Assembly (NCBI GenBank): GCA_028873525.1
Contig: JAGWIM010000006.1
Coordinates: 1-45,234, forward strand
Source of the DNA: Pseudomonadota bacterium
Lineage (GTDB): Bacteria; Pseudomonadota; Alphaproteobacteria; Rickettsiales; SXRF01
Length of the DNA: 45,234 nt
Direction of reading: 5' to 3'
The position numbers and the translations under genes were made by a program. Below, piece by piece: positions 1-45,234 of this stretch. The first letter of the stretch is position 1, and every line of letters starts with the position of its first letter. The notes under the pieces were generated by a model that saw only the letters and a program-made list of their open reading frames with translations, had not been told where the DNA came from and searched no databases.

Positions 1-1
1 C

Positions 2-130
2 GCGCTGGCGCTGGATAATTTCACCATGCAGGAAATGGCCGAACAGGCGGCGCATCACGCCCGGCAGTTTTCCCTCGAAACAATGTGCGACCAGACGCTG
101 AAAGTGTACGCAGAGGTGCTGGCACAGTAG
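2..130 (+). CDS. C-terminal fragment of a probable group 1 (GT4) glycosyltransferase
   Basis: An open frame enters from the left edge and stops with TAG at 128-130, giving 42 residues. The tail, with FSLETMCDQTLKVYAEVL near the end, is the kind of amphipathic C-terminal helix seen at the end of GT4 (group 1) glycosyltransferases, where a phrase such as 'FSLEAMCERTLAVY' is common. The catalytic domain lies outside the window, so donor and acceptor cannot be judged. It converges on nadA with only 6 bases between the two stops and no hairpin. The family call is inference from a short tail. Confidence 0.45.
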   Translation, partial: ALALDNFTMQEMAEQAAHHARQFSLETMCDQTLKVYAEVLAQ

Positions 131-136
131 CCATCG

Positions 137-1153
137 TCACAATTCAGCAGGTGATGGACTTCCCGCTCCCCGGCTCATCTCCAGCATCCTGTCCAGCGGT
201 TTGCGGGCGGCGGCAATGAGTTCCGGTGAAAGCTCGATGGCAGGCGCGCGGTCTTTCATGCAGGCGTAAATTTTTTCCAGCGTGTTGAGCTTCATGTACG
301 GGCAGGCATTGCAGGATACGCAGGCGCCGCCGGAGATGCCCGGCACATCGTGAAACGTGCTGCCCGCCGAGCGTTTTTTCATCTGGTGCAGGATGCCCGG
401 TTCGGTCAGTACGATGAATTCACTCCCCGGACGCTGCTCAGTGTATTTAATCAGTGAGGACGTTGATCCGATATGCGCCGCGTGTGAAAGCAGCGCCGGC
501 GGGCATTCCGGATGAGCGATAACGGCGGCCTGCGGGTGGCGGGTTTTCAGCGTGATTAACGCCTGTTCCGAAAATCGCTCATGCACGATGCAGGTGCCCT
601 GCCACAGCAGCATGTCGCGACCGGTCTTTTTCATGAGATACGCACCCAGATATTTATCCGGCGCAAAAATGATTTTTTCATCTTCGGGGATTTGCCGGAG
701 TATCGCCTCGGCGTTGGTGGAGGTGACGATGATGTCGGACAGCGCCTTCACTTCCGCCGAGCAATTGATGTAGGTGACGACGACATGATCCGGATGGCGC
801 GCCGTGAACGCCGAGAATGCTTCCGGCGGGCAGGATTCCTCCAATGAGCAGCCGGCTTTCAGGTCGGGGAGCAGCACCAGTTTTTCCGGGTTGAGGATTT
901 TTGCGCCCTCGGCCATGAATTTCACGCCGCAGAAGACGATGACGTCGGCCTTGGTTTCCGCCGCGCGCCGCGCCAAATCGAGAGAATCGCCGACATGGTC
1001 GGCAATGTCCTGAATCTCGTCCTCCTGGTAGTAGTGTGCCAGGATAACGGCGTTCATCTCGCGCCGCAGGCGGTTTATTTCCGCCTCATGGTCAATGCGG
1101 GCGGCGGATTGCGGAATGGTGCGGCTTTGGTTTTTGGTTTCTAAAGAATACAT
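137..1153 (-). CDS. nadA: Quinolinate synthase NadA
   Basis: NadA condenses iminoaspartate with dihydroxyacetone phosphate to quinolinate in de novo NAD synthesis, using an oxygen-sensitive [4Fe-4S] cluster in the cytoplasm. The 338-residue length is normal. Visible family signatures are ILAHYYQ (about residues 37-43), [17 protein letters not shown] with the first expected cluster cysteine at about 102, HPEC with the second at about 217, and a [15 protein letters not shown] segment giving the third near 281-284. The ATG at 1153 was kept because conserved sequence begins within 30 residues of it. Neither nadB nor nadC is adjacent. The function is secure; the individual cluster ligands are assigned by position relative to the family. 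Confidence 0.95.
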
Positions 1154-1246
1154 AGTGGGTTGAATTTATACCATCATGCGGAGTTTTTGATCTTTCTTCG
1201 GGAGATTTACGAATAATATCTTAAAAGCAAGTAAAGTTAAAGGCCG

Positions 1247-2362
1247 TCATACGATACCGCTCAACCATTCCGCCAGCGGCTGCCATAATTCCTTTTTGGC
1301 GCGGCTGCCGACCATCATGCCGACATGGCCGCTGGAAGGGCGGGAAATGGTGGCATTCTTCATCATCTGCGCCAACGGCATCGCGCAGGACAGCGGCACG
1401 ACATGGTCGCTCTGCGGCATGGCGATGAAGGCCGGAATCCTGATTTTTTTCGGATCAATCTTTTTACCCGCCACGCGCCATGCGCCACGCGCCACGATAT
1501 TTTCCTGCGCCCAGCCGAGCAGGCAATCGCGCGCCACGTTCGCCGTCATCGGCACGCCGTCATTGACCCAATGCTCAAGCGCGATGAAATCCCGCATGGC
1601 GCGGCTATCTTCCGCGAGGCCGGCAAAGCGGCGGAATTTCTGCTCGAACACCCACGGGTCGGTCATGTAAAACAGCGACTGGACGATGTCGGCCGGCAGC
1701 ATCTTCCGCGAAGTGATGGTTTTTTCAATCATCGGCAGCCACTGTTTTTCAATCACGAACGGCTTGAACTCCTTGCAATGAAAATCCCACGGCGTCGCAA
1801 GCAAGGCCAGCGCGCTCACCTGTTTTGGCTTCAACTGCGCCGCCGCCAGCGCAAGATTCCCGCCCATGCAATAGCCGACCAGCGCGATGGGATTCCCCGC
1901 CGCCCCGGCCAGAAAATCGATCGCCGGATTCAGGATGTCCGTTATGTAATCACCGCAGCCGAACGGTTGCTCGAATTCGCCCGGCGCGCCCCAGTCCAAT
2001 ACCAGGGGACGCAGCCCTTGTGCGGCCAGAAACCTAAGCAGGCTGCGCTCTTTCTCAATGTCCAGAATGTAATAGCGGTTGATGAGGGAGGGAATGAATA
2101 AGACCGTGACGCGGCGTGGCGCGTGGCGCGTGGCAGGAGATTTGCCACGCTCCACGTCCCACGTTCCACGGCTCATTCCATAATCCAGCACTCTCGCATT
2201 CCCGCGTTTCCAGATGCAGGGCGGCTCGGCGACATCCCGCGCATATGGCGCTTCCATGTAGCGCAGCACGCCGGAAAGAAAATCAGCGGCGCGGTTTTTT
2301 GCTTCCTCGGCCAGTGCGCTTCTGAGCCTTGCGTTTTGCGGCGGGGTTTTTGCGGGCTTCAA
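1247..2362 (-). CDS. phaC: PHA synthase-like alpha/beta hydrolase (PhaC family)
   Basis: PhaC polymerises hydroxyacyl-CoA into polyhydroxyalkanoate granules. The nucleophile box is GYCMGG, with Cys in place of the lipase Ser, which is diagnostic of PHA synthases. The other triad members are likely Asp in QSDHVVP and His in SGHVGMM. At about 360 residues it is shorter than class I PhaC and nearer the class III size. The frame is open up to GTG 2539, but there it runs through the upstream small gene out of frame and reads as Pro-rich nonsense. Family-like sequence starts around LRSALAEEAKNRAADFL, so the start is probably TTG 2362 or CTG 2314; it is uncertain. Two heptad repeat arrays lie inside the gene (1469-1496 and 2115-2170) and add Arg/His-rich peptides. 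PhaR is encoded divergently nearby, which fits a PHB role. Confidence 0.8.
   Translation of the reverse strand: MKPAKTPPQNARLRSALAEEAKNRAADFLSGVLRYMEAPYARDVAEPPCIWKRGNARVLDYGMSRGTWDVERGKSPATRHAPRRVTVLFIPSLINRYYILDIEKERSLLRFLAAQGLRPLVLDWGAPGEFEQPFGCGDYITDILNPAIDFLAGAAGNPIALVGYCMGGNLALAAAQLKPKQVSALALLATPWDFHCKEFKPFVIEKQWLPMIEKTITSRKMLPADIVQSLFYMTDPWVFEQKFRRFAGLAEDSRAMRDFIALEHWVNDGVPMTANVARDCLLGWAQENIVARGAWRVAGKKIDPKKIRIPAFIAMPQSDHVVPLSCAMPLAQMMKNATISRPSSGHVGMMVGSRAKKELWQPLAEWLSGIV
1469..1496. repeat. Family A heptad array in phaC (first copy)
   Basis: Four head-to-tail 7-mers of the form CGCCACG, one with a single change (CGCCATG). They are read in phaC as part of the peptide ARGAWRVAG. No inverted partner is present here, unlike the copy at 2115-2170. 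Confidence 0.8.
2115..2170. repeat. Family A heptad hairpin in phaC (second copy)
   Basis: Eight 7-base units. Three CGTGGCG-like heptads are followed by a spacer heptad and then four inverted heptads of CCACG type, so the whole 56 bases can fold as a hairpin. It is read through in phaC as an Arg/His/Thr-rich peptide between the N-terminal helix region and the VTVLFIPSLINRYY core strand. Confidence 0.85.
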
Positions 2363-2615
2363 GATCGGCGAGGCGGCGCTCGCACATCTCCATGCGAAAG
2401 GCGAGCTGAGCCAGCAGCCCAGCGTCAGCATCAACTGCAGGGGAAGGGTCGGAAGCGGAAGCGGTGGCGGTTGCGGCGGCATGGGGTGATTGCATGGTTT
2501 GGACGATGTCCAGCATAGCGCGGATAAACTCCTTGTCACTCATGACCGAAGCCACCTGCTTCTGCCATAAATCCATGAATTCCCTGGCCATCTGCTGATA
2601 GGGGGGTTGCTGCAT
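2283..2615 (-). CDS. Small PhaE/PhaM-like PHA synthase partner or phasin-like protein
   Basis: This is a 110-residue protein immediately upstream of phaC. The N-terminal part has MAREFMDLWQKQ, like the opening helix of PhaE and phasin-type proteins. The middle is Ala/Ser/Pro-rich, then comes a short coiled coil (AQLAFRMEMCERRLADLEAR) and a Lys/Arg-rich tail. The design (hydrophobic or amphipathic helix, linker, coiled coil, basic tail) would suit a granule-bound adaptor, and class III synthases need a small partner. That is inference: no catalytic motif exists and the similarity is weak. It overlaps or abuts the phaC start, which suggests coupled translation. ATG 2615 has no clear ribosome-binding site. 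Confidence 0.6.
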   Translation of the reverse strand: MQQPPYQQMAREFMDLWQKQVASVMSDKEFIRAMLDIVQTMQSPHAAATATASASDPSPAVDADAGLLAQLAFRMEMCERRLADLEARKNPAAKRKAQKRTGRGSKKPRR

Positions 2616-2628
2616 AGCGGAATAACCA

Positions 2629-2657
2629 TTGCTAAGTACAGTAATTAATGGTATTTA
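2629..2657 (+). promoter_or_regulatory. Possible sigma70-type promoter for phaR
   Basis: TTGCTA at 2629-2634 and TATTTA at 2652-2657 are separated by 17 bases, about 45 bases upstream of the phaR ATG, in an AT-rich gap between divergent genes. PhaR proteins usually repress their own and phasin promoters, so this gap is the natural site for autoregulation. No experimental support; the match is moderate. Confidence 0.35.
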
Positions 2658-2703
2658 AACCTATACGTTTTATGCTTGCCCGTCTACACCTAAAGGTGCA
2701 TCC

Positions 2704-3240
2704 ATGACCGCCCAACCCAAGCCTGTCGTCATCAGGAAATATGCCAACCGCAGGCTTTACGACACCGGCACCAGCGCCTACATCACGCTGGACGATCTCT
2801 GCGCCCGCGTCAAACTGGGCGAGGATTTCATCGTGCTCGACGCCAAAACCGGGCAGGATTTAACGCGCCAGGTGCTCACCCAGATTATCTTCGAGCAGGA
2901 AGCCAAAGGCGCGCAAATCCTTCCGACCAGCTTTCTGCGCTCGGTCATCCGCTTTTACGACGACAAGATGCAAACGGTATTGCAGCATTACCTCGAAGCC
3001 AGCATGAAAAGCTTTATGAGCAACCGGGAGCGCATGAGCGGCATGGTCGGCAAGGCGATGGACAAGGCGGCGGTGGAAGGCGGCTTCTCGCCGTTCAACC
3101 CGCTGGAGGAAATGACGCGCCAGAACGTCGCGCTGTTCGAAAAAACCATCCAGATGTTCAATCCGTTCGGCGCGATGTTCGGGGAAAAAGAAGAAGAAGC
3201 GCCGCCGGCGCAGCAGCAAAAGAAACGGGCGAAGCGCTAA
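2704..3240 (+). CDS. phaR: Polyhydroxyalkanoate synthesis repressor PhaR
   Basis: PhaR binds DNA and PHB, repressing phasin and PHA genes until granules titrate it away. The N-terminal PHB/PHA accumulation regulator domain is clear: RKYANRRLYDTGTSAYITLDDL at about residues 11-32, followed by KTGQDLTRQVLTQIIFEQE. A second segment (FLRSVIRFYDDKMQTVLQHYLEASM, residues 78-102) matches the PHB-accumulation repeat domain. The tail is Glu/Lys-rich. The ribosome-binding site AAAGGTG lies 6 bases before the ATG. Length 178 is typical. It is divergent from the phaC unit, supporting local control of PHA synthesis. Confidence 0.93.
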   Translation: MTAQPKPVVIRKYANRRLYDTGTSAYITLDDLCARVKLGEDFIVLDAKTGQDLTRQVLTQIIFEQEAKGAQILPTSFLRSVIRFYDDKMQTVLQHYLEASMKSFMSNRERMSGMVGKAMDKAAVEGGFSPFNPLEEMTRQNVALFEKTIQMFNPFGAMFGEKEEEAPPAQQQKKRAKR

Positions 3241-3398
3241 CGATTCCTGGATTTTCCAATAGGAGACGGACTACCGGCTGGCGTAAGGTCGCCTAGGTTA
3301 GCACCGTTAACATTCCACGAAATATTTGGTTCCTGATTCGGTGCGATGCCTACGCCCAAACGCATTACTCCCTCGATATATTTAATAGGACCAATCAT
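3237..3398 (-). CDS. 53-residue protein of unknown function, last gene of the small-gene cluster
   Basis: A short open frame starts at ATG 3398, overlapping the TGA of the preceding gene in an ATGA arrangement, with AGGAGG eight bases upstream. It ends with TAG at 3237-3239, overlapping the stop of convergent phaR. The product begins MIGPIKYIEGVMRLGVGIA and continues as a Gly/Asn/Pro-rich, low-complexity tail ending PIGKSRNR. There is no membrane segment or known motif. The strong ribosome-binding site and the coupling are the reasons for calling it a gene; function is unknown. Confidence 0.55.
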   Translation of the reverse strand: MIGPIKYIEGVMRLGVGIAPNQEPNISWNVNGANLGDLTPAGSPSPIGKSRNR

Positions 3399-3748
3399 TG
3401 AGCGGCCTCCTCATTGATCTGTTTGATCTTCTTATTAATCAGCACGATCGGGTCGGCGTCGGCGAATAATTCCTTGACCGGCACGTTGAACATCCGCGCC
3501 ACCTGCCGGGTGACGTCCTGCGGCGGCAGCGCGCCTTCGCCGGAAACCACCACCTCGCCATAGCCGTCCTTCGCGTAATTCTGCATATTGTATTTCCGAC
3601 TTTCCATCGCCCGCTTGAACTCCTCATAGCGGCTCGGCTTCACCGCCACATAGCACCAATACGCCCCGCCGCTCTCCATATTCCCGAACGCCAGCATGAC
3701 GACGCGGGCAACATCGTCGGGATTATGCACCTGCGGCCGTCCGCCCAT
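3395..3748 (-). CDS. 117-residue unknown protein, paralogue of the gene at 4282-4608
   Basis: I do not recognise the family. The central 75 residues align without large gaps to the gene at 4282-4608: ARVVMLAFGNMESGGAYW against TRIIVLIYGLLDSGGPFW, AVKPSRYEEF against AVKPACYQPF, and YGEVVVSGEG against YGEIIVSGEG, followed by PP and a hydrophobic helix. The shared pattern (SGG-aromatic-W, AVKP, YGE-SGEG-PP) looks like a small compact cytoplasmic domain. The C-terminus has a longer charged tail (INKKIKQINEEAAQ). It starts two bases after the stop of the membrane gene at 3751-4197 and overlaps the next small gene, so all are probably co-translated. Confidence 0.75.
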   Translation of the reverse strand: MGGRPQVHNPDDVARVVMLAFGNMESGGAYWCYVAVKPSRYEEFKRAMESRKYNMQNYAKDGYGEVVVSGEGALPPQDVTRQVARMFNVPVKELFADADPIVLINKKIKQINEEAAQ

Positions 3749-3750
3749 CG

Positions 3751-4197
3751 TTACGCCCGTCCCATCTGCTGCGACAGCATCGCCTGCGCCTGCGGGTTGC
3801 CGGCGGCGGCGGCGCGCGCCACCATCAGCCCCTGCATCCGGCGCATATCTTCCTTCATGGTGAAAGACTCATCGCTCGCTGCGGCATAGGCCGGTTCATA
3901 TGCCTGGGCGCTCTTGCCGCCCATGAGATAGGCGACGCCGCCGCCGATAAGCCCGGCGCCGACGACCTTTTTTACTATTTCAACGGTTGCCGCGCTGATT
4001 TCCGGCGCTTTCGCGGCGGTAATGCTGCCTGCCCATTCGGCGATTTTCGTGCCGATTGCCTTGAGCGCCACACCGATGGTTTCCGGCAGTTGCTCTATCA
4101 TAATACCGCCGAACAAAACGGCGCCGGTAGCAATCGCCGCACCGGCGAGCACCTTGCCCCAGCTTATTTTCGACCCTTCGCCGACAATCTCATTCAT
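3751..4197 (-). CDS. 148-residue putative membrane protein between the two paralogues
   Basis: Unknown family. Two hydrophobic Gly/Ala-rich segments are visible: VLAGAAIATGAVLFGGIMI at about residues 16-34 and VVGAGLIGGGVAYLMGG at about 77-93. Between them is an Ala/Lys helix region. The C-terminal 50 residues are polar and Met/Gln/Ala-rich, ending QAMLSQQMGRA. Start ATG 4197 follows AAGGAGG at a 6-7 base spacing, a strong site. There is no signal peptide with a clear cleavage site. It lies between two paralogous small genes in one orientation, which suggests that the paralogues act with or on this membrane protein (inference). Confidence 0.7.
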   Translation of the reverse strand: MNEIVGEGSKISWGKVLAGAAIATGAVLFGGIMIEQLPETIGVALKAIGTKIAEWAGSITAAKAPEISAATVEIVKKVVGAGLIGGGVAYLMGGKSAQAYEPAYAAASDESFTMKEDMRRMQGLMVARAAAAGNPQAQAMLSQQMGRA

Positions 4198-4281
4198 GGA
4201 AGTTCCTCCTTGTTTATCATTGCATTAACACTTCTCACATTCTCACTATACCATACCCTCTGGTAAAAGTATGTTGCAATT

Positions 4282-4608
4282 TCATGAAGATTGCGTTTCG
4301 GCATATGACGTTTTGTCATCCTTCATCGCCTGCATCAGCGTTTCGGGGTCGGTCTGATACATTTCGGCGACCTTTAAGGTGATGGTGTCCGGCGGCGTGC
4401 GCCCTTCGCCGGAAACGATAATTTCTCCATAAGAACCAAAATGATAAATATCAAGCGCGCCCTGTTTCTGGGCGGCGAGGAACGGCTGGTAGCAGGCGGG
4501 CTTGACGGCGGCGAACAGCCAGAACGGCCCGCCGCTGTCCAGCAGTCCGTAAATCAGCACGATGATGCGCGTCAGGTCGGCGGCGGCTTGGGATGTCTGG
4601 TCACTCAT
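4282..4608 (-). CDS. 108-residue unknown protein, paralogue of the gene at 3395-3748
   Basis: This is the partner paralogue of the 3395-3748 gene, sharing the LLDSGGPFW, AVKP and YGEIIVSGEG...PP signatures. It differs in a shorter polar C-terminus (DDKTSYAETQSS) and lacks the His/Asn-rich start of the other. No catalytic motif or membrane segment is evident. The 84-base gap to the membrane gene downstream contains no obvious terminator. The conserved segments in both copies argue that the two are real proteins under selection. The function is unknown. Confidence 0.72.
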   Translation of the reverse strand: MSDQTSQAAADLTRIIVLIYGLLDSGGPFWLFAAVKPACYQPFLAAQKQGALDIYHFGSYGEIIVSGEGRTPPDTITLKVAEMYQTDPETLMQAMKDDKTSYAETQSS

Positions 4609-4662
4609 GCTTTGTGTATCTAGCGTATTTTATCCCTGTGCGCCAGAGTGGAGTAGAAGAGA

Positions 4663-5019
4663 TTATCTTTGCCGGCCTCCGCCAATACCGTTCCGCTTCA
4701 TCATGTCTCCAACCTCCGTCAAAGTTTTGATTGCCGCTTTAGTTTGTTCACGCTTGTCCAGATGCGCAGCTTCGAGAATAACGGCACCCGTGATGGAACT
4801 GGCAAAAATTTTTAATTCTTTGCTATCAGCATTAGCAAATAACGTTCTAAATGCACCAAGAGCACTGCTTTTCAATTTCTCTTTTTCCTCCCCGCCTGCC
4901 TGCGTCTGGATTGTCACCTTGATGCCATAATTGTCGGGATCGATACTTATCTTCGTAGCACATTCTTTTAAAAAATTAATGGCTTCTGTAATTTCCCAAG
5001 GCTCTTGCAGATTGCCCAT
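4663..5019 (-). CDS. 118-residue unknown cytoplasmic protein
   Basis: Unknown. The product is mixed alpha/beta and charged, starting MGNLQEPWEITEAINFL and ending in a Gly/Arg-rich tail (RNGIGGGRQR). Its base composition is clearly more AT-rich than acnA upstream, with codons such as TTA, AAA and ATT more frequent, hinting at later acquisition. GAGAGGGGG lies upstream of ATG 5019 and could serve as a ribosome-binding site. It sits between acnA and the paralogue cluster on the same strand, 50 bases after the acnA stop, so read-through from acnA is possible. Confidence 0.65.
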   Translation of the reverse strand: MGNLQEPWEITEAINFLKECATKISIDPDNYGIKVTIQTQAGGEEKEKLKSSALGAFRTLFANADSKELKIFASSITGAVILEAAHLDKREQTKAAIKTLTEVGDMMKRNGIGGGRQR

Positions 5020-5069
5020 AACTGCCCCCTCTCGTTGCTAATGATAAATTGTCGTTAATTAGCTGTGTT

Positions 5070-7751
<2,682 letters not shown>

Positions 7752-7805
7752 GGAAAACTCCCTATGCAATAGACCTGATTGGAAACGCTATAGTATTAGG
7801 GATCA

Positions 7806-8513
7806 ATGGTTAAATGTTCGTTTATGCTGAGTTGCGAAAATATTACCTGCATCCGTGGCGATAAGCGCCTTTTCGGGAATCTGGGCTTCTGCCTGGCCGA
7901 AGGGGCGCTGCTGCTGCTGAAAGGCCCAAACGGCTCCGGCAAGACCAGTTTGCTGAAGATTCTGGCCGGGCTGCTTGAACCGGATTCGGGACAGGTGCTG
8001 TGGAACGGCGAGCCGATAGCGCATAACGGGCGTTTCAGGCGCGACCTGATGCTTATCGGCCACAAAAGCGCCGTGAAGCTGGAGTGCACCGTTCATGAAA
8101 ATCTTTCCTTCTGGGCAAAACTGTACGGCACCGAGATGCTGGTTCCCGCCGCGCTGGCGTTCTACGATTTGGGCATCTTCAGGGACACCCGCGCCGGGGA
8201 GCTTTCCGCCGGCTGGCGGCGCCGCGTGGCGCTGGCGCGGCTGGTGGTTGCGCCCTGCCGCCTGTGGCTGCTCGACGAACCGACCAATTTCCTCGATGAT
8301 GCGGCCGTTACGCTCACCGCCAGCCTGATTGAATCGCGGGTGCAGCAGGGCGGCATCGTCGTCGCCGCCTCGCATATCATGAATTCCGCCATCGCCGCGC
8401 ATACGTTGTTCCTGGGTGATTTTTGCAATCCTGCGGGCCGCGAAGCGGCAGCGCAGGATCTTTATCCAATGGCACAGGATACTGCGCCTTGCCTCCGGCT
8501 CGCACAGGATTAA
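7806..8513 (+). CDS. ccmA: Heme exporter ATP-binding subunit CcmA, C-terminus extended by a repeat
   Basis: CcmA is the ATPase of the CcmABCD complex that releases holo-CcmE during cytochrome c maturation. Walker A is GPNGSGKTS, the ABC signature is LSAGWRRRVALARL, and Walker B is LWLLDEPTNFLD. An alternative ATG is at 7824; no strong ribosome-binding site separates the two. The normal family end is near LFLGDF; the last 27 residues or so are encoded by a palindromic repeat (8427-8512), so they are probably an acquired tail. ccmB begins five bases after the stop. Confidence 0.93.
   Translation: MVKCSFMLSCENITCIRGDKRLFGNLGFCLAEGALLLLKGPNGSGKTSLLKILAGLLEPDSGQVLWNGEPIAHNGRFRRDLMLIGHKSAVKLECTVHENLSFWAKLYGTEMLVPAALAFYDLGIFRDTRAGELSAGWRRRVALARLVVAPCRLWLLDEPTNFLDDAAVTLTASLIESRVQQGGIVVAASHIMNSAIAAHTLFLGDFCNPAGREAAAQDLYPMAQDTAPCLRLAQD
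8427..8512. repeat. Family C palindromes forming the end of ccmA
   Basis: 8427-8460 reads AATCCTGCGGGCCGC, a three-base loop, then GCGGC and AGCGCAGGATC, an imperfect palindrome. A second related but diverged unit (ending CGCACAGGATT) follows to 8512. Together they encode the ccmA C-terminal tail and stop just before ccmB. Related copies are at 14185-14235 and 29229-29313. Confidence 0.75.
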
Positions 8514-8517
8514 CGCC

Positions 8518-9144
8518 ATGTTCCCCCTCATCCTCGCCCAGACCATTACGCTCGCCTTCCGCAAGGGCGGCGGCGCGCTGGGCGGCATGGCGTTTTACGT
8601 CATCATCGTGACGCTGTTCACTTTCGCGCTCGGGCCGGAGGGCATCGAAGCCTATGCCGGCGCCGTGATGTGCGTGGCGCTCCTGCTGTCGGCGGTGACC
8701 ATGCTGCCGCTTTTTTACGAGCGCGATGATGAAGACGGCACGCTCGAGCAATACCTGTTGCAGCCGACGCTGCTGGAAGCGCTGGTGCTGGCGAAAATCT
8801 GCGGGCAGTGGGCGGCCGGCGCCGCGCCGATGCTGGCCGTGTCGCCGTTGCTGGCGATAATGGCCGGACTCAGCGCGGAACATACTCTCGATACGCTGTT
8901 GCTGCTGCTCCTGGTCACGCCAACCCTCATCGCCGTCGGCTCCGTCGCCGCGGCGCTGACGCTCGGCGCGCGCCGGGGCGGGTTATTGCAGGCGATTATC
9001 GTGCTGCCGCTGTATGTTCCACTGCTGATTCCGGCCGCCATCGGCGGCGACGGCGCCATCCTCGCGCTGGCCGCCCTGCTTTGCGCCAGCCTGCCGCTTT
9101 CCTGCTGGGCCAGCGCGGCGCTCATCCGGGTGAGCCAGGAGTAG
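8518..9144 (+). CDS. ccmB: Heme exporter membrane subunit CcmB
   Basis: CcmB is the membrane partner of CcmA in cytochrome c biogenesis. The 208-residue protein starts MFPLILAQTITLAFRKGGG, typical of CcmB, followed by about six hydrophobic segments. LPLFYERDDEDGTLEQYLLQP is the conserved cytoplasmic loop of the family. ATG 8518 was chosen over the upstream frame opening at 8416 because family sequence begins exactly here. No ccmC, ccmD or ccmE follows; the next gene is on the other strand, so the rest of the pathway must be elsewhere. Confidence 0.93.
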   Translation: MFPLILAQTITLAFRKGGGALGGMAFYVIIVTLFTFALGPEGIEAYAGAVMCVALLLSAVTMLPLFYERDDEDGTLEQYLLQPTLLEALVLAKICGQWAAGAAPMLAVSPLLAIMAGLSAEHTLDTLLLLLLVTPTLIAVGSVAAALTLGARRGGLLQAIIVLPLYVPLLIPAAIGGDGAILALAALLCASLPLSCWASAALIRVSQE

Positions 9145-9187
9145 CAACGTCATTCCCCGGGATCGCTGCGATTCGGATAATGGCGGC

Positions 9188-10423
9188 TCACTCCAAATCC
9201 AGAAACGTAAACCGGTCGCGCAGAAACCGCGCATAATTCATGGCCGTTGCATAGGCGCCCATGTCCCAGCCCAATGCTTCCGGCGTGCCGGGGGCGTCGG
9301 CGGCCTTGAGGATGGCCTGGATGCTAGCCGAGGGCAGCATAATGGATTCAATCCGCGCGGCGATGCTTTCCCACCATCCGTCATTCCCGCGAAGGCGGGA
9401 ATCCAGGTCATTTTCAATAATGCGCGCCAGCTTGATTTTGTAGGTTTGATCAGCTTCTTCCATTGCTTTTTTTTCCCATAATTTTTCCAGAATTTCAGTG
9501 GGAAATTGCAATGGCAATAACGTCGGCTTTTTTCTCAATAACGCTTCCTGGCGTTTACTCACGGCCAATGTAGTCACCCCTATCTCCTCGCCGTGAAAAG
9601 AACCTGGATTCCCGCCTTCGCGGGAATGACGGGCTGAAAGCATCTCCATCGCATGCGCCACCATATGCTCGCCCTGGCTGGCCGGATAGCTGCCGCCGGC
9701 GATGGTCATGCCCAGCCCGGAAAGCAACAGCACCTTCATCAGCGCTTCGATGCTTTCCATGTCGCCCTTGCCGATGCCGCGTGCGTTTTCAAACAGGTGC
9801 GGCTCGAACGGCTTTAGCAATGCAAACGGTGTTTCATCGTAAGCCGTGCCCAATAACAAATGCGACAACAGCCAGTCGGCCTGCGCCGTCGGCCGCGCCA
9901 GCGAGTCGCCCAACCCGCTTCTGCTCAGGCGCACCGGCGCGCCGGCAATCACCGACAAATCGCAGAACACGGCCTCGGGCATCCGGGCGGGCAGGGTGGT
10001 CTTATAGCCCTCCACGGCAATCGAGGCGTTGGCCGACAGGTAGCCGTTCATCGAAGCCGCCGTGGGAAACACTACATAAGGCTTGCCGTCGGCGAAGGAG
10101 GCGTATTTGCATATGTCATTAATAGTGCCGCCGCCCACCGCCACCAGCCCGGCGCACTCCGCCGCCTCGCGGCGCACATAGTCCACGGTTTCCATGTCCG
10201 CCGCGGGGTTGCCGGCAAGCAGCACCGGCACGGCTTTCAATGCCCGGCATATGCGCTCGCCCAGCGCTTCTCCCGTGTTATGGTCAAACACCACCGCCGG
10301 CCGGGCTGGCAGTATGGGTTTTACCAGATCATCAATGTCATGCCGTAAATTGCGGGCGCAGAGAACCTGCGGCAGCCTGCCGAGACTTTTTTGCAACAGT
10401 GCATCCGGCTCGCTGCCAAACAT
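9188..10423 (-). CDS. sn-glycerol-1-phosphate dehydrogenase-like protein with two repeat-derived inserts
   Basis: This is an iron-dependent-dehydrogenase-fold protein of the AraM/EgsA group, which reduces dihydroxyacetone phosphate to sn-glycerol-1-phosphate. The NAD-binding GGGTINDICKYAS and PTAASMNGYLS motifs are present. Metal ligands are likely Asp in GLGD, His in GEHMVAHAME and His in SFHGEEIGV. Two inserts are read from family B palindromes: SRLRGNDG (9380-9407) and HSREGGNPG (9603-9631), the latter directly before the metal-binding SFHGEE. Both keep the frame. Whether the enzyme is still active, and what the lipid or glycan role would be in a bacterium, cannot be told from the sequence. 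Confidence 0.85.
   Translation of the reverse strand: MFGSEPDALLQKSLGRLPQVLCARNLRHDIDDLVKPILPARPAVVFDHNTGEALGERICRALKAVPVLLAGNPAADMETVDYVRREAAECAGLVAVGGGTINDICKYASFADGKPYVVFPTAASMNGYLSANASIAVEGYKTTLPARMPEAVFCDLSVIAGAPVRLSRSGLGDSLARPTAQADWLLSHLLLGTAYDETPFALLKPFEPHLFENARGIGKGDMESIEALMKVLLLSGLGMTIAGGSYPASQGEHMVAHAMEMLSARHSREGGNPGSFHGEEIGVTTLAVSKRQEALLRKKPTLLPLQFPTEILEKLWEKKAMEEADQTYKIKLARIIENDLDSRLRGNDGWWESIAARIESIMLPSASIQAILKAADAPGTPEALGWDMGAYATAMNYARFLRDRFTFLDLE
9380..9407. repeat. Family B palindrome in the G1P dehydrogenase gene (copy 1)
   Basis: Contains ATTCCCGCGAAGGCGGGAAT with flanking GTC and CCAGG. It is read on the minus strand as the peptide DSRLRGNDG. It lies in opposite orientation to the copy at 9603-9631. 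Confidence 0.9.
9603..9631. repeat. Family B palindrome in the G1P dehydrogenase gene (copy 2)
   Basis: Contains ATTCCCGCCTTCGCGGGAAT with CCTGG before and GACG after. It is read as RHSREGGNPG on the minus strand. The orientation is inverted relative to copy 1, showing two independent insertions or an inversion. Confidence 0.9.
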
Positions 10424-10527
10424 CTATAAAATCTATTGTAAATTATAAAACGAGCGCTATGTTACCGCCGTCAGAGAAATTCTGCACCCTAAAAAATGTG
10501 TATAACCCAACTTAAGGAAGAACCATC

Positions 10528-10836
10528 ATGAAACGTTTGTTAACCGCTACGCTGATTGCATTCGCCGTTGCTTTTGTTGCGCCGTTTGCCGCCCATAACG
10601 CTTCTGCCGCCGGCAAGGATGAAACCTACACCGACACGCCGGGCGCCGCCATGGACAAAGCCATGAGCGACAAGACCGACGCCGCCAAGGGCGAGACGCA
10701 ACACAAGAAAAAGCATCATGGCCGCAAGATGCACAAAGGTAAGAAGCACGCGGTGAAGAAAAAGGAAGGCAAGAAAAAGGAAGGCAAGAAAAGCGAAAAG
10801 AAAGACGAAATGAAGAAAGACTCTGAAACGAAGTAA
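10528..10836 (+). CDS. Small secreted Lys-rich protein
   Basis: A 102-residue protein with a clear signal peptide: MKRLLTATLIAFAVAFVAPF then AHNASA, with likely cleavage after NASA. The mature part is very rich in Lys, with His-Lys (KKKHHGRKMHKGKKH) and repeated KKKEGKKK stretches and a few acidic residues. The composition resembles acid-shock or histone-H1-like basic periplasmic proteins; no domain can be named. Ribosome-binding AAGGAAG precedes ATG 10528, and a strong terminator follows at 10881, so it is a single-gene unit. Confidence 0.8.
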   Translation: MKRLLTATLIAFAVAFVAPFAAHNASAAGKDETYTDTPGAAMDKAMSDKTDAAKGETQHKKKHHGRKMHKGKKHAVKKKEGKKKEGKKSEKKDEMKKDSETK

Positions 10837-10880
10837 TTCGCCTCGGGGTCGGCGCGGTTAATCGCCGCCCGCCCTGAGTA

Positions 10881-10918
10881 TAAAGCCCCGGGAAATTTCC
10901 CGGGGCTTTATTTTTTTT
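10881..10918 (+). terminator. Rho-independent terminator after the Lys-rich gene
   Basis: A perfect stem AAAGCCCCGGGAAA / TTTCCCGGGGCTTT (no unpaired loop is needed beyond the tight turn) is followed by eight further T residues. It separates the Lys-rich protein gene from mltB. Confidence 0.93.
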
Positions 10919-10941
10919 ACCGTTCTGCTACATCGTTCTTC

Positions 10942-11913
10942 ATGCCCTTTTTCCTCCTCCTTCTTCTGCTGTTGCCAGGCACGGTATCCGCGCACGAGGT
11001 GTTGCAGGATCATATGCCGTTTTCCCGCTGGTTGAACGCCGTCAGACGCGATGCGCGCGGCGAAGGCGTCAGCGAGTCCGTCATCGAGGATGCGCTGGGC
11101 GGCATTTCGCCGGACGAAGAGGTCATCACTCTCGACGGAAAGCAGCCGGAATCACAACTTACGCTGCATCGGTATCTCGCCAAAATCGTCACCGATAAAC
11201 GCGTGCGGCAGGGACGGGAGATGCTGGCCAGACACCGCTCCCTGCTTGAGCGAATCGGCCGCAAGTACCATGTGCAGCCGCGTTTCGTCGTGGCGCTGTG
11301 GGGCATCGAGACCAATTACGGCGGAATCACCGGCAATTTTTCCACCATCGACGCGCTGGCGACGCTGGCCTACGAAGGCCGCCGCACCTCTTTTTTCCGC
11401 GATGAGTTGCTCGACGCGCTGGCCATCCTGCAGCAGGAGCGGATGTCATCGGCAAACATGACCGGATCCTGGGCCGGCGCCATGGGGCAGTGCCAGTTCA
11501 TGCCGAGTACCTTCCTGAAATACGCCGTCGATTATAATCATGACGGCAAGCGCGACATCTGGAACGATGATGCCGACGCCTTCGCCTCAATCGCCAACTA
11601 CCTCAAATCATTGGGTTGGAACCAGCGCCTCGGCTGGGGAAGAGCGGTCAAGCTGCCGAAACATTTCAATCGCGGGCTGACCGGCGTCGCGCAGGAAAAA
11701 TCGCTCCTGGCATGGCGGAAACTCGGCGTGCGAAAGGCAAACGGCGCGCCGCTTCCGGCGCTGGATATCCCCGCCTCGCTGATTTTCGCAGGCACGGGTG
11801 ATGACGCCGCGCCTTATATCGTCTACGGCAATTATAAAGTCTTGCTTAAATGGAACCGCTCACGCTACTTTGCTACCGCCGTCGGCATGCTCGCCGACCG
11901 TATCGGAGGATAA
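10942..11913 (+). CDS. mltB: Lytic murein transglycosylase B (MltB family, GH103)
   Basis: It cleaves the MurNAc-GlcNAc bond of peptidoglycan to yield 1,6-anhydro products. An N-terminal signal peptide (FFLLLLLLLPGTVSAHE) is visible. The catalytic Glu is E123 in WGIETNYGG. MGQCQFMPSTFL is the conserved GH103 substrate segment and DIWNDDADAFASIANYL follows. At 323 residues it is a normal size and lacks a peptidoglycan-binding tail. It has no lipobox cysteine, so it is likely periplasmic and soluble. The rlpA gene starts two bases after its stop, suggesting joint expression of two septal or wall-remodelling enzymes. Confidence 0.93.
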   Translation: MPFFLLLLLLLPGTVSAHEVLQDHMPFSRWLNAVRRDARGEGVSESVIEDALGGISPDEEVITLDGKQPESQLTLHRYLAKIVTDKRVRQGREMLARHRSLLERIGRKYHVQPRFVVALWGIETNYGGITGNFSTIDALATLAYEGRRTSFFRDELLDALAILQQERMSSANMTGSWAGAMGQCQFMPSTFLKYAVDYNHDGKRDIWNDDADAFASIANYLKSLGWNQRLGWGRAVKLPKHFNRGLTGVAQEKSLLAWRKLGVRKANGAPLPALDIPASLIFAGTGDDAAPYIVYGNYKVLLKWNRSRYFATAVGMLADRIGG

Positions 11914-11915
11914 TA

Positions 11916-12971
11916 ATGCGTATCCGTTTCAGTTTTTGGCTGGTGCCTCTTGCCGCGCTGCTCGCCGCCTGCGCGCAGCAGCCGCCTCTGCCGGGCACAA
12001 AGACGGGCAAGCCCTACGTCGTCGGCCATAATCTCTATTTTCCATCCTACGATGATACCTACGACAAGATCGGCGAAGCGTCATGGTACGGCCCCGGCTT
12101 CAACGGCAGGAAAACCGCCAGCGGTGAGGTTTTCAACCAGAACGACCTGACGGCAGCGCATCCGACGCTGCCCATGCCGTCGCTGGTGCGCGTCACTAAC
12201 TTACGCAACGGCAAAAGCCTGATCGTGCGCATCAACGACCGCGGGCCGTTCGCCAGCAACCGCATCATCGACCTGTCGAAACGCGCCGCGCATGATCTTG
12301 GCATTTCGAGCATCGCGCAGGTGCGCGTGCAATTCCTGAAAGCACAAACCGAGGATTATATCGCCCGCTCGGAAACCGCCGGCCACCCGATCAGCATGGC
12401 GTTCTATAACGAGGCCGCCGAACCCGTCCGGGAAACGGCCATGCCGTCCGCCGCGCCGCCGCCGGCGCAGATTGTCGAATCGGACGTGCATGAGACACAC
12501 GCCGGCGATACGGTAACCCCCATCGCGCCGGTGATGACGGTCAGCAGCAGCAACCTGAAGTCTTCCGCCGACACCAATCTCGCCGACAAGGACGGCCATC
12601 CGGTCAGAAGCATAGGGCTGATGCGGCAGGCCTGGGCCGACGATAACGTCACCTTGCCGGATCCGCCCGCCGTGCGGGAATCTGCGCCTCCGCCCGCACC
12701 GGTCAAGAAACATGCGGCAGGGAAAACGCCGGCTGAAAAATTATCCGCTGTTATCATCCAGGCCGGCTCGTTCTCCACGCAGAAAAACGCGCAGAAACTG
12801 GCGGCGGCGCTGGCTGGCATTGCCCCGATCACGGTTGATGAGGTGGCGATGGGCGGCAGACATTGGTGGCGCGTCCGTCTTGGGCCGTTCAGCAGTAAGG
12901 CGGAGGCCGGCAGCGCGCTGGCCAAAGCGCGCGCGCACGGCGTGGCCGACGCGCGAATCACGCATCAATAA
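11916..12971 (+). CDS. rlpA: RlpA family lipoprotein with SPOR domain
   Basis: RlpA is an outer-membrane, septum-targeted lipoprotein; family members act on denuded glycan strands. ATG 11916 follows GGAGG; the longer open frame to 11850 overlaps mltB and is rejected. The lipobox LAAC gives Cys19 as the lipidation site. The double-psi beta-barrel runs about residues 40-145, with GEASWYGPGFNGRKTASGE and VRINDRGPFASNRIIDLS. A Pro/Ala linker follows, then a C-terminal SPOR domain (VIIQAGSFSTQKNAQKLAAAL to the end) that binds peptidoglycan at division sites. The D,D-carboxypeptidase gene follows 12 bases later. Confidence 0.93.
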   Translation: MRIRFSFWLVPLAALLAACAQQPPLPGTKTGKPYVVGHNLYFPSYDDTYDKIGEASWYGPGFNGRKTASGEVFNQNDLTAAHPTLPMPSLVRVTNLRNGKSLIVRINDRGPFASNRIIDLSKRAAHDLGISSIAQVRVQFLKAQTEDYIARSETAGHPISMAFYNEAAEPVRETAMPSAAPPPAQIVESDVHETHAGDTVTPIAPVMTVSSSNLKSSADTNLADKDGHPVRSIGLMRQAWADDNVTLPDPPAVRESAPPPAPVKKHAAGKTPAEKLSAVIIQAGSFSTQKNAQKLAAALAGIAPITVDEVAMGGRHWWRVRLGPFSSKAEAGSALAKARAHGVADARITHQ

Positions 12972-12982
12972 GGGAGGTATCA

Positions 12983-13006
12983 AGTGTCAGGTGTCGGGCG
13001 TCAGAC
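12983..13006. repeat. Family A heptads at the start of the D,D-carboxypeptidase gene
   Basis: 7-base units of the form (A/G)G(T/C)GTC(A/G) repeat about three times directly after the ribosome-binding site. They provide the GTG start codon at 12984 and the first residues SGVGRQ. Confidence 0.65.
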
Positions 13007-14132
13007 AATCAGGAAGTTGTACAAATCAGCCGTGTTTCTGGTGATAACGGTTGCCTTGCCTCTGTCACCTGCCTATGCCATCGACACCGTCGCCAGGCAG
13101 GCGTTCCTGGTTGACATGAACACGGGCGCGGTGTTGCTCAACAAGAACGGCGACGAGGAGATGCATCCGTCGTCGATGAGCAAACTGATGACAATTTACA
13201 TCCTGTTTCAGCGTCTCAAGGCCGGGCGCGTAAAGCTCGACGACCAATTCACCGTCAGTGAGAAAGCCTGGCGCACGCAAGGATCCAAAACCTTCGTCGG
13301 CCTCGGCGACAGCATTTCGGTGGACGACCTTATTCACGGCATCATCGTCCAGTCGGGTAACGACGCCTGCATCGTCGTCGCCGAAGGGCTGGACGGCACG
13401 GAAGATGCCTTCGTCGCCGAGATGAACAGCACCGCCAAGGCGCTTGGGCTGGCGCACAGCCATTTCGCCAATGCCACCGGGCTGCCCGATCCCACCCACC
13501 TGATGACAGCGCGCGACCTGGCAACGCTGGCCGAGCGCATCATTACCGATTTTCCCGAATATTATCATTATTTCGACGTACGGTCGTTTACCTATAACCA
13601 CATCACGCAGGGCAACCGCAACCGGCTCCTGGGCGATGACATCGGCGTCGACGGCCTGAAAACCGGCCATACTGAGGAGGGCGGCTACGGCATCACCCTG
13701 TCCGCCAGACAAAAGGCGCGCCGCCTGCTGCTCGTCCTGAATGGCATGGATACCGACAACGAGCGCGTCGAAGAGGGCAGCAAGCTGCTGCGCTGGGGAT
13801 TCCGCGCCTTCGAGGACAAAACGATTCTCCGCAAGGGACAAAAGCTGGCGGATGCCGAAGTCTGGTTCGGCAACAAGGCGCTATTGCCGCTGGTCGCCGG
13901 CAACGACGTTACGCTGACGTTGCCTGCCGGCGACGCCAACATCGCCATGACGCTTAAATACGTTGGCCCGATTCCGGCGCCCGTTGCCAAAGGAGCGCAC
14001 GTCGCCGACCTTATCGTCAAGGCCGGCGATCTCGCGCCGCAATCCATCCCGCTGGTCGCCGGCGAGGATGTCGGCAGGATATCCGGCTTCGGCAGGCTGT
14101 GGGCGGTGGTCAGCCATTATGCGCATCGCTAA
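12984..14132 (+). CDS. D-alanyl-D-alanine carboxypeptidase (DacC/PBP5 type)
   Basis: It trims pentapeptide side chains of peptidoglycan; serine penicillin-binding protein, peptidase S11. The active-site motifs are SMSK (S64-K67), SGN (S124-N126) and KTG (K226-G228). After the catalytic domain, a beta-rich C-terminal PBP5 domain runs to about 370. The GTG start at 12984 is set by GGAGG seven bases upstream; a hydrophobic segment AVFLVITVALPLSPAYA follows as signal peptide. The first residues come from a heptad repeat. It is third in the mltB-rlpA-dac run. Confidence 0.93.
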   Translation: MSGVGRQTIRKLYKSAVFLVITVALPLSPAYAIDTVARQAFLVDMNTGAVLLNKNGDEEMHPSSMSKLMTIYILFQRLKAGRVKLDDQFTVSEKAWRTQGSKTFVGLGDSISVDDLIHGIIVQSGNDACIVVAEGLDGTEDAFVAEMNSTAKALGLAHSHFANATGLPDPTHLMTARDLATLAERIITDFPEYYHYFDVRSFTYNHITQGNRNRLLGDDIGVDGLKTGHTEEGGYGITLSARQKARRLLLVLNGMDTDNERVEEGSKLLRWGFRAFEDKTILRKGQKLADAEVWFGNKALLPLVAGNDVTLTLPAGDANIAMTLKYVGPIPAPVAKGAHVADLIVKAGDLAPQSIPLVAGEDVGRISGFGRLWAVVSHYAHR

Positions 14133-14184
14133 TCCCGCGGCGCGTAACCTGTCCGCCGAAGCCCTGGCAAAGGCGGAAGCGCGG

Positions 14185-14235
14185 ACGCAGGATCTCCTGG
14201 GTATCCTGCGCAACGGCTACGCAGTTCACAGGATT
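14185..14235. repeat. Family C repeat upstream of tmk
   Basis: GCGCAGGATC-type ends, with GTATCCTGCG and TTCACAGGATT in the following 30 bases, fill the gap between the carboxypeptidase and tmk genes. This is a degenerate relative of the 8427 and 29229 palindromes, and it ends five bases before the tmk ATG. Confidence 0.6.
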
Positions 14236-14239
14236 TAAA

Positions 14240-14866
14240 ATGTTCATCACCTTTGAAGGCGGCGAGGGCAGCGGCAAATCAACGCAGCTTACCCTGTTGC
14301 ATGAATCGCTTGAGAAGGCCGGCGTCTCCTGCATGAAAACCCGTGAGCCGGGCGGATCGGACGGCGCGGAAAGAATCCGCAGGCTGCTGGTCGAGGGCAG
14401 GGCGGACGCCTGGAACGCCGAGGCCGAAACGCTGCTGTTTTACGCGGCGCGGCTCGACCATGTGAACCGCCTCGTCAAGCCGGCGCTGGCGGCAGGCAAA
14501 ACCGTGTTGTGCGACCGCTTCGCCGATTCGACGCTGGTCTATCAGGGCATCGGCAAGGGATTATCCGAGGAATATATCCGCTCGCTGCACCACCTGACGC
14601 TGGGTAATTTCGCGCCCGACCTCACGATTATTTTAGACATCGACCCCGCCATCGGCCTGAAACGGGCATTGGAAAGACGAGGTGGCGAAACCAGGTTCGA
14701 GGCGCTCGGCCTCGAATTCCACCAGCGCATCCGCGCCGGATTTCTGTCCATCGCCCAAGCCGAGCCGGGCAGGTGCGTGGTGGCGAATGCCGCGGGAAAA
14801 ATAGAGAAAATACATGAACATATCGTTGATGCTATTCATACCCGGTTAGGATTAATGATATGCTAA
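14240..14866 (+). CDS. tmk: Thymidylate kinase
   Basis: It phosphorylates dTMP to dTDP. P-loop FEGGEGSGKSTQ at residues 4-15, TREPGG at about 35-40 (DR/EPG signature) and DRFADSTLVYQG are all visible. Length 208 is typical. ATG 14240 was chosen because the frame upstream only covers repeat sequence. It overlaps holB by seven bases; tmk-holB-metG-tatD is a common order in alphaproteobacteria (established synteny). Confidence 0.96.
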   Translation: MFITFEGGEGSGKSTQLTLLHESLEKAGVSCMKTREPGGSDGAERIRRLLVEGRADAWNAEAETLLFYAARLDHVNRLVKPALAAGKTVLCDRFADSTLVYQGIGKGLSEEYIRSLHHLTLGNFAPDLTIILDIDPAIGLKRALERRGGETRFEALGLEFHQRIRAGFLSIAQAEPGRCVVANAAGKIEKIHEHIVDAIHTRLGLMIC

Positions 14867-15891
14867 CCCCCCGCACCAACACCGAACTGTTCGGCCACCA
14901 GGCCGCCGAGGCGGAGCTTCTGCGCGGCCTCTCCTCCGGCGCGCCGGCGCACGGTATCATCATCGGCGGCCCGCGCGGCATCGGCAAGGCGACGCTGGCG
15001 TATCGGTTTGCGCGGGCGCTGCTTGCTTCTTCCTCTCCCCCTGCAGGGGGAGGAAATACCGCCGCCCGCATCGCCGCCAATTCCCATGCCGACCTGTTGG
15101 TCATAGAACCCGAATACGATGAAAAAAAAGAGGAATTCGCCAACGAAATCACCGTCGGGCAGGCGCGCCGTATTCCGCAGTTCATGGCGATGACGCCGGG
15201 CGAGGGGCAGTGGCGCCTCGTCATCATCGATCCCGCCGACGCTCTCAACGCCAGCGCCGCCAATGCCCTGTTGAAAATCCTCGAGGAACCGCCGCCGCAG
15301 GCGGTGCTGCTGCTGGTGTCGCATAATCCCGGACGCCTGCTGCCGACCATCCGCTCGCGCTGCCGGACGCTGCGCATGGCGCCACTATCAACGGACGATT
15401 TCACCGCCGCCGTGCGCCATGTTGCGCCGGAGACCGAAAATCTGCGCGCGCTGGCGGCGCTGTCGGCCTGTTCGCCCGGCGTGGCGCTCGAAATGGGGCA
15501 GGGGGCGCTCGGCATGTATGCCGACCTGCTTGCCTTGCTTTCCGGCCTGCCGCAGCTCGACGCGTCAAAAATCCACGCCTTCGCCGATACATTCTCCGGC
15601 AGCGGCGTCCATATGCGCTGGCGGCTTTTGAGGCAATCGGTGTTGCATCTGTTTGGCCGCGCCGCGCGGCAAGCGGCGGGGGCGCCGGTTGAGCCTGTTT
15701 CGGGCGAGGAGGCGGCCGCCCTGCGCACGCTGGTTGCGCTTCACCCGGCGGGTGTCTGGGCGGCGAAATGGCAGAATGCCGCCGGGCAATTTTCATTGGC
15801 GGAGGCGCGGCATCTCGATTACAAGCAAGCATTCATTGAATTTGCGCATACGATAGCAGATAAGGAGTTACCGGCGGCCGGCGGCCAGTAA
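14860..15891 (+). CDS. holB: DNA polymerase III subunit delta prime
   Basis: Clamp-loader subunit. IIIGGPRGIGKATLAYRFA is the P-loop region (about residues 28-46), VIIDPADALNASAANALLKILEEPP is the conserved Walker B and sensor area, and SHNPGRLLPTIRSRC is the SRC arginine-finger motif. A palindrome at 15035-15052 (family D) encodes the SSSPPAGGG insertion between the P-loop helix and the AADLL-like strand. The gene overlaps tmk and is followed by metG. Confidence 0.92.
   Translation: MLTPRTNTELFGHQAAEAELLRGLSSGAPAHGIIIGGPRGIGKATLAYRFARALLASSSPPAGGGNTAARIAANSHADLLVIEPEYDEKKEEFANEITVGQARRIPQFMAMTPGEGQWRLVIIDPADALNASAANALLKILEEPPPQAVLLLVSHNPGRLLPTIRSRCRTLRMAPLSTDDFTAAVRHVAPETENLRALAALSACSPGVALEMGQGALGMYADLLALLSGLPQLDASKIHAFADTFSGSGVHMRWRLLRQSVLHLFGRAARQAAGAPVEPVSGEEAAALRTLVALHPAGVWAAKWQNAAGQFSLAEARHLDYKQAFIEFAHTIADKELPAAGGQ
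15031..15054. repeat. Family D palindrome in holB
   Basis: CTCCCCCTGCAGGGGGAG at 15035-15052 is a perfect 18-base palindrome with TCCT/AGGA flanks. It encodes SPPAGGG in frame in the delta prime subunit. Confidence 0.8.
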
Positions 15892-15925
15892 AAAACTGAT
15901 CGCTGGCCGCTGCCCACCGGCCGCT

Positions 15926-17440
15926 ATGAACTTCTACCTCACCACCCCCATCTATTACGTCAACGACCGCCCGCATATCGGCCATGCCTATACGTCGGTG
16001 GCGTGCGACGTGCTGGCGCGCTACAAGCGGCTTTCGGGCGCTAACGTCAAATTCCTGACCGGCACTGACGAGCATGGCCAGAAGATAGAAAAGGCGGCGA
16101 CGGCGGCAGGGCTGACGCCGCAGGCGATGGCCGACGCCAACTCGCAGCATTTCCGCGATATGGCCAGGCTGATGAACATCAGCAACGACGATTTCATCCG
16201 CACCACCGAGCCGCGCCACATCGCCTCGGCGCAGGCGTTGTGGAAAAAAATGGAGGCGGGGGGGCATATTTACCTCGATTCCTACAAGGGCTGGTACTCG
16301 GTGCGCGATGAGGCCTATTATCAGGAATCGGAGCTGGTGGATGGTAAAGCGCCCACCGGGGCCGATGTCGAATGGGTGGAAGAACCAAGCTATTTCTTTC
16401 GGTTATCTTCATTTCACGAGAAATTACTTGAATATTATGCCGCACATCCGGGGTTCATCGGTCCGGAGTCGCGCCGCAATGAGGTCACCAGTTTCGTGAA
16501 GGGGGGTCTCAAGGATTTATCCATCTCGCGCACGACCTTTTCCTGGGGCATCAAAGTGCCCGGCAATGAGAAGCATGTCATGTATGTCTGGCTCGACGCG
16601 CTGGCAAATTACCTTTCCGCTTTAGGATATCCTGATAATACCCCTGATATAAATGATTTTTGGCCAGCCGATTTACATTTGGTCGGGAAGGATATTCTCC
16701 GTTTCCATACCGTTTACTGGCCGGCCTTCCTGATGGCGGCGCAACTGCCTGTTCCAAAACGTGTTTTTGCGCATGGCTGGTGGACCATCGAGGGCGAAAA
16801 AATGAGTAAATCCCTGGGTAATGCCATCGCGCCGCAAAACCTGGTGTCGGAATTCGGGTTGGATCAGACGCGCTGGTTCCTGATGCGCGAGGTGCCGTTC
16901 GGTAATGACGGCAATTTCTCGCGCGAGCGCATGATCCAGGTTATCAACAGCGAACTTGCCAATAATATCGGTAACTTAGTACAAAGAACTCTCACAATGA
17001 TTCACAAGAATGCCGAGGGTAAGGTACCGGCCGCCGCGATTATCTCCATTCCCTGTCAGGATATATTAGAATACTATAATAATAATATGAATAATATAAA
17101 CTTTACTATTGCAGGAGAGGGTATCATCACGCTGGCAAACCGCTGCAATGCTTTCATCGATGTTCAGGCGCCCTGGAAGCTCAAAAAAGAAGATCCGGAA
17201 AAAATGCTCTCGGTATTGTATAGTATTGCTGAAACCATAAGGAAGATTTCTATTATATTATATCCATTTATGCCTGAATCATCATCTAAAATACTAGCAT
17301 TGCTGGCGGTGCCGGAAGACCAGAGAACTCTTGATCATCTCTCCGGATCATATGCCTTGAAACCGGGTACGCCATTGCCGCCGCCTGAACCGGTGTTCCC
17401 GCGCTTCATGGAGAAAGCGGCCAGCCCGAGCGGCGCCTGA
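15926..17440 (+). CDS. metG: Methionyl-tRNA synthetase
   Basis: Class I synthetase charging tRNA-Met. The HIGH motif is HIGH at about residues 16-19 (DRPHIGHAYTS) and the KMSKS loop is at about 291 (GEKMSKSLGNAI). The GWYSVRDEAYYQESEL segment, without CxxC knuckles, indicates the type without a Cys-rich zinc insert. There is no C-terminal tRNA-binding extension, as usual for alphaproteobacterial forms. Length 504. Downstream tatD starts 19 bases later. Confidence 0.97.
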   Translation: MNFYLTTPIYYVNDRPHIGHAYTSVACDVLARYKRLSGANVKFLTGTDEHGQKIEKAATAAGLTPQAMADANSQHFRDMARLMNISNDDFIRTTEPRHIASAQALWKKMEAGGHIYLDSYKGWYSVRDEAYYQESELVDGKAPTGADVEWVEEPSYFFRLSSFHEKLLEYYAAHPGFIGPESRRNEVTSFVKGGLKDLSISRTTFSWGIKVPGNEKHVMYVWLDALANYLSALGYPDNTPDINDFWPADLHLVGKDILRFHTVYWPAFLMAAQLPVPKRVFAHGWWTIEGEKMSKSLGNAIAPQNLVSEFGLDQTRWFLMREVPFGNDGNFSRERMIQVINSELANNIGNLVQRTLTMIHKNAEGKVPAAAIISIPCQDILEYYNNNMNNINFTIAGEGIITLANRCNAFIDVQAPWKLKKEDPEKMLSVLYSIAETIRKISIILYPFMPESSSKILALLAVPEDQRTLDHLSGSYALKPGTPLPPPEPVFPRFMEKAASPSGA

Positions 17441-17459
17441 GCGGGAGAGAGATGTCATA

Positions 17460-18278
17460 ATGATGCTGGTCGATTCACATTGCCACCTTAACTTTTCTGA
17501 TTTTAAGGAGGATATTAAGGATGTTATCGCGCGCGCGCGCGTGGCCGGAGTCAGGGTTATGCAGACCATCTGCACGGGAATGGCTGAATTCGATGAAGTG
17601 CTTGGCATCGCTGAAAAATATGAGAATATCTACTGCTCGGTCGGCGTGCATCCCAATGATTCAGGAAAGACAGAAATTGTTCTTTCAGAAAAACTTATAG
17701 AAAAAACATTGCACCCGAAGGTTATCGGCATCGGCGAGACCGGGCTGGATTACCATTATTTCCCTTCGTCAAAACCTCAGGGGACAAGTGATAAAAGTGA
17801 CCGTGAATCGCAGAAAAACAGCTTTATTCAGCATATTGCGGCGGCACGCAAAACCGGCTTGCCGCTGATCGTTCATACCCGTGACGCCGACGAGGATACG
17901 GTGCATATCCTGAAGCAGGAGATGGCCAAAGGCGCCTTCAAAGGCTTAATTCATTGCTTTACATCTTCAAAATATCTTGCTGAACAGATGATAGAATTAG
18001 GACTATATATTTCTGTTTCCGGGATCATTTCCTTCAAGAACGCGCAGGACATTCGAGATACCGTTTCAGGGTTGCCGATCAATCGGTTGCTGGTGGAAAC
18101 GGATGCGCCGTATCTCGCGCCGGCGCCCCATCGGGGAAAACGAAATGAACCATCATTTGTTATGTACACCAACAAGGTACTGGCGGAGCTTAAGGGCATC
18201 TCAGAGGATGAATCTGCGCGCGCGACGACGGAGAATTTCTTCCGGTTGTTCAACAAAGCCAAACCGTGCTATGATTGA
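17460..18278 (+). CDS. TatD family metal-dependent hydrolase
   Basis: TIM-barrel amidohydrolase-like nuclease family. Metal-binding signatures are DSHCHLNF (residues 5-12), GETGLDYHY, HTRDADEDT, HCFTSS and ETDAPYLAP near the end. Members have 3'-5' exonuclease activity on DNA or RNA; the exact role here is not settled. Length 272 is typical. GAGAGAG precedes the ATGATG start; either ATG could be used. An AT-rich hairpin at 18368-18400 may end the operon. Confidence 0.92.
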   Translation: MMLVDSHCHLNFSDFKEDIKDVIARARVAGVRVMQTICTGMAEFDEVLGIAEKYENIYCSVGVHPNDSGKTEIVLSEKLIEKTLHPKVIGIGETGLDYHYFPSSKPQGTSDKSDRESQKNSFIQHIAAARKTGLPLIVHTRDADEDTVHILKQEMAKGAFKGLIHCFTSSKYLAEQMIELGLYISVSGIISFKNAQDIRDTVSGLPINRLLVETDAPYLAPAPHRGKRNEPSFVMYTNKVLAELKGISEDESARATTENFFRLFNKAKPCYD

Positions 18279-18367
18279 GCCGAATAATGTTAAAATAAAT
18301 AGGAAAAAAATGGCGGAAAACCACGAAATAATTCAAAAATAAAGCCCAGAAAATAGCAAAAAAACAG

Positions 18368-18400
18368 GAAGAAAATAGCCTACGGACATCTATTTTTTCC
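18368..18400 (+). terminator. AT-rich hairpin, possible terminator after tatD
   Basis: GAAAATAG and CTATTTTTTC pair around an 11-base loop, with T residues in the 3' arm. It lies in an A/T-rich 150-base gap between tatD and the next gene. The stem is weak, so the call is tentative. The rest of the gap, rich in A and T, shows no other clear element. Confidence 0.4.
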
Positions 18401-18428
18401 ATAATATATATTATACGATAATAACGCC

Positions 18429-19187
18429 ATGACGATACCGATAGAAGAACTGCTCACCGTCCTCTGCCCCGGCGCATCGTCGGCGCGCAGCGCCGATCTG
18501 CAGAAGGCTTATCTCATACCCGATGTCGCCGGCGCGAAGATGGCTTATGAAGTGCTGACGGCATATGGGTTCGATGCGAAGCTGTACCCGGAAGCAGACG
18601 CGTCGAAACTTTATGTTGCCCTGCCGCCGGCCGGCGACGCCTGGGGGAAAAAATTTTCCGCCGCGCTGGCGCACGCCCGGTCGCTGGCATCCATCCGGCA
18701 GAATCTGGACGGCGTTTCCAGCATGACGTTCGCCAACGCGATCGGCGGCGGCAAACAGCTCGTCATCCAGTTTGCCCCCGCCGCCGCCGAAACCGCCAAA
18801 CCGCCGACTGCGTCACCGCGCGCGGCACCCGTCTTCCTTGAAAAAAAAAATACAGGGACGAATCCGGCCAGGAAGGCAAAAAAGGGCAAAGATTCCTTCA
18901 AGGCACTGTCAGGCCCGGCGGTGGGAAAAACCAGCTATCCCGACGCCCTGTTCGCCGGCAAGCGCGAGGACGGGCTGTGGCGGCAATTTTACCTTTATAC
19001 GCGCGGCAACATTGCCACCGTCACTGCCGCATTTTTCACGTTCGTCATCGTACCGGCGATCATCGCCTTCAGCATTTTTACCCTGACCAAAAGCTTCCTC
19101 TGCCGCGATTTCGCACTGTCGAAGATGCAGGAGAATCATGCCTGGTACTGTGGAACGGATGACGGCAATGCTCCATCGCAAAACTAG
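18429..19187 (+). CDS. Unknown protein with C-terminal membrane segment
   Basis: No family recognised. Residues 1-115 are globular, alpha/beta-like and Ala/Lys-rich. About 118-175 is a Pro/Ala/Lys-rich linker (PTASPRAAPVF, KKNTGTNPARKAKKGK). A hydrophobic anchor (TVTAAFFTFVIVPAIIAFSIF) lies at about 197-217, with a short Cys-containing tail (SFLCRDFALS, HAWYCGTDD). The N-terminus would be cytoplasmic if the positive-inside rule holds. A run of ten A residues at 18841-18850 encodes KK in the linker. The gene overlaps the aroA-cmk start by 50 bases. Confidence 0.65.
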   Translation: MTIPIEELLTVLCPGASSARSADLQKAYLIPDVAGAKMAYEVLTAYGFDAKLYPEADASKLYVALPPAGDAWGKKFSAALAHARSLASIRQNLDGVSSMTFANAIGGGKQLVIQFAPAAAETAKPPTASPRAAPVFLEKKNTGTNPARKAKKGKDSFKALSGPAVGKTSYPDALFAGKREDGLWRQFYLYTRGNIATVTAAFFTFVIVPAIIAFSIFTLTKSFLCRDFALSKMQENHAWYCGTDDGNAPSQN

Positions 19188-21243
19188 CTCCATGCGCTCC
19201 GCCGCCGCCAGCCTCAGGGGCGAAGCCGCCGCGCCGGGGGATAAATCCGTCTCGCACCGCGCGCTGATGCTGTCGTCGCAGGCGCCTGGCGTCACGCGCA
19301 TTTCCGGCCTGCTCGAGGGCGAGGACGTGCTGAATACGGCGAAAGCCTTGCGGTCGCTGGGCGTCACCATCCGGCAGGGAGAGGTATGGGAAACCGAGGG
19401 CGTCGGCATCGGCGGACTGGCCGAGAGCGCCGAGGTGCTGGACATGGGCAATTCCGGCACCAGCACGCGGCTCCTCATGGGGCTGGTCGCCCCCTACCCG
19501 TTTACGACGTTCTTCACCGGCGATGCTTCTTTGAGCAAGCGCCCCATGAAGCGCGTCATCGAACCGCTCGAGCGCATGGGCGCGAAGATTACGGCGCGGC
19601 GCGGACACTTGCCGCTGGCCGTCACCGGCGCGGCGGACATGCTGCCTGCCCGATACCGGCTGCCAGTGCCGTCGGCGCAGGTGAAATCGGCGATCCTGCT
19701 GGCGGGGCTGAATATCGCGGGGAAAACCACCGTCATCGAACCGCAAGCGACGCGCGACCATACCGAAAACATGCTGCGGTTCCTTGGTTTCAAGGTGGAA
19801 GTGAGCACCCTCAGCCACCGGGAAGGGGACGGCGGCGGCCGTGGTGAGCGCCGCCCTCACCCGGAGGGCGGGGGAGACGTAGCCATCAGCATTCATGGCC
19901 ATCAGAGAATTACACCGGCCAATCATGAGATTTACGTGCCGGGCGACCCCTCCTCCGCCGCGTTTCCCGTCGTTGCGGCGCTGCTCTGCAGGGATTCACG
20001 CATCCTTATAAGGAATGTCTGCGTCAATCCCCTGCGCGCCGGACTATTCACGACATTGAAAGAAATGGGCGCGAAGCTGGAATGTAAAAACGAGCGCATG
20101 GTGGGGGGAGAAAAAGTGGCCGACATCACCGCCGAAACCAGCGCGCTGAAAGGCGTCGTCGTGCCCGCCGAACGCGCGCCTTCCATGATTGACGAGTACC
20201 CGATACTTGCGGTGGCCGCCGCCTTTGCCCGGGGCGAAACGGCGATGCACGGGCTTTCGGAACTGCGCGTCAAGGAAAGCGACCGGCTTGCCGCCATCGT
20301 CGAATCGCTTGCAGCCTGCGGGGTTTCCGCCCGCGCCGAGGGCGACAGCCTTTACGTCAAAGGCGGCGATGTGAAAGGCGGCGCAACCATCGCCACGCAT
20401 TTCGACCACCGCATCGCCATGAGTTTCCTCGTGCTCGGCATGGCAAGCAATGACCCGGTGACGGTGGATGATGCCACCGCCATCGCCACCAGTTTTCCCA
20501 ATTTCGTGCAGTTGATGAACGGATTGGGCGCGAAAATAGAGATGCCGGATGTCGGGTGCCAGGCGCCGGATAGGAAAGCGTCTTCCGGCATCCATCCGCT
20601 GGTCATCGCCGTGGATGGCCCGGCCGCCTCCGGCAAAGGTACGCTGGCGCGCAGGCTGGCCGAGCATTTCGGGCTGGATTACCTCGATACCGGAAGCCTG
20701 TACCGCGCGGTGGGCATGAAACTGGTCTATGCCGGCAAGGACCCGCGTGACCGCGCCGCCGCCACCGAAGCGGCGCAGACCATTGACGCCGATGATCTTT
20801 CCAACCCGCGTTTACGGCAAGAGCATATCGGCCAGGCGGCGTCGGTTGTGTCGGCCTTCCCGGAAGTGCGCGAGGCGCTGCTCGAATTCCAGCGCAATTT
20901 CGCCCGCAGCGCCAATGGCGCGGTGCTGGACGGCCGCGATATAGGCACCGTCGTCTGCCCGGAGGCTAATTTCAAGTTCTTCGTCACCGCCACGCTTTAT
21001 GCCCGCGCCAGGCGCCGCCACAAGGAGCTTTCCGGTCAGGGCATCGAGGTGGTGTTCGAGTCGGTGCTTGACGATTTGCGCGAACGCGACGAGCGCGACG
21101 GAAAACGCGCCATCGCCCCCATGAAACCCGCAGGCGACGCCCTCGTCATCGACACCACCGTCTTAGACGCCGGCGAAGTGTTCGAGCGAGCGTGCGGAGT
21201 GGTTGAGAAAAGCAGGGAAGCAGAGAAACAGCACGCCTGTTGA
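19138..21243 (+). CDS. aroA: Fused EPSP synthase and cytidylate kinase (AroA-Cmk)
   Basis: Residues about 15-470 are 5-enolpyruvylshikimate-3-phosphate synthase (shikimate pathway): PGDKSVSHRALMLSS, the NSGTSTRLLMG motif, MKRVIEPLERMGA and the late LRVKESDRLAAI. Residues about 485-701 are a complete CMP kinase: P-loop GPAASGKGTLARRLA, DYLDTGSLYRAV and LDGRDIGTVVCPEA. The join (about residues 467-485, bases 20541-20593) is encoded by a heptad repeat, and another repeat insert sits at about residues 223-246. ATG 19138 has AGGAG upstream; starts at 19159, 19168 and 19192 are possible. Separate aroA and cmk neighbours are the usual alphaproteobacterial arrangement; the fusion is known in betaproteobacteria. 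rpsA, the usual next gene, is absent. Confidence 0.93.
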   Translation: MPGTVERMTAMLHRKTSSMRSAAASLRGEAAAPGDKSVSHRALMLSSQAPGVTRISGLLEGEDVLNTAKALRSLGVTIRQGEVWETEGVGIGGLAESAEVLDMGNSGTSTRLLMGLVAPYPFTTFFTGDASLSKRPMKRVIEPLERMGAKITARRGHLPLAVTGAADMLPARYRLPVPSAQVKSAILLAGLNIAGKTTVIEPQATRDHTENMLRFLGFKVEVSTLSHREGDGGGRGERRPHPEGGGDVAISIHGHQRITPANHEIYVPGDPSSAAFPVVAALLCRDSRILIRNVCVNPLRAGLFTTLKEMGAKLECKNERMVGGEKVADITAETSALKGVVVPAERAPSMIDEYPILAVAAAFARGETAMHGLSELRVKESDRLAAIVESLAACGVSARAEGDSLYVKGGDVKGGATIATHFDHRIAMSFLVLGMASNDPVTVDDATAIATSFPNFVQLMNGLGAKIEMPDVGCQAPDRKASSGIHPLVIAVDGPAASGKGTLARRLAEHFGLDYLDTGSLYRAVGMKLVYAGKDPRDRAAATEAAQTIDADDLSNPRLRQEHIGQAASVVSAFPEVREALLEFQRNFARSANGAVLDGRDIGTVVCPEANFKFFVTATLYARARRRHKELSGQGIEVVFESVLDDLRERDERDGKRAIAPMKPAGDALVIDTTVLDAGEVFERACGVVEKSREAEKQHAC
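19806..19880. repeat. Family D repeat inside the aroA domain
   Basis: A C/G-rich stretch with GCGGCGGCC and GGCGGGGG runs adds about 24 Gly/Arg/Glu-rich residues (DGGGRGERRPHPEGGG) between the conserved strand EVEV-like VEVST and the GPGDPSSAAF-like segment. The frame is kept. Confidence 0.7.
20541..20593. repeat. Family A heptads at the aroA/cmk junction
   Basis: Units such as GATGCCG, GATGTCG and GGTGCCA repeat with 7-base period, and a later TCCGGCATCC can pair with the first copy. It encodes the linker PDVGCQAPDRKASSG between the two enzyme domains. Confidence 0.75.
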
Positions 21244-21340
21244 CACCCTTCACAGTCAAACGGCCGTGCGGGAGCGGCCGGACGCGGCGCGTGATAAAAA
21301 TTTTGCCTTGTCGGCGCTGTCCGGCTATAGTCGCGGCCAT

Positions 21341-22612
21341 ATGAATATGGCCGCTGAACTCATACCCCGCTGGGACGCGCTGACGGCGGCGCTTTCCAGC
21401 CCGTCATTTTATATCGAGATGCTGCTTATCGGCATGAGCCTGTCGCTGGCCTGGGTGCTGGCCGCATGGCTGCGCCGCCGCGTCCAGCAACGCCTGAAAG
21501 CGTTCCCGCCCAAGCATGTTGACAGCGAATTCATTACCAGGCCGATGGCGATGCTTGGCCCGGCGCTGGCGCTGATTTTTCTCAGCGCCGCCAGGCCGTT
21601 TGTCGCGCAGCATGTCGGGGGCGACGGCGACTGGACGGATGCCGTCATCGAAGTATGCGCCGCCTACGCGCTGGCCAAATTCGTGCTGCTGATCGTGCGT
21701 TCGCGGCCGGTGGCGTGGTTTATCGCCGTCGTCATCATGACGGTGGGCATATTGCGCTCTACCGGCTTCATTCATTCCACGGTTTCTTACCTGCGTTCGG
21801 TATCGTTTGACATCGGGCAGTTCCACATCACGATGCTCAATATCGTGCATGCCGTGGTTATCCTGGTGGTGGTGTTCTGGATCGCCGGCGCGTTGTCGCG
21901 GACGCTGGAAAGCTTCCTGCGGCGTACGTCGTCACTGAGTTACAACGCGCGCGAGCTGATCGTCAAATTTTTCCGCATTTTCGTTTATTTCCTGGCGCTG
22001 ATGATCACCTTATCGGCTCTGGGCGTTGATTTAACGGCGTTTGCCGTGTTCGGCGGCGCGCTGGGCGTCGGCATCGGCCTCGGCCTGCAGAAGATCACCG
22101 CCAATTTTGTCAGCGGCATCACGCTGCTGATGGAAAAATCCATCCAGATCGGCGATCTCATCGAGGTCGGCGGTAATACCGGCCGCGTGCGCCACCTCAA
22201 CATACGCTATGCGCTGATTGAAACCTCCGATGGCCGCGAAGTCATGATTCCCAACGAGGAACTGGTTTCGACGCGCGTCACCAACTGGACGCACACCAAC
22301 AATCTCGGACGCATCGACATCACGGTCGGCGTCGCCTATGACAGCGATCCGGCGCGGGTCATCGCGCTGATGACCGAAGCGGCGAACGAGCACCCGCGCT
22401 GCCTGAAATCCGACAAGGACCGCATTCCCGCCTGTTACCTGCGCGAATTCGCCGATAGCAGCCTGAACTTCCTGCTGACATTCTGGGTTGCCGACGTGCG
22501 CGACGGCCGCTTCGCCCCGCAAAGCGACGTGATGATATCCGTCCTGAAGAAATTCCGCGCCGCCGGCATTGATATTCCCTTCCCGCAGCGCGAAGTGCGG
22601 ATGGTAAAGTGA
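21341..22612 (+). CDS. mscS: Small-conductance mechanosensitive channel (MscS family)
   Basis: It releases solutes on hypo-osmotic shock. After several N-terminal membrane segments comes the pore helix region GALGVGIGLGLQKITANFVSG (about residues 241-261), then the cytoplasmic beta domain with EVGGNTGRVRHLNIRYALI and PNEELVSTRVTNWT. ATG 21341 was chosen; the frame upstream of it is repeat-free but lacks family sequence and overlaps aroA-cmk. The 423-residue size is larger than E. coli MscS because of extra N-terminal membrane helices. Confidence 0.92.
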   Translation: MNMAAELIPRWDALTAALSSPSFYIEMLLIGMSLSLAWVLAAWLRRRVQQRLKAFPPKHVDSEFITRPMAMLGPALALIFLSAARPFVAQHVGGDGDWTDAVIEVCAAYALAKFVLLIVRSRPVAWFIAVVIMTVGILRSTGFIHSTVSYLRSVSFDIGQFHITMLNIVHAVVILVVVFWIAGALSRTLESFLRRTSSLSYNARELIVKFFRIFVYFLALMITLSALGVDLTAFAVFGGALGVGIGLGLQKITANFVSGITLLMEKSIQIGDLIEVGGNTGRVRHLNIRYALIETSDGREVMIPNEELVSTRVTNWTHTNNLGRIDITVGVAYDSDPARVIALMTEAANEHPRCLKSDKDRIPACYLREFADSSLNFLLTFWVADVRDGRFAPQSDVMISVLKKFRAAGIDIPFPQREVRMVK

Positions 22613-22640
22613 GGCTACCCAAGACTGTTGAACTTATATA

Positions 22641-23276
22641 TTAGGGGTAGAAGTGAGGGTAGGTCTGTCTGTGCATCAAAGCTTGGTCTGCCTGATATCT
22701 GAGTCTTTGCACATGACTTAATTTTGCAGATGCTTCCCCAGTTTCACTTTGTATTTTGATATCCAAAAGCGCCTGGTTAGCGCCATTTTTAAAATTATCA
22801 GAAGATTTTTTTAATATTGCATTAAGCTCAGCTTTATCGACCCTACTACTATAATCAAGACCGTAGTAATATCCACGATCATATTCAGAATTTTGATCAC
22901 GCGCCTCTTTTTCTCTACGCAGCAGTTCCTGTTTTTTACAATGAACCGCTTGCGCGAGTCCCGCACCAAAATCAGCTACTTCTTGAGGGTTTTTAGAAAT
23001 ATCGGTGAGGTATTTTAATTGTTGTAATACATTATCTGCATTCTGACTCAGTTGCTTATGTGTGTTCTCTCTAGTCATATCATGTGCTCTGTCAGACCAA
23101 CATTGTGTATGTAACTCTGATTCTATCCTCTGTGCAATATCTGATAGTCTCTCCCGTAAATGTTCTCTAGAGATAAGCGTGTTAAAAATAACATCCCCCA
23201 CTTCCGTACCCTTTTTGTACGCAACAGATTTGGTATTGATAATAATTTCCTTATCTTCGATCTTTTTATCACTCAT
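22641..23276 (-). CDS. AT-rich orphan gene, charged protein of unknown function
   Basis: A 211-residue, charged, mostly helical protein; no signal peptide or membrane segment. The body is rich in Lys/Glu/Gln with probable coiled-coil segments (about residues 38-75 and 95-150), and the C-terminus is MHRQTYPHFYP. Base composition is much more AT-rich than the genes around it, and TTA, AAA, AAT and ATA codons are frequent. An AGGAGG site lies five bases upstream of the start at 23276. It occupies a convergent/divergent niche between mscS and methylmalonyl-CoA mutase, consistent with a late-acquired gene. Function unknown. Confidence 0.7.
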   Translation of the reverse strand: MSDKKIEDKEIIINTKSVAYKKGTEVGDVIFNTLISREHLRERLSDIAQRIESELHTQCWSDRAHDMTRENTHKQLSQNADNVLQQLKYLTDISKNPQEVADFGAGLAQAVHCKKQELLRREKEARDQNSEYDRGYYYGLDYSSRVDKAELNAILKKSSDNFKNGANQALLDIKIQSETGEASAKLSHVQRLRYQADQALMHRQTYPHFYP

Positions 23277-23366
23277 AAATTCCTCCTATTACGTTTTTTT
23301 AAGGTAACTATTTCTCAACCTTATCAAGTTATGGTAACGAAGTATTGTGACGTTTTTGTGAATTTT

Positions 23367-23384
23367 TTTAAACAATTGTTTAAA
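23367..23384. promoter_or_regulatory. Perfect 18-base palindrome just before methylmalonyl-CoA mutase
   Basis: TTTAAACAATTGTTTAAA lies seven bases ahead of the mutase ATG (23392). The position suits an operator for a regulator of the mutase or the divergent orphan gene. AT-rich palindromes also arise by chance, so the call is tentative. Confidence 0.4.
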
Positions 23385-23391
23385 ATAAATA

Positions 23392-25545
23392 ATGTCAAAA
23401 TTTTCTCCCAAAACCCTCGCTGACTGGCTAAAGCTGGCGCAGAAAGACGTCGGCGAGGGAAAAACGCCGGATGATTTGACGTGGCGGTCGCCGGAAGGCA
23501 TTGCGGTCAAGCCGCTCTACACGGCGGAGGATATGGAAAATCTTGAATATGTGGATACCCTCCCCGGCTTTGCACCATATGTGCGCGGGCCGCGCGCGAC
23601 GATGTATGCGGTCAGGCCGTGGACGGTGCGGCAGTATGCGGGTTTTTCCACCGCCGAGGAATCCAACGCCTTTTACCGCCGCAACCTGGCGGGCGGGCAG
23701 AAAGGGCTTTCGGTTGCCTTCGACCTGGCGACGCACCGCGGTTATGATTCCGATCATCCGCGCGTCGAGGGCGATGTCGGCAAGGCAGGCGTGGCCATTG
23801 ATTCCGTTGAAGACATGAAAATCCTGTTCGACGGGATACCCCTCAAAGAAATGTCTGTCTCGATGACAATGAACGGCGCGGTGCTGCCGGTTCTGGCGAG
23901 TTACATCGTCGCCGGGTTGGAGCAGGGTGCGAAGCTGGATGAACTTTCCGGCACCATACAGAACGATATTTTAAAAGAATTCATGGTGCGGAATACTTAT
24001 ATTTATCCGCCGGAGCCGTCGATGCGCATTGTGGCAGATATTATTGAATTTACAGCAAAAAACATGCCTAAATTCAATTCGATTTCGATTTCCGGTTATC
24101 ATATGCACGAGGCAGGCGCCACCGCCGTGCAGGAGCTGGCCTACACGATCGCCGACGGCGATGAGTATGTGAAAGCCGCGCTGAGAAAAGGTTTGGATGT
24201 AGACGAGTTCGCGCCGCGTCTGTCGTTCTTCTGGGGCATCGGCATGAATTTTTTCATGGAGATCGCCAAGCTGCGCGCCGGGCGGCTGCTCTGGGCGAAG
24301 ACGATGAGCAAGTATCATCCGAAAAATCCGGTATCGCTTAGCTTGCGCACGCATTGCCAGACGTCCGGCGTGTCGCTCACCGAGAAAGACCCGTATAACA
24401 ACGTCATCCGCACCACCATCGAGGCGCTGGCGGCGGTGCTCGGCGGCACGCAGAGCCTGCATACCAACGCGCTCGACGAGGCCATCGCCCTGCCCACCGA
24501 TTTTTCGGCGCGCATCGCCCGCAACACGCAGCTCGTCATCCAGCATGAGAGCGGCATCACCAAGGTGGTGGATCCGCTGGGCGGCAGTTATTATATCGAA
24601 TCACTGACCGATAGTTTGGTGAAACATGCCGAAGCGCTGATTGCCGAGGTCAATGAAGCGGGCGGCATGATAAAAGCCATCGAGGCCGGGATTCCCAAGC
24701 TGAAAATCGAAGAATCGGCGGCGCGCAAGCAGGCGCGTGCTGATCGCGGCGAGGATGTGATTGTCGGGGTCAATAAATATCAACTCAAAAAAGAAGACCC
24801 GATTGAAATCCTGGACGTCGATAACGCCAAGGTGCGCGAAGGCCAGATAAAGCGGCTGGCCGAGGTCAGAAAAAAACGCGATGAAAAAGCCTGCCAGGCG
24901 GCGCTCTCGGCGCTCACCGACGCGGCGCTCAAGAAAAAAGGCAATCTGCTGGCGCTTGCCATCGGGGCGGCGAAGGCGCGCGCCACCGTCGGGGAGATTT
25001 CATTTGCTTTGGAAAAAATATTCGGGCGCTATAATGCCGAGGTTCGCACCATTTCGGGAGTGTACGGCGCTTTGTATAACGAAGATAACAGCCTGAAACC
25101 CATCCGCGACAAGGTGGCCGCGTTCGCCAAAAACGAAGGCCGCCGCCCGCGCCTGCTCGTCGCCAAAATGGGGCAGGACGGGCATGACCGCGGCGCGAAG
25201 GTTATCGCCACGGCGTTTGCCGATATGGGGTTCGATGTGGACGTGGGCAGCCTGTTCGCCACGCCGGAGGAAGTCGCCCGCCAGGCGATTGAAAACGACG
25301 TGCATCTGGTCGGCGTATCCAGCCACGCCGCCGGGCATAAAACGCTGGTGCCGCAATTAATAGACGCGCTTAAAAAAGCCGGCCGCAAGGATATTTTAGT
25401 GGTGTGCGGCGGCGTGATTCCGGCGCAGGATTATAAATTCCTTGAAAAAGCCGGCGTCGCCGCCATTTTCGGCCCCGGCACCAACATCCCCGAGGCCGCG
25501 GAAAAAGTCCTGGCGCTGGTGGAGAAAAAAAGGAAAGCGGCGTAA
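23392..25545 (+). CDS. scpA: Methylmalonyl-CoA mutase, single-chain, B12-dependent
   Basis: It interconverts (R)-methylmalonyl-CoA and succinyl-CoA with adenosylcobalamin, in propionyl-CoA/odd-chain metabolism. The barrel carries [27 protein letters not shown] (about residues 66-92) and a substrate channel with [13 protein letters not shown]. The C-terminal B12 domain has [15 protein letters not shown], with the cobalt-ligand His in DGHDRG at about residue 597. The 717-residue single chain carries both the catalytic and the B12 domain. meaB follows directly; together with the PHB genes the window supports propionyl-CoA handling (inference). Confidence 0.97.
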
Positions 25546-26526
25546 ATGACAAAGAGCGAATGGATTCCCGCCTCCGCGGGAATGACGGTTTCCCGCACCG
25601 CCCTCGCCCGCGCGATTACGCTTATTGAATCAACGCGCGAGGATCACCAGAAGGAAGCGCAGGCGCTGTTGGCGGAAGTGCTGCCGAAAACCGGCAAGTC
25701 CATCCGCATCGGCATCACCGGTGCGCCGGGCGTCGGCAAATCCACATTTATTGAAGCCTTCGGGCTGCATGTTATCGAAAAAGGCCACAAGGTCGCGGTG
25801 CTTGCCATCGACCCGTCAAGCAGCATTACCGGCGGCTCCATCCTCGGCGATAAAACGCGCATGGCAAAACTGGCGCAAAACGAAAATGCCTATATCCGCC
25901 CCTCGCCCGCGTCCGGCTCGCTGGGCGGCGTGGCGCGCCGCACCCGCGAAGCCATGCTGCTGTGCGAAGCGGCGGGCTATGACGTCATCATTGTTGAAAC
26001 GGTCGGCGTCGGGCAGAGCGAAACCGAAGTCGCCGACATGGTGGACATGTTCGTGCTGCTGCTGCTTCCCGGCAGCGGCGATGAATTGCAGGGCATCAAA
26101 AAAGGCATCGTCGAGCTGGCCGACCTCATCATCGTCAACAAGGCGGATGGCGACCTGAAAGCGCAGGCCAGGCGCGTGCGATCTGATTACGCCGGCGCCC
26201 TGAAGATATTGCGCACCGCCGGCGAGCATTGGCAACCGAAAGTCGTTACCTGTTCGGCGCTGTATGGCGAAGGCATGGATGCCATCTGGAAAACGGTGCG
26301 GGAATTTTCCGGCATCATGCGCAAAAACGGGCATATGGAAAACCGGCGGGCGCATCAGGCCGCCGCCTGGATGTGGAAGGAAATCCGCGAAACGCTGCTG
26401 AGCCGGTTCATGCACCATCCGGGCATCACGGCGCATATCCAGGAAACCGAGAAATCCGTGCTGAAGGGAACCTGTCCCCCCGGCCTTGCCGCCGCAAAGC
26501 TGATACGCATCTTCCTCGATGAATAA
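25546..26526 (+). CDS. meaB: MeaB, chaperone GTPase for methylmalonyl-CoA mutase
   Basis: A G3E family GTPase that loads and protects the mutase cofactor. P-loop GAPGVGKST, DPSSSITGGSILGDKTRM, ETVGVGQSE and NKADGDLK are present. ATG 25546 begins directly after the mutase stop. The first 12 residues (MTKSEWIPASAG) are encoded by family B palindrome 25561-25588; ATG 25582, inside the same repeat, could be the start instead. Family sequence begins around SRTALARAITLIESTR, so either works. Confidence 0.94.
   Translation: MTKSEWIPASAGMTVSRTALARAITLIESTREDHQKEAQALLAEVLPKTGKSIRIGITGAPGVGKSTFIEAFGLHVIEKGHKVAVLAIDPSSSITGGSILGDKTRMAKLAQNENAYIRPSPASGSLGGVARRTREAMLLCEAAGYDVIIVETVGVGQSETEVADMVDMFVLLLLPGSGDELQGIKKGIVELADLIIVNKADGDLKAQARRVRSDYAGALKILRTAGEHWQPKVVTCSALYGEGMDAIWKTVREFSGIMRKNGHMENRRAHQAAAWMWKEIRETLLSRFMHHPGITAHIQETEKSVLKGTCPPGLAAAKLIRIFLDE
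25561..25588. repeat. Family B palindrome at the start of meaB
   Basis: ATTCCCGCCTCCGCGGGAAT with TGG before and GACGG after. One base differs from the copy at 9603. It adds WIPASAGM to the start of MeaB, and the ATG inside it is a possible start. Confidence 0.9.
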
Positions 26527-28030
26527 CACCATCCAGAATCGCTGGCTGCTGCCTGCGACCATTGTTGCCGTCGTCCTGTACGCCTTTTATTTTTATCCTT
26601 ATTTCGTTGATGACGGGTATATCAGCCTGCGCTACGCCCAGCGGCTGATTCATGGACACGGCCTGACCTGGAACGACGGGGAATACGTGGAGGGTTATTC
26701 CAACCTGCTTTGGGTGCTGCTTACCGCCGCGCTGGGCTATATCGGCTTCGACCTGCCGGCCTCGGCGCGGGCGCTTGGCCTCGCCTGCACCCTGCTCACG
26801 CCGCTGGCGCTGTTTTATCATGCGCGGCAGGCGCGATTGCCTTTGATGGCGCTCATGGCGGGGCTGGCCATCTATGTCTGCACGCCTGCGGTTGCCATCT
26901 GGGCCATGGCGGGCATGGAAACGCCGCTGCTGATGCTGCTGCTGAGCTGGGCGATTGTTTTGACATGCGGCCTCCTGACGGCTTCCGACGGAAGAACGTC
27001 GTCCGTTATCGGCCTGTTGCTGGGCTTCATCTGCCTCCTGCGCCCGGAAGGCCCGGTGTATGCCATCGTCACCGCCGCGGCGTTCTTGCTGCATGCGGAT
27101 GTTCCTGTGCCGTCTCGTCTGCGGACCATTGCGCATATTGCCGCGGTGGCATCCCCGTTTTTCCTGGGACAGCTTGCTTTCCGGTTATATTATTACGGAG
27201 AATTCGTTTCCAATACCGTGCTGGTAAAGGTTGGGGTCTCTGAAACGCATCTGCTGCAGGGCGTCCTCTATACCGCCAATGCGTTGCTCACGTTGTTGCC
27301 GCTGATACTCTACGGCGTGATTAATCTCTACCGTTCGGCATGTCGGAAAGAGCGCGAATTTTACGAAAGGTCGGGACTTTTTGCCGCAACTATTTTCTTT
27401 TTCCTGACCGTCGCCGTCACGATCAGCGGCGGCGATATTTTTCCTGGATTACGCGCCTTCGCGCCATTGATCCCGTTGCTCGCACTCATATTTATGGATA
27501 GCGTGACAGCCGGGCTGCGCCTTACCGGCCTTAAAACCGAAGCCTGCTTTCTTGCCGCCCTCGGCCTTAGCTATATCTGGCTTCAGGCATCGGTGGAGAT
27601 TAACCAGCGGCCTAAATACAGCCTGTGGGAGATGGATGCCAAAGCGATGGGAGAGGCGCTTAAACAGCGCTATGCCGCCGGCCACCCCCTGATTGCCGTA
27701 TATACGGCGGGGGCCATCCCTTTTTATTCCGGGTTGCCCGCCATCGACGTCTATGGTCTCAACGACCGCTACCTGGCAGAAACGCGGGCGGCCAATCCTT
27801 ATTTCGATACAGGTCTGATCGGGCATGAGCTGTTTGACGCCGCCTATGTCGAAAGCCGCAAGCCTGATATACTGGTTTTCGATGTTCCCGGTCTCATGCC
27901 GCTATGCAGCCTCAAGAAATACCGCGAAGGATGCGATGAACTACTGGCACACTACCGCCGCACGATGCTGAACATCCCCGGCCATAGCGTTCCGATATGG
28001 CTGCGCAAGGGCAGCGATAAGGTGAAATAA
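26519..28030 (+). CDS. GT-C-like multipass membrane glycosyltransferase candidate
   Basis: About 11 hydrophobic segments precede a soluble C-terminal part. The first loop reads FVDDGYISLRYAQRLIHGHG, then WNDGEYVEGYSNLLW: the DD(G/A)xIS-RYA...GxVEGYSNxLW pattern of GT-C enzymes that use polyprenyl-linked donors (established for related families). Substrate cannot be told. It overlaps the meaB stop by 8 bases, and its 3' end converges on the glutamine synthetase-like gene. No lipid or polysaccharide genes adjoin it. Confidence 0.75.
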   Translation: MNNTIQNRWLLPATIVAVVLYAFYFYPYFVDDGYISLRYAQRLIHGHGLTWNDGEYVEGYSNLLWVLLTAALGYIGFDLPASARALGLACTLLTPLALFYHARQARLPLMALMAGLAIYVCTPAVAIWAMAGMETPLLMLLLSWAIVLTCGLLTASDGRTSSVIGLLLGFICLLRPEGPVYAIVTAAAFLLHADVPVPSRLRTIAHIAAVASPFFLGQLAFRLYYYGEFVSNTVLVKVGVSETHLLQGVLYTANALLTLLPLILYGVINLYRSACRKEREFYERSGLFAATIFFFLTVAVTISGGDIFPGLRAFAPLIPLLALIFMDSVTAGLRLTGLKTEACFLAALGLSYIWLQASVEINQRPKYSLWEMDAKAMGEALKQRYAAGHPLIAVYTAGAIPFYSGLPAIDVYGLNDRYLAETRAANPYFDTGLIGHELFDAAYVESRKPDILVFDVPGLMPLCSLKKYREGCDELLAHYRRTMLNIPGHSVPIWLRKGSDKVK

Positions 28031-28061
28031 CAGGATTGTCCGGCGCGGGAGCGCAATGACG

Positions 28062-28868
28062 TTAACTGCGCCGCGAGGGCGGGGACGCAGACAGCTTCGG
28101 CAACCCGTACGTCTCCAGGCCGGCATCGCCGTAGATTTGCGCGCCGGGGTCGGATTTGCTTTCCAGTCCAAAACAAATGCCGGAAAGAATCGCGGCGATG
28201 ACTTTTTCGGGATCGGCATCGGCGCCGGCGACACGGTGCTCGATGCGCTTATTATCATGATCGCTGTCCGGCAGGCGCACGGCGACGGTGCGGTTGTTGG
28301 CTCCCCAGCTTACCGTCAGCGGCGCGTTGCCGCCCGGCGTAAAGCGATTATAAGATTCCGCGGCCGGCGCGAAGACGGGCATATTCTTTTGCATGGTAGC
28401 CAGCAACCCGCCGATGGAAAATTTCAGCGCATCGCTGATGGTGTCGTCATCCTTGTAAAAGACGTTTCTGCCCGCCGCGTCGGCCAGGTGGATATGAATA
28501 TGCAGCCCGCTGCCCGGCTGGCCGGGAAACGGACGCGCCGCGAAATCGGCCTGAAGCCCATGTTCCTCCGCGACATCGTTGAGGATGGTTTTAATCGCCG
28601 CCACATCGCGGGCGGTATTTTCCGGCGTATCCGGCATGAGCGCCACCTCGTGCTGATCCCTGCCTTTTTCTTTTTCACTCTTGAAAAGCCGGATGCCGGC
28701 GGCTTTGCACGCGGCTTGCACCCCGCACCAGAACGCCTGCATCTGCGGGTAACCATCGGAACCGGGGAGATAGAATTCGATTTCGGCGGCGGTAACGGGA
28801 GTCAGGCCGAAATCGGCGGCCAAACGCTCTACCCCGTCGGGCAACGGGGTTTGGTTTTGCGGGATCAT
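28062..28868 (-). CDS. Glutamine synthetase-like protein lacking both ends
   Basis: The catalytic core of the GS family (closest by eye to PuuA/GlnA3): AAEIEFYLPG carries the usual metal-binding Glu; GSGLHIHIHLADAAGRN the ammonium/metal-side His; NRTVAVRLP and RIEHRVAGADADP the Arg/ATP-side motifs. Canonical enzymes are about 440 residues with an N-terminal beta-grasp domain; here the product is about 268 residues, beginning just before the EIEF strand and ending right after the GICFGLE helix. Either a stand-alone variant or a decayed gene. ATG 28868 is preferred to GTG 28886 because GCAGGTG lies upstream. It follows trxA. Confidence 0.72.
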   Translation of the reverse strand: MIPQNQTPLPDGVERLAADFGLTPVTAAEIEFYLPGSDGYPQMQAFWCGVQAACKAAGIRLFKSEKEKGRDQHEVALMPDTPENTARDVAAIKTILNDVAEEHGLQADFAARPFPGQPGSGLHIHIHLADAAGRNVFYKDDDTISDALKFSIGGLLATMQKNMPVFAPAAESYNRFTPGGNAPLTVSWGANNRTVAVRLPDSDHDNKRIEHRVAGADADPEKVIAAILSGICFGLESKSDPGAQIYGDAGLETYGLPKLSASPPSRRS

Positions 28869-28898
28869 AGCGACACCTGCCCCCACAATAAAGCGGGG

Positions 28899-29216
28899 CT
28901 ACACGACCGAGTCAATCCACTCGACGAGCTTGCTCTTGGGCAGCGCACCGACCTTGGTCGAAGCGGGTTGGCCGTTCTTGAAGATGATGAGCGTCGGGAT
29001 ACCGCGCACGCCATATTTCTGCGGGGTGCCTGGGTTCTTGTCGATATTGACCTTGGCGATGGTGATCGTGCCGTTTTTTTCCCTGGCGATCTCGTCCAGC
29101 ACCGGCGCAATCTGGCGGCACGGGCCGCACCATTCCGCCCAGAAATCCACCAGCACCGGGCCGCCGGCTTTCAATACTTTTTCCTCGAATTCACCATCGT
29201 CTACATGCAGGGTCAT
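28899..29216 (-). CDS. trxA: Thioredoxin
   Basis: Cytoplasmic dithiol-disulfide reductase. Active site WCGPC at about residues 31-35 ([14 protein letters not shown]), with cis-Pro loop [15 protein letters not shown]. Length 105 is typical. Its place downstream of addA matches the addB-addA-trxA order known in alphaproteobacteria. Two hairpin-forming repeats lie between addA and this gene. Confidence 0.96.
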
Positions 29217-29228
29217 AATGTTTCCTCC

Positions 29229-29313
29229 AATCCTGCGAATCGCATCGCGATTGCGCAGGATCCGGTTTGTTTTTACTAGATCCCGTGCAGCCGCTTGCGC
29301 GGCTCGCAGGATT
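29229..29313. repeat. Two family C palindromes between addA and trxA
   Basis: 29229-29263: AATCCTGCGAATCGC, loop, GCGATTGCGCAGGATCC. 29279-29313: GATCCCGTGCAGCCGC, loop, GCGGCTCGCAGGATT. The two share ends but differ in the inner arms, so they look like independent copies of one family. They may also act as transcription attenuators. Confidence 0.8.
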
Positions 29314-29327
29314 CACACCACCTATAT

Positions 29328-32300
29328 TTAGGAACTCGGGGACGTTTCGTCAAGAAGCGCATCGGTCAAGGTGGTTATTTTCGCCGTGGCTGTCCATAAC
29401 AGGCCGCAGCATATGGTTTTCTCAGGATAGATACGGGCAAGCAGGCGGCGATAAAGCTGCATCTGGCGCAGGTAGGCGGGGGGGACGGACTCCGGCGGCC
29501 GGCGGTTGCTCTTGAAATCGACGATCCACACCTCGCGCTCGCCGACATGCAGACGGTCAATCTGCCCGGCCACGGCCACGTTTTTTCCCCCCATCTCCAC
29601 GCAACCGGCCACCGGCGCCTCGGCCAGCGCATCCGCCCCGAACAGGAAGGAAAAATCAGGATGCCGGATAACCGCCAGCGCTTCGGCGATACATTCCTTT
29701 TTTTCTTCCGGTGACAGGGCGAATCCACCGGCAATACGCTGCGCGGCTGATAAGCGCTGCGTCTCCGGCAAGGCAGGCAGATGTTGCAGCAATTTGTGAA
29801 TCAGATTGCCGCGCTGATAAAGCTCCGGCGCAAGCGGCGAGGCCGCCGGAGGTTCCGCATCCGCCAGCCGCGACGGCGCCAGTGGGCGCGGCGGGACAGG
29901 TTCAGCGGGCGCGGGGTGGAGGAGGAAGGAGAAGTCATTACCCCCCGCGCTTCGCGCGGCGTCCTTCGGACTTGCGATCAGCCGATCCCCCTCAAGGGGG
30001 GGGCTGAATAATTCGCCAACCCGCAGCCCCTTCCCGCCCTCCATCTCAACCGATGCCGCCATCGGCTCCAGCCCGCTTTTAATCAGCGAATACCAGCACT
30101 GATCGCTGATTTTATCTTTTCCGGTCGCGCCGCAGATATAAAGCCTATCCTCGGCACGGGTCAGCGCAACATAGAGCAGGCGGCGGTATTCCTCCATCAT
30201 CGCCTGCTTCCCGGCATCGCGCAGCGAAGCGCACAGCGCATCGTCGCCTTGCGGCGAAGCGCGCAGCGGCAGCGTGCCATCCCGCCACAGGAGGCTGTCC
30301 TTCATCGCCGGAATCGAGGTGGTATCCGGCAGGATGACGACCGGCGCCTGCAAGCCCTTGGCGCCATGTATGGTTAAAATCCGCAACGCCTCGCCCGCCT
30401 GTTCCATGTCGCGCTTGATTTCGCTGTCGCCGGAGGCCAGCCAGTGCAGAAATCCCTGCAGCGACGGCGGATGGGTTTTTTCATAGAGCAAGGCCTGGCC
30501 GAGAAATTCGTCGATGGGATCGTGATATTCCTCACCCATGCGTCCGGTGAACCGCTTGCGCGCGCCGAGCGTTTCCAGCAGGGTGGAATAGAGTTCATAG
30601 GGCGAGAGATAATCGGCGCGGGCGCGCAGATCGGAAAGGAGGGCGCAGGCCTGAGATTCCGGGCTGCTGCTGCGCCGCCCGCAGGATTGCAACCGTTCCC
30701 ATAAACTTTTTTCGCCGCGATTATAAGCAAGCTGGAATAAATCTTCCTCGCTGATGTTGCATATCGGGCTTTTGAGAAGCGAGGCCAGGGTCAGGTCGTC
30801 ATCGGGCAGCAGCAGGCATTGGCCGAGCGCGATTAAATCCCGCACCGCCAGATTATCGCCAAGCCTCATGCGGTCATGCCCGGCCACCGGCACGCCACGC
30901 CGCTTCAGCGCCCGCACCAATTTATCCACCAGCGAGGTGCGCGTACGCACCAGGATCATGATGTCGCCGGGGCGAGCCGTGCCCCCGTCGATCCAGCCGC
31001 GGATGGCGCCCGCGATGCGCTGCGCCAGTTGCGTGGCGGGCGAAAAATGCGTAATCCCCCCGCTTGAATCTTCCCTCCCTTTATTTCCCCCGTTCGCAGG
31101 AGGGGCGAGAAGCGGCCATAATTCCACCAGTCCCGGACAGCCGTCGCGCGTCGGGATATGCGTAAGCGATGCCGCCTCGGCCATTAATCCATCGCGGGCG
31201 ACATCCTGCGCGAAAACGGCGTCAACGGCGGAAAGCACCTCGCGCGTCGAGCGATAGGAATGAACGAGCGGCAGGTGATATGCCGTCATGGCAGCGGCTT
31301 CGATGCGCCCCAGAAAATATTTCCGCATATGCGAAAGCTGAGCCGGGTCGGCGCCCTGAAAGCTGTAGATGGATTGTTTCTCATCGCCGACGACGAACAG
31401 CGACCGCGCCTCATCGCTCCTGCCCTCGCCGGAAAAAAATTCCTCGGTCAGCGCCCGGATGATGCTCCATTGCTCGGCGCTGGTGTCCTGCGCCTCGTCC
31501 ACCAGCACATGATTGATACCGCCGTCGAGCTTGAACAGCACCCACGGCGCGATGCCGGGCTTCTGCAGCAGGCGTTGCGCGTTGAGAATAAGGTCGTCGT
31601 AATCCATCAGCGCGCGGGCGCGTTTTTGCGCGTCATAGAGCGCCAGCAGGGACTCGGCGATGTGCAGCATATGCACCGTCGCCTGCGCCGCTTCATGCCC
31701 CCGCCGCGCATCGGCAAACCGCCAGACGCGCTCCTGCTCGGCCATCAGCGCCGCAATGAATTCGGCGTCTTTGAGCGTTTTTTTGGTAAAGAGCACTTTG
31801 CGTGGTTTACCTTCCCGTGTCATGAACACATCAATATAAGCCATAATTTCCGCCTCATCCGGCGGCTGCTTTTCCAGCCAATCGGCAAGACCTTGACCGG
31901 TTTCTTTGTCGGCCTTTCCCTCGCCCGAAAGCAGGATGGCGGGCAGTTGCCGCAAACCGGCCAGCGTTTTCTCGTCATAGGAAAAATGCGACCGGATAAG
32001 ATCGGCAGGCGTAGTTCCAGGCGTTGTCTGAAACGCTTTCCAGACACGGGCGACGGCGGCATCCACCGCGCCCTCCGGCGTCAGAATGGCCTGGAAGCGT
32101 CGCTTGTGTTTCACGATTTCCTGCATCAGCGCATGAAATGACATTTCGCCAGACTGGCGGGCGATGGCGCTGATCGCTTTCCTTAAGTTTTCGTCCTCAC
32201 GCTGCGCGCGCGAAAACAGCCTGAGCCGCGCTTCCTGCAGCATTTCCTGCTCGCTGCGGGCGTCCATCACCGAAAAATGCGGGCTGACGCCGGACTCGAT

Positions 32301-32699
32301 GGGAAAGCGTTTCAGCAGCGACTGGCAGAAGCCGTGAATCGTCTGGATGCGAAGCCCGACCGGCGCTTCCAGCACCGTGGCAAACAGGCTGCGGGCGTGG
32401 ACAAGCGTTTTGTTATCCGGCGCTTCGATAATAGGTTTCAGCGCGGCCAGCAGATCCGTTTCGCTGGCCATCACCCAGCGGCCAAGCTCGCCAAGCACGC
32501 GGTCGGTCATCTCGGCGGCGGCGGCATGGGTGAAAGTGAGACACAGAATTTTGTGCGGCGGCACGCCATGCAGCAGCAACCGCAGCACGCGGAAGGCCAG
32601 CAGCCGCGTCTTCCCCGCCCCGGCATTGGCCGAAACAAACACCGAGGCTTCCGGGTCAAGCGCCGGCGCTATATCGTAAGTGACTGAATTGCCGACCAT
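29328..32699 (-). CDS. addA: Double-strand break repair helicase-nuclease subunit AddA
   Basis: The UvrD-like motor of AddAB, which processes broken DNA ends for RecA. Walker A VSANAGAGKTRLLAFR is at about residues 22-37, motif II LVDEAQDTSAEQW at about 395, the later helicase motif GLQAPVVILPDTT, and RLLYVALTRAEDRLYI. The C-terminal nuclease carries the PD-(D/E)xK core VWIVDFKSNRRPP at about residue 1065. Two family D repeats (29940-30013, 31051-31112) add Pro/Gly/Ser-rich inserts in surface-like regions. Length 1123 is near normal. Its partner addB is just beyond rcdA. Confidence 0.95.
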   Translation of the reverse strand: MVGNSVTYDIAPALDPEASVFVSANAGAGKTRLLAFRVLRLLLHGVPPHKILCLTFTHAAAAEMTDRVLGELGRWVMASETDLLAALKPIIEAPDNKTLVHARSLFATVLEAPVGLRIQTIHGFCQSLLKRFPIESGVSPHFSVMDARSEQEMLQEARLRLFSRAQREDENLRKAISAIARQSGEMSFHALMQEIVKHKRRFQAILTPEGAVDAAVARVWKAFQTTPGTTPADLIRSHFSYDEKTLAGLRQLPAILLSGEGKADKETGQGLADWLEKQPPDEAEIMAYIDVFMTREGKPRKVLFTKKTLKDAEFIAALMAEQERVWRFADARRGHEAAQATVHMLHIAESLLALYDAQKRARALMDYDDLILNAQRLLQKPGIAPWVLFKLDGGINHVLVDEAQDTSAEQWSIIRALTEEFFSGEGRSDEARSLFVVGDEKQSIYSFQGADPAQLSHMRKYFLGRIEAAAMTAYHLPLVHSYRSTREVLSAVDAVFAQDVARDGLMAEAASLTHIPTRDGCPGLVELWPLLAPPANGGNKGREDSSGGITHFSPATQLAQRIAGAIRGWIDGGTARPGDIMILVRTRTSLVDKLVRALKRRGVPVAGHDRMRLGDNLAVRDLIALGQCLLLPDDDLTLASLLKSPICNISEEDLFQLAYNRGEKSLWERLQSCGRRSSSPESQACALLSDLRARADYLSPYELYSTLLETLGARKRFTGRMGEEYHDPIDEFLGQALLYEKTHPPSLQGFLHWLASGDSEIKRDMEQAGEALRILTIHGAKGLQAPVVILPDTTSIPAMKDSLLWRDGTLPLRASPQGDDALCASLRDAGKQAMMEEYRRLLYVALTRAEDRLYICGATGKDKISDQCWYSLIKSGLEPMAASVEMEGGKGLRVGELFSPPLEGDRLIASPKDAARSAGGNDFSFLLHPAPAEPVPPRPLAPSRLADAEPPAASPLAPELYQRGNLIHKLLQHLPALPETQRLSAAQRIAGGFALSPEEKKECIAEALAVIRHPDFSFLFGADALAEAPVAGCVEMGGKNVAVAGQIDRLHVGEREVWIVDFKSNRRPPESVPPAYLRQMQLYRRLLARIYPEKTICCGLLWTATAKITTLTDALLDETSPSS
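29940..30013. repeat. Family D element in addA (C-terminal half)
   Basis: C/G runs with GATCCCCCTCAAGGGGGG and CTTCGCGCGGCGTCCTT cores. Read on the minus strand as SPPLEGDRLIASPKDAARSAGG (written here in two halves: SPPLEGDRLI and ASPKDAARSAGG). It aligns over about 50 bases with 42446-42514. Confidence 0.75.
31051..31112. repeat. Family D element in addA (central part)
   Basis: CCCCCC...GAGGGG-type arms around GAATCTTCCCTCCC. Read as LLAPPANGGNKGREDSSGG, an insert that family members lack at this point (inference from amino-acid composition). Confidence 0.65.
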
Positions 32700-32784
32700 T
32701 TGGATAAAATACGCATTAAATATTCATGGAATCTTAACATAAAAACAAGGAAACCTGCGGTATAATGCAAAACAGAGGAAGATT

Positions 32785-33207
32785 ATGGCTACCCTTCATT
32801 CGCCCGTTATTTCGCGGCAGAACGTGTTGTTCATGCCGAGCGTGTTCAACGAAACCATGCAACTGCTGGTGGATGCGCACGACTATTTTCAGCGCTTCGG
32901 CAACGATGACCAGAGCCGCATCGAGCCGCAACTGAAGGCGCTTTATTCCTGCGAGATGTCGCGAATCACGCTGCGCCTGTCGTCGATCATGGCGTGGATC
33001 ATGGTGCAGCGCGCCGTGTTTTCCGGCAAGATTCCGCCCACGGACGCCGCCCGCCAGTACCATCTCGATTTCGCGGACGTCTGTACGGTTGATAACCGCG
33101 TATTGCACGGCATCCTTCCGTCCTATGTCTGTTACCTGCTCGACCGCTCGCGCGAGCTTTACGAGCGCGTGATGCGGCTGGACGGGCAGGTGCATCAGTT
33201 GCATTAA
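32785..33207 (+). CDS. rcdA: RcdA-like protein (DUF1465, regulator of CtrA degradation)
   Basis: In Caulobacter RcdA is an adaptor that helps ClpXP degrade CtrA at the cell pole. The 140-residue all-helical protein carries family signatures: DAHDYFQRFG, CEMSRITLRLSSIMAWIMVQRAV and the ending YLLDRSRELYERVMRLD. Ribosome-binding AGAGGAAG precedes the ATG. It is plus-strand, between addA and addB on the minus strand; the 85-base gap to addA is a shared divergent promoter region. CtrA itself is not in the window, so the regulon is an inference. Confidence 0.8.
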   Translation: MATLHSPVISRQNVLFMPSVFNETMQLLVDAHDYFQRFGNDDQSRIEPQLKALYSCEMSRITLRLSSIMAWIMVQRAVFSGKIPPTDAARQYHLDFADVCTVDNRVLHGILPSYVCYLLDRSRELYERVMRLDGQVHQLH

Positions 33208-36080
33208 ACCATTTCCCATTCCTGCCTCCGCGCGAGATGCTCGTAATCGTTGTAGCGCGACGAACTGGCCTCAGCCGCGTAGGAAGTCGCCGCATTGTCA
33301 AAGCGTGCAATCAGCGCCAGCAGCCGTTCCTCAGCCGCCGCAATCGACCCGGGCGCGATGGTGCGAATTTCGCAGGCGTCGGGGTTGCCAGCCAGCCGCC
33401 AATATTCAAGCGTAATCTCCCGGCCGCTGATTAATCCGCCATGCCGCGCCGTCAGCGCTTCCAGCGGCAACTGGTTGGCCAACCCCCGTTCAACTTCTGA
33501 CGGTGACGGCGGCGTGCCGGTTTTGTAATCGATGATGGTGGCGCTGCCGTCTCTGCCCGTTTCAAGCCGGTCGATGCGCGCCGTCAACGTAAACGGCGGG
33601 TTGCCGGCAATCTGCCACTCTCCCTGCACTTCGCCCGCGACGCGCCATATGCGCCCGCGCCGTTCTTTTTCGGCATCCGTCAGCCACGCCGCCATCGCCT
33701 CGAACCGCGGCCACCACAAACAGGCCACCGCCGGACGATCGGGAAATTCGGCGAATGCCTCGCGACCGCACGCAAGCAGCGCCGCCAGCGGATTATCGGG
33801 CAGCGCTTCCGGCCACGTACGGACAAATTTTTCCAGCGCGCCATGCACCAGCATCCCGAAATCGGCGGCGTCGGGGTCTTCGTCGAGTGCTTCAAGTTTT
33901 TTCAGGCGGAGGATGTAACGCGCATAGACCATGTATGGATCGCGCAGCCAGGCATCGACGGCGGTAACGCTGAGGCGGCGCGGACGGGCGGCAAGCGGCG
34001 GCGCCGGTTCCGGCCGTGCCAGCGGTGGAAAATCAAGCGGCGTATCCAGCAGCCTCGTCCCCTGCCCGTATTTTGCCTCGACATGCAATGACGCCGCATG
34101 GCCGGCGGCCAGCGTTTCCAGCCGTACCAGCCAGCGCGACGGCACGGTGGGCATACCGTCCACCTTGCGCGAACGCGACAAAATAACTTCCGGCGCGGCG
34201 GCCAGCATATAAAAATCATGCGCGCTCTGGCCAACGCCGCGCTCCGCGGGCGGCAGGCCGAAACTATCCCGCATCGGGCGGCTCATCCACGGATCGGCCT
34301 CCGGCAGCGGCGGCCAGGTGCCTTCGTTGAGACCGCCTAAGATGACCCGGTTGAAATGCAAAAGCCGCGCCTCGATGGGACTCAATATATGCAGGCGCGG
34401 GTGCAACCCCCAGCGCGGGCGGTAAAGCTGGCCGGACAGCAATGTTTCAAAAAGCCCTGGATAGGTGAGCGGGTCAATCGGCGGCAGCAATTCCGCCTGC
34501 GGCAGCAACTCTGCGAGATATGCGGCAAGCTGGTTGCCGTCATCGCCTGCCCACAGCCGCGCCGCGCCCGGCGTTTCATCAGTTGAGGCCAGCCATTCGG
34601 CGAGCTGCATGTGCGCTTCGAGCAACGCGCGAAGCGTTATTCGCTGTTGCGAAAAACACTTCATCAACGGGATTGATTGTTCCGCCAGCGACGCCAGTAG
34701 TTTTTCCACGGGTTTATGCCTGGCGGCATCGCGCAACGCCTCCAGCCCCGGCGCGCGGCGAATGCCGCGCAGCACATCGGTTTCAAGCAACCGCGATAAG
34801 CGGCGGCATTGCGGAGTCGGCAGACCGGCAGCCGCAAACGGATGGCGCAGCAGCGACAGCAGCGGCACGGGCGCGGCGCACGAGGCCGCCATGTCCGAAA
34901 CCAGGCGCATGAAACAGGCGGGCGGCGTATCCTTGAGTGGCCGGCCCGCCGAGTCGTCAATCGCAATGCCGAAGCGCTGCATCTGCGCGGCCACCATGCG
35001 GGCAAGCTGGCGGTCGGGCGTCACCAGCGCCGCGGTTTTTCCCGGAGTTTCCAATGCCTCGCGCAAGGCGACGGCGATCATCCGCGCCTCATCATGCAGC
35101 GTATCTGCGGCAAGCAGATGGATGCCCCGCAATCCCTCCGGCGAAAATGCCGACGACGACCATTCGGCGGTTGCCTCGGGGGGCTGGAGGATGGAGCGGA
35201 GGGCGCCGACGCGCCGGGTATCAGAGGCCAGAGGTCGGAGGTTAGAGGCATTTTTTCTAACATCCGGCATCCGGCATCCGGCATCGGCTGCGAAACAGCC
35301 CAGCCATTGCTTCATGCCGGATTGCGGATGCGTCGCGCCGGCGATAGCCCATTCTGCATCAGGCATTTCGGTATCGAGGCCGGGAAGGACGACCATCCCC
35401 TGCGGCAGCCGTGCGATTACGGAAAGCAAGACAGCGGTAGCCGGTATCGATCCGGTGGAACCGGCGGCGATGATGGGATAATCGGGTGGATTCTTTCGCC
35501 ATGCCCCCGCCGTTGCCATGAGCAGGAGCGAGCGGTGCCTGCCGGGATCAATCGCTTTCTCGCTTTCCAGAATTTTTGGCCAGTGATGCGAAACGAGTTT
35601 CAGGAATTCGAGCGTCTCCTGCCAGTGCGACGCCAAATTTTCCGGCGCCAGCGACGCCAGCCGATCAAAATCGAGATTTTCGCGTGCCACTTCGTCAATG
35701 AACCGCGCCAGTTGCCGCGCCAGTTCGGCGGCCTGGGCGACACCGTAACGCTCGCCCTCATATTGCATTACCAGCCGCGTCAACAGCAATTCGCGGCGCA
35801 GCGTGGCGATGGCGGGCGGAATATCCTCCGCGGCGATGCCGTAACCGACGCTTTCTTCGTCCACCTCGCCGATCGGCTGGATGCGCGGAAGCAGGAGCGG
35901 CTTGCCGCCCGCCGCCTCGAGAAACGCCTCGCGCATGGCGCGGCAGGCGCGGCGGTTGGGTAACAGCAGCAAAAGGCGCGGCAACGCCAGCGAACCACCG
36001 TATTTCTCAAGAACCCATGCCGCAAGGGTGCGGGCAAAGGGCGCATCGGCAGGGATAGTGCGGCAATGAAGCTGATTCAT
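33204..36080 (-). CDS. addB: Double-strand break repair subunit AddB
   Basis: The partner of AddA; a helicase-like scaffold with a C-terminal nuclease. LLLLPNRRACRAMREAF marks the N-terminal nucleotide-binding-like region, VILGGLNEGTWPP is the classical AddB signature, LSVTAVDAWLRDPYMVYARYILRL the domain before the nuclease, and ATIIDYKTGTPP the PD-(D/E)xK core at about residue 850. Length 958 fits. A heptad/hairpin repeat at 35217-35286 encodes an insert near residues 270-290, ending DTRRVG. Its stop overlaps the last bases of rcdA. Confidence 0.94.
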   Translation of the reverse strand: MNQLHCRTIPADAPFARTLAAWVLEKYGGSLALPRLLLLLPNRRACRAMREAFLEAAGGKPLLLPRIQPIGEVDEESVGYGIAAEDIPPAIATLRRELLLTRLVMQYEGERYGVAQAAELARQLARFIDEVARENLDFDRLASLAPENLASHWQETLEFLKLVSHHWPKILESEKAIDPGRHRSLLLMATAGAWRKNPPDYPIIAAGSTGSIPATAVLLSVIARLPQGMVVLPGLDTEMPDAEWAIAGATHPQSGMKQWLGCFAADAGCRMPDVRKNASNLRPLASDTRRVGALRSILQPPEATAEWSSSAFSPEGLRGIHLLAADTLHDEARMIAVALREALETPGKTAALVTPDRQLARMVAAQMQRFGIAIDDSAGRPLKDTPPACFMRLVSDMAASCAAPVPLLSLLRHPFAAAGLPTPQCRRLSRLLETDVLRGIRRAPGLEALRDAARHKPVEKLLASLAEQSIPLMKCFSQQRITLRALLEAHMQLAEWLASTDETPGAARLWAGDDGNQLAAYLAELLPQAELLPPIDPLTYPGLFETLLSGQLYRPRWGLHPRLHILSPIEARLLHFNRVILGGLNEGTWPPLPEADPWMSRPMRDSFGLPPAERGVGQSAHDFYMLAAAPEVILSRSRKVDGMPTVPSRWLVRLETLAAGHAASLHVEAKYGQGTRLLDTPLDFPPLARPEPAPPLAARPRRLSVTAVDAWLRDPYMVYARYILRLKKLEALDEDPDAADFGMLVHGALEKFVRTWPEALPDNPLAALLACGREAFAEFPDRPAVACLWWPRFEAMAAWLTDAEKERRGRIWRVAGEVQGEWQIAGNPPFTLTARIDRLETGRDGSATIIDYKTGTPPSPSEVERGLANQLPLEALTARHGGLISGREITLEYWRLAGNPDACEIRTIAPGSIAAAEERLLALIARFDNAATSYAAEASSSRYNDYEHLARRQEWEMV
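35217..35286. repeat. Family A heptad hairpin in addB
   Basis: GAGGCCA/GAGGTCG/GAGGTTA-like units, then a loop of T residues, then three CCGGCAT heptads. GTCGGAGGTTAG pairs with CTAACATCCGGC with one mismatch, giving a 12-base stem. It is read in frame as about 23 extra residues rich in Arg, Ser and Asp. Confidence 0.85.
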
Positions 36081-36133
36081 GATATTTTAAGATATGGAAA
36101 GCACACTGTTATTCATGATACAATGAGCGCCGA

Positions 36134-37786
36134 ATGACAACCTCCATCGACAACATCGCCGAAATGGTTACCACCGAGCTTTCTGCGCTGTGGGCGGCGC
36201 ATAACGCCGTTGGGCTGGACGGCTTCATGCGGCTCTACACACCAACCGAACAGGTGCCGTTTCGCAACAAAGAACCGGGCGTGGAATTCTGGTTCGGTCC
36301 CGGCGACACCGCGGCAGCGGCAGCGGAAGTGCTGCGCTACTGGCGCAAGGGCGAACTGCCTAACTCCTCGCTGCTTCTCGATCCCATCGTCCACCGGAAA
36401 ACAGAAGACGGCAGCTACCGGCCGATCGGCTCCGGCGTCATCTGGTGCACGTCGCTGGCGCTGGGCATTGACGTGCTCAAAGCCGAATCGGGCACGCGCC
36501 TTCGCGAACTCGGCGTGCTGGCCAGCCCGTTTCATCGCGGTGAAAACGATCGCGCCGGGCTTAAAGTCCTCGGCATCTGCAGCGACGCGCAAATGCCGGA
36601 GGGAAAAGCAGTACAGGGCTGCCGTGAGATTTACGGCATCGCCTGCCTGTCGAGCGAGCAATATGCGCCATGTTACCTTTTCTCCGGCATTTCCTACCTC
36701 ACCAATAACGGCCTGTTCCGGCATCCCGATTTTGCAGCGATGTTTCCCAAGGATACCCTCAGGGATCAGGCGTCGCGCCGGAAAATCGTGGAAAACGCCA
36801 CCATCCAGGTACAGCGTGTGCTGGACGCCGCCTATTGCTGGGACGCCTACGAGCATCACCACGCGCTCTATGAAAAATTCGGCACCAATCCCGACAACGT
36901 GCAGGCCAACATGCAGTTTTTCAACATGCTGGCGCGCGATGTCGATCTGTTCGACGCTACCGGCCCGCTGCGCAAGGAAGCCGATGCGATGATTGAATTC
37001 ATCGTCCCCGGTATGGTGCCGCGTGGCAGCGTGACCATCCTGGCCGGCGCCGGCGGCACCGGCAAGAGCAGCCTGGCGCACCAGTTGTGCGTCATGGCCT
37101 CCACCGACTATGATCCGGGCGAGGAAGCGCCGCGCTGGCTGGGGCAACGCCTCGCCATCGAGAAATGCAAGGGCATCTGCGTTTATTTCGCCGGCGAGGA
37201 CGGCCCGCCGATTATCAATGCCCGCGCCGCCATTTTTGATCCGCACGGGCGCGCCAAGCGACTGATGTTCCAGCGCATCGACTTCGGCGCCGGCGTCACC
37301 TTTCTTGAACATCTGAAGCGGCTCAAGAAAATTCCCGCCGTGCCGATCATGATCATCGATCCGGCGCGCAAATATCTGAGCGGCGATGAGGAGGATTCAG
37401 GTGCCGTCAGCGGCTTCTTCGACGCCATTGAGGATTTTGCCATAAGCAAGGGCACGGCGGTTATTATCGTGCACCATCTGCAGAAGAGCGCCGATCCGAA
37501 ATCCCCACGCGAAATTACAGATTTACTGCGCGGATCGCAGGTGTTTGTCGACCGGCCGCGCGTCATCATCGGCGTCGTGCGCGACGGCGCATATGCCGTC
37601 ATTGGCCTCGCCAAGAATAATATTCCGCCCAACCTCGGCATGGTCACCGAGGAACGCGTGTTCGCACGCGACCCAAAAAAACTGCAGCTTGTCTGGATGC
37701 CCGGACACAAGGGCGTGCGCGGCGCCAGCCTGTCACCGGAAGAACTGGAAAAGCTGGCGCAGGAAGCGAAGAAAGAGGGACGGTAA
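36134..37786 (+). CDS. RepA-like AAA/RecA-fold ATPase with large N-terminal domain
   Basis: Residues 1-290 are an unrecognised domain with aromatic and Cys residues (GVIWCTSLALGIDVL, AYCWDAYEHHHALYEKF). Residues about 290-530 are a RecA-like ATPase: Walker A ILAGAGGTGKSSLAHQL at about 302-318, a GEDGP box, Walker B IMIIDPARKYLS at about 412, and sensor-like VIIVHHLQKSAD. This is the AAA_25/RepA-type fold, used by plasmid replication and phage proteins. No DNA-binding motif or partner identifies its role. It faces away from addB and converges on the T4SS lipoprotein gene. Start ATG 36134. Confidence 0.8.
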   Translation: MTTSIDNIAEMVTTELSALWAAHNAVGLDGFMRLYTPTEQVPFRNKEPGVEFWFGPGDTAAAAAEVLRYWRKGELPNSSLLLDPIVHRKTEDGSYRPIGSGVIWCTSLALGIDVLKAESGTRLRELGVLASPFHRGENDRAGLKVLGICSDAQMPEGKAVQGCREIYGIACLSSEQYAPCYLFSGISYLTNNGLFRHPDFAAMFPKDTLRDQASRRKIVENATIQVQRVLDAAYCWDAYEHHHALYEKFGTNPDNVQANMQFFNMLARDVDLFDATGPLRKEADAMIEFIVPGMVPRGSVTILAGAGGTGKSSLAHQLCVMASTDYDPGEEAPRWLGQRLAIEKCKGICVYFAGEDGPPIINARAAIFDPHGRAKRLMFQRIDFGAGVTFLEHLKRLKKIPAVPIMIIDPARKYLSGDEEDSGAVSGFFDAIEDFAISKGTAVIIVHHLQKSADPKSPREITDLLRGSQVFVDRPRVIIGVVRDGAYAVIGLAKNNIPPNLGMVTEERVFARDPKKLQLVWMPGHKGVRGASLSPEELEKLAQEAKKEGR

Positions 37787-37790
37787 CGAT

Positions 37791-37809
37791 CCCCGCATTC
37801 ATTGCGGGG
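37791..37809. terminator. GC-rich hairpin between the ATPase gene and the T4SS lipoprotein gene
   Basis: CCCCGCA TTCAT TGCGGGG forms a 7-base stem five bases after the ATPase stop. No long T run follows on either strand, so it may be a bidirectional terminator of the convergent units or a further repeat copy. Confidence 0.45.
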
Positions 37810-37859
37810 GTTGGGATTACCACAAAACCGGCCGCCGCAACGCCCCCGTTTACGCGGGC

Positions 37860-37997
37860 TTATGCGGGGACGTTCACCGGCCGACGCACACAGGGACTGC
37901 CATCAGCGCCGGCACACGGACTCTTGAGGTCGGGCTGCGGGTTCGAGCAGGCCGAAAGTACAATCAGCGTCACACCGATTAGAACGATTCTGGCCAT
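37860..37997 (-). CDS. Tiny lipoprotein, VirB7-like, at the end of the T4SS block
   Basis: A 45-residue frame: the first 16 residues are hydrophobic (MARIVLIGVTLIVLS), then AC gives the lipobox LSAC with Cys17 as acylation site. The mature part is SNPQPDLKSPC, GADGSPC and a PVNVPA ending: two further Cys and a Pro-rich tail. ATG 37997 follows AGGAAG at good spacing, and the stop TAA is at 37860-37862. Tiny lipoproteins (VirB7) stabilise VirB9 in the outer-membrane core of T4SS; placement 69 bases after the last virB6 supports the same role here (inference). Rickettsial-type systems often have such short genes. Confidence 0.75.
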   Translation of the reverse strand: MARIVLIGVTLIVLSACSNPQPDLKSPCAGADGSPCVRRPVNVPA

Positions 37998-38065
37998 GGT
38001 ACTTCCTGCGCGTCTCATGCCGGGATATTACTCCGCGAAGGCGAAATGGCAATAGTATTTCTGCA

Positions 38066-39540
<1,475 letters not shown>

Positions 39541-39544
<4 letters not shown>

Positions 39545-40911
39545 AATAATTTTCCTAAAAGAGGGCCGGCAAACCCGCCGAGAACGCCGCCGATCTGCCG
39601 CGCTACCGGCTTTGCCTTTTTACTGCGCGTCAGCGCCGCGACGGTACCGCTGCCGATAAACGCGCCGCCGGCCGCCATACCGCCGAATTTCATGTTTTCC
39701 AGGCCTTCCCTCAACCTTTCCTTGGGCGAGGTGGTGAACTGCATCGGCACCTGCGTCAGGACACCGGCAATGCTGCTGGCGACCTGCGGAATGCTATGGA
39801 TCATGGTCTGCATGATCGCAGCGAAGATGGCCATGGTAACAAAGCCGAAGGCGAGTTGCTGCATGGTGCCGATGGTATCAGGCCCGAAATCGACGCCGGG
39901 GAGGGTAAACATGCTGCCGAGATCGAAAGCGCGCGTCAATTGCGGCGTGATGTTGCCCGGCACCGCCGGTACTTCCTGCACCGGGCCATTCAGCCCGGCG
40001 GTGGCCTGATCGGCTCTATCCTTGTTGGGATCGGTCGGCACCAGCCATGAGAATGCCTGCTTGTTGAGACGCCAGAAGGCCTGAAAATCGTTACCGCCCA
40101 CGGTATCATAGAGATTGCCCACCAGCAGCGAGAAAATCGACAGGAACATGAAAAGGAAAGCGAAAAGCAGCATGGGCATCAGTATCGACATGATGAGAAT
40201 ATCCAGCCATTTCTTGACGTAGCGCTCAGCCTGCTGGAACAGCGCCAGCGGCACCACCAGCGGCGAAATGAGCAGCATGAACGCCATGATCGTGAGAGCC
40301 GACAGGTACGTATAGACGATATCGAAAATGCACAGCAGCAGCTTGATGATGCCCATGACACCGGCGGAAAACAGCATGATGCCCGGCACCGAAGTAAACA
40401 GCGCCGCGGTGACCAGCCCGATCATCCCCTGATAAAGGGCAAGACCCTGGCCGAAGCCTAACAACTGGCCAAGAAACGTATCGATCTGAACCCACGGCGA
40501 ATAGCCGCCGGATACCAGCGTCGTCAATTGATCCTCGATGCCGAACATCTCACCGCTCAGACCGCCCAGATTATAGCTGAACGTCAGCACGATGCCCAGG
40601 CGCAGCATGAAACCGGCGGCTTTAGGTAGAAGCTGCTGCTCGCCGCTGACGATGCGCATACCGAAAATGGCGATCGCCAGCGCTATCATCGCCGCCACCG
40701 TGCCCACCATGTAATCGGACAGCCCCTGAAGCATGGTGACGGTGGCGCCCGTGATGGCGGTCTTCACGCAATCGACGACGATGGCGGTGTATTCCCACGG
40801 CTGATGGCCGGGTGCGCAGGTGGCCAGCGTCAACTGGGCGTGCGCTTCCGGCGGCAGGCCGAGGCAGGCCAGCATCACAAGGAATATCATCAGGATGCGC
40901 CCATGCTTCAT
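39541..40911 (-). CDS. virB6: VirB6/TrbL-like T4SS membrane protein (second copy)
   Basis: 456 residues. A signal-peptide-like start (MIFLVMLACLGLPPEAHAQ) is followed by a Cys-containing external segment (LATCAPGHQPWEYTAIVVDCVKTAI) and hydrophobic stretches, among them VAAMIALAIAIFGMRIVSGEQ, PGIMLFSAGVMGIIKLLLCIF and YLSALTIMAFMLLISPLVVPLALF, the last being the classical VirB6 stretch. The C-terminus is Gly/Ala-rich with Lys (ALTRSKKAKPVARQIGG). It starts two bases after the stop of the first copy and overlaps the third, so the three are one translational unit. Confidence 0.88.
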
Positions 40912-40913
40912 GG

Positions 40914-42542
40914 TCAGTTACCTCCCGCAGGCTTGGCTTTTGGCCTGAAGGCATCGGAAAAATTCTTGGCAAGCTTGCCTTTCAGCTGATCGAGCATACC
41001 GCCGCCGGGCGGCGACATGTTCACCCCGCCGGCATTGGATACGCCGAAGACCGGCATGCCGACGGGAATGCCGGCGATGCCGGCGCCGATATAGGGGATA
41101 AAATCAAGCAACTGGAGCAGGATGTAGCAGGTGACCACCGCCATGAAGAGAGCCAGCAGCACCCCTATAACATAGGTCGTGGTGTCGGGCGCGCCGGCCA
41201 TGGACGCCAAAAAGCTCCAGTCCACCACCGTTGTCGGCAGGTTAGGCTCGACAAATCGGGCGTCGGACACGCCATTATCGCCAATGCCTAATGCGTGAAA
41301 AATACCGTCCTGCCAGTCCAGCGCCTGGGCATTCGCCACCTCGCCTACAGATCCGAGGGCGCCTTGATTCACCGGCACGTCTATTCCCAGCATGTTCTGC
41401 ACCTGCGTCGGATTGATTTCGATGCCGACACCGCCAATCTCATCATCGCTATAGGCGCCGTCGTTGAGCAACCAGCCTCCCAGTTCGAAGTCCGGCGAAT
41501 CGACGTTGCTGCCGGCAATGGCGCGATAAAGGGAATTGGGGCCGGTATAGATCACGGTATCGAAGGCGGCGACCAGCATGGACAGGTAAGCAAACAGGAA
41601 CAACGGCTGCACGATGAACGTCAGCGTCAACCGGAACCATTTATCGAAATACGGCTTGGTGACCGAAAACAATATCATCGGAAGAATCAGCGGCAACATG
41701 ATGAACATGACGGCAATGCCGATATAGGCCGAGATGAATATATACAAGGCGCGGGCGATAATCATGAGAAACGATCCAATCAGATACGCCCCCAGCAGCG
41801 CGATGAACATGCCCAGCGCGCTCGACAGCAGGCAGGCGAAGAAAAAGCCGCCGACGCCCAGCATCAGTGTCGTCGGATCGAAGATGCCGCCGATCAGCGT
41901 CTGAATGGCGCAATCGACGGTGTTCCAGATGGCAAGCGAAGGATCGCCGCCGTTGGCCGGGCAGGCGCCGTTGTTTGCCAGATTGCTGAAATTGACGGCG
42001 TAGGTGCTGACCACGCCAAGCAAGCTGTCCTCGATATCAAGCAGCATGTTGAACCAGCCGCTGAAATTGGAGGTTACCAGAACGACAGCTCCTATTTTAA
42101 GCATCAGCACGAAGCCGTCGCGAGATAACGCATGTTGCTTGCCGGAAACAACAAGCAATCCCCATAACGCTATCGCCAGCGTGCAGGCGACGGCATCGGT
42201 CGCCGCCAGGTAATTCGAAAAAGGCAGAAGAAACCCCACAGGACCGCCATCGCTGCCGTCATTGCCGATGGCGTAGAGAACAGTCTCCTTAATGCACGAC
42301 ACCATGCGTACCGTCAGGCCACTGCCCGGGCACACCGTTCCGTCGCTGCCAATGGTGGTGGGACTCGTAAAACTATAGGCGAACGCCGGTGGCGGCAACA
42401 AGGTAGAAAGGACAAGGAAAATAATCGCAAAAAAAACTTTCGAGCGCGCCCCCCACGGACCACGCCGCGTCCTTTCAGGATTTACTTCCGCCCGCTTCTC
42501 CTCAGGGGGGAAATAAAAATTATTTCTTGTCTTTCGCAGCAA
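40914..42542 (-). CDS. virB6: VirB6/TrbL-like T4SS membrane protein (first copy), N-terminus extended by a repeat
   Basis: 542 residues. Start TTG 42542 lies inside the end of virB4 with AAAGGG upstream; no ATG or GTG occurs before the signal-peptide-like segment (VFFAIIFLVLSTLLPPPAFA). The residues between start and segment come from a family D repeat (FPPEEKRAEV...GPWGARS). Hydrophobic segments include VACTLAIALWGLLVV, LMLGVGGFFFACLLSSALGM and AYIGIAVMFIMLPLILPMILF. A large Asp/Gly/Asn-rich external loop (about residues 325-400) precedes the last helices (TYVIGVLLALFMAVVTCYILLQ). Confidence 0.85.
   Translation of the reverse strand: MLRKTRNNFYFPPEEKRAEVNPERTRRGPWGARSKVFFAIIFLVLSTLLPPPAFAYSFTSPTTIGSDGTVCPGSGLTVRMVSCIKETVLYAIGNDGSDGGPVGFLLPFSNYLAATDAVACTLAIALWGLLVVSGKQHALSRDGFVLMLKIGAVVLVTSNFSGWFNMLLDIEDSLLGVVSTYAVNFSNLANNGACPANGGDPSLAIWNTVDCAIQTLIGGIFDPTTLMLGVGGFFFACLLSSALGMFIALLGAYLIGSFLMIIARALYIFISAYIGIAVMFIMLPLILPMILFSVTKPYFDKWFRLTLTFIVQPLFLFAYLSMLVAAFDTVIYTGPNSLYRAIAGSNVDSPDFELGGWLLNDGAYSDDEIGGVGIEINPTQVQNMLGIDVPVNQGALGSVGEVANAQALDWQDGIFHALGIGDNGVSDARFVEPNLPTTVVDWSFLASMAGAPDTTTYVIGVLLALFMAVVTCYILLQLLDFIPYIGAGIAGIPVGMPVFGVSNAGGVNMSPPGGGMLDQLKGKLAKNFSDAFRPKAKPAGGN
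42446..42514. repeat. Family D element at the start of the first virB6
   Basis: CCCCCCTGAGGAG-like arms around CGGAAGTAAATCC and AAAGGACGCGGCG. Aligns with 29940-30013 in addA over about 50 bases with a two-base gap. It lies just downstream of the virB4 stop. Confidence 0.75.
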
Positions 42543-44946
42543 ATTTTTCCCTTTCCGCTTTTACGGCCTCCTGGAACGGCGCCATCCAGGCTTCCGGTTC
42601 ATCGCCGACGCGGCTGCGTACTTCGTCGAGAATGGCCACTGTCTCGGCGCGCGCTGACAGCACGTTGATGACGTCGTCCATGCCCGACAGATCGATGCGC
42701 GCCACTACCACGTCCTTGCTCTGCTTGACGAGGAAATAGCGGCTGCCGGGGTCGGTCGTCTTGAGCAGGTTGAATTCGCGGTCACTGACCATGAAGGCTT
42801 TTTTGTAGGCATCGGTGGCTTTCGGGTTGGGCAGGAAAATCTGCGTCGCTGTCTGCTGGATGAGCGTTTCGGAAATGGCGCTGTTGGTGGCGTCTTCGAC
42901 GCTCTGCGTGGCGAACACCACCATGCCGTTGAGCTTGCGCAGCGTCTTCAGCCAGTCGCGGATGCGTCCGGAAAATATCTTGTTGTCGATCAGCGCCCAG
43001 GCTTCGTCGAGGACGATGATGGTCGGCGTACCATCGAGCGAGAGGGAAATGCGGTGGAACAGGTAAAGCAGCGTCGGTTCGAGGCTGACGCGCTCTTTCA
43101 GTACCTCTCCCATCTCAAAGCCGAAAGCGCTGCCGTGGCTGAAATCGACGACGTCGGTCTCGTTGTCGAACAGCCCGGCATAGGGGCCGCCGCTATGCCA
43201 CATCCTGATCCGGCCGGCCAGCGTGCCCGGCCCTTCGAGGCCGAGAAACGGCGCGATATTGCGCAGGATGCGATCTTTCTTGTCCAGTTTGTAATTGCCG
43301 GCCACCGCCTCGCCCACGCGGTCCATGTCCTCGGCGGAAAATGGCTCGTCGTTGACGGTGACCATCGTATGCAGCCATTCGGCGAGAAACGTGCGGTTCT
43401 CAGGCGTGTCGGGCAGTTGCAGCGGGTTGAAGCGGCAGGTTTTACCCGGCTCAATGACCGTGTATTTTCCGCCGATGGCGCGCACGAAAATCTCGGCGCC
43501 GCGGTCCTTGTCGAAAAAGAAGGTGCGGCAATTGAATTTCTGCGCCTGTGCGCACAGGAAGTTGAGCAGCACGGTCTTGCCGGCGCCGGTTGGGCCGATA
43601 ATAGTGGTGTGGCCGACGTCGCGGGCGTGGAAATTGAAAAAATACGGTGTGCCCGACGAGGTATCGAATACCGTCACCGCGTCGCCCCAGTGGTTGCCGT
43701 CAATGCGTCCGGTGGGATAATTATGCAGGGAGGCAAATCCGGCCAGGTTCATCGTACTGATGTCGGAGCCGCGCGCGATATAGTCGAAATTAGCGGGAAG
43801 CTGTGCCCAATAAGCCGGCTCCATAATGAATTTTTCGCGCACCGGATTGATGCCGAGATTGACCAGCTCGGCAATCGCCAGCGAAAGCACCTTTTCCAAC
43901 TCAGGCAGGGTTTCCTCGTAACACATCACTGTCAGGTGATGGGGGCCGAAAGCGACGTGGCCTGACATTGCCATGTCGAGCGCGTCGGAAATCTCGGCGA
44001 TCTGCGAAATCGCCGCATCCTCGGCCGCCATCATCCGGCGCTGCTGCAACTGCATACGGCTGATTTTGACGCTACGGTTATGAAAGGTGAAGGATTGCGA
44101 AATAATGAACTCGAACGGCAGTTGCAGGAAACCGTCGAGCAGGCCGGCGGCGGTGGCCGGCGCGTATTCCTTGATGCTGATGAGACCGGCGAAACGCTTA
44201 CGCGGCGCACCAGATACCTCGATGGCGCGGTCGCCGAAATACAGCCGCTGGATGGGCAGCGCATGCGCCAGGTTGGTGGCGGTCAGGCGCATCGGCTGCG
44301 AGAAACCGCAATTGACCAGCTTGGCCAGGAATTCCATCGGCTCGGAAAATGTGCCGTGTTCATTCTCGTAAGTAGTCAGTATGCGCGCACCGTAATCTTT
44401 GAGCGTAGCGCACAGGCGGCTGACGGCTTCCGCCAGTTCTTTCTGCGTATCGCGCAGCGCGTCGGACTTTGCCGATCTGCTGCCGGCCTCGGAAGCTTTT
44501 TTCAAAAAATGATGCACCTTCGCGGCACCCTTGGTGTCAGCTTTGCGCACGACGGTGATATAGAGTTCATTGATGTAAGAATCTTTTGAATGATGCTTTT
44601 GATGCCACAACTTATCTACATGGGCCGCGAATCCGGGCGGTTGCTTGCCGCCGGGATAGGCGCTCTGGCGGCGGCGAATGACATGGAACCAGACGGCGAA
44701 AGTGCCGTCAGCCATGCTTTTTAACAGCGAATTGCGCACCATTTTTTTCATGTCGACGTCTTCGTCGTCGGCGGTTTCAAACGAGAAACCATCCAGCTTT
44801 ATGGTTTGCAGGAATTCTTTTTTCTTCGTGATGATGGTTTCTTTGTCCCAGTGATATTGGTAGGGAATGAAAGTGGATGTCGGCACTTCCAGCCGCGCAT
44901 AAGCGGCTTTCTTTGTCTTGCGGCGTTGCAGGGTTTTAAGGTTCAT
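42520..44946 (-). CDS. virB4: VirB4, T4SS ATPase
   Basis: The ATPase that powers assembly and substrate movement in type IV secretion. The N-terminal VirB4/CagE domain covers about residues 30-430 (TLLEVPTSTFIPYQYHWD at the start). Walker A is TIIGPTGAGKTVLLNFL (about 443-459) and Walker B TIIVLDEAWALID (about 640), followed by the RDWLKTLRKLNGMVVFATQS motif. Length 808 is typical. It is ten bases from virB3 and overlaps the first virB6, showing one transcription unit virB3-virB4-virB6-virB6-virB6. Confidence 0.95.
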   Translation of the reverse strand: MNLKTLQRRKTKKAAYARLEVPTSTFIPYQYHWDKETIITKKKEFLQTIKLDGFSFETADDEDVDMKKMVRNSLLKSMADGTFAVWFHVIRRRQSAYPGGKQPPGFAAHVDKLWHQKHHSKDSYINELYITVVRKADTKGAAKVHHFLKKASEAGSRSAKSDALRDTQKELAEAVSRLCATLKDYGARILTTYENEHGTFSEPMEFLAKLVNCGFSQPMRLTATNLAHALPIQRLYFGDRAIEVSGAPRKRFAGLISIKEYAPATAAGLLDGFLQLPFEFIISQSFTFHNRSVKISRMQLQQRRMMAAEDAAISQIAEISDALDMAMSGHVAFGPHHLTVMCYEETLPELEKVLSLAIAELVNLGINPVREKFIMEPAYWAQLPANFDYIARGSDISTMNLAGFASLHNYPTGRIDGNHWGDAVTVFDTSSGTPYFFNFHARDVGHTTIIGPTGAGKTVLLNFLCAQAQKFNCRTFFFDKDRGAEIFVRAIGGKYTVIEPGKTCRFNPLQLPDTPENRTFLAEWLHTMVTVNDEPFSAEDMDRVGEAVAGNYKLDKKDRILRNIAPFLGLEGPGTLAGRIRMWHSGGPYAGLFDNETDVVDFSHGSAFGFEMGEVLKERVSLEPTLLYLFHRISLSLDGTPTIIVLDEAWALIDNKIFSGRIRDWLKTLRKLNGMVVFATQSVEDATNSAISETLIQQTATQIFLPNPKATDAYKKAFMVSDREFNLLKTTDPGSRYFLVKQSKDVVVARIDLSGMDDVINVLSARAETVAILDEVRSRVGDEPEAWMAPFQEAVKAEREKFAAKDKK

Positions 44947-44955
44947 AAGTCCTGC

Positions 44956-45234
44956 CTAGTACGGATCATAAGAATTGGTATGCCCATGATAATTGCGGTT
45001 GACGCATTTAAGTCCTTTTTTCATCCGGACCAGGAAAAGCTCGATGGCGCGCGGCTCCTTGGGGCAGATCAGATAACCGATCAGATGCACCGTCGGGGCG
45101 ACGATAAACAACACCATGAAGCTCTGCATGTTGATGAACGTGATCATGCAGACGACGGCGTTGATGACGAAATACATGTAGCTGACGCCCAGAATCATCG
45201 TCGGGCGGGTAAGTCCCTGGAATAATGGGTCGGA
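44956..45234 (-). CDS. virB3: VirB3, T4SS inner-membrane subunit, cut by the right edge
   Basis: The frame is still open at the edge, reading DPLFQGLTRPTMILGVSYMY, the characteristic VirB3 opening (a DP-L-x-GxTRP segment), then two hydrophobic stretches (YFVINAVVCMITFI, SFMVLFIVAPTVHLIGYLI). The C-terminus ends RNYHGHTNSYDPY. About ten N-terminal residues are probably outside the window. VirB3 is a short protein that assembles with VirB4, encoded immediately downstream. Confidence 0.85.
   Translation of the reverse strand, partial: SDPLFQGLTRPTMILGVSYMYFVINAVVCMITFINMQSFMVLFIVAPTVHLIGYLICPKEPRAIELFLVRMKKGLKCVNRNYHGHTNSYDPY

Follow-up and report, generated by a model that had tools for sequence, protein, structure and literature searches.

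The aroA and cmk genes of this Rickettsiales genome form one open reading frame, and the linker between the two domains is occupied by a heptad-built hairpin element that belongs to a family dispersed in the same genome. The best explanation, with a probability of about 0.88, is a history of two events: an old aroA-cmk fusion, and then entry of the element into the linker in this species. Judged by comparison with the sequences of relatives, the gene fusion is old, and the repeat within it is a passenger that did not cause it. The window is the whole stretch of DNA analysed (45,234 nt), and the study genome from which it comes is a fragmented assembly of 156 contigs, some of them masked.

The fused aroA-cmk gene

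The features of the fused gene are as follows.

19138-21243, plus strand: aroA-cmk fusion ORF, 701 codons; translation open, no stop between the domains
19195-20535, plus strand: AroA (EPSP synthase) domain; TIGR01356 392.5 bits, PF00275
19808-19885, plus strand: separate in-frame insert within the AroA domain, about SHREGDGGGRGERRPHPEGGG; inverted repeats
20541-20604, plus strand: heptad-hairpin element that occupies the linker between the domains, residues E468-I485; arms, covariance model and fold
20599-21201, plus strand: Cmk (cytidylate kinase) domain; TIGR00017 168.9 bits, PF02224

As the sequence-only reading had stated, AroA and Cmk are encoded in a single open frame, and both domains scored above the curated cut-offs of their models. 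TIGR01356 matched residues 28-465 and TIGR00017 residues 488-684, with cut-offs of 287.25 and 135.55 bits, respectively. The invariant residues of the AroA family, GDKS, SAQVKSA, KESDR and DHRIAM, were all present in alignment A3, and the Walker A motif GPAASGKGT and the motif DGRDIGT of Cmk were intact. The alignment of relatives begins only at residue 17-22, so translation probably starts at a later ATG, among those at about 19159-19192. In a protein search, the fusion ORF was the sole AroA match and the sole Cmk match in the study genome. An AlphaFold2 model made with 32 fused sequences displayed two confident domains, and pLDDT fell below 50 only at residues 1-19 and 471-483, the latter within the linker.

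A repeat element in the linker

The linker DNA (20541-20592) is a degenerate heptad array with an inverted arm. The arms at 20541-20554 and 20579-20592 are complementary at 12 of 14 positions, the heptad GCCGGAT occurs twice, 21 nt apart, and four successive heptads, each compared with the next unit, match at 15 of 21 positions. The covariance model R2 was built from 13 copies, mostly coding, with the linker left out. R2 nevertheless found the linker as its best match in the window, with 42.1 bits and E values of 1.8e-8 for the window and 8e-7 for the whole study genome of 2 Mb. Together with the heptads and the inverted arms, this score bore out the earlier claim of a repeat insertion in the linker. 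Within the family this copy is weak, at 42 bits versus 50-83 bits for most coding copies. The 52-nt element alone gave a fold z of -3.4, and only -1.9 with its flanks. A DNA search of the study genome with the 61-nt linker returned weak matches only; such a search for near-identical copies misses this family.

The linker peptide in AroA-Cmk, PDVGCQAPDRKASS, is common to 12 other coding copies, and its segment GCQAPDRKASS agrees with GCQVADKKDSS, GCPAPDKKNAS and others. The sequence-only reading had ended the AroA domain at GLGAKIEM. This end stood except for its last two residues, as the TsaD copy VREMSGAGY places EM already in the repeat.

Age and distribution of the fusion

The family comparison covered 15 same-family genomes besides the study genome, and a wider draw covered 175 genomes of the order. 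All 13 of the same-family genomes that gave a match have the two domains in a single open frame. Within the wider draw, fused genes were found in families f1, f5, f9, f13, f17, f21 and f29 and once in f23, while aroA and cmk were separate, and in some cases adjacent, in the remaining families. In the same scan, the two genes were also separate in Kiloniella, Paramagnetospirillum, Gluconobacter and other Alphaproteobacteria. In-frame stops reported in the fusions of some relatives fall outside the joined frame, near its ends.

None of the 34 fused relative loci had an R2 match in the linker. Fused relatives thus carry no repeat at this place, indicating that the repeat entered after the fusion. 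Linkers across the order vary freely in length and sequence, and those of the relatives span 8-25 residues by a common measure, with one misaligned row (L098) set aside. In the same-genus genome G001 the linker region reads DLMNGIGGRIGVAKENHRAITSSFVVIAVDGP, and the linker of the window is only about 6 residues longer. The element would therefore have replaced or overwritten most of an earlier linker, rather than being a clean gain of 52 nt.

Both domains were used for a tree, made by a quick search with SH-aLRT as its only measure of support. The 34 fused rows formed one clade (SH-aLRT 89), in which only G060 was split, and G095 stood apart. The betaproteobacterial fusions fell on a distant branch. 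The distribution across families and this tree indicate that the fusion is old within Rickettsiales and independent of the betaproteobacterial one. The betaproteobacterial AroA-Cmk proteins (NCBIfam NF008816, PRK11860) have the enzyme pair and the domain order in common with the fusion of the window, but a separate origin on the tree, and the NF008816 model scored only 301.9 bits on the window fusion versus a curated cut-off of 943. The earlier proposal of independence from the betaproteobacterial fusion was thus upheld. A literature search located no paper on the fusion in this group.

Two genomes depart from the pattern of their relatives. In G060 (family f29; L062), aroA and cmk overlap but are separate, whereas the two are fused in its congeners L050, L056 and L058; this state is either a secondary split or a frameshift. 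G095 (L074) has a fused gene in family f23, whose other members have separate genes, and may represent a further independent fusion or a transfer.

A dispersed family of coding elements

Searching the study genome with R2 gave 64 rows, corresponding to about 40 places when both strands are counted once. The elements are 52-80 nt long. In 14 of the 24 best places examined, the reading frame ran uninterrupted across the element and for 40 codons or more to either side. Coding copies made up most of the training set of R2, which makes this ratio a biased measure of how many copies are coding. The 14 in-frame copies lie in 12 conserved genes, which NCBIfam and Pfam models identified as PheT, TsaD, PolA (two copies), XthA (two copies), KdpA, PurD, KdsB, GltB, HPPD, an RluA-type synthase, AddB and AroA-Cmk. 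Most coding copies encode a peptide like SGAGCQASDKKxxSS. The element peptides were SGAGCQVADKKDSS in GltB, SGAGYQASDEKDTS in TsaD, TGAGCRVSDKKGIPS and PGAGCRVSDKKAVSS in XthA, and SGAGCPAPDKKNAS in PheT. Three further features lie in the window.

35223-35285, minus strand: family element in frame inside addB (33207-36080, minus strand), ADAGCRMPDVRKNASNLRPLASD; 41.4 bits, open through
12976-13070, plus strand: family element adjoining or overlapping the 5' end of a D-Ala-D-Ala carboxypeptidase gene (12984-14132); 36.5 bits, E 4.4e-7
15864-15925, plus strand: weak element-like hairpin just before metG (15926); 22 bits, E 0.0017

The AddB host gene itself scored 878.5 bits. Homologues without an insert show that the XthA and TsaD elements are insertions. 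At XthA site 1, all 14 other family rows run from YIEAV to ASVYV or the like without an insert, and the other family genomes have a shorter TsaD loop, except for G006, which carries its own heptad copy in that loop. The arms pair at 71% of cells within the subfamily alignment A1, in which pair counting found no covariation beyond that of shuffles. In the window, Rfam gave no match at gathering score.

At least four repeat-like inserts lie in frame in the glutamate synthase gene GltB (L177, 10564-15465), two of them heptad hairpins at about 11945-12031 and 13182-13248.

Elements in relatives and the PolA site

At E 0.01, R2 gave 28, 18, 16, 15, 13, 10, 9, 7, 2 and 2 rows in genomes G001, G002, G006, G009, G004, G011, G015, G014, G003 and G007, respectively, and none in G005, G008, G010, G012 and G013. 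Of 42 places examined in relatives, 22 lie in a frame that stays open across the element and over 50 or more codons to either side, some of them perhaps only by chance. All 10 of the ORFs tested were named conserved proteins, the hosts being UvrA, PolA (in two genomes), DnaE, Der, LipB, LeuS, MurD, Mfd and GlyQ. An IUPAC pattern, with 15 matches in the study genome versus 0-1 in others, had made the element appear nearly unique to it; the covariance-model rows in relatives ruled this out.

PolA site 2, between YVPLGH and PLARAL, carries a hairpin in G000, G001 and G009 at the same place and in the same orientation (L312, L380 and L409), with a similar T-rich loop. The heptads were GGTGAC/GTCACC, GGGATT/AATCCC and GGATGAC/GTCATCC in G000, G001 and G009, respectively, with pairing kept, and the fold z values were -7.6, -3.3 and -7.9. 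Either the site is a hotspot, filled separately in each lineage, or an old element there has had its two arms rewritten together. G000 and G001 also have another PolA site in common.

We tentatively consider, at somewhat less than even odds, that coding hairpins may stay in place and remain paired while each genome exchanges their heptads for its current type, the family being rewritten in concert. Given that alignment A1 displayed no covariation, this idea draws on the three PolA sequences. If true, it would need a copying process that rewrites both arms together while translation is tolerated.

Heptad arrays in the genome

Arrays were counted on 579 kb of unmasked DNA of the study genome. 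Period-7 arrays occurred at 11.9 per 100 kb, versus 1.8 in relatives of the family and order, and most other periods not divisible by 3 or 7 occurred at 0-2 per 100 kb in the study genome. For 42 of the 69 arrays, a complementary partner within 110 nt reached at least the 99th percentile of random segments. The units vary by copy (GCCGGAT, GTTGACA, GCGTGGC, AGTGCTT and others), but each copy has matching arms.

In the window, heptad arrays were also seen at 1463-1500 (CGCCACG) and 2105-2175 (GCGTGGC with an inverted partner) in the ORF 1250-2539 on the minus strand, an alpha/beta hydrolase. They may be additional elements read in frame and built from a different type of heptad.

Order of events and alternative explanations

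The aroA and cmk genes would have been neighbours in an ancestor of a large Rickettsiales clade and would have fused there, with a short linker free of repeats. At a much later time, a small palindrome with the plan heptad arm, A-rich loop and inverted heptad arm (about 52-75 nt) would have come to occupy most of that linker in frame in this species. This order is suggested by the nesting of the repeat within the fusion. Copies would have spread by insertion, and intragenic copies would be retained when their frame is stop-free and they lie in surface loops or domain junctions, where they would add or replace about 15-25 residues and be tolerated through flexibility.

According to the sequence-only reading, two neighbouring genes became joined in this species when a heptad repeat entered at the stop codon of aroA. 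The linker is truly a repeat of a dispersed family, and adjacent, unfused aroA-cmk pairs do occur in other Alphaproteobacteria and in some Rickettsiales. However, the comparison with sister genomes that this reading had proposed gave fused genes with repeat-free linkers in the same-genus genome, in all 13 matching genomes of the family and in other families, and the fused rows form one old clade, which makes a joining at the stop codon very improbable. Repeat-free fused relatives are the outcome that this reading had itself named as its refutation. An ordinary drifting linker that resembles a heptad hairpin by chance, from its GC-rich composition, would suit the freely varying linkers of the order and the heptad match of only 15 of 21 positions. 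Such a coincidence is improbable given the genome-wide E value from an independently trained model, the five family genomes in which R2 had no match at E 0.01, and the agreement of the linker peptide with those of other copies.

Another alternative concerns how the element arose rather than its timing relative to the fusion, and overlaps with the two-event history. Here, heptad hairpins would arise in place: short heptads made by slippage in loops would be expanded and then copied to the other strand when the template switches inside the hairpin, so that no transposition from another place is required. Heptads that differ among copies and genomes yet pair within each copy, the single PolA site with different heptads in three genomes, and the excess at period 7 and its multiple 14 are in line with this. 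But unrelated genes share sequence that includes the loop (GATAAAAAAG) as well as a peptide, so copying between places is needed, and the two XthA copies have identical left arms and loop starts; origin in place is less likely than not.

Comparison with known systems

Protein-coding palindromes were first described in Rickettsia and later in Wolbachia, as a feature peculiar to them. Rickettsia palindromic elements (RPE) and the Wolbachia protein-coding palindromes were reportedly the subject of work by Ogata et al. in 2000, 2002 and 2005. To our knowledge, the origin of protein-coding palindromes has never been settled.

Both groups of palindromes are reviewed in PMC10969869 and PMC2229807. 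In the portions of these reviews available to us, RPEs are dispersed palindromes in and between genes that lie in frame in unrelated conserved proteins and encode a recurring peptide, as do the elements found here, whose hosts belong to the same bacterial order. The present elements are likewise inserted in frame in several unrelated conserved genes (14 copies in 12 genes) and form hairpins from inverted arms (z -3.3 to -7.9 for PolA and -3.4 for the linker). However, RPEs are given there as about 105-150 bp long versus 52-80 nt here, and those portions do not describe RPEs as heptad-built, whereas the present elements have tandem heptad arms. Unlike RPE hosts, the present hosts have larger genomes (about 2 Mb, 50-57% GC) with a heptad type that differs by genome. 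Since length and heptad structure differ, and RPEs were compared by description only, we do not file the elements as RPEs.

Cyanobacterial STRRs are heptamer direct repeats. The TAACTGA heptamer repeats of Beggiatoaceae and cyanobacteria (PMC4679880) are short dispersed 7-nt arrays, and the study genome likewise has an excess of 7-nt tandem arrays over other periods. TAACTGA repeats have one fixed, direct and mostly intergenic unit, whereas the present elements have varied units, an inverted arm and many coding copies. REP/REPIN elements with their RAYT transposases (PMC3116915, PMC8266576, PMC3733652) are likewise small hairpins scattered over genomes and may be non-autonomous, but REPs are mainly extragenic, 20-40 bp long and not known to contain tandem heptads. 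A literature search located no paper on heptad coding palindromes in Rickettsiales. The present elements are heptad-built coding palindromes in other, larger-genome members of the order, found in essential genes that include PheT, TsaD, PolA and UvrA. Several such genomes can be compared, so the spread of inserts, their tolerance by proteins and concerted evolution of the arms are directly testable.

Proposed tolerance of coding copies

As 7 is coprime to 3, a heptad array with a stop-free 21-nt cycle should be open in all frames of its strand, so that heptads can enter coding sequence without truncation. The loop has TAA in one frame and would thereby select the reading frame, which fits the single shared peptide frame. 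The inserts lie in loops or domain junctions, such as the AroA-Cmk linker and the region before the PolA 3'-5' exonuclease domain, where flexible residues are likely harmless. A precedent for tolerance is the Rickettsia guanylate kinase with an RPE insert, which is reported to be translated and active with a changed substrate affinity (PMC2229807). It appears that a small, selfish-looking DNA repeat is able to add short peptides to working proteins.

Other repeats

The insert within the AroA domain (19808-19885) was absent from 18 aligned relatives, and a DNA search of the study genome with its 81 nt returned weak matches only. It is possibly a degraded member of another family of coding palindromes, whose peptide, about SPSPxRGEGWGGG...TPSLTLPPAGGG, was found in GltB (L177), a 693-aa ORF (L221) and a 776-aa helicase-like ORF (L228). 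A CCG triplet array with a 24-nt period was also observed at 38289-38351.
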